Of a DNA stretch of 60,922 bases, positions 1-60,922 are shown in pieces (position 1 is the stretch's first letter; each line of letters begins with the position of its first letter). A program made the position numbers and the translations under genes. Source of the DNA: an uncultured bacterium (GTDB lineage: Bacteria; Actinomycetota; Coriobacteriia; Coriobacteriales; Eggerthellaceae); assembly GCA_947564525.1 (NCBI GenBank), contig CANOCK010000002.1, positions 1-60,922 on the forward strand, read 5' to 3'. Below the pieces are notes generated by a model. That model did no database searches, was not told the origin of the DNA, and saw only the letters and a list, made by a program, of their open reading frames with translations.

Positions 1-55
1 GAGAATGCGAGCACAGGTCGAGGGCCGGCTGTCCGGCTGAGCTTGCGATTCAACC

Positions 56-133
56 GACGGGGCTGGGACGGGGTCGGGTGCTTTGTCTCACGAAAGCGTG
101 AGACAAAGCACCCGACCCCGTCCCAGCCCCGTC
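56..133. repeat. Perfect 37-bp inverted repeat with 4-nt loop
   Basis: Arms 56-92 and 97-133 are exact reverse complements around the loop AAAG. The right arm contains the core AAGCACCCGACCCCGTC, which recurs four times downstream of pknB (2485-2975). It could be a very strong terminator for a gene left of the window or a mobile palindromic element. The arms are GC-rich and no T-run follows on either strand, which argues against a plain intrinsic terminator. Confidence 0.85.
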
Positions 134-274
134 TCAGTCGCCATCGCACCTTCGCGGTAATCTCCAGGAAATGACCGCTCGGCCGGGACAAAACAGGCAC
201 GCACCGCTACAATGTTGGTTTATGCTGCGAAGTCGCATACGTAACTTATCTGCACTAGATTGACGGGAGCGCAC

Positions 275-2089
275 ATGGCCGGGCAAGGACCTATGACCGG
301 TAGGGTCTTCAGCAACCGATACCAGATAGAAGACAGGATCGGCATCGGCGGGATGGCCGAGGTGTACCGCGCGCAGGACACAGTCCTCGGGCGCGTGGTG
401 GCCGTGAAGGTGATGCTGCCGCAGTACGCTGCCGACCCCGAGTTCACCCAGCGCTTCCGCCAAGAGGCCGCCGCCGCGGCCAACCTGCAGAGCCCCTACA
501 TCGTCAACGTCTACGATTGGGGCGCCGAAGGCGACACCTACTTCATCGTGATGGAGTTCGTGCGCGGCAGCGACCTGAAGACCGCCATCCAGCAGCGCGG
601 CGCCATCAACCAGCGCAAGGTGGCCGAGATTGGCGTGCAGGTGTGCCAGGCGCTGGCCGTGGCCCACAACCAGGACATCGTCCATCGCGACATCAAGCCG
701 CAGAACATCATGGTGCAGCCCGATGGCAACATAAAGGTGATGGACTTCGGCATCGCCCGCGCCAAGAACTCCGTGATGGCCCGCACCAGCTCGGTGCTGG
801 GCACCGCCCACTACATCTCCCCCGAGCAGGCCCAGGGCAAGGAGCTCACGCCTGCCAGCGACATCTACTCGCTGGGCATCGTGCTCTACGAAGCTGCCAC
901 GGGCACCCTGCCCTTCGACGGGCCCGACGCCATGAGCGTGGCCCTCATGCAGGTCAACGACTTCCCGCCCATGCCCCACGAGGTGAACCCCGATATCGAC
1001 CCCGACCTGGAGACCATCATCATGATGGCCCTGGAGAAGGAGCCGGGCCGCCGCTTCGCCACCGTGGCCGACATGCGCCAAGCCCTGAGCGACTACCTGA
1101 TGGGCCGCTCCATCGGCTCGGCCATGACCGCCGTGATGCCCGGGGCCGTGGCGGCCGACGCCTCCACCCGCGTGATGGCGCCGGTGGGCGGCATGATCGA
1201 CGCCACCCAGGCCATGCCCAACGTGGGCCCCACGCCGCGCGACATGAGCCAGCCGACCGCCTACCGCAGCAGCGCCAACGCGCCGAAGAAGTCCAAGCGC
1301 GGCATCGTCGTCGCCCTGTGCGTCATCGTGGCGCTCCTCGCCTTGGGCGGCCTTGCCTTCGCCTTCCTCGGGGGCGACGGCAAGATGGTTCCCGACGTGA
1401 CCGGCAAGAGCCTGGAGGAGGCGGAGCGGATCATCCGCGCCGAGGGCTTCGAGGTGGGCACCAAGAACAGCGCCTATGACAAGGACGTCGAAGAGGGCCA
1501 CGTAATCACCCAGGACCCGCGAGGCCTCTCCCGCGCCAAGGAGGGCACCAAGATCAACCTGACCGTGTCCCAGGGCACCGAGCAGGTGACCGTGCCCGAC
1601 CTGCGCAACAAGACCATCGACGAGGCGAAGCGGCTGGCGGCGAGCGCCGGCATCACCCTGAGCGCCGCACCGGGCGAGTACTCGTCGGAAATCGAGGTCA
1701 ACCGCATCATCAGCCAGACGCCGCCCGCAGGCACCGAGGTGCCGAAGGGCTCGGTGGTGGAGTACGTGATCTCCCTCGGCGCCGAGAGCGTGGCCGTGCC
1801 CAACGTCATCGGCGACAGCGAGAACGCCGCCCTGAGCACGCTGCAGTCCGCCGGCTTCGAGGTGCAGGTGGAGCGCGAGTACTCGTCAAGCTACGGGGCT
1901 GGCAAGGTCATCAGCCAGAATCCCACCAGCGGCACCAAGGTGGAGAAGGGCGCCACGGTGACCATCACCATCTCGCTGGGCTCTCCCGCACCCACGCCGG
2001 ACCCTGACCCTGAACCGTCTCCGGGGCCGTCCTCCAGCACGAGCAGCAGCGGGGCCAGCAGCTCCAGCAGCTCGGAGGCCACAGAGTAG
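275..2089 (+). CDS. pknB: PASTA-domain serine/threonine protein kinase (PknB/PrkC/Stk1 type)
   Basis: A membrane Ser/Thr kinase of about 604 residues that in this family senses muropeptides or lipid II and phosphorylates cell-wall and division proteins. The N-terminal kinase domain (about residues 10-275) shows the glycine loop GIGGMAEVY, the invariant lysine in VAVKVML, the catalytic loop HRDIKPQN and the DFG motif. A proline/alanine-rich juxtamembrane stretch leads to one transmembrane helix (GIVVALCVIVALLALGGLAF). Three extracellular PASTA repeats follow, each opening with VPD/VPN and ending in a TxS.G pattern, then a Pro/Ser-rich tail. The ATG at 275 follows GGGAG. An upstream in-frame TTG at 260 is possible but has no better ribosome site. 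Related kinases often sit in division/cell-wall clusters, but the left neighbour is outside the window. Confidence 0.95.
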   Translation: MAGQGPMTGRVFSNRYQIEDRIGIGGMAEVYRAQDTVLGRVVAVKVMLPQYAADPEFTQRFRQEAAAAANLQSPYIVNVYDWGAEGDTYFIVMEFVRGSDLKTAIQQRGAINQRKVAEIGVQVCQALAVAHNQDIVHRDIKPQNIMVQPDGNIKVMDFGIARAKNSVMARTSSVLGTAHYISPEQAQGKELTPASDIYSLGIVLYEAATGTLPFDGPDAMSVALMQVNDFPPMPHEVNPDIDPDLETIIMMALEKEPGRRFATVADMRQALSDYLMGRSIGSAMTAVMPGAVAADASTRVMAPVGGMIDATQAMPNVGPTPRDMSQPTAYRSSANAPKKSKRGIVVALCVIVALLALGGLAFAFLGGDGKMVPDVTGKSLEEAERIIRAEGFEVGTKNSAYDKDVEEGHVITQDPRGLSRAKEGTKINLTVSQGTEQVTVPDLRNKTIDEAKRLAASAGITLSAAPGEYSSEIEVNRIISQTPPAGTEVPKGSVVEYVISLGAESVAVPNVIGDSENAALSTLQSAGFEVQVEREYSSSYGAGKVISQNPTSGTKVEKGATVTITISLGSPAPTPDPDPEPSPGPSSSTSSSGASSSSSSEATE

Positions 2090-2096
2090 GCCCGAT

Positions 2097-2139
2097 GTGC
2101 GGCGTGACGGGACAGTGCGATGCGCCCGTCACGCCGCAC
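2097..2139 (+). terminator. Hairpin after pknB
   Basis: A 15-bp perfect stem (2097-2111 pairs with 2125-2139, loop of 13) begins 7 bases after the pknB stop codon. There is no T-run, so it may be a GC-rich or Rho-assisted terminator. Confidence 0.7.
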
Positions 2140-2286
2140 GAGCCTGAGCAAACCGCTCTCGCGAACAGCGCTTGCCTCCCGGATGGCGCGACCTCGCCGC
2201 ATCGCGCAAGAGGACTGGCAGGCGAAGCGCGCAGAACGGACGGCACTCTCTTTTACGAGCCGGGAGGCAAGGGGTCGAGGGCCCAG

Positions 2287-2367
2287 AAAGCCAAGTTTCG
2301 TCCGCTTTGACATAAGGAGAGCAGCCGAGAAGGGGCGGAAAGCCGAGTTTCGCCCGATTCGACATAT
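2287..2367 (-). repeat. 80-bp intergenic repeat, inverted copy
   Basis: Two half-units of about 28 bp, each AAAGCC(A/G)AGTTTCG.CCG followed by T..GACAT. It is the reverse-complement arrangement of the copies at 2394-2474 and 2869-2948 and is more diverged from them than they are from each other. Confidence 0.7.
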
Positions 2368-2393
2368 CGCAGGCCTCCCTGACGCAGCCTTTC

Positions 2394-2474
2394 ATGTCAA
2401 AGCTCGCCAAACTTGGCCTCTCAGCCCCCCATCCGCTGCTCCCTTATGCCATACCGGGCAAAACTCGGCTTTCG
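2394..2474 (+). repeat. 80-bp intergenic repeat, copy 2
   Basis: Starts ATGTCAAAGCTCGCCAAAC and ends AAACTCGGCTTTCGG. It is nearly identical to 2869-2948, and both are followed within about 10-20 bases by the 27-bp repeat, so the composite unit was copied as a block. Confidence 0.8.
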
Positions 2475-2484
2475 GCCAGGGTGG

Positions 2485-2512
2485 TGGGACGAAGCACCCG
2501 ACCCCGTCTCAC
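2485..2512 (+). repeat. 27-bp repeat, copy 1
   Basis: Core GACGAAGCACCCGACCCC followed by GTCTCAC. The same core forms the arms of the palindrome at 56-133. Confidence 0.8.
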
Positions 2513-2535
2513 TCAGGTGATGACGCAGGACGGTC

Positions 2536-2563
2536 TGGGACGAAGCACCCGGCCCCGTCTCAC
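2536..2563 (+). repeat. 27-bp repeat, copy 2
   Basis: Same core as 2485-2512 with one A-to-G change (CCCGGCCCC instead of CCCGACCCC). Confidence 0.8.
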
Positions 2564-2635
2564 GTGGCAGGAGGCGGCTGGGGCTGGCCGCCTAGGCCGT
2601 CCGGAAAAATGCCCGCATCACCGCGGACCTTCCGG

Positions 2636-2773
2636 CAGATTATTTGCGTTCGTGCATTGCCCTGCGGGCCCCTCGGGTTGATCAATGGCAAGCTTTCGGC
2701 TATTTGTTGGTTCTGAAGTTCAATAGCGACCTGGGATCCGCGCTCCGAGCAATGCACGATCGAAAATGATCTG
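2636..2773. repeat. 138-bp element with terminal inverted repeats, copy A
   Basis: The left end CAGATTATTTGCGTTCGTGC and the reverse complement of the right end CAGATCATTTTCGATCGTGC match over about 25 bases with three differences. A second copy of exactly the same length lies at 40232-40369, and the internal GAAGTTCAAT block is shared at the same offset. No target-site duplication is visible. It is a MITE-like element or a conserved structured RNA. Confidence 0.75.
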
Positions 2774-2826
2774 TCGAGTCGCGGAATGGGAGTGCGGATA
2801 AGAGGCCTGCACCACGCGTCAGCCTG

Positions 2827-2855
2827 GTGAGACGAAACACCCGACCCCGTCTCAC
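2827..2855 (+). repeat. 27-bp repeat, copy 3
   Basis: Core GACGAAACACCCGACCCC followed by GTCTCAC. Here it is preceded by GTGA, so the ends GTGAGAC and GTCTCAC form a short palindrome as in 56-133. Confidence 0.8.
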
Positions 2856-2868
2856 ATGGCAGCCTTTC

Positions 2869-2948
2869 ATGTCAAAGCTCGCCAAACTTGGCCTCTCAGC
2901 CTCCCATCCGCTGCTCCCTTATGCCATATCGAGCAAAACTCGGCTTTT
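2869..2948 (+). repeat. 80-bp intergenic repeat, copy 3
   Basis: Near-identical direct copy of 2394-2474, followed immediately by the 27-bp repeat at 2949. Confidence 0.8.
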
Positions 2949-2975
2949 GGGACGAAGCACCCGACCCCGTCTCAC
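2949..2975 (+). repeat. 27-bp repeat, copy 4
   Basis: Same core as copy 1. Partial echoes (GACCCCGTCTCACTTG, CGTCTCACTTG) follow to about 3005. Confidence 0.75.
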
Positions 2976-3212
2976 TTTGACCCCGTCTCACTTGCCGTCT
3001 CACTTGCCGGGCAGAGCTCGGCTTTCGCCCCGGGCGCCACGGCGCCCGGGAGGGCTGGCAGGTGGGGTGCCGCAGGACGGATGACGCAGGATGACGCAGG
3101 ACGGGGATAACGTCATCTCCTCCGGCGATCCCGGGCGAGGGCGCGGGCGCCAGCCCGCTCCCGCCACAGCGTGCGATCGGGACGTTCCAAACCGCACGCA
3201 ATGGGACGCTCG

Positions 3213-6200
3213 CTACCACATCCCCCTGACCGTGAGCACGACCTTCGCGAGCGGGAGGTCCACCTCGCCTGCGAGGGTGGTGGTGGGGTCCTGCACCTCG
3301 ATCTCGTAGCGCAGGGGCTTCGTGCCCAGGGGCACGAGCGCGTTGCCCTCCCCGAACCCGAGGCTCGCCAGGTCGTAAGGGTCCACCTTCTCGGGCGCTG
3401 CCGTCGTGGGCAGCGGGATCCAGCCTGCCCAGGGCTCGGGAAGGGAGGCGTCCATCACCCGCAGCTGCACCTTGGAGCGGTCCGTCACGATCGAGTCGGG
3501 GTCGGCGCCTGCGACGTCGACGGCGACATCGGCCACGGCGAGGGGGCCGGCCGACAGCGACCGGAGCTCCACGCCCTCGCCCTCCACCTTGGCCACCGGC
3601 CCGTAGGGCGCGTCGGCGAAGGCGGCGTCGTCTGCGAGGTCGAGCCGGAAGGACACCGCCGAGGGCGCCTCGAAGCGCAGGGCCACCGACCACACCGCGC
3701 GGTAGTGGCGCTCGCCGTGGGAGCCTGCCGGGAGCACGACCTCCGGCTGGGGGACGGCGTCGGCGTCGAAGGAGCCGTCAGGGCCGCATTCCACCCATCC
3801 CTTGAAGTCCATGCCCTCGCGCACGGGCTTGGGGATGGACGGGTCGTCGGTCACCATGGGCAGGCGCACCTCGCCCTCCACGGTGTAGGGCAGGTCGTAG
3901 TGGCCGTCAGGGGCCAAGGGCAGCGCCTGGCCATCCTTCTCGATGTGGGCCGCATGCTGCGCGTAGGCGTCGTCGTCTCCCAGGTGCAGGTGCACCGTGT
4001 ACTCCACGGGCTTCCACCTCGCGTAGAACGTGGCGTCGGACTCGGCGAGGTAGTCGCCGGCCTGCACGCGCTCCCCTCCCTCGCGCTCGGTGAACCAGCC
4101 CTCGAAGGCGTAGTGCTCGCGAGCGGGGTCGGCGACGCTCGGCCTGCCCGGGAAGGCGATCGCCTGCCCGTAGGCCTGGCTCGACGTGGCCGACTGCTGG
4201 CCGTCGATGGACTGCCCGGAGTAGTGCCACGTGATGGAGTAGGTGCGCGCCTGCCACACGGCCCGGTAGCCGAGGTCGCCCACGGTGCCCTTGGGGACGG
4301 TGACGCTCGCAGCAGGGGATCCCAGCGAGCCGTCAGGGGCCACGAGCGCCCAGCCCGAGAAGTCGTGGCCCGCGCGCGTGGGCGTGGGCAGGTCGAACGC
4401 GTCGGACTCGACGGTGAACCCTCGCGCCCACGAGCCGCCTGCCTCCGACCACCCGTCAGGGGCATCCGCGAACGAGCCGCCGGCGAGGTCGAGCGTGGCA
4501 GAGTAGCCCACAGGCGACGAGAACGCCCCAACGTAGTCCCTGTCCGCGAGCTCCCAGGGCTGCACCTGCACGCTCTTGGAGGGCTTGGAGAGCCCGCCTC
4601 CCGTCCAGCCGTCGAAGGAGGCGTAGCCGGGCTTGGTAGCAGGGGCCGGAAGCTGGATGCGAAGCGACCCTCCCGACTCCTCGACCCACTCTATGGAGTA
4701 GGAGAGGCGGTAGAGGCCGGAATCGCCCGTATCGCGCTTCCAGCCGCGGCCCGCAGCCGAGGGCACCTCGCCGTTGCCGACGTCGAGGGTGAGCTCGTGG
4801 CGCTCCAGCGTCCAGCGGGCGCGGAGCGTGGCGCCGGAGGGCTTGTCCCAGGTGCGGGCCGAGCTGCCGTCGGCGTCGTAGTACTTGGTCCCAGCATCGT
4901 CGAAGTAGCCCTCGAACGCGTAGCCGGTCGCATGCGGCATGGTGGCAGCCGGCATGGCCGCGTCGAACGTGGCGGTCACGGAAGCCGTGCCCGCGTCCTT
5001 CGACACGCCGTAGGGGGCGTAGCCCTCGTAGACGTCGCCCATCGCGAACGCGGGGAAGGCGGCATCGAGCGCGACCGCGTACTGGTTGGCGCGCCAGGTG
5101 GCGGTGCACGACAGGTCGCCCCAGGTGCCCTGCTTGACGGTCGAGCGCACGCCGTCGACGGCGATGCCGGCGCTGCCCGCGGCCGCGCCCGTCACCTTCC
5201 ATCCGGTGAACGTGTAGCCCGTGCGGGCGGGCTCGGGCAGCCGCAGGTCGGGCGTCTCGAAGGTGTAGCCCGTGGGCTGCCCGGAGAGCTCCCCTCCTGC
5301 CAGGTCGTAGGAGATGGAGTACCGGTTGGCCTCCTCGGCGAGGTACAGGTCGAAGGTCGCCCCCTGGGCGGACGCGAGGTTATGGGTCCACAGGGCGAAG
5401 GCGTGGGAGGCGGACGTCTGGTTGGCAGAGCGCGCCCACCCCTTGGCGGTGTAGGCCGGGTGCGTGCGGCCCGGGTCCCCTCTCAGGTTGAACCAGGCGT
5501 CGTAGGCCTTCTGGTCGGTGCCTATGTGGTTGCCGGCCTTGTCGAAGTAGCGCACGCTGTAGGTGATGGCCGTCCACCGGGCGTAGAGCGTCGCGTTGGA
5601 GGTCTTGTTCCAGGTGCGCGCCGAGGCGCAGGCAGCCGTGTAGTACTGGGTGCCGCCCGTCGAGGCGCTCGTGTCGTACCAGCCCTGGAAGGCGTAGCCG
5701 GTCCTGGTGGGCTTGGCCGTCGAGATGCCCGGCATGTTGGCGCCGTAGGTCGCCGTGACGTTGGCCGACTGCCCGCCCGAGCCGCCGTTGGCGTTGAAGG
5801 AGACCGTGTACCTGTTGGCCGTCCACCGGGCGTAGAGCGTCGCGTTGGAGGTCTTGTTCCACGTCCGCGCGCTCGCGCCGGCCTCGGTGTAGTACCGGGT
5901 GCCTCCGCTCGCCGCGCTCGTGTCGTACCAGCCGCCGAAGGCGTAGCCCGTGCGGGTGGGCTTGGTGGTCGAGATGCCTGGCATGGCGGAGCCGTAGGTG
6001 GCCGTGACGTTGGCGCTCTGGCCCCCGCTCCCTCCGTTGGCGTTGAAGGAGACCGTGTACCTGTTGGGCGTCCAGCGGGCGTACAAGGTGGCGTTCGACG
6101 TCTTGTTCCACGTCCGCGCGCTCGCGCCGGCCTCGGTGTAGTACCGGGTGCCTCCGCTCGCCGCGCTCGTGTCGTACCAGCCGCCGAAGGCGTAGCCCGT

Positions 6201-8306
6201 GCGGGTGGGCTTGGTGGTCGAGATGCCTGGCATGGCGGAGCCGTAGGTGGCCGTGACGTTGGCGCTCTGGCCCCCGCTCCCTCCGTTGGCGTTGAAGGAG
6301 ACCGTGTACCTGTTGGGCGTCCAGCGGGCGTAGAGGGTGGCGTTCGACGTCTTGTTCCAGGTGCGGGCCGAGGTGCCGACCTCGGTGTAGTACCGGGTGC
6401 CGCCGCTCGCGGCGCTGGTGTCGTACCAGCCGCCGAAGGCGTAGCCCGTGCGGGTGGGCTTGGTGGTCGAGATGCCTGGCATGGCGGAGCCGTAGGTGGC
6501 CGTGACGTTGGCGCTCTGGCCCCCGCTCCCTCCGTTGGCGTTGAAGGAGACCGTGTACCTGTTGGGCGTCCAGCGGGCGTAGAGGGTCGCATCGTCGTTC
6601 TTGTCCCAGTCTCGAGCGCTTATGCACTCGGATGTATAATACTGCGTCCCACCGCTGGATCCAGCCACGTCGTACCACCCACCGAAGGTATAGCCAGCTC
6701 TGGTCGGCTTGCTGGACGAAATGGGTGGCATCGATTCCTTCCATTTGGCGGTAACGCTTGCTGTCTGCCCCCCAGCCCCTCCGTTCGCGTCAAAGCTCAC
6801 GGAGCAGCTCTCCTTGCCACGAACCGCCCATAAAACTTTGGTATATTCTAAACGGTCGCTTGTAAGTTCAATCGGTTCACCAAATGCGTAGTCGACAGGG
6901 CCGCTCGAGCTGTTGGTCGACCAGCCTCGATATCCGACGGAGTCTTTATTCCATGTTAAGCTGGCAGTTATAACCAACGGTAACTCAACCCCATACCAAT
7001 GGCAAACACGATCAGAGTTTGAAAAGGTGTCCTGTGTTACTGTGTTCGGGCTAGGCGTCACGTCAACAAGCTGCGCATTCCAGAAATCTGCACGAAAGTC
7101 AGCATGGGTGTCTTTCAGCTCACGTTCTGTGCCTAAGGTGTCAGCTCCACGCGCTTGGCTCGGTTCGGTATGCCCCTTGTCGGATTCCCAATACCCCACC
7201 GCCTCTTCATGCGTATTTGCGAAGCTCCCTATTCCTTGCCCTCCGATAGGCGCGCATATGAGACGTTCACTGCTGTACAAGCAACCATCCTCCGAGTAGA
7301 AAGCTGCGTTGCCCGCATCCACTTCGATCGCCGTCACGCCAGTGCAGCGTGCGAACGCATCGGACGGCACCGCGTCTACCGTCTTGGGGATGCGGACAAC
7401 GCCCTGCTTGCTCTCGGGAATGAGCAAGAGGCTGGTTTGGTCGGCGTCGTAGAGGACGCCTTCGTAGGAGCTGAGGTGCAGGCTGCCTTCGGCCACCTCG
7501 ACGCCGCCGACGGAAGAGCCGCGGAAGGCGGCCTCGTCGACAGAGGCGACGGATGCCGGGATGCGCACGACGTCGGCGTCGCTGCCGGCGAAGGCCCGCG
7601 GGCCGATGGAGGCGACGGCATAGGCGATGCCGCCGTGCTCGACGGATCCGGGGACCTCAAGGAACACGGGCTCGGGGGCTTCCTCGCCCTCGGAGCTGTC
7701 GGAAGACGCCCCCTCCGGAGAGGGCGAAGGCGAGGTTGGAGCCCCTGAGCCGGAGTCCTCTCCGGAGGGGGCGCCGTCGGAGCCGACAGAAGCAGCCTCA
7801 TTCAGGCTAGCGACGAGGTCGCCAACCAAGACCTCGGGCCCAACGGCCACGAGCTCGACCGCACCCTCGCCCGTGACGGCGTAGGTCATGCCGTCGACGA
7901 CAAACGACCCGAGCACCACCGCGTCGCCGGCGAGGGGCACCGCCTGGTTGACGAAGCAGGTCGGCTTGCCGGCGAGCGCATCGGCCACGAGCGGCACGCC
8001 AGCGCCAGCGTCAGCGTCGGAGCCCGACAGGGCGGTCAGGGAAAGCACACGGTTGATCTGGGGAGCGGCCGTTGCGGGCGCGCCCTCCGAGCTGGAATCA
8101 GCGCCGACAGGGTCGACGTGTCCGGCCGCGCTTCCACCATCAAGCGCAACGGCACCTTCGCCGCCAGCAGGCGCAACGTCACCCTCTGCGGCAGCTGATG
8201 CTTCGATGGTTCCTAGAACAAGAGAGAGCCCGAAGGCAAGTGCTGTGGCCATAACGACCGATGTCGCAGCCCTCGCATAGCTGCGCACATCATTCCCGAT
8301 ACGCAT
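3213..8306 (-). CDS. P1: giant secreted Listeria-Bacteroides-repeat (InlB B-repeat) protein
   Basis: A predicted secreted surface protein of 1697 residues. A signal peptide (MRIGNDVRSYARAATSVV then a hydrophobic run ending ASAAAEG) is followed by an acidic low-complexity region. A short domain containing GSFVVDGMTYAVTGEGAVEL comes next, then BspA-type leucine-rich segments (VRIPASVASVDEAAFRGS). A long array of Flg_new/InlB B-repeats follows, each of the form YTVSFNANGG ... GYAFGGWYD ... LYARW. A C-terminal beta-rich domain contains GWIPLPTT and ends AKVVLTVRGMW. There is no LPxTG motif, so anchoring must be by another route. The start at 8306 follows GGGAAAGGAAAG at good spacing. The frame is open back to 8495, but that extension lacks a signal sequence. 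Such proteins usually act in adhesion, but the ligand is unknown. Confidence 0.9.
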   Translation of the reverse strand: MRIGNDVRSYARAATSVVMATALAFGLSLVLGTIEASAAAEGDVAPAGGEGAVALDGGSAAGHVDPVGADSSSEGAPATAAPQINRVLSLTALSGSDADAGAGVPLVADALAGKPTCFVNQAVPLAGDAVVLGSFVVDGMTYAVTGEGAVELVAVGPEVLVGDLVASLNEAASVGSDGAPSGEDSGSGAPTSPSPSPEGASSDSSEGEEAPEPVFLEVPGSVEHGGIAYAVASIGPRAFAGSDADVVRIPASVASVDEAAFRGSSVGGVEVAEGSLHLSSYEGVLYDADQTSLLLIPESKQGVVRIPKTVDAVPSDAFARCTGVTAIEVDAGNAAFYSEDGCLYSSERLICAPIGGQGIGSFANTHEEAVGYWESDKGHTEPSQARGADTLGTERELKDTHADFRADFWNAQLVDVTPSPNTVTQDTFSNSDRVCHWYGVELPLVITASLTWNKDSVGYRGWSTNSSSGPVDYAFGEPIELTSDRLEYTKVLWAVRGKESCSVSFDANGGAGGQTASVTAKWKESMPPISSSKPTRAGYTFGGWYDVAGSSGGTQYYTSECISARDWDKNDDATLYARWTPNRYTVSFNANGGSGGQSANVTATYGSAMPGISTTKPTRTGYAFGGWYDTSAASGGTRYYTEVGTSARTWNKTSNATLYARWTPNRYTVSFNANGGSGGQSANVTATYGSAMPGISTTKPTRTGYAFGGWYDTSAASGGTRYYTEAGASARTWNKTSNATLYARWTPNRYTVSFNANGGSGGQSANVTATYGSAMPGISTTKPTRTGYAFGGWYDTSAASGGTRYYTEAGASARTWNKTSNATLYARWTANRYTVSFNANGGSGGQSANVTATYGANMPGISTAKPTRTGYAFQGWYDTSASTGGTQYYTAACASARTWNKTSNATLYARWTAITYSVRYFDKAGNHIGTDQKAYDAWFNLRGDPGRTHPAYTAKGWARSANQTSASHAFALWTHNLASAQGATFDLYLAEEANRYSISYDLAGGELSGQPTGYTFETPDLRLPEPARTGYTFTGWKVTGAAAGSAGIAVDGVRSTVKQGTWGDLSCTATWRANQYAVALDAAFPAFAMGDVYEGYAPYGVSKDAGTASVTATFDAAMPAATMPHATGYAFEGYFDDAGTKYYDADGSSARTWDKPSGATLRARWTLERHELTLDVGNGEVPSAAGRGWKRDTGDSGLYRLSYSIEWVEESGGSLRIQLPAPATKPGYASFDGWTGGGLSKPSKSVQVQPWELADRDYVGAFSSPVGYSATLDLAGGSFADAPDGWSEAGGSWARGFTVESDAFDLPTPTRAGHDFSGWALVAPDGSLGSPAASVTVPKGTVGDLGYRAVWQARTYSITWHYSGQSIDGQQSATSSQAYGQAIAFPGRPSVADPAREHYAFEGWFTEREGGERVQAGDYLAESDATFYARWKPVEYTVHLHLGDDDAYAQHAAHIEKDGQALPLAPDGHYDLPYTVEGEVRLPMVTDDPSIPKPVREGMDFKGWVECGPDGSFDADAVPQPEVVLPAGSHGERHYRAVWSVALRFEAPSAVSFRLDLADDAAFADAPYGPVAKVEGEGVELRSLSAGPLAVADVAVDVAGADPDSIVTDRSKVQLRVMDASLPEPWAGWIPLPTTAAPEKVDPYDLASLGFGEGNALVPLGTKPLRYEIEVQDPTTTLAGEVDLPLAKVVLTVRGMW
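5572..6567 (-). repeat. Four 249-bp tandem repeats inside P1
   Basis: Boundaries recur exactly every 249 bases (5572, 5821, 6070, 6319, 6568), equal to 83 codons per repeat. The middle copies are almost identical in DNA, including synonymous positions, which indicates recent duplication or gene conversion and makes copy number prone to change. Confidence 0.9.
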
Positions 8307-8365
8307 TTTGCTTTCCTTTCCCGGTTGAAAAGCAGTATTCGCTTGTTTGGTTCCCGTCCGGCCGC

Positions 8366-8450
8366 ACGGCCCTCGCATTGACCGTCGCTCGCATTCGGAC
8401 GTAGGGCGTCGCGCTTCGGCAGGGCTGTCCTCGGGGCCTCGCATTTCCCC
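8366..8450 (-). promoter_or_regulatory. Three leader hairpins with a CTCGCATT loop (P1 5' leader)
   Basis: CTCGCATT occurs at 8372-8379, 8388-8395 and 8438-8445, each in the loop of a short stem (ACGG/CCGT, CGTC/GACG, GGGG/CCCC). The stems differ while the loop is constant. In the transcript the loop reads AATGCGAG. They lie in the leader between the predicted promoter and the P1 start codon. Confidence 0.5.
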
Positions 8451-8495
8451 TCGAACGGCCAGCGCCACCTCAGGCGACGGGCCTCTTGGCCGCAA

Positions 8496-8525
8496 ACCTT
8501 AGCACGCGTTTTCGAAGGCTGTCAA
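8496..8525 (-). promoter_or_regulatory. Predicted promoter of P1
   Basis: On the minus strand, TTGACA (8520-8525) and TAAGGT (8496-8501) are separated by 18 bases, giving a leader of about 180 nt. Confidence 0.6.
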
Positions 8526-8691
8526 CACAGCCGCTACGGCCATCCCGGCCAAAGACCAGGTGAGAAGACCAAGAACCACTCGATTACCGGCGCCAATAGA
8601 GGCGCCCGCGGGTCTTGCCCTTGGGCGTCGCCAAGCCAGCCGCCACCAGCCTCGCAAGGATGCACGCCGTCTTTGACTTATCTCGACTCAT

Positions 8692-8721
8692 TTTCCCCTT
8701 ATTTGAATACATAAGGGGAAA
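8692..8721. other. 11-bp perfect inverted repeat (operator or terminator-like)
   Basis: TTTCCCCTTAT and ATAAGGGGAAA flank an 8-base loop. It is AT-rich compared with its surroundings and sits in the 381-base gap between P1 and porB, where nothing else is seen except the P1 promoter and the porB hairpin. It could be an operator or a weak bidirectional terminator. Confidence 0.5.
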
Positions 8722-8865
8722 TGCCTGGTAGAATTCGCGCGTTTTTTGGCATTTTCATGCGTATTCGGAAGCGAGAATCCGTTGAGGAGCGGGCGGCAGG
8801 GTCCCGTGGGGCCGTCCGAGGCCGCACGGCCCGGGGGCGCGTTGGCGGCCCCTCGCTGGACCCCC

Positions 8866-8887
8866 GGGAGCCTTCCGCGGGGCTCCC
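8866..8887 (-). terminator. Hairpin after porB
   Basis: Seven-base arms (8866-8872 and 8881-8887) lie directly after the porB stop codon. No clear T-run follows on the minus strand. Confidence 0.5.
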
Positions 8888-9841
8888 TCAGCCCCAAGCC
8901 TCCAACCGCTGCCACTGGGCGTCGCGCGCGGCCTCGATGGCGGCCACGTCCTCGTCGGAGAGCGCACTGAACCGCCGTTGGCGCCGCAGGTAGTCGCTCA
9001 CGCTGGCCTCCTTGCGCGGGCGGCGGCTCACGCGGAACGTGCCGCCGGGCGCGCCGCTCACGGCCGGCCCCTCGTACTCGGCCAGGTACCACAGCCCGCA
9101 GTCGACCACCTGGCGCGCCAGCTCCACGGTCTCGTCCACCCCACAGCCCCAGCCCGTCGGGCAGGGCGCCATCACGTGGAGGTACTTGGTGCCGCGGATG
9201 GCCGCCGCGCGCTCCACCTTGCGCATGAAGTCGGGCAGATAGCCGACGCTGGCCGTGGCGGCGTAGGGGATGCCATGGGCCGCCACGATCTCGAACAGGC
9301 TCTTCTTGGGCGTCAGGCATCCCGGCGCGCTGGAGCCCGCCGGCGTGGTGGTGGTCTTGGCCCCGAACGGCGTCAGCGAGCTCTTCTGGATGCCCGTGTT
9401 CATGTAGGCCTCGTTGTCGTAGCAGATGTAGAGCACGTCGTCGTTGCGGTCGATGGCGCCGGACAGCGCCTGCAGCCCGATGTCAGCCGTGCCGCCATCG
9501 CCGGCGAAGCCCACCACCGTGCAGTCGTCGGGCTTCTTGCCCTGGGCGCGCAGCCCCGCCTCGATGCCGGTCAGCACTGCGCCCGTAGCGGCAAAGGGCG
9601 TAATCATGGCGTTGTTGGCGAAGGCCATCTGGGGAAAGTTGAACCCGACGGCGCTCATGCAGCCTGCGGGCAGCGCGGCCACGGCGTGGGGGCCGAGCAC
9701 CTTCAGCGCCGCACGGACCGCAAGCGACCCGCCGCAGCCGGCACAGGCCTTATGCCCGAAGAACAGCTCCGCCTCCTCAGGCGCGGCGGACGAACGCGCC
9801 TCCACAGCTTCGAGGGAAGCCCCCTCATGCAAAGACCCCAT
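8888..9841 (-). CDS. porB: Pyruvate:ferredoxin oxidoreductase, beta subunit (TPP-binding)
   Basis: About 317 residues. This is the catalytic subunit that binds thiamine pyrophosphate and a 4Fe-4S cluster in oxidative decarboxylation of pyruvate to acetyl-CoA with reduction of ferredoxin. It shows the N-terminal cluster/TPP motif HKACAGCGG, the TPP-Mg motif GDGGTADIGLQAL, and YICYDNEAYMNTGIQKSS with TTTTPAGS, typical of PorB rather than of the ketoglutarate enzymes. The ATG at 9841 overlaps the porA stop as TGATG and follows GGAAGGGGG. A GTG one codon upstream is also possible. It is last in the operon porGD-porA-porB. Confidence 0.92.
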   Translation of the reverse strand: MGSLHEGASLEAVEARSSAAPEEAELFFGHKACAGCGGSLAVRAALKVLGPHAVAALPAGCMSAVGFNFPQMAFANNAMITPFAATGAVLTGIEAGLRAQGKKPDDCTVVGFAGDGGTADIGLQALSGAIDRNDDVLYICYDNEAYMNTGIQKSSLTPFGAKTTTTPAGSSAPGCLTPKKSLFEIVAAHGIPYAATASVGYLPDFMRKVERAAAIRGTKYLHVMAPCPTGWGCGVDETVELARQVVDCGLWYLAEYEGPAVSGAPGGTFRVSRRPRKEASVSDYLRRQRRFSALSDEDVAAIEAARDAQWQRLEAWG

Positions 9842-11019
9842 CACGCGACGCCCCCTTCCGCGCCATCGATGCCGAGGAAGCTCACGACCGGCCCCCTCGC
9901 GCCATCGCGCAGGCGTCGGAGCACCCCGTCCACCTGCGCAGCCGTTATGTCGTCGCCGCCCAGGCCGCCGATGAAGCCCAGCGTGGGCACCCCCAGCCCT
10001 GCCCGGTGCAGCGCCGAGCTGACGTTGGTGTGCACCGTGCCCTCGGCGCCGAAGGACACGTCGCGCTCCAGCACCGCCACCGCCTTGGCACCGGCAAGGG
10101 CCTCGGCCAGCTCGCCGTAGGGGAACGGGCGCATGTAGCGGATGCGCAGCATGCCCGCACGCACCCCTGCGTCGCGCCAGCGGTCCACCGCCGGGCGCAC
10201 GATGCCCGCCGCCGACCCCAAGGTGACCACCACGTAGTCCGCGTCGTCGACGCGGTACCCGTCCACCAGGCCCGGGTAGCGGCGGCCGAACACGGCTTCG
10301 AACTGGGCTTCCGCTTCGGCCACCACCGCTGCGGCGCCCTCCATGTCGTGGTGGGCCCAGTACTTGAAGTAGCGGTTGTACTCCGGCCCCGCCGAGTAGC
10401 CGATGCTCACCGGCGCCTCGAAGTCGAAACGGTTGGCCGTGACGTAGGGCGGCAGGAAGGCGTCGGCCTCGGCAGGGTCGGGCACGTCCACCGGCTCGTA
10501 GGTGTGGGTGAGGGCGAAGCCATCCAGGTTCACCATGAACGGCGTGGCCACCCGCGGGTCCTCGGCGATGCGATAGGCCATGAGCGCCAGGTCCAGGGCC
10601 TCCTGGTTGCTCTCGGCGTAGGCCTGGATCCAGCCGTGGTCCAGCAGCGCCAGCGAGTCGCGCTGGTCGCCGTAGATGTTCCAGGGCAGCGCCGTGGCGC
10701 GGTTGGCGTTCATCATCACGATGGGGAAGCGGCCGCCCGCAGCGTAGGTGAGCACCTCGGCCATGTACAGCAGCCCCTGGCTCGACGTGGCCGTGAAGGT
10801 GCGCGCGCCCGTGGCCGACGCGCCAAGGGCGCAGGCCAGGGCTGAATGCTCGGACTCCACGTGGACGTACTCGGCAGCCAAGTCGCCCTGCTGGACCATC
10901 TCGGACAAACGCTCCACCACCACGGTCTGAGGCGTGATGGGATAGGCCGATATCACCTGGGGCCGAGCGAGCCGCACCCCTTCGGCGAAGGCCTCGTCGC
11001 CGGAAAGGAACCGCCTCAT
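9841..11019 (-). CDS. porA: Pyruvate:ferredoxin oxidoreductase, alpha subunit
   Basis: 392 residues. The alpha subunit carries the pyrimidine-binding region of the 2-oxoacid:ferredoxin oxidoreductase, seen here as ISAYPITPQTVVVERLSEMV near the N-terminus, then EHSALACALGASATGARTFTATSSQGL and the C-terminal domain with RYMRPFPYGELAEAL. The ATG follows GAGGTAG and overlaps the porGD stop by 4 bases (ATGA), so translation is coupled. It works with porB and porGD in anaerobic pyruvate metabolism. Confidence 0.92.
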   Translation of the reverse strand: MRRFLSGDEAFAEGVRLARPQVISAYPITPQTVVVERLSEMVQQGDLAAEYVHVESEHSALACALGASATGARTFTATSSQGLLYMAEVLTYAAGGRFPIVMMNANRATALPWNIYGDQRDSLALLDHGWIQAYAESNQEALDLALMAYRIAEDPRVATPFMVNLDGFALTHTYEPVDVPDPAEADAFLPPYVTANRFDFEAPVSIGYSAGPEYNRYFKYWAHHDMEGAAAVVAEAEAQFEAVFGRRYPGLVDGYRVDDADYVVVTLGSAAGIVRPAVDRWRDAGVRAGMLRIRYMRPFPYGELAEALAGAKAVAVLERDVSFGAEGTVHTNVSSALHRAGLGVPTLGFIGGLGGDDITAAQVDGVLRRLRDGARGPVVSFLGIDGAEGGVA

Positions 11020-12155
11020 GCCGCTACCTCCTCGCCCCTCGCGCTCGCGGGCGCGCCGTCGCCGGGCGGCACAGCAACCGCCTGCCGCGCCGCCTCGGCC
11101 TCAGCCTCAGCCTCGGGGACCATGGCGATGGCGCCGAAGCGGCACAGCTTGGCGCAGATGCCGCAGCCCTTGCAGAAGTCCTGGTCGACGGCTACGGCTG
11201 GCCCTTGGGGCGCGCCGTCCGCCCCCGGCTCGCAGGCGGAGTAGAGGCAGCCGTCCGGGCAGTACAGGATGCACTGGCCGCAGGCGGTGCAGGCGGCCGC
11301 GTCGATGACGGGGCGCTGGCTGCGCCAGCCGGCGTTCTTGGTCACCAGGTGGCCGGCGGCGAAGCAGGTGCTGCGGGCGAAGTCGGCCGGGTCGAGGGAA
11401 GGCGGCGCGACAGCCTGGCTGCGCAGCCGCGAGATGTTCCGCTCGGGGCGCACCACCTCCGCGGCACGACCCAGTTCAGGAGCGCCAGACGCGCCAGCTG
11501 CGGCCGGCGCCTGCGCAGCAGCGCAAACCTCGGCCGATCCCGGAGCAGCTGCGTCAGCCATGCCCACCGCAGCAGCCGCGCCGTCCGCGCCGGCCGCGTC
11601 GCCCGCCAGCCCCGGCGCACCAGCCCCTTCGAGCAGGACGGCCACCAGCGCGAAGGCTTCCCGCGCGACGCGCAGGTTGCCCTCGTGCAGCAGCCGCGGC
11701 GGCAGCGAGGTGCGGATGGCCTCCTCCACGTCGGCCAGCCCCACCCCAGCGCCGAGCTGGGCCAAGGCCCCCAAGAACGCCGTGTTGGGGATGGGCCGCC
11801 CGAAGACGGCGCTCGACAGCCCGTCGGCATCCAGCGCGAGCAGCCGCGGGTCGCCCAGAGGACGCGTCGTGTTGACCAGGGCGCGGCCGCCGGGCTTCAG
11901 CTCGGCCTGCCAGCCCTCGGCCAGCAGCGTGTCGTCGAGGTACACCACGAAGTCGGCTTGGGCGCAGGCGCTCCTGTCGCCGATGGGCTCACCGGCGACC
12001 TTGGTGAACGCCCTCATGGGCGCCCCGCGCCGCTCGGGCCCGAACGACGGGAACGCGAGCGCCCACGCCCCGGCCTCCATGGCCGCAGCGCCCAGCAGCC
12101 GGGCCGCCGTGAACGCGCCCTGGCCGCCACGGCCGTGCCACAGCACCTCGATCAT
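11016..12155 (-). CDS. porG: Pyruvate:ferredoxin oxidoreductase, fused gamma-delta subunit
   Basis: 379 residues. The N-terminal gamma domain (about 1-185) starts MIEVLWHGRGGQGAFTAARL, the classic PorG opening. An alanine-rich linker (about 190-275) follows. The C-terminal delta domain has two 4Fe-4S ferredoxin motifs, CTACGQCILYCPDGC and CKGCGICAKLCRFGA, that shuttle electrons to ferredoxin. Gamma and delta are separate genes in many archaea, and the fusion with a long disordered linker is notable. The start at 12155 follows AGGAGG. The frame is open further upstream, but that extension matches no PorG. It is first in a tightly overlapping operon with porA and porB. Confidence 0.92.
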   Translation of the reverse strand: MIEVLWHGRGGQGAFTAARLLGAAAMEAGAWALAFPSFGPERRGAPMRAFTKVAGEPIGDRSACAQADFVVYLDDTLLAEGWQAELKPGGRALVNTTRPLGDPRLLALDADGLSSAVFGRPIPNTAFLGALAQLGAGVGLADVEEAIRTSLPPRLLHEGNLRVAREAFALVAVLLEGAGAPGLAGDAAGADGAAAAVGMADAAAPGSAEVCAAAQAPAAAGASGAPELGRAAEVVRPERNISRLRSQAVAPPSLDPADFARSTCFAAGHLVTKNAGWRSQRPVIDAAACTACGQCILYCPDGCLYSACEPGADGAPQGPAVAVDQDFCKGCGICAKLCRFGAIAMVPEAEAEAEAARQAVAVPPGDGAPASARGEEVAA

Positions 12156-12346
12156 CCGCGCCTCCTCTTCCCTGGCGGCCCGCGCAGGCCGTCCTGCCCG
12201 GCAGCGCCGCCCTCCAACGCTTCCGCCCATGATACAAGAAGGGCCCTTTCGCGACCCCTCGCGCACCTATATATGGTACCTGCGGAGGATTGCCCAACAA
12301 CATGCAGGTCAAGTGTCGGGTTTTTAACGATTTTTCGCCTTTCTCC

Positions 12347-12376
12347 TTGCAAACCTCCCGCAGCCCTCGCTATGAT
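12347..12376 (+). promoter_or_regulatory. Predicted promoter of the transglutaminase-like surface protein
   Basis: TTGCAA (12347-12352) and TATGAT (12371-12376) with an 18-base spacer. The 12156-12456 gap between the divergent por operon and this gene otherwise shows only the two ribosome sites. Confidence 0.6.
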
Positions 12377-12456
12377 GGGGCGCACTTCAACCGGCTTGTT
12401 TTCCAGATTCAATCAGGCAAAACACACGCCATGGACGACTAGAGGAGAATCGCCCC

Positions 12457-15360
12457 ATGACCGCACCTGCCCGTACGTTACTGAGCACGTTCTGCGCCTT
12501 CCTGCTGGCGGCGTCGCTCGTGCCGGCTGCCGCACTCGCAGACGAAGCTGAGCCGACCGCGAGCACCGAGGCCGCAGCCGCCAACCCGACGCCCGACGGC
12601 GAGGACGCCCCCGCAGCCGACGCCGCTCCGACAGCCACCGAAGGGGAGCCCCAGGGCGCGCCCGCCGAGGAGCTCCCGGCCAGCGAGGACGCCGCCGAAG
12701 CTCCCGCGGCCAGCGCCGACGAGGGCCCCGACGCCATCGAGCTGGGCACTGTCGAGGGGCTGACCACCCTGCAGACCACCGTGCCCGAGGAGCAGTCCTC
12801 GCCGCTGTCCTCGTTCTTCAGCATGCTCAGCGGCCGCTCCACCGTGGAGGTCAAGCTGGCCTCCGGCAGCCACGAGCGCTGGATCGACCGCATCGACAAG
12901 GCGGGCCACGAGTACATCGTGCCGTTCTACCAGTCGCTCGTCGAGGCCAGCGACGGCGACGGCACGGCCGACTACCTCATCGACGACCAGTACCTCTCCA
13001 CCAAGGCCGAGGTGAACCCCATGGCCAAGGTGTCCGAGTCCTCCGAGGTGGGCGACGGGGTGTTCATCCCCAGCAAGGACGCCCCCTCCGCGTACTTCCC
13101 TTGCATCCTGGCGGCCAAGGTGCCCGTCTCCACCGGCTACCCCGATGCCCTGGTGCAGGCCTACGTCACCGAGGCCTACGGTGCCTTCGACCGCGACAAT
13201 CCGCAAGCATTCTGGCGCAACCGCCAGTTCGCCGTCACCGACGCCGTCACAACCATCGGCGACTATCGCTACTACGGCTTCATCCTGACCGCCGGCGTGA
13301 AGAACGACGACGGCAGCACCCGCGTGTGGACCCCGCGCGCCGCGGAGTACAGCTCCGCCAAGAGCATCAAGGACGCCATCAACCTGTACCACACGCGGCT
13401 GGACATCATCACCGACGACATGACCGCCGAGGACAAGGCCACCGAGTACTCCAAGGTGAAGTACTTCAACCAGTGGCTGGTCGACCACAACTCCTACAAC
13501 AGCAACAACCTCGACGCGCTGGAGCGCGCCGACTCCATGTACCCCTGGAGCGCCCTCAGCGCTCTGACCGGCATCGACGACGCCAACGACAAGCGGGCGC
13601 CGGTGTGCGAGGGCTACGCCCGGGCGATGCAGGCGCTCTGCCAGGAGGAGGGCGTCCCCTGCGTGCTGACCGACGGCGACGTGGGCGGGGGCGGCGCCAG
13701 CACGCCGCACATGTGGAACTACACCCGGGTGGAGGGCGCCTGGTACGGCGTGGACGTCACCTGGAACCACAAGAACAACCCCGAGCACTACCTGCTGAAG
13801 GGCGGCAAGGCGTTCCTGGACTCCCACCCGGCCACCAACCGCTTCGTCGCCACGGGCAGCTCCGGCTACCAGGGCCAGTCGTTCACCAACGGCCCTCAGC
13901 TGAGCGACAGCGACTACGTCTACGACGCTAACAAGGAAGAGCCCACCCTCACCCTGCCGAAGAACCTGAAGGCCACCTATGGCAGCACCCTGAGCAGCGT
14001 TTCCATCCCCACCGCCTCGGGCGACACGCCCGGCACCTGGTCGTGGAGCTCCCCTAACAACCCCGTGGGCGACGTGGGCACCAACGCCCATGCGGCCATC
14101 TTCACGCCCCAGGACACCAGCACCTACCGCGTGGTCACCCGCGACCTCTCCGTCCAGGTGACCGCCAAGGACGCCACCCCCACGGTGAAAGTGGAGGGCG
14201 CGCCGTTCTCCTACACCGGCAAGCCCATCACCCCTGCGCTGTCCGTCAGCGTGGACGGGGTGCTGCTGCCCAGCACCTCCTACGAGGCGGAGTACGCCGA
14301 CAACGTGGCCGTGGGCACCGCGACGGTCACCGTGAGCTCCATCACCGGCAACTACTCGTTCAGCGACGTGGAGGCCACCTTCGAGATCGTGAAGGCGCGC
14401 GACTGGCTGCGCTTCGCCGAGAGCCTGGAGGACGGCGCGGAGGTGACCGTGGGCGAAACCCTGGCCCTGAGCGCCTCAGGCGTCGAGGAAGCCGAGATCA
14501 CCTTCAGCATCGAGTCCGGCTCCGACATCGCCCGCCTGGTCACCGCCACGGGCATCACCCACCTGCGGCCCACGGCGGCAGGCACCATCACCGTGAAGGC
14601 CAGCGCGCCGGCCGGCGAGAGCTACGAGGCCGACTCCGCCACCTGCGAGGTCACCGCCGTGGCACCGGAGTTCACCGCGCCTGAGGGCCTGGTGACGCTG
14701 CCGGTGGTCGACGACAACTACCGCGTGGCAGCCATGAGCAACCTTGCGGACAAGTCCATCCAGAAGCTGACGGATGCCAAGACCGACCTCACCACCAAGC
14801 AGGCCATCGCCTTGGAGCTGATGCGAGGAGCCACCTCCGTCATGACCAAGGCCCGCGCCGACCAGACCGCCGTCTACGACTTCACGCTGTTCGGCCTCGA
14901 CGAGGACGGCGAATGGGTCGAGATGGACGGCGACAGCTTCCCCGAGGAGGGCATCGAGGTGCGGATGGGCTTCCCCAAGAAGGGCATGGCCCCCGAGACC
15001 CACGCCTTCGCCGTGGTGCACATGTTCACCGATAAGGGCAACGGGTTCAAGCCCGGCCAGATGGAGACCCCGGAGGTGACCATCGACAAGACCGGGCTGA
15101 GCTTCAAGCTGATGGGCTGCTCGCCGGTGACGGTCAGCTGGCTGGACGGCGACGAGGCGATTACCCACAAGGCCGGCCTGTCCAGCAGCAGCGCCGCTGG
15201 CACCGGCACCACGGGCAAGCTGGCCCAGACCGGCGACAGCCTGCCGATCGTGCCCATCGTCGTGGTCATCCTGATCGTGGCCGCGGCCTTGGTGGGCGTC
15301 GTGGCCTACCAGCGCCGCCGCAAGGGGCAGGACGACGAGCCTGGCCTCGACCAGCAGTAG
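12457..15360 (+). CDS. Cell-wall-anchored surface protein with transglutaminase-like domain (LAQTG)
   Basis: 967 residues with a signal peptide (LLSTFCAFLLAASLVPAAALADE), an acidic Ala/Glu/Pro-rich spacer, and a transglutaminase-like cysteine-protease domain around 330-470. The presumed catalytic triad is Cys in RAPVCEGYARAM, His in TPHMWNYTRV and Asp in YGVDVTWN. Ig-like beta domains follow. The C-terminus has LAQTGD, a hydrophobic helix (IVPIVVVILIVAAALVGVVAY) and RRRK, a sorting signal. The LAxTG form fits class E sortases of high-GC actinobacteria; no sortase is in the window. The ATG follows GAGGAGAA. It may crosslink or process cell-wall proteins, but the substrate is unknown. Confidence 0.88.
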   Translation: MTAPARTLLSTFCAFLLAASLVPAAALADEAEPTASTEAAAANPTPDGEDAPAADAAPTATEGEPQGAPAEELPASEDAAEAPAASADEGPDAIELGTVEGLTTLQTTVPEEQSSPLSSFFSMLSGRSTVEVKLASGSHERWIDRIDKAGHEYIVPFYQSLVEASDGDGTADYLIDDQYLSTKAEVNPMAKVSESSEVGDGVFIPSKDAPSAYFPCILAAKVPVSTGYPDALVQAYVTEAYGAFDRDNPQAFWRNRQFAVTDAVTTIGDYRYYGFILTAGVKNDDGSTRVWTPRAAEYSSAKSIKDAINLYHTRLDIITDDMTAEDKATEYSKVKYFNQWLVDHNSYNSNNLDALERADSMYPWSALSALTGIDDANDKRAPVCEGYARAMQALCQEEGVPCVLTDGDVGGGGASTPHMWNYTRVEGAWYGVDVTWNHKNNPEHYLLKGGKAFLDSHPATNRFVATGSSGYQGQSFTNGPQLSDSDYVYDANKEEPTLTLPKNLKATYGSTLSSVSIPTASGDTPGTWSWSSPNNPVGDVGTNAHAAIFTPQDTSTYRVVTRDLSVQVTAKDATPTVKVEGAPFSYTGKPITPALSVSVDGVLLPSTSYEAEYADNVAVGTATVTVSSITGNYSFSDVEATFEIVKARDWLRFAESLEDGAEVTVGETLALSASGVEEAEITFSIESGSDIARLVTATGITHLRPTAAGTITVKASAPAGESYEADSATCEVTAVAPEFTAPEGLVTLPVVDDNYRVAAMSNLADKSIQKLTDAKTDLTTKQAIALELMRGATSVMTKARADQTAVYDFTLFGLDEDGEWVEMDGDSFPEEGIEVRMGFPKKGMAPETHAFAVVHMFTDKGNGFKPGQMETPEVTIDKTGLSFKLMGCSPVTVSWLDGDEAITHKAGLSSSSAAGTGTTGKLAQTGDSLPIVPIVVVILIVAAALVGVVAYQRRRKGQDDEPGLDQQ

Positions 15361-15412
15361 CCCCCGGGAACGAGCGCCGCGCGACTGAAGCGAGAGTGCG
15401 CGCCCGAAGAAG

Positions 15413-15442
15413 AAGGCCCCGCAGTTCACTCTGCGGGGCCTT
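15413..15442 (+). terminator. Intrinsic terminator after the LAQTG protein
   Basis: A 12-bp perfect stem (AAGGCCCCGCAG/CTGCGGGGCCTT) with a 6-base loop is followed by TCCTTGTT. The A-rich left flank would make it usable on the minus strand too, for the convergent gene ending at 15590. Confidence 0.9.
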
Positions 15443-15589
15443 CCTTGTTGATGGGATGATGGTGGTGCGGGCGGCGCGGCGGCATCGGCTGGGAGCCAGG
15501 CTCGGATGCCACGCTGCCGGGGCCGAGCAGGCGGCACGGGGCGGCCAGGGCGGACCGGCAGGCCGGGCGGGCTGCTCCGGCCGCTCCGC

Positions 15590-16246
15590 CTAGAACCGTG
15601 CGGCGTAGCGCTGCAGGTTGACCCCCAGCTTGTCGACGAAGCGCTGGCCCATGTCGTCCAGGGGCTGGCCCTTGCGGGTGACGTAGCCCAGGTGCAGCTC
15701 GACGTCGGTCTCCAGGGGGATGGTGTGCAGCAGCGCGCCGTCGGAGATGCCGACCAGGATGCCGCTCGTGACCGTATAGCCGTTCAGTGCCACGATCAGC
15801 TCCGAGAGCGAGGCGCGGTCGGTGCAGGCGATGGCCTTGTCCCGCGACACGCTGGACAGCGCCTCCTCGTAGAAGGGCAGCGGCGCGTCGGCGCCCTGGT
15901 CGAAGTAGACGTAGGGGTAGTCCGCCATGTCCTCCAGCCGCAGGGAGCTGGCGTGCACCAGCGGGTGGCTGGCCGGCAACGCGATGCGCGGGGCGCTGCG
16001 GATTACCTCGTGGAACTCCAGCCCCGCAGCGTCGAGGGCGGCGTCGAGCCCCTCGGCGGTCTCGGAGGTCTGCACCATGACGCCCAGCTCGCTAGCTCCG
16101 GAGCTCACGTCGTCGATGACGCCGCGCGTGCTGCGGTCGTAGAGGGCGTAATGGAACGCGTCGCCGCCGACGGAGAGCACCACCTGGGCGAACGTCTGCA
16201 CGTCGAACAGGTAATGCTGTCCGGATATGGCGAAGGTCTTCTTCAT
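15590..16246 (-). CDS. LysR-type substrate-binding domain protein lacking the HTH
   Basis: 218 residues that match only the effector-binding half of a LysR-type regulator. KTFAISGQHYLFDVQTFAQVV corresponds to the first strand and helix of the periplasmic-binding-like fold, and RIALPASHPLV and ALNGYTVTSGIL are typical later segments. A full LysR protein is about 300 residues with an N-terminal winged helix, which is absent here. The ATG at 16246 follows GAAGGGA, so this is a designed start rather than a truncated frame. It lies 189 bases downstream of a small XRE repressor on the same strand, suggesting that sensor and DNA binder are separate polypeptides. The ligand is unknown. Confidence 0.75.
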   Translation of the reverse strand: MKKTFAISGQHYLFDVQTFAQVVLSVGGDAFHYALYDRSTRGVIDDVSSGASELGVMVQTSETAEGLDAALDAAGLEFHEVIRSAPRIALPASHPLVHASSLRLEDMADYPYVYFDQGADAPLPFYEEALSSVSRDKAIACTDRASLSELIVALNGYTVTSGILVGISDGALLHTIPLETDVELHLGYVTRKGQPLDDMGQRFVDKLGVNLQRYAARF

Positions 16247-16435
16247 GGTCGTATCCCTTCCGGCGGATGGGCGGCCTGGGCCGCGGAACCCGCGCATCGT
16301 CGGTGCCATTGCCGCGTTGCCCGGCCATGGCTTGGCTTCCTGCGCAAATGCGAGCGGGCCCGGACGCCTCGACGCCGAGCCCGCTCGCCCGCAGCTGCCT
16401 CAGGGCGCGCTCGCCCCGAGGCGTCAGGAGGAGCC

Positions 16436-16654
16436 TTAGGCCTCTTCCTCCTCGTCCGGCTTGAACTCCAGGAGGTCGCCCGGCTGGCAGTCCAGCTCGC
16501 GGCACAGGCCTTCCAGAGTGGTGAAGCGCATGGCCTTGATCTTGCCGGTGCGGATCCTCGAGAGGTTCACCGGAGAGAGGCCCATGCGCTCCGAGAGGGC
16601 GTTGACGGAGATCTTGCGGTCCGCCATGACGCGGTCAAGTCTTGTGATGATCAT
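16436..16654 (-). CDS. Small XRE/Cro-CI family HTH regulator
   Basis: 72 residues forming one helix-turn-helix domain (VNALSERMGLSPVNLSRIRTGK, then TTLEGLCRELDCQPGDLLEF) with an acidic tail EEEEA. This is the compact stand-alone type common in actinobacteria. It probably represses its own promoter, where two copies of TCGACCAAT lie at 16679 and 16708. It precedes the HTH-less LysR sensor-domain gene. Confidence 0.85.
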   Translation of the reverse strand: MIITRLDRVMADRKISVNALSERMGLSPVNLSRIRTGKIKAMRFTTLEGLCRELDCQPGDLLEFKPDEEEEA

Positions 16655-16678
16655 AGTGCCCGCCTTTGCACGGAATAG

Positions 16679-16716
16679 TCGACCAATCGTTTCATCAGGT
16701 TAGCATATCGACCAAT
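16679..16716 (-). promoter_or_regulatory. Direct repeats upstream of the XRE gene (candidate operators)
   Basis: TCGACCAAT at 16679-16687 and 16708-16716, starts 29 bases apart (read ATTGGTCGA on the gene strand). The downstream copy lies about 25 bases before the start codon. A possible -10 TATGCT lies between them. The rest of the 16655-16911 gap shows nothing else. Confidence 0.5.
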
Positions 16717-16911
16717 GACAGGCAGACAATATGGTACGTTTTTCAGAGTAATTTAAGCTGAAATATGACCTTTATCGTTGGACGCAACGGCAACGGCCAA
16801 GGCTGCTGGGGCACCGGGGCGGCACCGCAGGCCGCCAAGGGAGCCCCGATGCGAGCGAGCGCGACGGAAGCTCCTAAGCGCAAGCGAGCGCAGCTCGGGA
16901 ACGGGCAGCCG

Positions 16912-18177
16912 CTACCGACCCATCATCCTCTGGAACAGCAACCGGTAGTACTCCCTCATGAGGGCACAATAGGGGTCGAGGCCCCGCAGGTCGCCCGTGG
17001 CGAAGTAGGCCCGAGCACGGCAGCCGCCCCCGCACAGGTACTTGATCTCGCAGCCGCAGCAGGCCTCCACCTCGTCCACCGTGATCTGGCTGAGAACGCT
17101 GAAGTCTGGCGCCTCTAGGGCGGCGGCCGGGGCGCCGCCTTCCGCAGCGGAAGCGCCACGGCTGGCCGGCGCGGCAAGAGAGCCCAGGACCAGGGCATCA
17201 TCATGGAGCATGTGGCAGGGGTAGACCCGTCCGTCGTGCCCCACGCTCACGCCGCTGCAGCCGGCGCCGCAGCCGAGGGAGAGCCGCAGCCCCGCCCCCA
17301 CCGGCACGTCCGCCACCTGCACCGGCGGGTGCTCCTTGGTGCCCAGCATGCGCTCCGCCAGCTCGGCCAGGGCCGCATCGTCGGGCAGCAGCTCGCTCAG
17401 CGGCCCGCCGTCGTCCGGCGCCGAAAGCAGGCTGAAGTTCATGGTGGCTCCCAGCTCGGCGGCCAGGGCGCTGTAGGCGGCGATGTCAGCCACGTTGCCC
17501 TTGTGGATGGTGGGGATGATGTGCGCCGCGATGCCCGCCTGGCGGATGGCCTCGACGGCCGCCACCAGCTGGTCGAAGCGCTGCTCGCCGCGGATGGGCG
17601 ATGGAGCGTCGGCCGAGGCGCCGTCGAAGGAGACCGACACGCGGTCCACGTAGGGGGCTAGGGCTGCCAGCTTCTCTGCCGAGATGCAGGTGCCGTTGGT
17701 GAGCACGTCGATGGAGCCGATGCCCGCCTGCTCCTTGGCATGGCGCACCAGGGCGGCCAGGTCATCGCGGAGGAAGGGCTCGCCGCCGGATATGACAAGG
17801 CGGCTCACCCCGCGGCGCCCCAGCTCGTCCACGATGGCGCAGAGCGCTTCCAACGGCAGGTCCTCGGAGCGGTTGCGCTGCTCGTCGCAGGAGTAGCAGC
17901 CCACGCAGTCGAGGTTGCAGGCCTGGGTGACGTGCAGGTAGGCCGACTGCAGGGAGCACAACCGCTCCCGGCTTTCCAGGAACCCGCCCCGCTGCAGATG
18001 CTCGGGCAAGTGCGCATCGACCGCCGCGACCTCCTCCTCGGACACGTCCTCGGCGAGCATGCGCCGACAAACCTCCGCCCCTTCCGACGTCAGGCCGATG
18101 AGGTAGCTGGTGGCCGCGTTGCCCACCATCGGCACCGAGAAGGCCTCGAACATGATGACGTTGCTTCCGAATCGCAT
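16912..18177 (-). CDS. Radical SAM/SPASM enzyme (peptide-maturase type)
   Basis: 421 residues. The radical SAM cluster CNLDCVGC (CX3CX2C) opens the TIM-barrel at about residue 90, with VISGGEPFLR and VLTNGTCI as further SAM motifs. The C-terminal SPASM region has CGAGCSGVSVGHDGRVYPC and CCGCEIKYLCGGGCRA plus a last Cys near DPYC, enough to bind auxiliary 4Fe-4S clusters. The first 80 residues (SYLIGLTSEGAEVCRRML) resemble a PqqD-like peptide-recognition fold. Family members modify ribosomal peptides or proteins, but I see no precursor peptide nearby. The ATG at 18177 follows AAGGAGGA, and the open frame upstream has no family features. Confidence 0.85.
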   Translation of the reverse strand: MRFGSNVIMFEAFSVPMVGNAATSYLIGLTSEGAEVCRRMLAEDVSEEEVAAVDAHLPEHLQRGGFLESRERLCSLQSAYLHVTQACNLDCVGCYSCDEQRNRSEDLPLEALCAIVDELGRRGVSRLVISGGEPFLRDDLAALVRHAKEQAGIGSIDVLTNGTCISAEKLAALAPYVDRVSVSFDGASADAPSPIRGEQRFDQLVAAVEAIRQAGIAAHIIPTIHKGNVADIAAYSALAAELGATMNFSLLSAPDDGGPLSELLPDDAALAELAERMLGTKEHPPVQVADVPVGAGLRLSLGCGAGCSGVSVGHDGRVYPCHMLHDDALVLGSLAAPASRGASAAEGGAPAAALEAPDFSVLSQITVDEVEACCGCEIKYLCGGGCRARAYFATGDLRGLDPYCALMREYYRLLFQRMMGR

Positions 18178-18425
18178 GCTTCCTCCTTGGCTGTGCCGGG
18201 CAGCTGCAAGCCGCTGCTCTGGCGGTCGGCGCATGGACCCGCTCCTCTCCGGGATGCCGCGCACCTCCCCGCTGGGGCATCCGCTGCCCCGCTGAGGCCA
18301 CGCGCGTCGCCGCCTCCTCATGGAGCGATGCACGACGCCGCCCCCTCGACCGAGGCGGTGCGGGGCGCCCTCCCAACCAGGCCGCGCCCGCACCGCTTCG
18401 ACCACAGCTTGCTCTTTATAGCGCG

Positions 18426-18453
18426 GATTTATTATAGAGAACTGGGCGGTCAA
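18426..18453 (-). promoter_or_regulatory. Possible promoter of the radical SAM gene
   Basis: On the minus strand, TTGACC (18448-18453) and TAAATC (18426-18431) are spaced 16 bases apart, in a locally AT-rich patch. This implies a leader of about 240 nt without a recognisable small gene. Confidence 0.4.
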
Positions 18454-18605
18454 CTGCAGCGGAGCAGGTGCGCTCAGGGGCGCTTCGTGGCACAATGATG
18501 GTGGCGAGCGGCGCCGACCCGGCCGCTCAGCCAGCCCCTCCCTAGCCCGCGAAGGCCCCGACCTCCGGCAGCCCCGCCCCGACCAGCCAGAAAGGCAAGC
18601 GCGCC

Positions 18606-19109
18606 ATGGTCCCTCTGAGAGTGCTCACGCTGATCGTCACCGGCCACAACCAGCCCTCGGTGCTGGTGCTGGAGCCCATCGAGGAAGCGGCGGCCGACGC
18701 CTCGCGCATCGTGCCCATCTGGATCGGCTCGACGGAGGCAGCCCAGCTCGGCGTGGCCATCGAGCACGCGCGGCTGCCCCGGCCGCTCACCCACGACCTG
18801 TTCCTGGACGCCATCACCAACCTCGACGCGCGCATCGACCACGTGCTGGTCGACAACGTGCAGGGCCAGACGTTCTTCGCCAAGCTGGTGCTGCGCGCCG
18901 GTGCGCGCCTCGTCGAGCTGGACGCCCGCCCCACCGACGCCTTCGCCCTGGCCATCCGCCAGCAGGCGCCGCTCTACATCACCGAGGAGGTGCTGGAGCG
19001 GGCGAGCTTCCCCTACCTGTTCCGCCAGCCGCGCAACGAGGAGGTGGAGCTCCAGGAGTTCCGCACCTTCATAGACGGCCTGACCCCCGAGGACTTCGAC
19101 CTGGAGTGA
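18606..19109 (+). CDS. Bifunctional nuclease-family (DUF151) protein
   Basis: 167 residues matching the DUF151/bifunctional nuclease family along its whole length: IVPIWIGSTEAAQLGVAIE, RPLTHDLFLDAI, VLVDNVQGQTFFAKL and DARPTDAFALAIRQQAPLYI. Characterised plant and Thermotoga relatives have nuclease activity, but the bacterial role is not settled. It ends in an acidic tail (TPEDFDLE). The ATG follows AGAAAGG. It diverges from the radical SAM gene, and a foldable RNA segment begins at its stop codon. Confidence 0.85.
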   Translation: MVPLRVLTLIVTGHNQPSVLVLEPIEEAAADASRIVPIWIGSTEAAQLGVAIEHARLPRPLTHDLFLDAITNLDARIDHVLVDNVQGQTFFAKLVLRAGARLVELDARPTDAFALAIRQQAPLYITEEVLERASFPYLFRQPRNEEVELQEFRTFIDGLTPEDFDLE

Positions 19110-19233
19110 TAGGGCTAGGACGCGGCCAGGGAAGGTGCTTGCCCGCGGAACAAAGAAGCCGGGGGAACGCCCCTGGCGCTTGGAAGAGATCCCTGCTCGG
19201 AATCTCTGGCCTGCATTAGGCCAGGTCCCTATC
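19108..19233 (+). ncRNA. Candidate structured RNA with a closed multi-branch fold
   Basis: An outer stem GATAGGG (19108-19114)/CCCTATC (19227-19233) encloses three helices: GCCAGGG/CCCTGGC (19125-19131, 19171-19177), AGAGAT/ATCTCT (19185-19190, 19202-19207) and GGCCT/AGGCC (19208-19212, 19218-19222). The layout looks like a four-way junction, but no tRNA, SRP, tmRNA or riboswitch signature is recognised. It may instead be a set of terminators between the DUF151 gene and the opposing small ORFs. Confidence 0.35.
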
Positions 19234-19275
19234 TAGGCTCAATGCGCACGCCCATAAGCTTTGAGCGGCGCCAGA

Positions 19276-19500
19276 TCAGCCGTTGCCCCTCGTCACGTAG
19301 CTGCTCCAGCGCGTATTGCCCGCGAGGCTTCGCAGGTAATCGCTGGGGCCTTCGCTCTGACCGAGCACACCAGCTTCTAACCCATGGTCTCGGCGGAGGC
19401 CATCAAGGAGACGCCGGACCTGCTGCATGGGCTCCATTCGCCGCGCCTTCGGGTCGGCAGGGCTCTTTTCGTCTGCGGCAGGCGTGGCAAACGTCTTCAT
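19276..19500 (-). CDS. Small ORF, unknown (74 aa)
   Basis: MKTFATPAADEKSPADPKAR then a helical segment MQQVRRLLDGLRRDHGLEAG. Its ATG overlaps the stop of the preceding 39-residue ORF as ATGA, and that ORF in turn overlaps the end of an upstream frame in the same way. Three 4-base overlaps in a row are typical of real coupled genes. No family is recognised. It may be a remnant of a larger operon whose 5' part was lost when it was joined to the pseudogene at about 19711. Confidence 0.4.
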   Translation of the reverse strand: MKTFATPAADEKSPADPKARRMEPMQQVRRLLDGLRRDHGLEAGVLGQSEGPSDYLRSLAGNTRWSSYVTRGNG

Positions 19501-19616
19501 GCTCCCAGCACAGCCTCGGCAGGCCCCGCCGCGCCCCGAAGGTCGAGGATGGCCGGCACCATGGTCGTGCCGAGCAGCGTCGACAACTGGTCGGCCGCGA
19601 GAGACCGGCTCGTCAT
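19497..19616 (-). CDS. Small ORF, unknown (39 aa)
   Basis: MTSRSLAADQLSTLLGTTMV then AILDLRGAAGPAEAVLGA. It has GAAGG 9 bases upstream and is overlapped by ATGA at both ends, downstream with the 74-residue ORF and upstream with a frame ending SFVGSYVVKVTS at 19613. No function can be assigned. Confidence 0.35.
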   Translation of the reverse strand: MTSRSLAADQLSTLLGTTMVPAILDLRGAAGPAEAVLGA

Positions 19617-19710
19617 GATGTCACCTTCACAACATAGGAGCCCACGAAGGATAGCTGGGACAAGGCAGCTTCGTTGCAGAATAGCACTTGGCTGAACAGG
19701 TCCTTCACCT
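19613..19710 (-). pseudogene. C-terminal fragment of an unknown gene fused to the P2-like pseudogene
   Basis: The frame reading KDLFSQVLFCNEAALSQLSF and ending YVVKVTS shares no similarity with the surface proteins. It begins where P2 homology stops (about 19711), so the junction looks like a deletion that joined two unrelated genes. It is translationally linked to the next small ORF by an ATGA overlap. Confidence 0.35.
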
Positions 19711-20681
19711 TGAATCGACGGAGAAGGAGTCCACCAGCGCGCCATGCGAAAGCGCGCCAGGCTCCACCGCCTCCGCGTGCGAAGCGATGCGGACAGCGCC
19801 CTGTCTGCCCCCGGGAATGGACAGGAGGCAAGTGAGTCCGGCGTCGTAGAGGACGCCGTCGTAGGAGGCGTAGGAGGGGCTCGCCGGGTCGACCTCGACC
19901 CGCTGCAGCGAGGGGACGCGCAGGGCGCGCGGGTCCACCGACGAGATGCTCGCCGGCAGCTCGACGGCCTCGGCCTCGCGGGAGGAGAAGGCGCCGGCGC
20001 CGATGGCGGCCACCGCGTACTCGACGCCGCACTAGGCCACGAAGGCGGGGACGGCCAAGGTCGTCGGCAGGGCGGCGCCCATGGCGGAGCCGTCATCGGC
20101 CTCACGTCTGGCATCGCCTGGGCCGAGGTCGGCCGCCAAGACTGCAGCGGCATCGCCCCCGATGGCCGGCGGCTCGTCACCTTGGGCGCCCGCGCCCTCC
20201 TTGCCCGGCGCCTCGGCGGCGCGAGCTCCCTGCCAGCCAGGCTCGACGGCGACGAGCTCCACCCGGCCCTCGCCGAGGAGGGCGTAGGTGAGGCCGTCGG
20301 CGGTGAAGGAGCCGACGAGCACATCGGGGGCAGCCCCCGGGGCGCCCTCGCCCCCGAGGGACGACAGCGCGACGTCGGCGCTGATGCAGGGCACGCCATC
20401 GGCCGTGGAGCACACGAGCGCCCCGGCCAGGAGCCCTGGCGTGGCGCCTGCGGCGGCCGGTTCGGCTGGTTGGCTTTTTTGGGATCGGTCGTCCCAGCCG
20501 GCCGTCAGGCCCGGATCAGAGGCTTGGGAGGAATCGCTCTGCCCGCCCCCGAGGTGCCTTCGGCGGCGCCAGCCAGCGCAGGCGCCAGGCCCAAGGCGAG
20601 GGCCAAGGTCAAAACTATGGGCAAGATGAATCCACGTGCAGGCGAGCGCAGTCGCCCTGCGGCGCATTTCCCGTTATATAT
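19711..20681 (-). pseudogene. Decayed paralogue of P2 (N-terminal third of a repeat protein)
   Basis: It aligns with the N-terminal part of P2: GSFTADGLTYALLGEGRVEL, then GRQGAVRIASHAEAVEPGAL. Four lesions are visible. The start codon is ATA (20679-20681) where P2 has ATG at the same distance from the GGGAAG ribosome site. The signal-peptide frame (FILPIVLTLALALGLAPALA) is out of frame with the body across the G tract, which here reads GGGGGCGGG. There is an in-frame TAG at 20032-20034. The gene ends at FSVD without any B-repeat. Its leader and promoter are still recognisably those of P2. Confidence 0.85.
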
Positions 20682-20752
20682 GGCTGCTTCCCTTTCCCGA
20701 CAGACGAAGCATTCCTATGCGGCTCGGCGGCGGCCCCATCCGGGCGGAGCAT

Positions 20753-20885
20753 GGCCCCTCTCGCTAGGGCCCTGCGCGCCTGCCAGCGTCCGCCCCCTCT
20801 CACCAGGGGCGCGTCGGCCAAGGGCGCGTCGCGCGCTCGGGCGCCTTCGCCGGCCAGCTGCCGCGCGGGCTCTCGCTCCTCGCGC
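20753..20885 (-). promoter_or_regulatory. Three leader hairpins with CTCTCGCT-type loops (pseudogene leader)
   Basis: GGCCC/GGGCC around CTCTCGCTA (20753-20771), CGCCCC/GGGGCG around CTCTCACCA (20791-20811) and GCGCG/CGCGC around a loop holding CTCTCGCT (20863-20885). The stems differ but the loops match those in the P2 leader. Confidence 0.5.
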
Positions 20886-20903
20886 CAGGCTGCCACGGTG
20901 GGC

Positions 20904-20957
20904 GCCTCGTTTGAGCGTGCATTCTGGCACACGGGTTCGGCGCTTATCAAACGAGGC
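20904..20957 (-). promoter_or_regulatory. Promoter of the pseudogene bracketed by an 11-bp inverted repeat
   Basis: On the minus strand, TTGATA (20945-20950) and CAGAAT (20921-20926) are 18 bases apart. GCCTCGTTTGA (20904-20914) and TCAAACGAGGC (20947-20957) bracket them. The P2 promoter has the same layout with a different bracketing pair. The 20958-21134 gap beyond shows nothing but sequence resembling the far upstream of P2. Confidence 0.5.
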
Positions 20958-21134
20958 AGCGGGGATGATGCACTGGAGGGCGGTGAATCACCTGCTCAGA
21001 GAGGAGCAAGGAAGGGAAAGCCTCTGCGCATCATAGCCCACCGGCATTCAACTGCGACGGCAACGCAGCGCCACCGCGCCCCATGTCGGAATCCGTTTCC
21101 TGCGCTCAAGGCCAAGCAGCAGGGAACGACGAAT

Positions 21135-21160
21135 GGCCCGCGCCGCCGAGGGCGCGGGCC
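21135..21160 (-). terminator. Hairpin after P2
   Basis: Ten-base perfect arms GGCCCGCGCC/GGCGCGGGCC with a 6-base loop lie 40 bases beyond the P2 stop codon. It is GC-only and has no T-run. Confidence 0.6.
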
Positions 21161-21200
21161 GCACGAGCCGCAGCATGCGAATCCGTCGTTCCGGCCAGCC

Positions 21201-24200
21201 CTACCAGAGGCCTTGGACCGTGAAGACCACCTTGGCCAGCGGCAGGTTGGTCACCTCTCCCACCAGGTTGGTGAGGGGGTCCTGGATCTCGATCTGGTAG
21301 CGCAGGGGCTTGGTGCCCAGGGGGCTCACGGCGTTCGCGGTGCCGAAGCCCAGGTCGGCCAGGTCGTAGGGGTCCAGTCTCTCCGGCGCGGAGGTCGTGG
21401 GCAGCGGCACCCAGCCGTAGTCGTAGGTGCTGGTCGCGTCCATGACCCGCAAGGACACCTGGCTGCGGTCCTTGACGATATCGTCCGGCTGGGAGCCGAC
21501 CACGTCCAGCGCCACGTCGGCGATGGCGAGGCGACCGAGCGACAGCGACCGGAACTCCACGCCGTCGCCCTCCACTGTGTCCACCGGCCCATAGGGCGCG
21601 TCGGCGAAAGCCGGGTCGTCGGCCAGGTCGAACCGGAAGCCCACGGCCGAGGGCACCTCGAAGCGCAGGGCGTAGGCCCACACGGCCTTGAAGTGGCGCT
21701 CGCCATGGGAGCCGGCCGGCAGCACGACCTCCAGCTGGGGGATGGCCGCAGGGTCGGAGGCGCCGTCGGCGGCGCACTCGACCCAGCCCTTGAACTCCAT
21801 GCCCTCGCGCACGGGCCTTGGCTCTGCGGGATCGTCGGACACGGCGGGCAGCCGCACTTCGTCCTCCACCGTATAGGCCATGTCGAAGTGCCCGTCAGGG
21901 GCCATGGGCAGGGCGGAGCCGTCCCTCTCCACCTGGCCACCCTCCATGTGCAGGTGCACGGCGTACTCGACGGGCGACCAGCGGGCGTAGTAGGTGGAGT
22001 CCCCCTCGACGAGGTAGTCGCCCGCCTCGACCAACTGGCCGCCCTCGCGCTCGGTGAACCAGCCGGCGAACTCGTAGTGCTCCCGCGCCGGGTCGGCGGC
22101 GCTGGGGCGCGCCGGGAACGCGATGGGGGCGCCGTAGGCCTGGCTCGCGGCGGCGGACTGCTGCCCGTCGATGGTCTGGCCGGAGTAGTGCCAGGTGATG
22201 GAGTAGATGCGCGCCTGCCACAGAGCCCGGTAGGACCTGTCGCCCCAGGTGCCCTTGGGGACGGTGACGCTCGCCACCGGCGCACCCAGCGACCCGTCGG
22301 CGCCCACGAGGGCCCAGCCGAGGAAGTCGTGGCCCGCCCGGGTCGGCGTCGGCAGGCTGAACGCCTCGGACTCGATGGTGAACCCGCGCGACCAGGAGCC
22401 GCCATCCTCCGACCAGCCCTCGGGCGCTGTCGCGAACGATCCGCCATCGAGGGCGAGCATCACGGCATAGCTCACCGTCGCCCACTGGGCCGTGGCATGC
22501 AGGTCGCCCCAGGTGCCGCGCTTGACCGTCGAGGTCGTACCCGACACGCCGATGCCAGCGCCGTTCGCCCCCTCGACCTCCCAGCCCTGAAAGGAGTAGC
22601 CGTCCCGAGTCGGAGCAGGCAGCTCGAAGTCCGCGTCCTCGATGGTGTAGGACTCCCGTTGGCCGGCCATCGTGCCGCCGGCGAGGTCGTAGGTGATGCG
22701 GTAGGCCACGGCCTTCCAGCTGGCCCGCCAGGCGCGGTCGCCCCAGGAGCCCTTGGGCACGGTCACGTCCTTCGCAGGCGCGCCCAGGGACCCGTCGGCG
22801 GCCACGGCCGCCCAGCCCTGGAAGTCGTAGCCGTCGCGCACAGGAGTCGGCAGGCTGAACGCCTCGGACTCCACGGTGAAGCCATGGGCCCATGAGCCGC
22901 CTGCCTCGGCCCAGCCCTCAGGCGCCGACTCGAACCGGCCGCCCGCGAGGTCGAGCGTGGCCGTGTAGTCGATCAGGCCGGAGAACACGCCTGTGTAGGC
23001 CTTGGAGACAAGCTCCCAGGGCTGCACCTGCACGCGCGTCGAGGGCTTGGCCAGATTCGGCCCCGTCCAGCCATCGAAGACGGAGTAGCCGGGCTTGGCC
23101 GCCGACACCGGCAACTGGATGCGCGGCGAGCCGCCAGACTCCTTCACGTACTCGATGGAGTAGCTCAGGCGGTAGAGGCCGGCCTCGCCCGCATCGCGCA
23201 CCCACCCGCGGCCTGCGGCGTCGGGCACCTCGCCGTTGCCGACGTCGAGGGTGAGCTCGTAGCGGTCGAGCGTCCAGCGGCCATGGAGGGTAGCTGCGTT
23301 CGGCTTGTCCCAGGTGCGGGCCGAGCTGCCGTCGGCGTTGTAGTACTTCACGCCCGCGTCGTCGAAGTAACCCTCGAATGCGTAGCCCGTGGCATGCGGC
23401 ATGGTGGCCGCAGGCATGGCCGAGTCGAACGTGGCCGTCACGGAAGCCGTGCCCCCGTCCTTTGACACGCCGTAGGGCCCGTAGCCCTCGTAGGTCGCGC
23501 CCATGGCGAACTCGGGGAAGGCGGCGTCGAGCGCGACTGGGTACTGGTTGGCCCGCCAGGTGGCGACGCAGGAGAGGTTCCCCCACGTACCCTGCTTGAC
23601 CGTCGAGACGGTGCCGGAGGTCGCCACGCCTGCGCTGCCCGCGGCCGCGCCCGTCACCTTCCAGCCGGTGAACGTGTAGCCGACCCTGGTGGGCTCGGCC
23701 AGCTGGAAGTCGACCGTCTCGAAGGTGTACTCCGTCCTCTGGCCGGAGAGCTCCCCTCCCGCCGTGTCGTAGGAGATGGAGTACGTGTTCGCGGTCTCCG
23801 CGACGTACAGGTCGAAGTTGGCGCCTTGGGCGCTCGCCAGGTTGCGCGTCCACAGGGCGAAGGCGTGGGAGGCGGATGTCTGGTTCCTGGCCGTGGCCCA
23901 CCCGCGGGCCGTGTAGGCCGCATGGGTCCGCCCCGGGTCGCCCCTCAGGTTGAACCAGGCGTCGTAGGCCTTCTGGTCGGTGCCGATGTGCGTGCCGTCC
24001 TTGGTGAAGTAGCGCACGTTGTAGGTGTTGGCCGTCCAGCGGGCGTAGAGCGTCGTGGCGGAGGTCTTGTTCCAGGTGCGGGCCGAGGCGCAGGCCGCGG
24101 TGTAGTACTGGGTGCCGCCGGATGCGGCGCTCGTGTCCCACCAGCCCTGGAAGGTGTAGCCCGTGCGCGTGGGCTTGGTGGTGGAGATGCCCGGCATGTT

Positions 24201-27200
24201 GGCGTCGTAGGTCGCGGTGACGTTCGCGCTCTGGCCGCCCGATCCGCCATTCGCGTTGAAGCTCACCGTGTAGGTGTTCGGCGTCTCGGCCAGGTAGAGG
24301 TTGACGGTACCGCCGGTGGCGATGTTGTTGATGGCCGCCCCGAACCCGTACGTGGGGCTGGACTGCCACGCCGAGATGGCCCAGCCCTTGCCGGTGTAGC
24401 CCGTGGACTGGCCCGCGACGTTCCAGAAGTTGAACCTCCCGTCATAGGTCACCACCTGGTTGCCCAGGTAGCTCCCTCCCCGGCTGTGGTAGTTGATGGT
24501 GTAGGTGTTCGCCTGCCAATGGGCGTAGTAGGTGGTGTTGGCCGTGGGCAGGGCGGTGGAGGTGGTCACGCGCGTGCCGCCGCTCGCGGCGGTGTACCAG
24601 CCCAGGAACGTGTAGCCCGTCTTGGCGATGCGGGGCGCATCCCACACGGGCCACCCGACGTTGTTGAGCGTGAGGCCGGCCGCGTAGGTGGTGTCGCGGT
24701 AGTGCTCGCCCGTGGCGCCGTCGACAGTGCCCCCGTTGGGGTTCCATGTCGTGCGGATGGTGTTGCCCGACCACCGCGCGTACAGCGTGGTGTTGGAGGT
24801 CTTGTTGTAGCTGCGCGCCGATGCGCAGGCGGCCGTGTAGTATTGCGTCCCGCCGCTGGCCGCGCTGGTGTCGTACCAGCCCTGGAAGGTGTAGCCGGCG
24901 CGGGTGGGCTTGGCCGTCGAGATGCCTGGCATCGCGCTGTTGTAGGTCGCGGTGACGTTGGCGCTCTGGCCGCCCGAGCCGCCGTTGGGATTGAACGACA
25001 CGGTGTAGGTGTTCGCCGTCTCGGCCACGTAGAGGTTGACCTCGGCGCCGCTGGTGCTCGCCAGGTTCTTCACGGTCTGCCCGAAGCTGTAGGCCGCGGT
25101 CGTCTGGTTGGCGCTCTTCGCCCAGCCCTTGGCCGTGTAGCCAGCCGAGGTCCTGCCCGGGTCGGCGGCCAAGGCGTAGTTGCTGTCGTAGTCGACCCCC
25201 GCGCGGCTGAGCCTGTTGCCCGCCTTGTCATGGAAGTTGACCACGTACCTGATGGGCGACCAGCGGGCCCAAAGTGTCGTGTCAGAGGTCTTGTCCCAGT
25301 TCCGGGCGCTGCCGCCTGAAGAGTTGTAGTACTGCGTCCCCCCACTCGCAGCGTTGGTGTCGTAGTACCCCTGGAAGCTGTAGCCCGTGCGGGTAGGCAT
25401 CGTGGCGGAGGGCATAGCTTGCCCAGAGCTTGCTTGAACCGAACTAGTTCCCCCTGAACCGCCGTTGGCGTTCAGGGAAACGGTATTAGCCGAGCTCACC
25501 CACCGCTGGCCGGTGGGCGTGAGCCAGGTGTCAAAGCCATCGTCATCGCAGACGTACTTTTTCAGCGTCCCAGGAGCGACGTCGTTCCAGCTCCCAGAAT
25601 CTCCTTCGCGCATCTTCCAGCCAGTCGGAGCCCATGTATTGAGCTTGTTGCTGCTGATGAAAAGGGTTCTCTCTCGCTTCCCGCTAGCCGAAAAGGTAAA
25701 AGCTTGCCAAGCGCACAGCGAGTTGAGTGCATGGGGATAGTCACAGATCCAGCAGTCAGTCGTTCCATCACCAATGAAGAAGGTCACGTAGTAGTCGTCC
25801 CCGCCAGTGTTGACGTTCCACCACAGTTTCGTCCCAGCCGCTATTTCCTTCCAATGGCTCGTGTTGTTGTAGTAGTCGTTATAAGTAAGGGGATTATCTC
25901 CGGCCATGATGTAGAAAGAGTCGTGGGTGGCGCGGCTTGCTTGAGCATGCGTCATCTCAGCTTCCAAAGCCAAGGAGGAGGCCGATTCGTCGGTGCTGAG
26001 AGGAGAAACCCCAAACCCCAGCCGCTCCCACACTTGCGCGTCCGCCCCTTCGGGCAGCGCGACGGTCACGGCTTCGGGGTCGGCCGCGGGCGCGGCGTCC
26101 TCGGCGGTCGCTAGGGCCAGGGGCCGGCTGATCTGCGGCACGGCGCCCTCTTCTTCCGAAGGGGTGGAATCGGGGGCGCTGGCCGCAGGCACCTCGCTCA
26201 GGGCCTCGGGCGAGATGCTCTCCAGGCCCGCGGGCGCATTGATGCGCTCCAGCTGAGCGCATCCGGCAAGGGCACCGGCGGCGATGGCCGCGCAGCCCTC
26301 GCGGATGGTGATCTCGGTCGCGCCAGCAGGCACGGCGACCAAGGTCGTGCCGTCGGCGGTATAGAGCAGACCGTCCCAGGCAGAGAAAGCTGCGCTGCCC
26401 TCATCCACGGAGAAGGAGGCCACAGCTGCGCCATGCGAAAGCGCGCCAGGCTCCACCGCCTCCGCGTGCGAAAGGATGCGGACAGCGCCCTGTCTGCCCC
26501 CGGGAACGAGCAGAAGGCGGGTCTGGTCGGCGCTGTAGAGAGCGCCATCGTGAGAGGAGAATGCGCTGTTGGAGGGATCGACCTCGATGCGCTGGACCGC
26601 TGTCGCGCGGAAGGCGCGAGGATCGATGGAGGCCACCGTGGCCGGAAGGGCCACCATGTCGGCCCCGGCAGCGGCAAAGGCGTAGGCACCAAGGGTGGTC
26701 ACCGCGTAGTCGGCGCCCCCATAGGAGACACTGGCCGGCACGGCCAACGGAATCGGCTCGACTTCCGCGGCCTGGTCACCATCGCCGTCGGCCGCACCAG
26801 CGTCGGGCGCCGTAGCCACCAGGGCCGCCTCGCCCTCAGCGACGATGGCGTAGGTCAGCCCATCGACGGTGAAGGAGCCGACGACCGGCTCGGGCACGGG
26901 CGTCCCTTCGCCGCCGTCGCCGGCGGCCAAGGCCACGTCGGCGCTTACGCGGGCACCGGACCATTGGGCCAGCGCTACGGCCAGCATGGGTGCAGGAGCT
27001 GCGCCTTCTTCGGTTTTCTCGAAATTTTCGCTCGGTTGCCCCTCGCCGGCGCTCAGGGCCGATGCAAGGGCTGGGGAAGAATCGCTATGCCCCCCCCCCC
27101 GAGGCATTGTCTTCGACGGCGGCAGCCAGCATGGGCTCGAGCCCAGCGGCAAGCGTCATCGACAGGATGATGGAGAGTGCGCCTGTGCGGATAGCCGCGC

Positions 27201-27219
27201 GGCGGTTCCCGGTTTTCAT
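21201..27219 (-). CDS. P2: giant Listeria-Bacteroides-repeat protein, out of frame at a G11 tract (phase-OFF)
   Basis: The body frame (stop 21201, open to 27152) carries the N-terminal GSFTVDGLTYAIVAEGEAAL region, BspA-type leucine-rich segments, about a dozen Flg_new/InlB B-repeats (YTVSFNANGG ... WYDTSA ... LYARW), and a C-terminal domain with GWVPLPTT that ends AKVVFTVQGLW. The only signal peptide (MKTGNRRAAIRTGALSIIL then ML-AAA), with ATG at 27219 and a GGGAAGGGAAG ribosome site, lies in another frame. It stops after 44 codons because of 11 consecutive G at 27090-27100. With 10 or 13 G the two join into a protein of about 2006 residues. It is therefore either phase-variable and switched off here, or affected by a homopolymer error. 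No LPxTG is present. Confidence 0.85.
27090..27100 (-). repeat. Homopolymer run of 11 C/G (phase-variation tract)
   Basis: It lies about 43 codons after the P2 start, just after the signal peptide. The signal-peptide frame and the body frame are offset by one base, so deletion of one G (or gain of two) restores the gene. The pseudogene has an interrupted version (GGGGGCGGG) at the same place. Confidence 0.9.
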
Positions 27220-27302
27220 GGTTGCTTCCCTTCCCGAAAGTGCGAAGCAAATGCACTATTCCCTTTGGCAACGCCCCTTGGCGCCTCGGTCGCCGCGGCG
27301 CC

Positions 27303-27473
27303 CCTCTCGCTGAGGCCCTTGGCTTCCCTTTCGGAACCGCCACCCTCTCGCTGGGCGCAGGTCCCCTCGGCCCGTGCACCCGCCAGCCCTTCTCGCTAGG
27401 ACTGCCGTCGTGCGGCCGTTGCCTGCGAGGCCTCCCCTCCTCTGCGCCGCGCGGGTTCTCGCTGCCCACGCGC
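27303..27473 (-). promoter_or_regulatory. Four leader hairpins with TCTCGCT loops (P2 leader)
   Basis: TCTCGCT, or TCGCT in the first, sits in the loop of four consecutive stems: CCTC/GAGG (27303-27315), CGCC/GGCG (27338-27357), CAG.CCT/AGG.CTG (27384-27404) and GCG.GGG/CCC.CGC (27451-27473). In the transcript the loop reads AGCGAGA. Stem sequences vary while pairing is kept. Confidence 0.55.
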
Positions 27474-27508
27474 CGCCCGACATGGAAGGGCCGCCTCGTT
27501 AGGTGCGC

Positions 27509-27538
27509 ATTCTTGCACACCGGTCGAGAGCTTGTCAA
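27509..27538 (-). promoter_or_regulatory. Predicted promoter of P2
   Basis: On the minus strand, TTGACA (27533-27538) and AAGAAT (27509-27514) with an 18-base spacer. GGTGCG (27502-27507) and CGCACC (27540-27545) bracket it. The leader is about 280 nt. The 27546-27726 stretch shows no gene. Confidence 0.65.
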
Positions 27539-27726
27539 ACGCACCGGAACGAAAGCGCCGCGCCCCGGGGCCGCCCCGGATCACCGCAGAAGCGCTGCCC
27601 TTCGCTTCCGAGCGTCTTTTTCAACTGGGGAAACACCTCTATTGTCGTGCAGAGCTCTTTCGTCAAGCCAAAAGGGACTCGACGAGCCCCAACGATTACG
27701 GGGAAGGTCAGCCTCTGCGTTGATGA

Positions 27727-27850
27727 TTTTCCTGAATCCGCTTCAGGGGCAAAAATGAATTTTTCTGAACCGCTTTTCGGGCTTGAGGCGTATTTTTCTG
27801 AACCCATCTGAGGGTCGTTCTCGCGTTTTTCTGAACTACGAATGATCTTG
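27727..27850. repeat. 33-bp tandem repeats, 3.8 units
   Basis: TTTTTCTGAA (TTTTCCTGAA in the first unit) recurs at 27727, 27760, 27793 and 27826, exactly 33 bases apart. The array ends one base before the stop codon of the DUF4143 ATPase at 27852. The remainder of each unit is diverged. Confidence 0.85.
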
Positions 27851-27851
27851 C

Positions 27852-29123
27852 CTACACGCCGAGCGCCCGAATCGGCACCACATGGACGCCATCTTCGCGC
27901 GGATAGCTGAAGCCCCCTGTGCCGGTCAGCACCATGAGGAACGAGGGCGCTGGCATCTTGGTCGTGTCTATGGCGCTTGCGAGGGACTTCAGGCTCTCTG
28001 CCCCTTCGCTTACGAGGTCCTCGCCGCCGAGTTTGATCTCCACCAGCCCGTAGCGGCCGTCGCGCAGGCGCACCACCGCATCGCACTCGCGGCCGGACTT
28101 GTCGCGGAAGTGAAGCACCTCTCCGTCCAGCCCGTCAGCGTAGGACCGCAGGTCGCGGATGCACAGCGTCTCGAAGACGAGCCCCATAGTGTTCAGGTCG
28201 GCGATGAGGGCTGCAGGCGTGGCCCCTAAGGCAGCCGTGGCGATGGAGGGGTCGACCAGGTGGCGGGTCGGAGTCGTGCGGATGGCCGCCTTGGACCGCA
28301 GGTTCGGATTCCACGCCTGCAGGTCCTCTATGACGAAGAGCTTGCGCAGCGCCTCGACGTACTCCAGGAAGGAGGACTCGCCTATTTCCGTGCCAGCCTC
28401 CACCAGGTCCGCCCGCATGCTCGCCAACGACCCTTGGGATGCAGCCATGCGCGCATAGGAGCGAAGGAGCGCCCGGGCCACATGGGGGCTCCTCTTCACG
28501 CCATCCACCTTGGACACGTCCACCTCGGTGATGGCGTCGACGTAATCGATCGCTTGCTGGAGGGCCACGCGCCCCTCCAGCTCGGCCGCCTTCGGCCAGC
28601 CACCACGGCACATCAGGAACGCCAGCTCCTCCAGCCCGTCATCGCAGGAAGCCACCGGCACAGGATTGCCAGCGAAAAGGCTCCCCAGGGACACCTCGCC
28701 TGTCGAGTCCAGCGACTCCATGAGAGACATGGTGCGCATCTTCATGCGAGCGATGCGCCCCGTTCCGGTATGCTCCACCTCGTCCAGGTTCGGGGGAGTG
28801 CTCGATCCCGTGAGGATGAACTGGCCGAGCTCGTCGCGCTGGTCCACCTCGAAGCGCACCGCGTCCCACAGGCTCGGAGCCTCCTGCCACTCGTCGATGA
28901 GCCGCGGCGTTGCGCCTTTGAGCAGCTGGTCGGGCGCTATCTGGGCGAGCCGCCGGTTCTGGTCGCGCGTGCGTGGGTCTTGCATATACAACACCGAGCG
29001 GGCCACCCGCTCAGCGGTGCTGGTCTTGCCACACCATTTTGGGCCCTCTACGAGCACGGCGCCTTTTGTCTGGAGTCGCCAGGATAGGATGTCGTCGCAC
29101 ACTCGCTTTAGATAAGTTTTCAT
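27852..29123 (-). CDS. AAA ATPase with DUF4143 domain (copy 1)
   Basis: 423 residues. The N-terminal AAA_14 ATPase has Walker A GPKWCGKTSTAE, Walker B RLIDEWQEAP and sensor FILTGSSTPP. The middle carries ARMKMRTMSLMES and FLMCRGGWPKAAE, typical of the family. The C-terminal DUF4143 region has HFRDKSGRECDAVVRLRDGR and LVEIKLGG, a restriction-endonuclease-like D...ExK pattern. The family is widespread, often multicopy and functionally unresolved. The ATG at 29123 follows AGCAGG at 9 bases, while the longer frame from 29180 runs into the repeat array. A four-unit 23-bp array lies 38 bp upstream. It sits between P3 and P2 on the same strand. Confidence 0.88.
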   Translation of the reverse strand: MKTYLKRVCDDILSWRLQTKGAVLVEGPKWCGKTSTAERVARSVLYMQDPRTRDQNRRLAQIAPDQLLKGATPRLIDEWQEAPSLWDAVRFEVDQRDELGQFILTGSSTPPNLDEVEHTGTGRIARMKMRTMSLMESLDSTGEVSLGSLFAGNPVPVASCDDGLEELAFLMCRGGWPKAAELEGRVALQQAIDYVDAITEVDVSKVDGVKRSPHVARALLRSYARMAASQGSLASMRADLVEAGTEIGESSFLEYVEALRKLFVIEDLQAWNPNLRSKAAIRTTPTRHLVDPSIATAALGATPAALIADLNTMGLVFETLCIRDLRSYADGLDGEVLHFRDKSGRECDAVVRLRDGRYGLVEIKLGGEDLVSEGAESLKSLASAIDTTKMPAPSFLMVLTGTGGFSYPREDGVHVVPIRALGV

Positions 29124-29160
29124 TGCTGTTGACCTGCTGTTTCTCTTGAGAGAATAACGC

Positions 29161-29252
29161 ACCACGGTAGTTGGCGACATTTTACCACGGTACTTGGCGT
29201 GATTTCAGCACGGTAGTTGGCGAGCTTTTACCACGGTAGTTGGCATGGGTTC
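29161..29252 (-). repeat. Four 23-bp tandem repeats upstream of ATPase 1 (iteron-like)
   Basis: Each unit begins A(C/G)CACGGTA(G/C)TTGGC, followed by about 8 variable bases rich in T. Units start at 29161, 29184, 29207 and 29230. The distance from the array to the ATPase start is 38 bp. It is too regular and short-spaced for CRISPR and looks like an operator or iteron cluster. Confidence 0.9.
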
Positions 29253-29389
29253 GCCACGTCGCCGCAAGGTGGCGTGGCGGCCGGGGAGGGCCATAAAGCC
29301 AGGTTCCGCAGGTTGCAGCACCGGTCCTGGGGCGAAAGGGGACCGCTACCCGTTAAGCGTCAGCAAGCCTCTAATTCGCTGTTGAACCA

Positions 29390-29603
29390 CCATTGACCTA
29401 GGGTCCCTACTTTGAGGCGAGCATGCAGTGGCTGGCAGGCAGCGAGCAGAGGACGTTGCCTGCTCGCTCCTGACCGGGAGCCGGTACGGGCCCATGCCAT
29501 CCCTCGCCCAAGTGCGAGCAGGGCAACATCTCCTGCTCGTCCCCTGCTCCCCGCCTGCCAAGCCCTGCGCACCTATCCTGGAGAAGGAACCCTAGGTCAA
29601 TGG
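29390..29603. repeat. 214-bp imperfect long inverted repeat
   Basis: CCATTGACCTAGGGT at 29390 pairs with its complement ending at 29603, and similarity continues inward for about 85-95 bases (TTGGCAGGC..., GAGCAG, GTTGCC..TGCTCGC). The centre is a GC-rich spacer. No coding sequence lies in the 29253-29666 gap, and this element occupies half of it. It is MITE-like or a large RNA hairpin. Confidence 0.7.
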
Positions 29604-29666
29604 AAGCTCACCAGCGAAGAGAACCCCAGCAGATCCGCGTGCGACCGAAACGCACGTCGCACGCCC

Positions 29667-32600
29667 TCACGCGCCGGCGGCCGCCAGGCTCACCGTGTAG
29701 GCGAGCCTGGCCACGGGGGCGGCGTCGCGCACCGGCGGGATGGCCAGGTCGGAGTCGAGCTCAAGGCCGTAGGCGACCTTGATGCGGCCCGGGGCGCCAT
29801 GGGAGGTCGCCGCCGGGATGGACAGGCCCGAGAGCGAGGCGGTGGCCGATGGGCCCCCTGCCGTCACCTTGGCCGTGCGGGCGGAGGCACCCTCACCGAG
29901 CGTCGCGGTGAAGCGTACCTTGGAGGCAGAGCCCGCCCCGAAGATGGCCTCGAGCTCCGGCGCGCCCCCTGCAGGGTCAGGCTGGCCCGTGGCGCCCAGT
30001 CCCTCGCAGGAGAGCGAGCCCAAGGCCACCGGCACCGCCATGTAGGAGCGCAGCTCGCCTTCGGCGGAGGTGCCGGGCTTGACCCTCACCTGACCCGTCA
30101 CCGAGTCGGCCTCGAAGGTGACCGAGCCCGGGTCGGCCACCGGCACGTCCAGGTCGTAGCAGAGCGTCCAGCGAGCCGTGCAGAAGAGGTCCCCGTAGGT
30201 GCCGGCCTTCACCCGCGTGGCCTTCGAGCCGTCCGGCGCGGTCACGTCTTCCACGCCCGCGCCCAGCGCCGGGCCCATGGAGCCGTCCTCGGCGACACCC
30301 GAGACGTCCCACCCGTCGAATCGGTAGCCGTAGCGGGCGGGTACGGGCAGATCGAAGGTGTCCTCTACGGTGTAGGCATGGCGCGCCCCCTCGGCGAAAT
30401 CCCCTCCTGCGCAGTCGTAGGAGATGCTGTAGGAGATGGCCCTCCATCCGGCGTAGAGAGTGGCGGCAGCGACCTTGTCCCATAGAGCAGCGCTCTCGCA
30501 CGTGTCGGTGTAGTACTGCTTGGTACCCACGGCTGCACAGTCGGCGGCGTCGTACCAGCCCATGAACTCGTAGCCAACCTTTGTCGGCTTCGACGTGGAG
30601 ATGCCAGGCATCTCCCCTCCGTAAGTCGCGGTCACGTCGGAGCTCTGGCCGCCGAAGCCGCCGTTGGCGTCGAAGCTCACCGCATAGCCCTTCGGCGTCC
30701 AGCGCGCGTGAAGGATGCTCGGGATGACAGCGGTCACGGTTGAGCCTATGCCATCCTTGGTTATCCAGCAAGTTCCGCCGGTAGGGTCAGCCGTGTCGTA
30801 GTAGCCGGCGAACTCGTACCCTATGCGAGTGGGCGCCCAGTCCGCGTTATCCGTTATGCCTTCGTCAAACAGCGAGCGTATGGGATGGTCGATATCGGTG
30901 GAAGCCACCTGGGCGCACTTCTGGCCCAAGGAGCGTCCGATCCCTGCAGTGAGCGACTCAAGCGAGCCGGCTGCTCCGCCGTTGGTGTCGAGCGACACCA
31001 CCCTCGTCCAGTTGGCGTAGAGCGTCATGTCTTCACTGATCGTGCGCGCTGTGCCCTTCCCATCGCTCGCGACGAAGAGCCGGCACTCCGTCGCGAAAGA
31101 GTCGGTGTAGCCTTGGAACTCCCAGGCGGCGAGAGTCGGGATAGCAACTATGTCTATCGAGGTGCCAGTGTCCAGCGTCAAAGCCCCGCTACCGCCAGAT
31201 CCTGGGGTGTCCACCAACGAAACCGTGTGAGCGGAAGGCTTAGAGTAGAGTGGTTCTTTTGGGAATTTGTCGCTCCGCGTCCCCGCGGGCACGATCGTAG
31301 TGCACGCTTCATCGCGGTACCATGTCGTTACGCGTCGGCATTCTGAGTCATAACCAACCCAATAGGTTTTCTCTCCATGAGCGGCATCCGTTCTTACCCA
31401 GACCCCGTTGTTGTCAAGGGTGTAGGTATATGCCCCAGAAAGGGACCGAAGTTCGTCGATTTTTCCAACAAAGGTGGCAAGACCTGTGTGTTCGTGACTG
31501 GGAAGAGACGAGGGAGGGTAGTTGGATTTGGTGTACCATCGTAGATGGCCACCGGGTGGCGGTGTTAGGCTGCAGTTTTGGTAGCTCTTTGTCAGTCGTT
31601 GGCCTTGTCTCATCGAGAGGCTAGAGGCAGTGCCTTGGCTGCTCTCGCCGCGATCATAGGCCCTTGTCGCCTGGTCCTCCAAAACCATATTCCCATTTAT
31701 ATCGTATAGTTCCCCATCCTCCGAGGTGAAGGCTGCGCTGCCCGCATCCGCTTCGATCGCCGTCACCGACGCGCAATGCGAGAACGCGTCGGCAGGTACG
31801 ACCTCGGCTGCCTTGGGGATGCGGACAGCGCCCTGCTTGCCCTCGGGAACGAGCAAGAGGCTGGTTTGGTCGGCGTCGAAGAGCATGCCGTCATAGGAGG
31901 AGTAGGTCGGGTTGCCGTCAGCCACCTCGATGGCCTTGACGGCAGAGCCGCGGAAGGCGGCCTCGTCGACGGAGGCGACGGATGCCGGGATGCGCACCAC
32001 GTCGGCATCGCAGCCAGCGAGGGCGCGAGGGCCGATGGAGGTGACGGAGTAGGTGATGCCGTCATGCTCGACGGACTCGGGGATCTCGAGGGCCACAGGT
32101 TCGGAGGCCTCCTCGCCCTCAGTGCCATCGGAAGGCGCCCCCTCCGGAGAGGGCGAAGGCGAAGCTGCCCCTGAAGGGACTTGCTCCTCAACGCCTCGCG
32201 ACGGCGCATCGGAGCCGGGGTCCTCTTCGGAGGGGGCGCCGGGAGAGCCGACAGCAAGACTGCCAGCAAGAACGGTCGGGGCAACGGCTGCGAACTCAAC
32301 GGCCCCCTCGCCCGTGACGGCGTAGGTCATGCCGCCGACGGTGAAGGACCCGAGCACAGAAGCGCTGCCATCGAGCGGGACCTCCTGGTTGACGAAACGG
32401 GTAGGCTCGCCGGCCAGGGCATCGGCCAGCAGAGGCGTGTCAGAGTCTCCCTTGGAGAGTGGCTGCAGCGCGGCCTCGCGACTGAGCTGCGAAGCGGCGA
32501 TCAGCGGCACTTCTCCCGCTGCATCATCGGACGCCCCCTCGGCCCCAGCCTCGGCAGGTGCCTCACCAGCCTCTTCGACCTGCCCCGCCGCGACGCCATC

Positions 32601-32777
32601 CGCTCCAGACGACAGCTGGCCGGCCAACGGCTCGCCGCTCTCTGCGGTCTCGGAGCCATCGACCTCATCGGCAACGGCAGCGGGCTGGGCGCCAAGCGAG
32701 GGCAGCAGCCCGAGCACCAGGGCGACAGCGAACAAGGCCAGGATTATATGGCGAGAAGAAGTTGCAGAAGCTCGCAT
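29667..32777 (-). CDS. P3: secreted Listeria-Bacteroides-repeat protein
   Basis: 1036 residues. The signal peptide is MRASATSSRHIILALFAVAL to AQPAAVADE. An acidic region, the shared GSFTVGGMTYAVTGEGAVEF segment and BspA-like leucine-rich segments (VRIPASVASVDEAAFRGS, nearly identical to P1) follow, then three to four diverged B-repeats with GYEFAGYYDTADP and GYEFMGWYDAADC. The C-terminal beta-rich domain differs from P1/P2 and ends RLAYTVSLAAAGA, and no LPxTG is present. The ATG at 32777 follows AAGGAGC. The frame is open 18 codons further up without an RBS. It alternates with the two DUF4143 ATPase genes. Confidence 0.88.
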   Translation of the reverse strand: MRASATSSRHIILALFAVALVLGLLPSLGAQPAAVADEVDGSETAESGEPLAGQLSSGADGVAAGQVEEAGEAPAEAGAEGASDDAAGEVPLIAASQLSREAALQPLSKGDSDTPLLADALAGEPTRFVNQEVPLDGSASVLGSFTVGGMTYAVTGEGAVEFAAVAPTVLAGSLAVGSPGAPSEEDPGSDAPSRGVEEQVPSGAASPSPSPEGAPSDGTEGEEASEPVALEIPESVEHDGITYSVTSIGPRALAGCDADVVRIPASVASVDEAAFRGSAVKAIEVADGNPTYSSYDGMLFDADQTSLLLVPEGKQGAVRIPKAAEVVPADAFSHCASVTAIEADAGSAAFTSEDGELYDINGNMVLEDQATRAYDRGESSQGTASSLSMRQGQRLTKSYQNCSLTPPPGGHLRWYTKSNYPPSSLPSHEHTGLATFVGKIDELRSLSGAYTYTLDNNGVWVRTDAAHGEKTYWVGYDSECRRVTTWYRDEACTTIVPAGTRSDKFPKEPLYSKPSAHTVSLVDTPGSGGSGALTLDTGTSIDIVAIPTLAAWEFQGYTDSFATECRLFVASDGKGTARTISEDMTLYANWTRVVSLDTNGGAAGSLESLTAGIGRSLGQKCAQVASTDIDHPIRSLFDEGITDNADWAPTRIGYEFAGYYDTADPTGGTCWITKDGIGSTVTAVIPSILHARWTPKGYAVSFDANGGFGGQSSDVTATYGGEMPGISTSKPTKVGYEFMGWYDAADCAAVGTKQYYTDTCESAALWDKVAAATLYAGWRAISYSISYDCAGGDFAEGARHAYTVEDTFDLPVPARYGYRFDGWDVSGVAEDGSMGPALGAGVEDVTAPDGSKATRVKAGTYGDLFCTARWTLCYDLDVPVADPGSVTFEADSVTGQVRVKPGTSAEGELRSYMAVPVALGSLSCEGLGATGQPDPAGGAPELEAIFGAGSASKVRFTATLGEGASARTAKVTAGGPSATASLSGLSIPAATSHGAPGRIKVAYGLELDSDLAIPPVRDAAPVARLAYTVSLAAAGA

Positions 32778-32889
32778 TTCAGGCTGCTCCTTCCAGTGGT
32801 GCGTGTATTCCCACTGTGGAGGAGGTCCCACCGGAATGAGCCGTCATGCGCTGCACATGCTATGCAGTGAGGAGGGCATCCACCACAGT

Positions 32890-33046
32890 GGAAACATTGC
32901 GAAACCGTAAACAACCGGAAGTACATCCAGAGAACGATGCAAAGCTGGAAGCAGATGCCCTCTTCATTGCATATTCCCTGAAAGCAGGCTCCTGAAAGGA
33001 GTATGAGTATTCGATTGTTTACGATTCGATGAATCGCAATGTTTCC
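32890..33046. repeat. 157-bp inverted-repeat element upstream of P3
   Basis: GGAAACATTGCGA (32890-32902) pairs with TCGCAATGTTTCC (33034-33046), and CGTAAACAA (32906-32914) with TTGTTTACG (33015-33023). Small internal hairpins such as CCTGAAAGCAGG lie in the middle. It is AT-richer than its surroundings. The remaining 33047-33307 gap holds only a short stem GCCCTC/GAGGGC at 33159-33174. Confidence 0.7.
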
Positions 33047-33307
33047 GCCGCCGAGTTTAGCAAGGGCCGACCTGGCTTTCAAGGGAAGGGCGCCAAAAAA
33101 CTTCCCAAGATTCAAATCGCCAGGTCATGCTTGAGGAATACGCACTATAAGCCTTAACGCCCTCGTCAGAGGGCCGTCCTTCGAGCGCGCGGTCCGACGT
33201 CGTCGACCGCTATCGTCACCCCAGCGCAGAGGCAGCCAAGCGGCCTTCCCGGCCCCGCTCTCATGCGGCAACCGAGCGGCGCACCGGGGAGGAAAGCGCT
33301 TCGGCTC

Positions 33308-33376
33308 CTTGAAAAATGCGACCTGAGGAACTTGGAGAACGCATCCTGAAGCGCTTGGGAAATAGGGATCGAGAGG
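33308..33376. repeat. Three 23-bp tandem repeats just after ATPase 2
   Basis: Units start CTTGAAAAATGCGACC, CTTGGAGAACGCATCC and CTTGGGAAATAGGGAT at 33308, 33331 and 33354. Unit by unit they match the array at 34843-34911 on the other side of the ATPase gene, in the same orientation. Confidence 0.9.
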
Positions 33377-33382
33377 TTGCCC

Positions 33383-34687
33383 TCACGCTCCCAGACTGCA
33401 GATCGGCACTACGTAGACTCCATCCGGGCGCTGGTAGGCCGCCTCTCCTACCCCTGTCAAGACGCACAGGAAGCTCGGCGGTACCATCCTCGACGCCTTG
33501 GATTCGAGCAGCTTGCCCTGCATCCGCAGCAGGGTCCTTGCCGCCTCATCGACCTTCGCTTGGCTCAGCTTCACCTCGAACGCCCCCCATCGCCCATCGG
33601 CCCGTTCGACCACCGCATCAACTTCGAGCCCCGAATCGTCACGGTAGTAGCGCAAGGGGGTGCTCGCTGCGTCAGGAAGGGCGCGCGCGTAGACGTCCAG
33701 GTCGCGCATGCAGAGGTTCTCGAAGGCGAGCCCGAAGGTCTGCCAGTCCATCAAGAGCGAGGCTGGGGACATCCCCATGAGCCCGACCGCGATGGACGGG
33801 TCGGCGAAGTACCGCTTGGGCTTCGTCCTCATCCGCTTCGGAGAGCGCGAGGCGGGAACCCACCCCGGCACCTCGTCCACCATGTAGAGCCGCCCCAGGA
33901 GGGCTACGAGCTCGGAGACCTGCCGCAGCTGGCCGTCGGGCACCTTCTCGCCCTCCCCCAAGGCGAAGGCGTCTCGCGCGAGGGTCAGGTTCGTCGAGGA
34001 CTGCCCCAGGTTGCGGGCAAGGGAAACGGCGACGCGCTGAGCCAGCGAGGAGTCCCCGCCAAGTCGCGGCACGCTCTTCTCGAATATGGAAGCCAGGTAC
34101 TCCCGCACGACCACCTGGGCATCCTCCGGAGCTGCCATCTGCTGCTCAGGCCATCCGCCACGGCATACCAGCTTGGCGATCTGCTCGATGCCGCCCTCGC
34201 ATTGGGTCGGGGCGAAGGCGCCGTCGAAGAGGGCCGCGAGGCTCACGAAGCCAGAGGAGTCGCCCGATTCCTGGAGCGTCATGGGATGCATGCGGATGCG
34301 CCCTATGCGACCGGCGCCGCTGTGGCTCACGGCGTCATCCGAAGGCGTGGAAGAGCCGGTCAGCAGCCAGAGGCCCTTCTCGCCAGCGGCGCCGTCGACC
34401 GCATGGCGGACGGTGTCCCAGATGGCAGGGACTCGCTGCCATTCGTCGATGACGTGGGGAGGCTCTCCTATGAGCGCATAGCCTGGGTCGGCCGTAGCCA
34501 CTTCGAGGTTGCTTCCCCGGTCGACGTAGGTGACGCTCCGACCGTGGGCGAGCGACGACCAAGTCTTGCCGCACCATTTGGTGCCCGATACCTCCACCGC
34601 TCCGAACAGCCGGAGGTACCGCTCTATCTGAGCGTCTACGATGCGCGGCTTGTAAGTTGAGGGTCGCAAGGTTCCTTCGTCAACCAT
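33383..34687 (-). CDS. AAA ATPase with DUF4143 domain (copy 2)
   Basis: 434 residues, same family as the gene at 27852 but well diverged. Walker A is GTKWCGKTWSS, Walker B HVIDEWQRVP, sensor WLLTGSSTPS, then KLVCRGGWPEQQ, and C-terminal DDSGLEVDAVVERADGRW with AFEVKLSQAKVDE. The ATG at 34687 follows AGGAGGAGCG. A four-unit 23-bp array begins 35 bp upstream, and direct copies of a second array flank the gene on both sides. The function is unresolved; hypotheses include a regulator or defence-type switch acting at the arrays. Confidence 0.88.
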   Translation of the reverse strand: MVDEGTLRPSTYKPRIVDAQIERYLRLFGAVEVSGTKWCGKTWSSLAHGRSVTYVDRGSNLEVATADPGYALIGEPPHVIDEWQRVPAIWDTVRHAVDGAAGEKGLWLLTGSSTPSDDAVSHSGAGRIGRIRMHPMTLQESGDSSGFVSLAALFDGAFAPTQCEGGIEQIAKLVCRGGWPEQQMAAPEDAQVVVREYLASIFEKSVPRLGGDSSLAQRVAVSLARNLGQSSTNLTLARDAFALGEGEKVPDGQLRQVSELVALLGRLYMVDEVPGWVPASRSPKRMRTKPKRYFADPSIAVGLMGMSPASLLMDWQTFGLAFENLCMRDLDVYARALPDAASTPLRYYRDDSGLEVDAVVERADGRWGAFEVKLSQAKVDEAARTLLRMQGKLLESKASRMVPPSFLCVLTGVGEAAYQRPDGVYVVPICSLGA

Positions 34688-34721
34688 CGCTCCTCCTAGG
34701 AGAGGACTCTATCTGGTGTTT

Positions 34722-34813
34722 CCAGAAAAACGAATCAAAACATACCAGAAAAACGAATGATTTGACACCAGGAATCCGAATGAATTTCCCCATAAAAGCG
34801 AACGATGGCTTGC
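34722..34813 (-). repeat. Four 23-bp repeats directly upstream of ATPase 2
   Basis: Units start at 34722, 34745, 34768 and 34791. The first two begin CCAGAAAAACGAAT, the third CCAGGAATCCGAAT and the fourth CATAAAAGCGAA. Period, unit number and distance to the start codon (35 bp) mirror the array of ATPase 1, but the sequence is unrelated. Confidence 0.85.
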
Positions 34814-34842
34814 CGGGTTGATGGCTCGCTGGCTGCTCGCTC

Positions 34843-34934
34843 CTTGAGAAATGCGACCCGAAAGACTTGAGAAACGCATCCTGAAACGCTTGAAAAATAG
34901 GAGTTGAAATCCTTGAAAAACAGGAGTTGGGCTC
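34843..34934. repeat. Second 23-bp array upstream of ATPase 2
   Basis: Four units start with CTTGA(G/A)AAA at 34843, 34866, 34889 and 34912. The first three correspond one-to-one with 33308-33376 beyond the other end of the gene. Confidence 0.9.
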
Positions 34935-34973
34935 CTCGGGGCTTGCAGTTGTCGGCACGCCGCCCTGACGGCA

Positions 34974-35010
34974 GCAGAGCCGGGGCGCCCTCCCGGCACC
35001 CCGGCTCTGC
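34974..35010 (-). terminator. Hairpin after gyrA
   Basis: Twelve-base perfect arms GCAGAGCCGGGG/CCCCGGCTCTGC with a 13-base loop, 75 bases beyond the gyrA stop codon. No T-run. Confidence 0.65.
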
Positions 35011-35084
35011 CATCCGCTCCCTGCTTCTTCCCCAGCGGGGCGCCACCGACCCCGAGGGCCGGCAGCCACAGGCGCAGGCGCGCC

Positions 35085-37832
<2,748 letters not shown>

Positions 37833-38074
37833 GTATCTGCCCTTCTGTGCTCGTCTCGTAATCTGTCTCGTGGTCGCAGGTTGACATCAGCCTCCTCGCC
37901 TTCCTCGCGCAAGGGGCTCGCCCAACGCGCCCGAAGGCCGCTTCGGCCTTTCGCGTGCTGCTCCGCGGCGCGCTCGCAAAGCGAGTTCCGCAGGGGCAGG
38001 CCGCTCGGCGGCTCGTCCTGCCAAGCGCCCCGCGGACTGTCTGGCCGACTGGGCGCTCGCCGGAGCTGCAACAG

Positions 38075-40030
<1,956 letters not shown>

Positions 40031-40231
40031 TTACGTTCGGACAAAAGACGCGCCCTTGGGCTAAGGGCGCTGAAGCTGACATTTTACCATACAGGGATTC
40101 GTGTTTTTGCCACTAGAGCGTCAAATCGGCTCATTTGAGGCGATTTGAGACCTTAGCTTGCATCTACCTAGGGAGGGGTAGGGGAAAAGGCGATGAGGAA
40201 GCTTCAGGCCTGCCTTGCCCGACCAGGAAGA

Positions 40232-40369
40232 CAGATTATTTTCGTTTGTGCATTACCTGAAAGCCCTCTCAGAGCGTTCCATAACATTCTATCGATGGAT
40301 AATAGGCCTTAAAGTTCAATCCGGGCTTCGACGGCCCACTCCGAGAAATGCACAATCGAAAATAAGTTG
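40232..40369. repeat. 138-bp element with terminal inverted repeats, copy B
   Basis: Left end CAGATTATTTTCGTTTGTGC, right end complement CAACTTATTTTCGATTGTGC. It has the same length and internal AAGTTCAAT offset as copy A at 2636-2773, and ACTCCGAG.AATGCAC precedes the right end in both. It lies in the 563-base gap between recF and gyrB, where no other gene is visible. Confidence 0.75.
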
Positions 40370-40581
40370 CAGAATGTAGAAAAAGGGGTGCGGACCAACG
40401 CAAAAAGCATGCGCGCTGCGGTCCCAGCATCCAACTTGATTCGGCTCTGCAGTCCATGCTCTACAAGCATGCGGCCCATGCGGGCCCTGCCAGCATGCGC
40501 GGCTGGAGCACCGCAAGCTGCCCGTCGCAGGCCCGCACGCCCATGAGCCGCAGCGGCGCAGAAAGCCCCCGACCCGATTCA

Positions 40582-41766
40582 TTACAGGGGCAGGCGCACC
40601 ACCCGGGCCTCTTCCAGCATGGCGCCGTCGAAGTAGTCCAGGTTCGCCGTGGTGATGAGGGCCTGAGCGCCATGGGCCAGGTAATCCACGAGGGCTTGGC
40701 GCCGACGGCCGTCCAGCTCGCTCATCACGTCGTCGAGCAGCAGCACCGGGAAGGTGCCGAGCATGTCCTCGATCACCTCGGCCTCCGCCAGCTTCCATGC
40801 CAAGACGATGGAACGCTGCTGGCCCTGGCTGCCGTAGAGCTGAGAGGCCAGCCCGTCCAGCTCGAAGCCGATGGCGTCGGCCTGGGGCCCTACCAGGGCC
40901 CGTCCGCGTGCCCGCTCCTCGGGACGCCGGGTGGCGACCTGCCGGTAGAGCGCCTCGGCAGCCTCCTCGCGGGTGAAGGACGGCGCGAATCCTGTGGCGG
41001 CTGCCGGGGCACGCCCAACAGCAGAAGCCCCTTCCGGGGACAGGGCATCGGCTGAAGGGAAGGCTGCTCCCGCGCCTGAGCCCTCAGCCAACCATGACGG
41101 CGCGAACCAGGGCCGCAGCTCCTCAGCACCGTGGGAGATGCGCTGGTAGGCCCGAACCATGGCCGCGGCCAGCTTCTCGAACAGGGCCGCGCGGTAGCAG
41201 GTGAGCTGCGCGCCCACCCGCACCACCATCTCGTCGATGCTCTCCAGCAGCGCTTCGGAAGCCTGCTCCTTGAGCAGGCGGTTCTTGTGGCGCAGCACCT
41301 TGTCGTAGTCCTTGCGGATGAGGTAGTAGTTCTTGTTCAGCTGCGCGCCCAGGGCGTCCAGGGCACGGCGGCGGTTCCCTTGCGGCCCCTTCACCAGGTC
41401 CAGGTCATCCGGGGTGAAGGTCACCGAGGGCAGCAGCCCCTTCAGGTCGGCCGGGCGCTTGGCTTTGCCATTCAGCTGGTAGCGCCGCCCCTCCTCGATG
41501 GATAGGCTCAGCTCCACCAGGCGGTTTCCGTCTGTCGCCGAAAGTCCGATCCGCGCTGCAGAGGCCCCATGGCGCACTAGCTGGGCCGAAGGCGCATGGC
41601 GAAACGTCGTCTGGGCGGTCAGCAGCTGGACGGCCTCGACGACATTGGTCTTCCCGGCAGCATTGGGCCCGACGAGCACCGTCAGCGGCCCCAAATCATG
41701 GAGCTCGCCCTGCTCGTAGCTGCGGAACCGCCGCAGGAACAGGTCGGTGATGCGCAGGGGCTCCAC
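40582..41766 (-). CDS. recF: DNA replication and repair protein RecF
   Basis: 394 residues. This SMC-like ATPase loads RecA at gaps with RecO and RecR. It has Walker A VLVGPNAAGKTNVVEAVQLL, the signature LYGSQGQQRSIVLAWKLAE and Walker B PVLLLDDVMSELD. An Ala/Pro-rich insert lies at about residues 248-275 in the coiled-coil part. The start is GTG at 41766, 12 bases after the dnaN stop, so the two are co-transcribed. Confidence 0.95.
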   Translation of the reverse strand: MEPLRITDLFLRRFRSYEQGELHDLGPLTVLVGPNAAGKTNVVEAVQLLTAQTTFRHAPSAQLVRHGASAARIGLSATDGNRLVELSLSIEEGRRYQLNGKAKRPADLKGLLPSVTFTPDDLDLVKGPQGNRRRALDALGAQLNKNYYLIRKDYDKVLRHKNRLLKEQASEALLESIDEMVVRVGAQLTCYRAALFEKLAAAMVRAYQRISHGAEELRPWFAPSWLAEGSGAGAAFPSADALSPEGASAVGRAPAAATGFAPSFTREEAAEALYRQVATRRPEERARGRALVGPQADAIGFELDGLASQLYGSQGQQRSIVLAWKLAEAEVIEDMLGTFPVLLLDDVMSELDGRRRQALVDYLAHGAQALITTANLDYFDGAMLEEARVVRLPL

Positions 41767-41778
41767 CGTCGCGAGCCC

Positions 41779-42897
41779 CTAGAAGTGGGTGGGCATCAGC
41801 AGGTACAAGTAGCTCTCTGGCCCTTCCTCACGGAAGATGCCCGGCTTGAGCGGCGCCTGCACCTCGATGGTCACTGTGTCGCCACGCACGGCGGACAGCC
41901 CGTCGAGCACGTATTGGCAGCTGAAGCGAATCTCCATGTCCTCGCCCTCGATGGTGCCGCCCACGGTCTCCTGGGCCGAGCCGACGTCCTGCTGGGACGA
42001 GGCCAGCTGCATGGTCTGGGACGGCCCGTTGAAGCTCATGGCCACGGAGTGGGCGCCCGCGCCGGTGGCGGACTTGGCCGAGCCGACGATGGACACGCGC
42101 TTCACCGCGGCGGCCACGCGATCCACCTCGAAGGTGGCCTTGGTGGCGCACACGTCAGGCAACAGCTGCTTGTAGTTGGGGAAGTTCCCCTCTATGCGAC
42201 GGTTGATGAACACCGTGTCGTTGCAGGTGATCATGATCTGGTTCTCGGCCAGGGCCAGCTGGACGGGGGACTCCGTCTTGGGCATGGTGGCTATCTCAGC
42301 CAGGGTAGTGCCGGCGATGACCGCCTGGAAGTCGTCGGCCCCAGCATCCTCCAGGGAGGTCTCGGCAATGGCCAGGCGGAAGGAGTCCGTAGCCACCATG
42401 CGCAGGCGCCCCTCCTCGAAGGTGATGAGGACGCCGGTGAGGATGGCGCGGCTCTCGTCCTTGGACACCACGCGGGCCACGCGCTTGACCATGGAGGAGA
42501 ACACCCCGAAGGGCATGGATATGGTCTGCTCGGGCTCCACCTCGGGGAATGCCGGGAAGTCCTGGGCACTGAGCGTCTTCATGGAGAACGACGAGCTGTC
42601 GCAGGTTATGTTCAGTCCGTCGTCGTCCCCCTCGAAGTGCACGGCGGCGTCCGGCAGGCTGCGCACGATGTCGGAGCAGAGCTTGCCCGGCACGACGGTG
42701 CTTCCGGGCTCCTCGATGAGGGCGGCGCAGGAGAACTTGATGGACACCTCCAGGTCAGTGGCCTGGAGCACCAGCAGGTCGCCCTCGGCCGACATCAGGA
42801 TGCCTGACAAGACCGGCAAGGTGGAGCGGTTGGAGATGCCCTTCATGACGATGGAGAGGGCGTTGGCCAGCTCGGCCTGGTTGATGCTGAACTTCAT
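41779..42897 (-). CDS. dnaN: DNA polymerase III beta subunit (sliding clamp)
   Basis: 372 residues, the usual size, with three clamp domains. It begins MKFSINQAELANALSIVMKG and contains LPVLSGILMSAEGDLLVLQATDLEVSI, RMVATDSFRLAI and the C-terminal YLYLLMPTHF that ends clamps. ATG at 42897 follows GGGAGG at 10 bases. It leads the leftward dnaN-recF run from the presumed origin. Confidence 0.97.
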   Translation of the reverse strand: MKFSINQAELANALSIVMKGISNRSTLPVLSGILMSAEGDLLVLQATDLEVSIKFSCAALIEEPGSTVVPGKLCSDIVRSLPDAAVHFEGDDDGLNITCDSSSFSMKTLSAQDFPAFPEVEPEQTISMPFGVFSSMVKRVARVVSKDESRAILTGVLITFEEGRLRMVATDSFRLAIAETSLEDAGADDFQAVIAGTTLAEIATMPKTESPVQLALAENQIMITCNDTVFINRRIEGNFPNYKQLLPDVCATKATFEVDRVAAAVKRVSIVGSAKSATGAGAHSVAMSFNGPSQTMQLASSQQDVGSAQETVGGTIEGEDMEIRFSCQYVLDGLSAVRGDTVTIEVQAPLKPGIFREEGPESYLYLLMPTHF

Positions 42898-43720
42898 AGG
42901 TGACGTGCCTCCCGGGTACGAGGAAAGGTTCCCCACGCATTATACAAGCGCGAAGGCAGCTCCCGGCCGTCGCCAAGGGCCCCTTCGGCCGGGGCCCGCG
43001 AGGCGGCGGCTCCGATCCCACGATGCGCGCCAGCGCTGTGGAACCGGGAGCGCGAAGGGTGAATTCAAAGTTCAGAACCCTTCGGAATTCCTGAATGAGA
43101 GAAGCTGGCCGAGACTGCTTAGCACTGAATCGCCGAAAGTTTTCGACAACTTTATTCAGAGGCGCTGTGGAAAATGTCGATAACTTGGCCAGAAGGGCCC
43201 CTTTCGGTCGAATCCTCCCGAGAAACCCCCGTACCACGCCTTGGGTGGGCCGGGGAACACGGTCGAATACTGAAGGCGCCCTTCGAGAGGCCTTTTCCTT
43301 GACAAGAGCTCTAACTGGGATTTTATTTATCCTTTTCCGGAATCGTTCGTTTGTTCGTGAGCATGGGCCCTTTAATCATCCCTTCGGGGTTCATCCTGGA
43401 GAGAGAGCAAGTCCAACCAGGCAAAACCCTCAGCGCCTCAAAAGTCAAGGAGAAAAGGGCCTGTTTCCAACATTTCGAATCTCTCTTTTCAAAAGTCTGA
43501 ATCCAACCATTCATGGTTTTCGACATTCTTTGAATAAAATGTTCAAAACCTTGGAAACCGCCATTTCAACTTCGCTTTCTGGATTCATGAACCTGACCCT
43601 GCGAATTCATGGGTTTATTGAATCTCCTGATGGAAACCCTTACTATAGCCTAGGATGTTTCCTGAATGTTGAATTTCTCTGAATAACCCTGAAGGCGCTT
43701 CATGAAAAAGGTTGAATGAC
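42898..43720. other. Gene-free region between dnaN and the HATPase gene; candidate origin part
   Basis: About 820 bases without a gene, AT-richer than the flanks. They include three adjacent DnaA-box-like sites (43141-43183) and many short CTGAAT/ATTCAA repeats towards the right end. Divergent transcription of dnaN and the rightward genes fits an origin or a shared promoter region. Confidence 0.55.
43141..43183 (-). other. Cluster of three DnaA-box-like 9-mers
   Basis: On the minus strand: TTGTCGAAA (43141-43149), TTTTCCACA (43166-43174) and TTATCGACA (43175-43183). The last two are abutting and each differs from TTATCCACA by one base. Confidence 0.55.
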
Positions 43721-44551
43721 ATGGCCACGCCGAACGACCAGCCCTCGGCTCCCAGCGGCGAAGCGCCCCCCGCGGCGGACTACTCGTTCGTGAGCGCCCC
43801 CGCGCGCGTGGCCGTCTACGACGACCTGCGCAGCGCACCGCGCATCATCATGGTCGAGCCCGCCACCACCGCCGAGTTCATCGAGAAGCTCACCACCACC
43901 GTCTACGAGCAGGCGCGCCTGCTGGGCGGCGGGGTGCCCTACACCGTGGTGCGCGAGGTGTCCGAGAACTTCATCCATGCCGCCTTCCGTGAGGTGGTGG
44001 TCTCCATCCTCGACGGAGGCAACACCATCCGCTTCGCCGACCAGGGACCGGGCATCGACCAGAAGGACAAGGCCCAGCTGCCGGGTTTCTCCTCGGCCAT
44101 CGAGCCCATGAAGCCCTACATTCGCGGCGTCGGGTCGGGGCTGCCCATCGTCAAGGAGTACCTCGGCGGGTCCCAGGGGCATCTCACTATCGAGGACAAC
44201 CTGAAGGCCGGCTCCGTGATCACCATCAGCCTGGGCTCCCCGAAGCCCACTCCTCACGACCAGGCCCAGGCCATCCTCGGCCCCACGGCCGAGGCCTACG
44301 CCGCGCTGGACCAGGCCCATGCCCAAGCCATCGTCGCGCCGCTGTCCGCACGGGAGCGCAGCTTCCTCGGGCTGCTGCTCAACGCCGACAGCCTGAGCGT
44401 CACGGAGCTCAGCCAGATGACCGACACCGCCATGTCGTCCACCCATGCCGCGCTCAAGAAGCTGCAGGAGGCGGGGCTCGTGGAGACCACCAGCGGGAAG
44501 AAGCGGCGGCTGACGCCGCTGGGGCGCCAAGGGGCAGCGGCGCTGAGTTGA
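43721..44551 (+). CDS. GHKL (histidine-kinase-like) ATPase with C-terminal winged helix
   Basis: About 276 residues. The GHKL ATP-binding fold (about 35-170) shows the N box VREVSENFIHA, the G1 box FADQGPGID and the G2 box GVGSGLPIVKEYLGG, as in anti-sigma kinases and the catalytic half of histidine kinases, but with no dimerisation or receiver domain. A MarR-like winged helix follows (LSVTELSQMTDTAMSSTHAALKKL, then ETTSGKKRRLTPLG). The ATG at 43721 has AAAAAGG at 9 bases. A TTG three codons earlier is less likely. Its place between dnaN and dnaA suggests a link to replication or sporulation-like switching, but that is inference. Two hairpins follow the stop. Confidence 0.8.
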   Translation: MATPNDQPSAPSGEAPPAADYSFVSAPARVAVYDDLRSAPRIIMVEPATTAEFIEKLTTTVYEQARLLGGGVPYTVVREVSENFIHAAFREVVVSILDGGNTIRFADQGPGIDQKDKAQLPGFSSAIEPMKPYIRGVGSGLPIVKEYLGGSQGHLTIEDNLKAGSVITISLGSPKPTPHDQAQAILGPTAEAYAALDQAHAQAIVAPLSARERSFLGLLLNADSLSVTELSQMTDTAMSSTHAALKKLQEAGLVETTSGKKRRLTPLGRQGAAALS

Positions 44552-44585
44552 CCCGCCCAGCACCCCTAACGGGGCGCTGGGCGGG
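44552..44585 (+). terminator. Hairpin after the GHKL gene
   Basis: CCCGCCCAGC/GCTGGGCGGG plus CCCC/GGGG across one mismatch, loop TAAC. It starts at the base after the stop codon. Confidence 0.7.
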
Positions 44586-44597
44586 CGGCGCGACGTC

Positions 44598-44625
44598 CCG
44601 ACAGCGCCCTCCATGGCGCTGTCGG
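44598..44625 (+). terminator. Second hairpin before dnaA
   Basis: Eleven-base perfect arms CCGACAGCGCC/GGCGCTGTCGG with a 6-base loop. A possible dnaA -10 TACAAT lies at 44738-44743, with no clear -35. Confidence 0.6.
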
Positions 44626-44813
44626 AGCAAGCCGCTCGGTCAGGCGGCGGCCCTCCGAGGCCGCACCACCAGGCCAAGGCCCTCCCCGGCCGCTCGACCC
44701 TCCCGGGCAGAGCCTCCCGCTCCTGGCGCTTTTTTATTACAATGGCCTGATACCGACCGTCCCGCCGCGCCCGCCCATGGGCGCGGCTCCCGAAGCCTGC
44801 GAAGGAACCGCCC

Positions 44814-46517
44814 ATGGACAGCGACATGCTCGCCGACAACTGGAACAAGGTCTGCGCCGCCGTCGCCTCCTCGGGCATGGTGGACGCCTCCCAGGTGAAC
44901 GCCTTCTTCTCCCGCCTGGAACCCCAGGCCATGAGCGAGGGCTTCCTCATGCTCACGGCGGACAACGACTTCATCAAGTCCTGGGTGGAGCAGCACTACC
45001 TGGCCATCATTAAGCAGACCCTGGACGACATGTACCAGGTGCCCTTCACCGTGGTGGTCGAGGTGGACCCGCGTGGGGCTGCCGCCCCCGCGGCCCAGGC
45101 TCCCATGGCGAGCCCTGCCGCGCAGCCCGAGCCCGTCCCCGCGCCGTCCCCAGAGGCCGGCGCGACCAACCCCTTTCCAGCCGCCACGCCGGCGCCCTCC
45201 ATGGCGCCGGCTCCCGAGCCTGCCCTTCCCGTCGCCGCAGCCCACCAGGCCGACCCGGCCTTCGGCGCGCCGACATCCCTGCAGCAGGCCGCTGGGACAA
45301 GCGGGGCCGGCGCGGGGGCCTTTCCCGTAACAGCCACCACCGCCCCTGCGGGCGCGCCCATGGCGCCCGCAGGGGGCCAGCCCTCCCCCGGCTCTCAGCC
45401 TCCCGGCGCCTCCATGACGGCGCCGGACCTGGCCCTGAATGGTCAAGACCCGGGGGCCACGGGCATGGCCTCCTCCCTCACCTTCGAGAACTACGTCATC
45501 GGAGAGTCCAACAAGATGGCCTACTCCCTAGCGGTGGAGGTGGCCGAGATCCCCGGGAGGCCCTTCCTCAACCCTCTGTTCATCTACGGCAAGAGCGGGT
45601 TGGGCAAGACCCATCTCATGAGGGCCATCCAGAACTACATCTGCGCGACCCAACCCCATCTCAAGACCATCTACGTCGACTCAGCCGAGCTGGTCAACGA
45701 CTACATGGACGCCGTAGGCGCCCATGACAAGGAGAAGGGCAGCTACAAGAAGTTCAAGCGCCACTACGAGGAGGCCGACGTCCTCCTTATCGACGACATC
45801 GAGTTCCTCCAGAACAAGAAGGAGACGCTCAACATCGTCTTCCAGATATTCAACCAGCTCATCGCCCAAGGACGCCAGATCGTCCTCTCGGCCGACCGCG
45901 CCCCGAAGAACATCGACATCGACGAGCGCTACCACTCCCGCTTCAACAACGGGGCCACCATCGACATCCAGCCGCCCGAGATCGAGACCAAGCTCGGCAT
46001 CGTCAAGAGCTTCGTCGGCGAGTACCGGCGCAACGGGGACCTTGGCGATGTGGCCATCCCCGAGGACATCCAAATCTACATCGCCGAAAACTCCAGCTCC
46101 AACATCCGCGAGCTCAAGAGCGCCATCATCAAGGTCATCTCCCACATAAAGTTCTTCGAGCCCCACAGCCTCACCGTCGACGACGTGCGCGCTCTGCTCA
46201 AGGACCACTTCTCCGGCGGAGCGACGAAGAACCTCACCATCAAGGACATCCAGAAGGTGGTGCGCGAGTTCTTCAAGGTCAGCCAGGAGGACCTGATCAG
46301 CGACAAGCGCTCGCGCCACATCGTCTACGCGCGCGACATCGCCATCTACCTCTGCCGCCAGCTGCTCGACGTGCCCTACGCCACCATCGGCGAGCAGTTC
46401 GACCGCAACCACTCCACCATCCTCTACTCCTTCGAGAAGATAGAGAAGAAGATGCAGTCCGACCGGGGGATGCAAGAGGAGCTCGAAGAGCTGAAGCACC
46501 TCATTCGGGAGAGCTGA
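44814..46517 (+). CDS. dnaA: Chromosomal replication initiator DnaA
   Basis: 567 residues. Domain I (about 1-90) is followed by an unusually long Ala/Pro-rich disordered domain II (about 90-215). Domain III is AAA+ with Walker A GKSGLGKTHLMRA, Walker B VLLIDDIEFLQNK and sensor ILSADRAPKNI. Domain IV binds DnaA boxes: VSQEDLISDKRSRHIVYARD, then FDRNHSTILYSFEKI in place of the more common RDHTTV signature. It reads away from dnaN, unlike the classical dnaA-dnaN operon. ATG follows GAAGGAACC. Confidence 0.98.
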   Translation: MDSDMLADNWNKVCAAVASSGMVDASQVNAFFSRLEPQAMSEGFLMLTADNDFIKSWVEQHYLAIIKQTLDDMYQVPFTVVVEVDPRGAAAPAAQAPMASPAAQPEPVPAPSPEAGATNPFPAATPAPSMAPAPEPALPVAAAHQADPAFGAPTSLQQAAGTSGAGAGAFPVTATTAPAGAPMAPAGGQPSPGSQPPGASMTAPDLALNGQDPGATGMASSLTFENYVIGESNKMAYSLAVEVAEIPGRPFLNPLFIYGKSGLGKTHLMRAIQNYICATQPHLKTIYVDSAELVNDYMDAVGAHDKEKGSYKKFKRHYEEADVLLIDDIEFLQNKKETLNIVFQIFNQLIAQGRQIVLSADRAPKNIDIDERYHSRFNNGATIDIQPPEIETKLGIVKSFVGEYRRNGDLGDVAIPEDIQIYIAENSSSNIRELKSAIIKVISHIKFFEPHSLTVDDVRALLKDHFSGGATKNLTIKDIQKVVREFFKVSQEDLISDKRSRHIVYARDIAIYLCRQLLDVPYATIGEQFDRNHSTILYSFEKIEKKMQSDRGMQEELEELKHLIRES

Positions 46518-46806
46518 GCGTGCCGCGGTGCCCTTCGACAACCGGTGAGGGGCCCGTCGATAACAGGACCCTGATAAAAAACCCGTGCTTTCGCTGTCAA
46601 AGGGAAGGAGCGGTTATCCACCGTTCCCTGACGGCGCCAGCAAGGCTCTCACGTGGGGATACCCTTGCTTCTCCTCCTTTCGACCGTGCTTATTACTATT
46701 ATTCTCCTAAATACCTTCTCTCTTTTATAGTAAGAAGGGCCGTGGACAACCTCCGATGAGCTTCGGGCGCGATGCCTCTGCCCCGCTCCGGCTGGGAAAG
46801 TGGTGA
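46518..46806. other. dnaA-rpmH intergenic region, candidate oriC
   Basis: Holds TTATCCACC (46614-46622) and, on the minus strand, TTGTCCACG (46741-46749), each one base off TTATCCACA or TTGTCCACA. Between them lies an AT-rich stretch (about 46675-46735) that could unwind. TGATAAAAAACCC lies at 46572. No gene is visible. The rpmH-dnaA gap is a classical bacterial oriC location. Confidence 0.6.
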
Positions 46807-46834
46807 TTGACACCCCCTGCCTTTGGGCTATAAT
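46807..46834 (+). promoter_or_regulatory. Promoter of rpmH
   Basis: TTGACA (46807-46812) and TATAAT (46829-46834), both consensus, spacer 16. Confidence 0.85.
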
Positions 46835-46873
46835 TTCAAAGCTAACGCTCGTTTCCTCAGAAGGGACAGGATT

Positions 46874-47008
46874 ATGAAACGCACGTACCAACCAAATACG
46901 CGCAAACGTGCCAAGACCCATGGTTTCCGCGCCCGCATGTCCACCAAGGCTGGTCGCGCCGTCATCGCCCGCCGTCGTGCTAAGGGCCGCAAGCGCCTGA
47001 CGGTGTAG
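46874..47008 (+). CDS. rpmH: 50S ribosomal protein L34
   Basis: 44 residues, [20 protein letters not shown] then [21 protein letters not shown], a full-length L34. The ATG at 46874 is preceded by AGGGACAGG. It starts the conserved rightward run rpmH-rnpA-yidD-yidC-jag-rsmG-parA-parB. Confidence 0.98.
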
Positions 47009-47016
47009 CCGCGCTC

Positions 47017-47385
47017 TTGGACACCATCACGTCGGGTGACGAGATCTCGCAGCTCTTCGCTGCGGGACGATGGGTCAAAACCCCCTACGTCACTCTCATC
47101 CTGGGCGAGCGGGAGCTCTCTCCCGACTCCCGGGCATGCAACGCGCAACACGGCCTTCAGGGTCGTGTTGCTTTTATAGCAGGGAAAAAGCTGGGTGGTG
47201 CCGTGTGGCGCAATCGCGCGAAGCGCCGCATGCGGGCGCTCTGCCGCGAGCTTGGCGGCCCCTGGGAGGGCATGGACGTGGTTTTTATGGCCAAATCGGC
47301 GCTGACTCAGGCTACTTATAGTAAAGTGCTGTCTACATGCGACAAGGCGCTGAGGCGTGCCTTGCAGAGGACGGAAACCGGCTGA
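47017..47385 (+). CDS. rnpA: Ribonuclease P protein component
   Basis: 122 residues. It assists the RNase P RNA in maturing tRNA 5' ends. The RNR signature is in KLGGAVWRNRAKRRMRALCREL. The start is taken as TTG at 47017, 8 bases after the rpmH stop, because LDTITSGDEISQLFAAGRW matches the family's usual N-terminus and no ATG fits. Its stop overlaps the yidD start (TGATG). Confidence 0.93.
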   Translation: MDTITSGDEISQLFAAGRWVKTPYVTLILGERELSPDSRACNAQHGLQGRVAFIAGKKLGGAVWRNRAKRRMRALCRELGGPWEGMDVVFMAKSALTQATYSKVLSTCDKALRRALQRTETG

Positions 47386-47624
47386 TGCGGCGCATCAAGG
47401 AGATTCCCGTGACCCTGGCCCTCGGGCTGGTGACGCTCTACCGTGGGGTCATCTCGCCGCTGCTGCCCTCCTGCTGTCGGTTCGTGCCGACATGCTCGGA
47501 GTACAGCCTGACGGCGTTTCGGCGGTTTGGCTTCTTGCAGGGCCTCAAGCTGACGGCCAAGCGCATCGCGAGGTGCCGCCCCGGCGGACCCTACGGCTAC
47601 GACCCGGTACCGCTCGAGCTCTGA
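47385..47624 (+). CDS. yidD: Membrane protein insertion efficiency factor YidD
   Basis: 79 residues: LYRGVISPLLPSCCRFVPTCSEYSL, the conserved cysteine-rich amphipathic core, then GPYGYDPVP. It works with YidC in inserting membrane proteins. The ATG at 47385 overlaps the rnpA stop codon. Confidence 0.95.
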   Translation: MRRIKEIPVTLALGLVTLYRGVISPLLPSCCRFVPTCSEYSLTAFRRFGFLQGLKLTAKRIARCRPGGPYGYDPVPLEL

Positions 47625-47658
47625 GGCTCGGGCGCCACAAGACAAGGGGTTAATCAGG

Positions 47659-48438
47659 ATGTGGGACGTTTTCAAGGACTGGATATTCGATGTCATCCAG
47701 TTCTTCTACAACTTCTGCGGTGACTGGGGGCTGGCGATCATCATCGTCACCGTCATCTTCCGCATTCTCGTGGCTCCGCTCATGCACAAGCAGGCGAAGT
47801 CGAGCTACCAGATGCAGAAGATCCAGCCTCAGATCCAGAAGATCCAGGAGAAGTACGCGGGAGACCAGGCTCGCATGCAGCAGGAGATGCAACGCCTCTA
47901 TGCCGAGGCGAAGTTCAATCCCCTGGCCGGCTGCCTGCCCATGCTGCTCCAGATGCCCATCTTCATCGCCCTGTTCCAGGTGTTGCGGGAGATGGGGGAC
48001 CGTCCCGAAGTGGCGGGCAACTTCACCTTCTACAACGTCGTCCCCAACCTGGTGACGACCCCTTCCCAAGCTGCTGCTGAAGGGTTTGGAACATTTGTTC
48101 CCTACCTAGTGCTGATGATCGTGTTCGCGGGCGCTACCTTCGCGCCCATGGTTCTCCAGCAGCTGCGCAGCGAGAACAAGCAGCAGAAGAACCAGACCAT
48201 GATCATGGCGGTCATCATGACGTTGCTCATGCTTTGGATTAGCTGGAGCTCTCCGGCGGGCGTGCTGCTGTTCTGGGGCACGTCCTCGCTCATCGGCATC
48301 GCCCAGAACCAAGGCACGCTCTACTTCTGTCGCAAAGCTGACCGCCAGCGGGCCTTGGAGGCTGCTGACGAGGTCCAACCCATCGACGTAGTGGTGGAGC
48401 GCAAGACCAAGAAGAAGCGCCCGACCAAGAATCATTAG
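47659..48438 (+). CDS. yidC: Membrane protein insertase YidC/Oxa1
   Basis: 259 residues, the short Gram-positive type without the large periplasmic domain. It has five predicted transmembrane segments, starting IIIVTVIFRILVAPLM with the conserved arginine of the hydrophilic groove, then a cytoplasmic coiled-coil loop (SSYQMQKIQPQIQKIQEKY), NPLAGCLPMLLQMPIFIALF, and a basic tail KTKKKRPTKNH that may touch ribosomes. No lipoprotein signal is seen. It is followed by parS and jag. Confidence 0.96.
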   Translation: MWDVFKDWIFDVIQFFYNFCGDWGLAIIIVTVIFRILVAPLMHKQAKSSYQMQKIQPQIQKIQEKYAGDQARMQQEMQRLYAEAKFNPLAGCLPMLLQMPIFIALFQVLREMGDRPEVAGNFTFYNVVPNLVTTPSQAAAEGFGTFVPYLVLMIVFAGATFAPMVLQQLRSENKQQKNQTMIMAVIMTLLMLWISWSSPAGVLLFWGTSSLIGIAQNQGTLYFCRKADRQRALEAADEVQPIDVVVERKTKKKRPTKNH

Positions 48439-48451
48439 GCACGGCTCATGG

Positions 48452-48467
48452 TGTTTCACGTGAAACA
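48452..48467. other. parS site 1
   Basis: Perfect 16-bp palindrome TGTTTCACGTGAAACA, the ParB binding site, between yidC and jag. Confidence 0.97.
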
Positions 48468-48499
48468 CCATGGACAGAGAGAATCTGAGGAGGCTTTCT

Positions 48500-49030
48500 A
48501 TGGAAGAAGAGGCCATCCAAGAGGTCGAGGCCTTGGAGGAGGAGTCCTCTGAGTCCGAGGTGACCGACGAGATGCTCGACGAGATTGCCGATACGGCTAT
48601 CTCCACTATCCAGAGCATCCTTCAGTTCTACCATGTCGGCGAGGTGACCATCGACGAGTACGAGGGCGACGAAGGCGAGCTCATCCTTGACATAACCGGC
48701 GACGACCTGGCGATCCTTATCGGGCGTCACGGGCGCACGCTGGATGCTCTGCAGTTCATGGTCTCCGCCATAACCATGCGAACCATAGGATTCCATTACC
48801 CCGTGGTGGTTGACGTCGAGGGCTACAAGAGCCGTCAGCGGGAGAAGCTGGAGTCCATCGCACGCTCCTCTGCAAGCCGTGCCCTTTCCCAGGATCGTCG
48901 CATAAAGCTGCGTCCCATGACTCCTTACGAGCGGCGCATCGTGCACATCACCCTGAGGGATTATCCTGACGTGGAGACCGTGTCCGAGGGCGAAGGCTCT
49001 GCGCGCCATGTCGTGATCGTTCCGCTCTAA
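48500..49030 (+). CDS. jag: RNA-binding protein Jag/KhpB (KH-R3H)
   Basis: 176 residues with an acidic N-terminus, a KH domain (LDITGDDLAILIGRHGRTLDAL) and an R3H domain (ASRALSQDRRIKLRPMTPYERRIVH). It binds RNA, and in other Gram-positives it affects cell division and elongation. The ATG at 48500 follows GAGGAGG at 6 bases. An in-frame ATG at 48470 lies directly against parS and has no ribosome site. Confidence 0.93.
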   Translation: MEEEAIQEVEALEEESSESEVTDEMLDEIADTAISTIQSILQFYHVGEVTIDEYEGDEGELILDITGDDLAILIGRHGRTLDALQFMVSAITMRTIGFHYPVVVDVEGYKSRQREKLESIARSSASRALSQDRRIKLRPMTPYERRIVHITLRDYPDVETVSEGEGSARHVVIVPL

Positions 49031-49047
49031 GGGCAGGCCTTCGGAGC

Positions 49048-49710
49048 ATGCCGTCGGCACGACCCTTGACCGAGGAATATCTCTCAGCCATCCTCGAAGC
49101 GAACGAGCGGGTCAACCTCACCCGCATAACCGACCACGACCAAGCGGCCCTCCTTCATCTGGAGGATTCGCTCGTGGCCCTTCCGGAGATGGAAATTGCT
49201 CCTCCTGGTCGCTATGCCGACCTGGGGTCCGGCGGTGGCTTTCCTGGGGTACCCCTTGCCCTTGCAACAGGCAGGGAGACGCTCTTGGTTGACTCGGTTC
49301 AGAAGAAGATGCGCGTAGTGAGCGAGGTCCTCGAACAACTTGGCCTCGATAGCCAGATCAAGACCTACGGAGGGCGCATCGAGGACTTGGCGCTCGAGCA
49401 GCCCAAGGCGTTCGCGGTGGTGACGGCACGAGCTCTCTCTTCGCTCCCCTCCCTGCTCGAGCTGGCTTCTCCATTGCTTGAGAAGGATGGCTTGCTGGTA
49501 TGCTTCAAGGCTCCGGTCTCTTCGGATGAGGCTCGTGCTGCGTCAATCGTGGCTCCCCTCGTTGGGATGGAGCTCCATGGCCAACGTGAGCTCGTGTTGA
49601 GCGATGGGCAGACTCGTAGGATGATCCTGACCTATCGGAAGGTCCGCAAGCCCGCTTTGAAGCTTCCCCGCCGTGTAGGCCTTGCCCAGAAGAAGCCTTT
49701 GAGCGAGTGA
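49048..49710 (+). CDS. rsmG: 16S rRNA (guanine527-N7)-methyltransferase RsmG
   Basis: 220 residues. SAM-binding motif YADLGSGGGFPGVPLAL, the N-terminal NERVNLTRITD and VTARALSSLPSLLELASPLL fit RsmG over its length. A basic tail (KLPRRVGLAQKK) follows. It starts 17 bases after jag. Confidence 0.95.
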   Translation: MPSARPLTEEYLSAILEANERVNLTRITDHDQAALLHLEDSLVALPEMEIAPPGRYADLGSGGGFPGVPLALATGRETLLVDSVQKKMRVVSEVLEQLGLDSQIKTYGGRIEDLALEQPKAFAVVTARALSSLPSLLELASPLLEKDGLLVCFKAPVSSDEARAASIVAPLVGMELHGQRELVLSDGQTRRMILTYRKVRKPALKLPRRVGLAQKKPLSE

Positions 49711-49716
49711 GCATGA

Positions 49717-49732
49717 TGTTTCACGTGAAACA
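49717..49732. other. parS site 2
   Basis: Perfect TGTTTCACGTGAAACA just after rsmG. The 49733-50004 stretch up to parA shows no other clear feature apart from an open frame that might extend ParA. Confidence 0.97.
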
Positions 49733-50004
49733 TCATTGCATCTTTAATCCAGACAGGGTATGTTAGCTTCTGAAAGGTTCCATACCTCTTGTTGCACTGG
49801 AGGAAGGCCTTGGGTTCCAGAGATAACCGTAAACGCCGCAGAAACATGAAGAGGGTTATCAGAGAATCAGCTTCTCGATCTCAACCATCTCCCTCTACGA
49901 ACGACCAAGAAGCCGCAGCATGCCTGTCGGCCTGTTCTTCGCGTCTAGATTCATTGTCGATAGAGAAGGAAAGCGATGAGAGTAGGGAGAAGGTAGGTCA
50001 AGAG

Positions 50005-50772
50005 GTGAAGGATACCAAGATAATCGCCATAATCAACCAAAAGGGAGGCGTTGGGAAGACCACGACGGCCATAAACCTCTCTGCGGCCCTTGGGGAGTTG
50101 GGGAAGAGCGTCTTGCTCATTGACCTCGACCCTCAGGGGAACAGCTCTAGTGGCCTTGGGGTGGAGAAGGATGAGGTGGATTGCTGCATCTATGACGTCC
50201 TCCTCAATGACGTTCCCATAGACGAGACTGTGGTCAAGCAGGTCACCCCGGGCCTCGACGTGGTGCCGGCTACCATCAACCTCGCAGGCGCCGAGGTAGA
50301 GCTGGTCTCCGAGATGGCTCGCGAGAACCGCCTCAAGGACGCCTTGGCCCCGCTTCGCGGTCGCTATGACTACATCTTCATCGATTGTCCACCTTCGCTG
50401 GGATTGCTCACGGTCAACGCCTTGGTCGCGGCAGACAAACTCCTCATTCCCATCCAATGCGAGTACTATGCTCTGGAAGGCGTGACAAAACTCCTTGAAT
50501 CGATGAAACGTGTCCAAACTCGCCTGAATCCGTCCATCGACATATTCGGCGTGCTGATGACCATGTACGACGGGCATACGAACCTCTCCAAGCAGGTGGT
50601 CGGCGAAGTGCGCACCTACTTCGGAGAGAAGGTGTTCGACATGGTCATCCCTCGTACGGTAAAGTTGTCCGAGGCGCCGAGCTACCAGCAGCCCATTACC
50701 CAGTACGATCCCTCTGGTAAAGGCGCCATCGCCTATACCGAGGTTGCGAAGGAAGTGATCGAACGTGGCTAA
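50005..50772 (+). CDS. parA: Chromosome partitioning ATPase ParA (Soj)
   Basis: 255 residues. Deviant Walker A KGGVGKTTTAINLSAAL, Walker A' LIDLDPQGNSSSGLG and Walker B YIFIDCPPSLGLLT. It drives origin segregation with ParB on parS. I chose the GTG at 50005 (VKDTKIIAIINQKGG), preceded by AAGGTAGG, because it gives the normal length. The frame is open to 49789, and an ATG at 49846 would add a Ser/Arg-rich extension. ParA overlaps parB by 8 bases. Confidence 0.93.
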   Translation: MKDTKIIAIINQKGGVGKTTTAINLSAALGELGKSVLLIDLDPQGNSSSGLGVEKDEVDCCIYDVLLNDVPIDETVVKQVTPGLDVVPATINLAGAEVELVSEMARENRLKDALAPLRGRYDYIFIDCPPSLGLLTVNALVAADKLLIPIQCEYYALEGVTKLLESMKRVQTRLNPSIDIFGVLMTMYDGHTNLSKQVVGEVRTYFGEKVFDMVIPRTVKLSEAPSYQQPITQYDPSGKGAIAYTEVAKEVIERG

Positions 50773-51904
50773 ACCAGCACGAAGCGGCTTGGGGCGGGGC
50801 CTTGGCTCCCTGCTCGGCGATTCCTACGAAAAGCCCGCGGCGGCTCCAGCTCCCCCGGTTGCTGCCGAGCCGGCGGCAACCCCTGCCTCCCAGTCAGTGT
50901 CGACTGAGACCACGGCAGAGCTGGAGCCCGTGGTGGTCGAGCGCGACACCTACACGCTCACTGACATTGACAAGGCTGTGTCTGACGACGTTTCCCTAGA
51001 GGACGTGGTCCCTGTGGTGCGAGAGGAGGCGGTCGTCGAAGCGCCTGTCGAGGTCTCTCGGATCGAGGAGCCGGCGGTGCAAGCCGAAGAGACTCCTACT
51101 ATGGAGGAAGTCATCGAGCGCAAGTTGAACGAGGTTCCCCTTGATGCCATCGAGCCGAACCCAGACCAGCCGCGAACCAACTTCAAGCGCGAGGAGCTAG
51201 AGGAGCTTGCCGACTCCATCGCCAAGGAGGGGCTGCTCCAGCCTATCTTGGTGCGAAGCATTGGCGAGGGGAAGTACCAGATCATCGCAGGCGAGCGGCG
51301 GTGGCAGGCATGCCAGCTGCTCGACCTCAAGACCGTGCCGGTCACCATCAAGGATGCTGACGACATGAAGGCGCTGGAACTCGCCCTCATCGAGAACCTC
51401 CAGCGCTCCGACCTCAATCCCATCGAGGAGGCTTACGGCTACCGTCGCCTCATGGAGCGCAATGGCATGTCCCAGGCCGACGTCGCCCAGGCTATGTCCA
51501 AGGGCCGCTCCACCATCGCCAATGCTCTGCGACTGCTGGATTTGCCTGAGGATGCGCAGCAGCTGCTCTTCGAGGATAAGATTCAGGCGGGCCATGCCCG
51601 CGCCATCCTCTCTATCCCAACGCGCGAGGGGCGCCATAAGCTCACCAAGCGCCTACGAGAGCAGAAGATGAGCGTGCGCGAGGCTGAGCAGATGGCGCGG
51701 CTGCTGGCAGGCAAGCCCAACCCCAATGCTGTTCACCGTGATCCGATGCCCGCAGCGTACAAGTCTGTTGCGAAGACCCTTCGTGACGTGCTGAAGCGGA
51801 ACGTGCGCGTGAAGTCCTCGAAGGGCAAGAACAAGATAGAGATAGAGTTCAAAGATGAGAGGGACTTGGAGAAGCTGTTCGAGTCCTTGATTCCAAGTGA
51901 ATAG
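50765..51904 (+). CDS. parB: Chromosome partitioning protein ParB (Spo0J)
   Basis: 379 residues. The N-terminal ParA-stimulating peptide GLGRGLGSLLG is followed by an acidic linker. The CTPase/ParB domain has PNPDQPRTNFKREELEELADSI, IIAGERRWQACQ and ENLQRSDLNPIEEAYGYRRL, then the HTH SQADVAQAMSKGRSTIANALRLL and a C-terminal dimer domain. GTG start overlapping parA. Confidence 0.97.
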   Translation: MAKPARSGLGRGLGSLLGDSYEKPAAAPAPPVAAEPAATPASQSVSTETTAELEPVVVERDTYTLTDIDKAVSDDVSLEDVVPVVREEAVVEAPVEVSRIEEPAVQAEETPTMEEVIERKLNEVPLDAIEPNPDQPRTNFKREELEELADSIAKEGLLQPILVRSIGEGKYQIIAGERRWQACQLLDLKTVPVTIKDADDMKALELALIENLQRSDLNPIEEAYGYRRLMERNGMSQADVAQAMSKGRSTIANALRLLDLPEDAQQLLFEDKIQAGHARAILSIPTREGRHKLTKRLREQKMSVREAEQMARLLAGKPNPNAVHRDPMPAAYKSVAKTLRDVLKRNVRVKSSKGKNKIEIEFKDERDLEKLFESLIPSE

Positions 51905-51932
51905 CTGCTTACGCTGCCGCTCAATGCATGAT

Positions 51933-51971
51933 CACTAAGAAGGGCCCGGATTATCCGGGCCCTTCTTAGTG
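51933..51971. terminator. Bidirectional terminator between parB and rlmN
   Basis: Nineteen-base perfect arms around one base (AAGAAGGGCCCGGAT and its complement), with A/T-rich outer parts that allow use in both directions for two convergent genes. Confidence 0.9.
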
Positions 51972-51987
51972 CGTTGGCTCTGCTCAG

Positions 51988-52003
51988 TGTTTCACGTGAA
52001 ACA
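51988..52003. other. parS site 3
   Basis: Perfect TGTTTCACGTGAAACA abutting the last base of rlmN. Confidence 0.97.
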
Positions 52004-53035
52004 TCAAAGCTTGTTCTTGAGCTGCCCACAGGCTCCTGCGATGTCTGAGCCATGGGAAGTGCGTACGGTAGCGCTGACGTGGCGCCGGTTGAGTTCGTCG
52101 CACCACTCTTGCAGCACCTTCGCAGGGACTGGCTTGAAGTCATAGCCATCCACATGGTTCATGGGCAGCAGATTCACATGGCAAAGCATCCCGTGGCAGA
52201 ATGCGACCAGGGCATCCTTATCGTCATCGGAGTCGTTGATGTCCTGGATGAGCAGGTACTCGAGGGTGACACGGCGTCCTGTCCGCTCCGTGTAGCGTTC
52301 AAGGGCCTCTCTGAGCTCCGGAAGCGGTTGAGAGGCCACCTTGGGCATGAGCGCGTTGCGAGCGAGCTGCGTGGCAGCATGGAGCGAGATCGCAAGGGTG
52401 AACTGCTCGGGTTCCAAGGAGAGGCGGTCGATGCCTTCGATGATCCCACAGGTGGAGATGGTCATATGCCGGGCGCCAATGTTGAGCCCTTGCTTCTCGT
52501 TGAGCTTCCGGAAGGCTGCAAGGGTGGCGTCGTAGTTGAGGAAGGGCTCACCCTGGCCCATGGCCACTACGTTGGAGACCCGAGCCTCGAAGTCCTTCTG
52601 AACAGCATGGACCTGGTCGACGATTTCGTGGGAAGCGAGGCTTCGGGTCAACCCCTCCTGGCCGGTAGCGCAGAAGGAGCAGCCCATCGGACATCCAGCT
52701 TGGGTCGACACGCAGACCGTGAGGCGCGAGCCGTCTGCAGAGCGACTGGGGATTCCCACGGTCTCCACTTGAACGCCATCGACGAGGGAGAAGACGTACT
52801 TGCGGGTGCCGTCCTTGGAGACCTGCTTGTCAACGAGCCGGAGCTGCTCCAAGGGGAACCGCTCGGCTAGCTGCTCTCGCAGAGCCTTGGGAAGGTTGGT
52901 CATCTCGTCATAGGACGAAACGTGATGCGTGTGCAGCCACTCGTAGAGCTGCCTTCCTCGGAACGAGGGTTGGCCCATGTCCTCCATGAGCTTGCCGAGG
53001 TCTTCGAGGGATGAGGTCTTTATAGAGGTATCCAT
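52004..53035 (-). CDS. rlmN: Dual-specificity 23S rRNA/tRNA adenine-C2 methyltransferase RlmN
   Basis: 343 residues. Radical SAM motif CPMGCSFCATG, the N-terminal QPSFRGRQLYEWLHTHHVSSY, GQGEPFLNYD, and the C-terminal conserved cysteine in ASHGSDIAGACGQL, needed for the methyl-transfer intermediate. It methylates A2503 of 23S rRNA and A37 of some tRNAs. Confidence 0.96.
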   Translation of the reverse strand: MDTSIKTSSLEDLGKLMEDMGQPSFRGRQLYEWLHTHHVSSYDEMTNLPKALREQLAERFPLEQLRLVDKQVSKDGTRKYVFSLVDGVQVETVGIPSRSADGSRLTVCVSTQAGCPMGCSFCATGQEGLTRSLASHEIVDQVHAVQKDFEARVSNVVAMGQGEPFLNYDATLAAFRKLNEKQGLNIGARHMTISTCGIIEGIDRLSLEPEQFTLAISLHAATQLARNALMPKVASQPLPELREALERYTERTGRRVTLEYLLIQDINDSDDDKDALVAFCHGMLCHVNLLPMNHVDGYDFKPVPAKVLQEWCDELNRRHVSATVRTSHGSDIAGACGQLKNKL

Positions 53036-53097
53036 AGCCCCATTATAGGGAATAGGGGCTGGCAGCGATACCCATCCTCTGGCTCACCAGGCTTTGC

Positions 53098-53103
53098 TAT
53101 AAT
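53098..53103 (+). promoter_or_regulatory. -10 element upstream of ddl
   Basis: TATAAT 35 bases before the ddl start. No clear -35. Confidence 0.45.
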
Positions 53104-53137
53104 CGGCCTATCGCCTCGGCTCGATTAAGGAGTACAT

Positions 53138-54100
53138 ATGTTCGCTATACCTTCTCCTCAGGATTGCAAGGTGGCGCTGATAGCTGGTGGCTCCAGCGGC
53201 GAGCGTGATATATCCCTCGCCTCGGGCCAGGGCGCGAAGAAGGCCCTCGAGCAAGCGGGCTATCAGGTCACGCTCCTGGACCATGCGAACGCCGACGACC
53301 TGCGGGCGCTCCTGGGCGGCGGCTTCGACGTCGCATTCCTCTGCACCCATGGCCGTGGCGGCGAGGATGGGGCCCTGCAGGGCTTCCTCGAGACCATCGG
53401 CCTGCCCTACATCGGGTCGGGCGTGGCGGCGAGCGCCGTGGCCATGCACAAGGGCAAGGCCAAGCTCTTCTATGAGAGCGCGGGCGTGCCCACCCCCGAC
53501 TCCCTCACCATATCCAAAGGACAGGGCTTCGACTTGGATGACGTGATAGCCCAGGTGGGTGCCCATTGCGCCGTGAAGGCCATCACCGAGGGCAGCACGC
53601 TAGGCCTCTACATCGTGGACGGTCGCGACGCCCTGGCCCAGGCCCTGGTAGACGTGTTCGACTACGATGACCAGGCACTGGTGGAGCGCTTCGTGGCGGG
53701 TAGGGAGCTCACGGTAGCCGTCGTGGGCACCGGCGAGGCTGCTCGCGCGCTGCCCATCATCGAGATCATCCCCAAGAACGACTTCTACGACTTCGAGTCC
53801 AAGTACGCGCCGGGCGGCTCCCAGCACATCTGCCCGGCAGCCCTCGACGAGGCCTTGGCCGAGCGCATCCGAGCCTTGGCCGTGCGCGCCCACAACGCCC
53901 TCGGCTGCGCCGGGGTCTCCCGCACCGACTTCATCCTCGAGGAGGACGGCAGTGCGTGGGTTCTGGAGACGAACACCCTGCCGGGCATGACCGAGACCTC
54001 GCTGCTGCCCGACGCCGCCCGCGCGGCGGGCATCGAGTTCCCTGACCTATGCGTCCAGCTGGTGGAGGATGCCCTGAAGCGCGCCGCTGGGCGAGCCTAG
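53138..54100 (+). CDS. ddl: D-alanine--D-alanine ligase
   Basis: 320 residues in the ATP-grasp fold. GGSSGERDISLASG, HGRGGEDGALQGFLETIGLPYIGS, EGSTLG, the omega-loop NDFYDFESKYAPGG, and NTLPGMTETSLLP. It makes the D-Ala-D-Ala dipeptide for peptidoglycan. ATG follows AAGGAG at 7 bases. It is the only cell-wall synthesis gene in the right part of the window. Confidence 0.96.
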   Translation: MFAIPSPQDCKVALIAGGSSGERDISLASGQGAKKALEQAGYQVTLLDHANADDLRALLGGGFDVAFLCTHGRGGEDGALQGFLETIGLPYIGSGVAASAVAMHKGKAKLFYESAGVPTPDSLTISKGQGFDLDDVIAQVGAHCAVKAITEGSTLGLYIVDGRDALAQALVDVFDYDDQALVERFVAGRELTVAVVGTGEAARALPIIEIIPKNDFYDFESKYAPGGSQHICPAALDEALAERIRALAVRAHNALGCAGVSRTDFILEEDGSAWVLETNTLPGMTETSLLPDAARAAGIEFPDLCVQLVEDALKRAAGRA

Positions 54101-54192
54101 AGGATCAAAGGGCCTTAGGCTCTCCCTCTGCTGATCAGGCGGATTGCGGCGTGATTCAGGCTGGCCCGCCTGCTTCCAAAGGATATTGCGCC

Positions 54193-54837
54193 TCAGAGGA
54201 CGCCCGTGCAGGACGCCACGGCGAAGGCGACGAGGCCCAGTGCGGCCACGATGAACAGGATGCTCGCGGCGTAGCAGCCCGGGTTCCCCGCCCGGCCCTG
54301 CTCCACGGCCTTGTCAGCGAAGCTGCGCCGCTGCTTCATGACCATGACGCCCTCCTGCTTGCGGGGCGCGCCCAGCGTCTGCTTGGGGGACCACGCGCCG
54401 TCGCTCTCGATGATGCGCTGGGCGCCCTCCTCCCCCAGGTCGATTTGGGGCCTCACCCCTTCGGCCAGGCGCGCGCCGATGCCGTCGGCGAACCGCGAGA
54501 ACGCCTCCTCGTAGGCGGGATGGTAGGCTAGCACGGCGCACTCGCCGAAGTAGCTGCCAGCCTTGCCCTCCCGCTCGAAGCCCACGTAGGAGAGCAGCGC
54601 CACGAGCTCCAGCCCTTGGGCGCGCAGCAGCGAGAGCTGGCGCGAGGCGCCCGGCTCGAAGAAGCCGATGCGCTTGCCGAATCGGTTGACCACCCAGGCC
54701 CGGTGGGCGCCCTCCTCCATCTCCAGCTCGATGGAGTAGCGGTCCCCCACCAGGTTGTCGGAGCCCATCAGCGCCCCACCCTCCTTCTGGGAGGGGGTTT
54801 TGAACGTTTCGTAGGTGCCGAAGTAGCGATTCCCCAT
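54193..54837 (-). CDS. Conserved membrane-anchored protein of unknown function
   Basis: 214 residues. The soluble N-terminal part has RAWVVNRFGKRIGFFEPGAS and QLSLLRAQGLELVALLSYVGF, loosely like a HIRAN-type beta barrel. One C-terminal helix (ASILFIVAALGLVAFAVAS) could anchor it as a tail-anchored protein. The ATG at 54837 follows AAGGGG. The open frame upstream to 54981 overlaps the divergent helicase gene and is unlikely. No firm family. Confidence 0.65.
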   Translation of the reverse strand: MGNRYFGTYETFKTPSQKEGGALMGSDNLVGDRYSIELEMEEGAHRAWVVNRFGKRIGFFEPGASRQLSLLRAQGLELVALLSYVGFEREGKAGSYFGECAVLAYHPAYEEAFSRFADGIGARLAEGVRPQIDLGEEGAQRIIESDGAWSPKQTLGAPRKQEGVMVMKQRRSFADKAVEQGRAGNPGCYAASILFIVAALGLVAFAVASCTGVL

Positions 54838-54922
54838 CAGAACCCCTTGCGCTTGATACAATGAGAGCCTATGCCTTCGAGCATACCTCAAACACCGCCC
54901 GGGGAAGCGACAAAGGGAGCCC

Positions 54923-57900
54923 ATGACACGATCCGCTGACGTTCTGCCTGCCAACCTAGCCGCCGCCATCGTGGAGAACACGCCGGCGCCCGTGGCCGAG
55001 CGCTATGCGAGCCTGCCGCGACGGGCCGAGGAGAGCGACTTCGGCGAGTTCGACCGGAACATCGTGGTGCTGGACACCGAGACCACGGGCATATCGCTCA
55101 AGACCGAGGAGCTCACCCAGATTGCCGCCGCGCGGTTGGAACATGGCCAGGTCACCGACTGGTTCGTGACCTTCGTCAATCCGGGCAGGCCCATCCCCGA
55201 GGAGATATCGCGCCTGACCTCCATCACCGACGCCGACGTGGCCGACGCGCCTTCGCCCACCGAGGCCCTGGAGCAGCTGGTCGCCTTCGTGGGAGACGCC
55301 AAGGTGGTGGCCCACAACGCCGAGTTCGACCGCAACTTCACCACCAAGCACGTGGCGGGCTATCCATTGCTGGATAACCTATGGATCGACTCCCTGGAGC
55401 TCGCCCGCATCGCGCTGCCCCGCATGCGGTCCCATCGCCTCATCGACCTGGTGAAGGCCTTCGATGCGCCGTTGTCCACCCACCGGGCCGACGCCGACGT
55501 GGCAGCCACCTGCGCTCTCTACCGCCTCCTGCTGGCCGCCGTGGACTCCATGCCTTCGGCGCTGCTGGCCAAGGTGGCGTCCCTGGCCGATCAGGAAGCG
55601 TGGCCTACCGGCGCGGTGTTCTCCTTCTTCGCCGAGCGACACCAGCAGGAAGCTGACCAGCAGTCCGGCGCCGCTGCCCGTCCCGAGCCCTTCGCCATCC
55701 GGTCTCTGCGGCGGGTGCGCGTGGCCGAGGAGCCCTCCCGCTCCAAGGACGACGCCGAGCAGCTAGCGGCCTCGCCTCAAGGGCTGCGATTCCCCTCCGA
55801 GGAGGCCATTGACAAGGCGTTCTCCAGAGATGGCTTGGTGGGAATCTTGTACGCGAGCTTCGAGCCCCGGGTGGAGCAGCGGGCCATGGCCCGAGCGGTG
55901 GGCCATGCGTTCGCTGCCTCGGAGAACCTGGTGGTCGAGGCGGGCACCGGCGTGGGGAAGTCCATGGCCTACCTGGTGCCAGCGGCTCTGACGGCGCGCG
56001 CCAACAACGTGACCGTGGGCGTGGCCACCAAGACCAACGCGCTGCTCGACCAGCTGGTCTACCATGAGCTCCCTGCCCTGGCTGAGGCCCTGCAGAAGGC
56101 GGAGCCCGACGCCCCGCCCCTGGCCTACGCTGCGCTGAAGGGGTTCTCCCATTACATATGCTTGCGCAAGGCCCAGCGCCTCGCCGAGGGAGGCGCTCGC
56201 CTGCGGCCCGTGGCGGGCGTCGAGCGCACCCAGGCGCCGGCCATCGCCACGCTGCTCTCCTTCATCGAGCAGACGGGTTACGACGACCTCGACTCCCTGA
56301 AGATAGACCGGCGGCTGCTGCCCAAGGTGGCCTACACCACCACCAGCCACGAGTGCCTGCGCCGCAAGTGCCCCTTCTTCGGCACGACCTGCTTCGTCCA
56401 TGGCGCGCGGCGGCGTGCCCAGGGGGCTGACGTGGTGGTGACCAACCACAGCCTGCTCTTCTGCGACCTCGCCGCCGACAACGGCCTGCTCCCCCCGAGC
56501 CGCTTCTGGGTGGTGGACGAGGCCCACAGCGCCGAGAACGAGGCGCGCCGGGCCTTCTCGCTGACGTTGTCGGCCGAGGAGATATCCTTCCTGGCTCGGC
56601 GCCTCGGCGAGGTGGATTCCACCCGCAACGTGTTCGTGCGCGCCGAGCGCAACGTGACGGCCCCGGGCTCCGACGGCGACGGCACGCTGTTCTTCGCGCT
56701 GACGGCCAAGGCGAAGAAGGCCGGGTCCGGCTTTGCCGAGGCCGCGGCCGCGTTCAACGAGCGCTTGCGCGACCTGCTGTTCTTCGACGACTCGCCCCGG
56801 GCCAAGGGCTACGATACCGTGGAGGTGTGGGTCAACGACCAGGTGCGCGTCAGCCAGCGGTTCGCGGGGCTGGCCGAGGCCGGTGCCGAGCTAGTGGAAC
56901 GGGCAGAGAAGCTGACGACGGCCTGCCAAGAGCTGGTGGGCTACCTGGAGGACGTCGAGGGCGCCCAGGTCATCCAGCGCGAGATCGCCAGCGCTGCCAT
57001 GGAGCTCAAGGAGCTGGCCAACGCCGCCGACGTCATCCTGCGCAAGGGCGGCGAGGAGTACGTCTACGCCGCCACGTTGAGCCGCAAGCCCGAGCGCATC
57101 CAGGACCGCATCGAGGCGCTGCCCTACAACGTGGGCGCCACTCTGGCCGAGACCTTCTACGCCTCCGCCTTCTCGGTGGTCTACGCCTCGGCCACCCTGG
57201 CCGTGGGCAGCAGCTTCCGCTCCTTCGAGGAGGCCATGGGCCTCGGCGCCGACGAGGGCGGCCCCGGTCGCCCGGCCGAGCTGCAGCTGTCATCGAGCTA
57301 CGACTTCGACAGCCACATGAAGGTCTATGTGCCCGAGGACATGCCCGAGCCGAACGACCCGGCCTACCTGCCCAAGCTCCAAGCGCTGCTGGCCGCCGCC
57401 CACGTGGCCCAGCAGGGCAGCATGCTCACCCTGTTCACCAACCGCCGCGAGATGGAAGCCTGCTTCGATGCGGTGGATGGCCCGATGCGCGCCCACGACC
57501 TGCGCCTGGTCCAGCAGCGCAAGGGCATATCCATCAAGGGCCTGCGCGACGAGTTCCTGGCCGACGAGCACCTGTCCCTGTTCGCCCTCAAGAGCTTCTG
57601 GGAGGGCTTCGACGCCCCGGGCGCCACCCTTCGCGGCGTGGTCATCCCCAAGCTGCCCTTCGCCAAGCCGAGCGACCCGCTGGCCTGCGAGCGCTCCCAG
57701 CGCCACAGCCGGGCCTGGCAGATGTTCTCCCTTCCGCAAGCGGTGCTGGAGGTGAAGCAGGCGGCGGGCCGGCTGATCCGCTCCGCCGAGGACGAGGGCA
57801 TCCTCATCCTGGCGGACCGGCGGCTGCTGACCAAGGGCTACGGCCGTCACTTCCTCGAGAGCCTGCCAAGCCGCACCATCATGGTGGCGCCCATGGACGA

Positions 57901-57934
57901 GATCGTCGCGGACATCGAGAGGAGGCGCCCCTGA
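54923..57934 (+). CDS. dinG: DnaQ-type exonuclease fused to DinG-family helicase
   Basis: 1003 residues. The N-terminal 3'-5' exonuclease (about 40-205) has VVLDTETTG, VVAHNAEFDRNF and HRADADVAAT. The XPD-like superfamily 2 helicase has Walker A VEAGTGVGKSMAYLV, a cysteine-bearing insertion (CLRK..., CLRRKCPFFGTTC) that may bind 4Fe-4S, the DEAH box VVDEAHSAEN and C-terminal KQAAGRLIRS. This exonuclease-helicase fusion is the Gram-positive DinG arrangement, and in some species the helicase activity is lost. ATG follows AGGGAG. Divergent from the membrane protein gene at 85 bases. Confidence 0.93.
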   Translation: MTRSADVLPANLAAAIVENTPAPVAERYASLPRRAEESDFGEFDRNIVVLDTETTGISLKTEELTQIAAARLEHGQVTDWFVTFVNPGRPIPEEISRLTSITDADVADAPSPTEALEQLVAFVGDAKVVAHNAEFDRNFTTKHVAGYPLLDNLWIDSLELARIALPRMRSHRLIDLVKAFDAPLSTHRADADVAATCALYRLLLAAVDSMPSALLAKVASLADQEAWPTGAVFSFFAERHQQEADQQSGAAARPEPFAIRSLRRVRVAEEPSRSKDDAEQLAASPQGLRFPSEEAIDKAFSRDGLVGILYASFEPRVEQRAMARAVGHAFAASENLVVEAGTGVGKSMAYLVPAALTARANNVTVGVATKTNALLDQLVYHELPALAEALQKAEPDAPPLAYAALKGFSHYICLRKAQRLAEGGARLRPVAGVERTQAPAIATLLSFIEQTGYDDLDSLKIDRRLLPKVAYTTTSHECLRRKCPFFGTTCFVHGARRRAQGADVVVTNHSLLFCDLAADNGLLPPSRFWVVDEAHSAENEARRAFSLTLSAEEISFLARRLGEVDSTRNVFVRAERNVTAPGSDGDGTLFFALTAKAKKAGSGFAEAAAAFNERLRDLLFFDDSPRAKGYDTVEVWVNDQVRVSQRFAGLAEAGAELVERAEKLTTACQELVGYLEDVEGAQVIQREIASAAMELKELANAADVILRKGGEEYVYAATLSRKPERIQDRIEALPYNVGATLAETFYASAFSVVYASATLAVGSSFRSFEEAMGLGADEGGPGRPAELQLSSSYDFDSHMKVYVPEDMPEPNDPAYLPKLQALLAAAHVAQQGSMLTLFTNRREMEACFDAVDGPMRAHDLRLVQQRKGISIKGLRDEFLADEHLSLFALKSFWEGFDAPGATLRGVVIPKLPFAKPSDPLACERSQRHSRAWQMFSLPQAVLEVKQAAGRLIRSAEDEGILILADRRLLTKGYGRHFLESLPSRTIMVAPMDEIVADIERRRP

Positions 57935-58009
57935 CCGTGCTCGGAAGGGCCCGGCCTGGCCGCCCTAGCGCGCCGGCCGATGCCCCCGCGCCCCCGAGGG
58001 CCCCTGCCC

Positions 58010-59143
58010 ATGGCTCGACGCGACCGCAACATAACCGAAGGCGCCCATATCAAGCGCAACACCCACGGCACCTCCAACGAGCTGTCCTTCAGCGTGCTCG
58101 ATGCGGCGAAGAACACCGCTGACGCCACCGACCCGGTCCAGCGCGAGGACCCCTTCTGGGCTGAGAACCGCGAGGAGGTGACCCGCCGCAAGAAGCGCCG
58201 TCGCCAGCGTCGTCTGCGGACCCAGCTGGCCGGGGGCGCCCTGGTCGTGGCCCTAGGGGCCCTGGCGGGCTGGGCCATCTACGCCGGTTTGCAGGTGAGC
58301 CACGAGATGCAGGCCGAGTTGGGCCGCGCCATCGGGCTCATCCAAGAGGCCGATGGCGCGGTGCTCCCCTTCGACGAGGTGGTGGTGAAGGCCATGACCG
58401 AGCCGGCGCCCATCCTGGCCGAGGAGGACCTCCCGAAGGCCTACGAGGAGGCCGCGGCCCAGCTCGACGCCGCGGCCCCGCAGCTCGACTCGGCTCGGGC
58501 CATCGTGGAGGGGGTGCAGCCGGACCTGCGCAGCGCCCGCGACCTGGAGGCGTCCAACGAGTTGCTGCGCAGCCTCAACGCGCGGCGCAACATGATGGCC
58601 TCGGGGCGCGAGGCGCTGGACGCCGCCTCGGACACCATCCAGGCCTACCGCCACGTGGGCCAGGGGTGGGACCAGCTGCTGGCTGCCGACGCCCTGGCCC
58701 GCGACGCCGCGGCCCTGGCCTCCTTGGCCGGCGAGGGCAACATGAGGGCCTCCTTGGCCAAGACCGAGGAGGCATTGGCGGCCTTCTCCCAGGCCAAGGG
58801 CGAGTTCACCGTGGCCCAGAGCCTGGCGCCCGAAGTGGACCTCGCCCCCTACGTCGACTACGCTGCCCTGCGGCTCGAGGCCCAGCAGGCCGCCCGGGCC
58901 TCGGGCTACGCCTTCCTCGGCTCCGACGTCGAGGGCGCGGTGCAGCAGAACAACCTCTACAACTCCCTGGACTCCGAGGCGGCCAATCTCATGCGGGACC
59001 TGGGGCACGACCCGGCGGCCTTGGTGGAGGCGCGGTTCAACGAGCAGCGGGCCACGCTGTTCGAGAGCTACCGCCAGGCTCGTGGCCAGGCTTCGGACGC
59101 CGACGCTTTTTTGAACGATTATGTGGGAGCTCTGGGCGGATAG
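58010..59143 (+). CDS. Single-pass membrane protein with helical extracellular part, unknown
   Basis: 377 residues from the ATG at 58010 (ten codons earlier at 57980 is also possible). A cytoplasmic region rich in charged residues ends RRKKRRRQRRLR. One helix (LAGGALVVALGALAGWAIYAG) follows, then about 280 residues of Ala/Glu/Leu-rich helix, probably coiled coil. No domain is recognised. It follows dinG by 75 bases and precedes an M28-like peptidase gene. Confidence 0.6.
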   Translation: MARRDRNITEGAHIKRNTHGTSNELSFSVLDAAKNTADATDPVQREDPFWAENREEVTRRKKRRRQRRLRTQLAGGALVVALGALAGWAIYAGLQVSHEMQAELGRAIGLIQEADGAVLPFDEVVVKAMTEPAPILAEEDLPKAYEEAAAQLDAAAPQLDSARAIVEGVQPDLRSARDLEASNELLRSLNARRNMMASGREALDAASDTIQAYRHVGQGWDQLLAADALARDAAALASLAGEGNMRASLAKTEEALAAFSQAKGEFTVAQSLAPEVDLAPYVDYAALRLEAQQAARASGYAFLGSDVEGAVQQNNLYNSLDSEAANLMRDLGHDPAALVEARFNEQRATLFESYRQARGQASDADAFLNDYVGALGG

Positions 59144-59145
59144 CG

Positions 59146-59151
59146 TATAAT
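59146..59151 (+). promoter_or_regulatory. -10 element upstream of the M28-like gene
   Basis: TATAAT directly after the preceding stop codon, 63 bases before the start. No clear -35. Confidence 0.4.
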
Positions 59152-59214
59152 TATGCAAGCTTTGTGCTCTCAGGAACCTACCAAATTCGAACCATCAACG
59201 AGAGGCGAAAAGGC

Positions 59215-60922
59215 ATGGCAGACATCCTGGATAATGCCGCGCACCTAGCGCAGACGATTGGCGCTCGCCCCGCCGGCACCGAAGAGGAGCGCCAGGCGGC
59301 GCTCTACCTCAGCGAGGCCTTCCAGCGCAAGGCGGGCCTGCCCACCGAGGTGGAGGACTTCACCTGCCCGACGGACTTCGAGCTGCCGCGGGCGATCCTG
59401 TGCATCCTGGCCGTGGTGCTCACGGCGCTCACCTTCTTCATACCGGTGCTCGTGGTGGTCGCCTTCATCGTCACGCTGCTGCTGGCGGCCCTCTATGCGG
59501 TGGAGACCCTGGTGCGTCCCGTGCTCGCCCGGGCCCTGTCCCATGGGGCCAGCCAGAACGTCGTGGCCAAGTTCGAGCCGGCTCCCAAGGGAGACGCCCG
59601 CGCCGCGCGCCAGCGCAAGGTGGTGCTGGTGGCCCACTACGACACTGGCAAGGTGCGCGCGGAGCTGCAGCCGGCGCTCATGCCGCTGATGCCCATCCTG
59701 CAGTGGGCCACGGTGGGCGGCATGGTGGTGCTGGCCCTGATGCTGCTGGTGCGCATGGTTTCCATGCCCACGGGCCCCTTCGCCGTGGTGGTCACGGTGC
59801 TGAGCGCCCTGGCCTGCGTGGCCTGCCTCCTGCCCGTCGTCTCCTTCGCCCTGCACCGCAGCGCCCCCTACAACGAGGGCGCCAACTGCAACGCCGCGGG
59901 CGTGGCGGTGCTGCTGGAAGTGGCCCAGCGGGTGCGCAAGGGCCACGCGCGCGCCGAGGAGATGCGCGCCATGGAGGTGCGCGTCCATGGCGAGCAGGCG
60001 GCGCGGGAGAGGGGGCTGGTCCCCGAAGGCGCGGCCCTGGTCTACGAGACCGAGGCCCAGGAGGCCGCGGCGTCGGCGGAGGATCGCCTGATGGCTGCCA
60101 AGGCTGCGGTGGCCATGCTGACCGGCAAGCCGGTGAGCGCAACAGTGAACATCGACCTGGCCGAGGAGGAAGGCCCTGCTGACGAGCGTCCTATGGTCGA
60201 GCAGGATGCAGAGGCCCTGGCAGCCGAGGCTGCTCAGCTCCAGGCCGACGCTCAGCTGGTGGAGGAGGCCGCCGAGGCCCTGGCCCCGGCTGAGGAGCCG
60301 GCAGCCTTCGACCCGTCCGAGAACACCGTGGAGGAGCAGCCGGTCACCTTCAGTCTCGGCGGAGGCCCCACGGTGACCTTGCGCGATGCTGCCCCGGCGC
60401 CCGCGCCGGCACCGCCAGCACCGGCGGCACAGCCCAGCTCGCACGACGACGATGTGCCCGACTGGTTCAAGGCCGCCCGCGCCAAGGCCCGCAAGAACGT
60501 CGGCTCCCGCCCGACGCCGTCGGTGACGCGCTCCCGCTACGCCGAGGCGGCGGCCACGGCCCAGGAGGCCATCGACGCCCGCAACGCCGCCCAGGAGGCC
60601 GCCGATGCCGCCGCCTCCGAGCGGCGCGCCATGACCGAGACCGAAGCGCGCCTGGCCCAGGTGCACGCCACCCTCCTGGAGCAGCACCCTGTGCGCACTC
60701 CTGGCTCCCACGCCCAAGTGGCGCCGGCGGCTCCCGCCGGCGAGGCTGGCCAGGCTGAGGGCCGCGAGGAGGTGCGCACCGTCGCCTTCGCCCCGGTGGA
60801 GATCAACGGCGACGAGCTGAAGCGCGAGGCCCAGAAGCAGCGGGAGGGCGACCAGGTGGCCACGGTGGCGGCCGACGGCCCGGTCGCCGAGGCCGCGCTC
60901 GAGGCGGCCGCGCCTGCCCCAG
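59215..60922 (+). CDS. M28-family-like membrane metallopeptidase, partial (runs off the window)
   Basis: At least 569 residues, open to the last base. The N-terminus IGARPAGTEEERQAALYLSE is the usual start of M28 aminopeptidase-like domains. Transmembrane helices interrupt the domain (AILCILAVVLTALTFFIPVL; ATVGGMVVLALMLLVRMV; and one more). The metal motif VVLVAHYDTGK gives His and Asp. The second motif is NEGANCNAAGV, where most M28 enzymes have GANDN, so a metal-ligand aspartate is replaced by cysteine. A long Ala/Glu-rich disordered tail starts near residue 275. The ATG at 59215 follows AGAGGCGAAAAGG. Confidence 0.75.
   Translation, partial: MADILDNAAHLAQTIGARPAGTEEERQAALYLSEAFQRKAGLPTEVEDFTCPTDFELPRAILCILAVVLTALTFFIPVLVVVAFIVTLLLAALYAVETLVRPVLARALSHGASQNVVAKFEPAPKGDARAARQRKVVLVAHYDTGKVRAELQPALMPLMPILQWATVGGMVVLALMLLVRMVSMPTGPFAVVVTVLSALACVACLLPVVSFALHRSAPYNEGANCNAAGVAVLLEVAQRVRKGHARAEEMRAMEVRVHGEQAARERGLVPEGAALVYETEAQEAAASAEDRLMAAKAAVAMLTGKPVSATVNIDLAEEEGPADERPMVEQDAEALAAEAAQLQADAQLVEEAAEALAPAEEPAAFDPSENTVEEQPVTFSLGGGPTVTLRDAAPAPAPAPPAPAAQPSSHDDDVPDWFKAARAKARKNVGSRPTPSVTRSRYAEAAATAQEAIDARNAAQEAADAAASERRAMTETEARLAQVHATLLEQHPVRTPGSHAQVAPAAPAGEAGQAEGREEVRTVAFAPVEINGDELKREAQKQREGDQVATVAADGPVAEAALEAAAPAP

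Follow-up and report, generated by a model that had tools for sequence, protein, structure and literature searches.

The window analysed here is a whole stretch of 60,922 nucleotides from an uncultured gut bacterium of the Eggerthellaceae; its positions are used throughout. Its minus strand carries exactly 11 consecutive G at 27100-27090 (sequence context GAAGACAATGCCTC-GGGGGGGGGGG-CATAGCGATTCTTCC), the sole homopolymer of more than six bases in these 60.9 kb. The run separates two coding segments of a gene that we refer to as P2. Upstream of it lies the signal-peptide coding segment (27219-27101, minus strand), which begins at ATG 27219, 119 nt before the tract; this start codon is preceded by an RBS-like GGGAAGGGAAG and has GGGAAGGGAAGCAACC upstream. 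The frame opened by the ATG gives a 44-residue product with a typical signal peptide, MKTGNRRAAIRTGALSIILSMTLAAGLEPMLAAAVEDNASGGGA (signal peptides here and below were identified by visual inspection and a simple script rather than a dedicated predictor), and ends at codon 45 in a TAG (27087-27085). Downstream lies the P2 body (27089-21201, minus strand), whose open frame spans 27152-21201 and encodes 1,983 aa. The preliminary description had placed the tract just past the signal peptide, with the two frames one base apart, and our translations agree with it: 11 G lead to the stop at codon 45, and 10 or 13 G join the frames into a continuous protein. A single-base change at the tract thus toggles between a full-length product and an early stop, and the locus has a homopolymer of the kind that characterizes contingency loci, which is at least eight bases long and lies within a coding region or at its 5′ end.

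The P2 body consists of a BspA/LRR_5-like N-terminal domain, eight List_Bact/Flg_new (InlB B-type) repeats, and a C-terminal domain that is conserved in the paralogs. The Pfam family PF09479 (Flg_new/List_Bact) matches the body in eight stretches with 251.5 bits (curated cut-off 27), and the List_Bact repeats match TIGR02543 as well; the match to the BspA-type leucine-rich repeat family PF13306 is weak (25.0 bits vs. a curated cut-off of 27.7). Domain searches returned no match of P2 to a pilin-type family, and no LPXTG is visible in its translation, which ends in ...KVVFTVQGLW. An AlphaFold model of the C-terminal domain, aimed at the mode of anchoring, was uninformative (pLDDT 31). The signal peptide and the List_Bact/BspA-type repeats are those of a putative surface protein, and we infer that the P2 product is exposed at the cell surface. 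Elsewhere in the window, a transglutaminase-like secreted protein (12457-15360, plus strand) has an LAQTG-type sorting end, a motif that is absent from P2.

P2 belongs to a very large family. The assembly to which it belongs (1.93 Mb in 175 contigs, 85.8% complete) has the N-terminal domain at ~50 sites, and matches to the repeats are far more numerous. Two paralogs in the window, both on the minus strand, lack a G tract: one of 1,054 aa (32831-29667), which has a signal peptide of its own and is one of ~45 tract-less copies in the genome, and one of 1,760 aa with InlB/List_Bact repeats (8495-3213). Among the first 40 paralog starts examined in this genome, 37 have no G tract of at least eight bases; a tract in every paralog was rejected as a general rule, given the ~45 copies of the N-terminal domain without one. 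Many of the tract-less paralogs have near-identical signal-peptide segments in common (MRAPANPPAKPLGRLAL...; ~45 loci, e.g., L053, L059, L062, L073, and L075), which suggests recent duplication or gene conversion across the family. In the same-species comparison against genome contigs, the best relative, from an uncultured Eggerthellaceae metagenome-assembled genome, is only 37% identical, and viral contigs gave no match. Two AAA_14/DUF4143-type ATPase genes on the minus strand of the window (27852-29180, assigned by Pfam, and 33383-34687, assigned by sequence resemblance) are interleaved with the surface-protein genes beside gyrA and gyrB.

A decayed member of the tract subfamily of P2 lies directly downstream from it (minus strand, 19693-20690, the upper limit being approximate). 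This paralog is truncated, has ATA in place of the start codon, and contains an in-frame stop. Its tract at the site homologous to that of P2 is interrupted, as the preliminary description had noted: it reads GGGGGCGGG (20550-20542), with a C breaking the G run. The signal-peptide and body frames of this copy are likewise offset at GGGGGCGGG, and the copy is locked OFF.

We listed all tracts of eight or more G in the genome, 24 in total, and read each in three frames (all tract lengths in this study are as read from the assemblies). Eight of them sit 116-131 nt past the signal-peptide ATG of a member of the P2 family, at sites where uniform placement would predict ~0.05 tracts, an estimate that ignores the shared ancestry of the paralogs. 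The N-terminal regions that follow these tracts are only 28%-55% identical to P2. In one of the eight genes, C28 (G10), the signal peptide and body form one continuous frame (ON); the other seven are out of frame (OFF), namely, P2 and C22 (G11 each), two copies of C27 with identical flanks (G8 each), and C51, C99, and C101 (G8 each). The direction of the offset varies: P2 and C22 have one G too many, and the G8 genes have one too few. That the tract would be specific to the functional copy, as had been proposed, thus fails as a general statement, since seven other paralogs carry it; what stands is that the dead neighbor has lost its pure tract. The remaining 16 tracts do not lie behind signal peptides of the P2 family. 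Several loci passed by the automatic signal-peptide filter (L107, L141, L146, L150, L155, and others) proved on reading to be false positives and were dismissed. One tract outside the surface-protein family, a G9 inside an apparent coding region (L089; G000:C3:40148, minus strand), has a frame that seems to shift across the run.

The length of the run carries no significance of its own, because in 58 out of 100 dinucleotide shuffles of the window, which is rich in G, G9 matches are as numerous as in the real sequence. By itself, the run is no rarer than expected by chance in this window. The evidence is instead the position and conservation of the P2 tract.

Tracts at the homologous site occur well beyond this genome. 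In the only other genome compared from the genus (G001, 98% complete), which has 28 tracts of eight or more G, two homologs carry them behind signal peptides: a G9 before a frame of 2,193 codons and a G10 before a frame of 1,442 codons, both OFF. In the same genome, a G13 lies just upstream of the start of a gene resembling LysR-type regulators (L160 and L276; G001:C26:9045), which on this sequence feature is possibly phase-variable.

A profile of the tract subfamily run against 138 genomes of the family revealed strong expansions in other genera. In two of these, G088 and G093, G10 to G14 tracts stand at the homologous site in 20 genes, six of them in frame; these counts cover the copies examined (seven and 13, respectively). 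The seven genes read in G088 (3.9 Mb, two contigs) comprise G13 OFF, G10 OFF, G14 ON, G11 OFF, G11 ON, and G10 OFF, together with a gene that has two consecutive tracts, G11 and then G10, and is OFF overall. Five tract genes of this genome, with frames of 1,894-3,157 codons, form a tandem array of ~40 kb that is followed by a sixth gene without a tract. Each of the five giant genes in the array (L290-L293; C2:1824000-1903600) has a signal peptide and a tract of G10 to G14.

The 13 genes read in G093 (3.1 Mb) have tracts of G10 to G13, with four ON and nine OFF. Two close copies, L239 (G13, OFF) and L240 (G11, ON), are 95% identical over the 150 nt upstream of the tract and 92% identical over the 100 nt downstream. 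Several G093 genes (L279, L280, L282, L283, and L285) have a second tract of G11 to G12, located 299-387 nt past the first, and three of the five genes examined are out of frame there too. Several ends of G093 contigs (C10, C16, C27, C28, and C45) fall at or near G tracts, as is expected if the tracts are repeated or length-polymorphic.

Two further single cases were found in other genera (G068 and G115). Over all 32 first tracts examined, seven are in frame, a fraction compatible with a random one third (P = 0.12). We also searched the 138 genomes for G tracts with a Ser-Glu/Lys-Pro motif behind them and obtained matches in 24; those outside G001, G088, and G093 have, on reading, mostly a different layout. 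In the paralogs, the sister species, and the two other genera, the tract is thus retained across diverged flanks, and close copies differ in its length, as expected of contingency loci.

Compared with six intact paralogs, the P2 body has dN/dS values of 0.39-0.53 over 978-1421 codons. These values are no higher than those of two further pairs of copies, intact and without a tract, which gave 0.56-0.57 in the same comparison. Judged from these comparisons, the constraint on the P2 body is similar to that on intact copies, in keeping with switching of the gene rather than its abandonment.

This bears on whether P2, like the neighbor that it adjoins, might simply be an early-stage pseudogene that carries a frameshift. 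The clear decay of the copy at 19693-20690, with its interrupted tract, and the OFF state of P2 in the assembly agree with such a history; it is nonetheless highly improbable, given that 1,983 codons are still open and dN/dS (0.39-0.53) does not exceed that of intact pairs. It would also require nine out of 10 genes in the genus, and most of those elsewhere, to be decaying at exactly one and the same site. An internal start of translation within the body frame, for example, at TTG 27152, which would yield a protein without the P2 signal peptide and make the upstream peptide irrelevant, seems to us scarcely credible. The body frame does reach upstream past the tract to 27152, but it contains no signal peptide, ATG 27219 is preceded by the RBS-like sequence, and a single frame spans signal peptide and body in C28, the paralog that is ON.

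An error of sequencing or assembly in the homopolymer, with a true tract that is in frame and a P2 that is always expressed, is a further alternative. Long runs of G are prone to error, a study of Bifidobacterium breve (PMC9187656) noted artefacts of Illumina sequencing at such tracts, and the assembly used here is fragmented (175 contigs) and 85.8% complete. We nevertheless consider such an error very unlikely, since the same offset is found in independent genes, in a sister species whose genome is 98% complete, and in another genus, in a genome of two contigs, and since the offsets run in both directions (P2 and C22 vs. the G8 genes). Even if the true length were in frame, a long tract would remain at a conserved site. 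Homopolymer runs can also be slippery for polymerases and ribosomes, and if transcription slipped or ribosomes shifted frame at the tract in a programmed manner, a fixed out-of-frame gene would yield some full-length protein. With 25 out of the 32 assembled copies out of frame, this has some appeal; however, the shift needed varies by gene (+1 or −1), some copies are in frame, and the near-identical L239 and L240 differ by two bases, whereas a programmed shift would hold one length. As the explanation of the tract it is very unlikely; it might still make a switch leaky.

Slipped-strand phase variation of a multigene family of putative surface proteins is, on the sequence evidence, by far the best explanation for the P2 tract and very probably the right one. 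It is favored by the conserved place of the tract, its pure G composition and variable length, the offsets in both directions, the existence of in-frame copies, and the intact bodies. The ON/OFF layout proposed in the preliminary description gains support from the presence of the tract in eight paralogs as well as in a sister species and other genera; its lengths are spread across the frames, and bodies behind out-of-frame tracts are intact and under constraint. One point against a switch is that five of the eight tracts in the genome are G8, all off by the same one base and two of them identical duplicates, a narrower choice of lengths than might be expected from an active switch; slippage should be slower at short tracts than at G11. 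Gene conversion between similar paralogs could also move tracts.

According to the slipped-strand model, the tract directly behind the signal peptide would mispair during replication and change by one base, shifting the body frame into register with the signal peptide or out of it, and the state would be read out at translation. The in-frame state would give one long secreted protein of ~2000 residues; in the out-of-frame state, translation would halt soon past the tract and nothing would be exported. The assembled P2, with its G11, would represent the OFF state. The model implies that tract length would change within a strain.

The nearest proven counterpart is a pilus switch in B. breve UCC2003, where a Sec-signal ORF and an LPXTG pilin body ORF are parted by a G tract in bbr_0113 and bbr_1889, tract length decides whether they are read as one ORF, and mixtures of G11 and G12 have been measured in culture (PMC9187656). 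Like P2, it has a G tract of ~11-12 between a Sec-signal ORF and the body ORF of a surface protein, in an actinobacterial gut commensal. It differs in that the B. breve genes are LPXTG pilins that head sortase operons, with one tract per cluster, whereas P2 is a giant BspA/InlB-repeat protein with no LPXTG end seen and with eight tract paralogs in one genome. Neisseria pilC, the classical Gram-negative parallel, whose tract lies in the signal-peptide region, resembles P2 in that a poly-G tract inside the reading frame switches a surface adhesion factor ON and OFF by frameshift, but it has two gene copies, belongs to a Gram-negative organism, and encodes an unrelated protein family. The pilC poly-G tract is genic, with a range of 9-20 (PMC5953494, citing Jonsson et al. 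1991). As for the repeats, P2 has the type of the internalin B-repeat proteins (List_Bact_rpt/Flg_new; PF09479, TIGR02543) in common with them, in eight units, which implies no internalin function.

Within the Eggerthellaceae, diversity-generating systems of prophages have been described (PMC8778435), and Eggerthella lenta switches its capsule through a megabase DNA inversion (PMC13174815). The capsule switch shares with P2 the bacterial family and the phase variation of the cell surface but its mechanism is inversion rather than slippage in a homopolymer, a word that is absent from the paper on it (PMC13174815). In the literature searched, which excluded most subscription journals, we found neither homopolymer phase variation in Eggerthellaceae nor a target family of the P2 type and its spread as a G-tract switch. 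P2 is, in these terms, a known switch mechanism in a new protein family and a new bacterial family.

Taken more broadly, we think it reasonably likely that Eggerthellaceae possess a combinatorial phase-variable surface coat, formed by large families of giant repeat proteins that stand in tandem in some genera, each with a G-tract switch behind its signal peptide and, in one genus, with two serial switches that must both be in frame. Annotation of tract genes as pseudogenes, or with a start after the tract, would then be misleading. At least eight paralogs in the genome carry independent tracts; if each switches a giant surface protein independently of the others, any clonal population would be a mosaic of cells that differ in the subset of surface proteins they display. 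Eggerthellaceae are common gut residents, and the type of protein suggests that the benefit may lie in varying what hosts or phages see, whether through adhesion, antigenicity, or phage receptors. If so, the switches would matter for how members of this family adhere to the host, how the immune system recognizes them, and how sensitive they are to phages.
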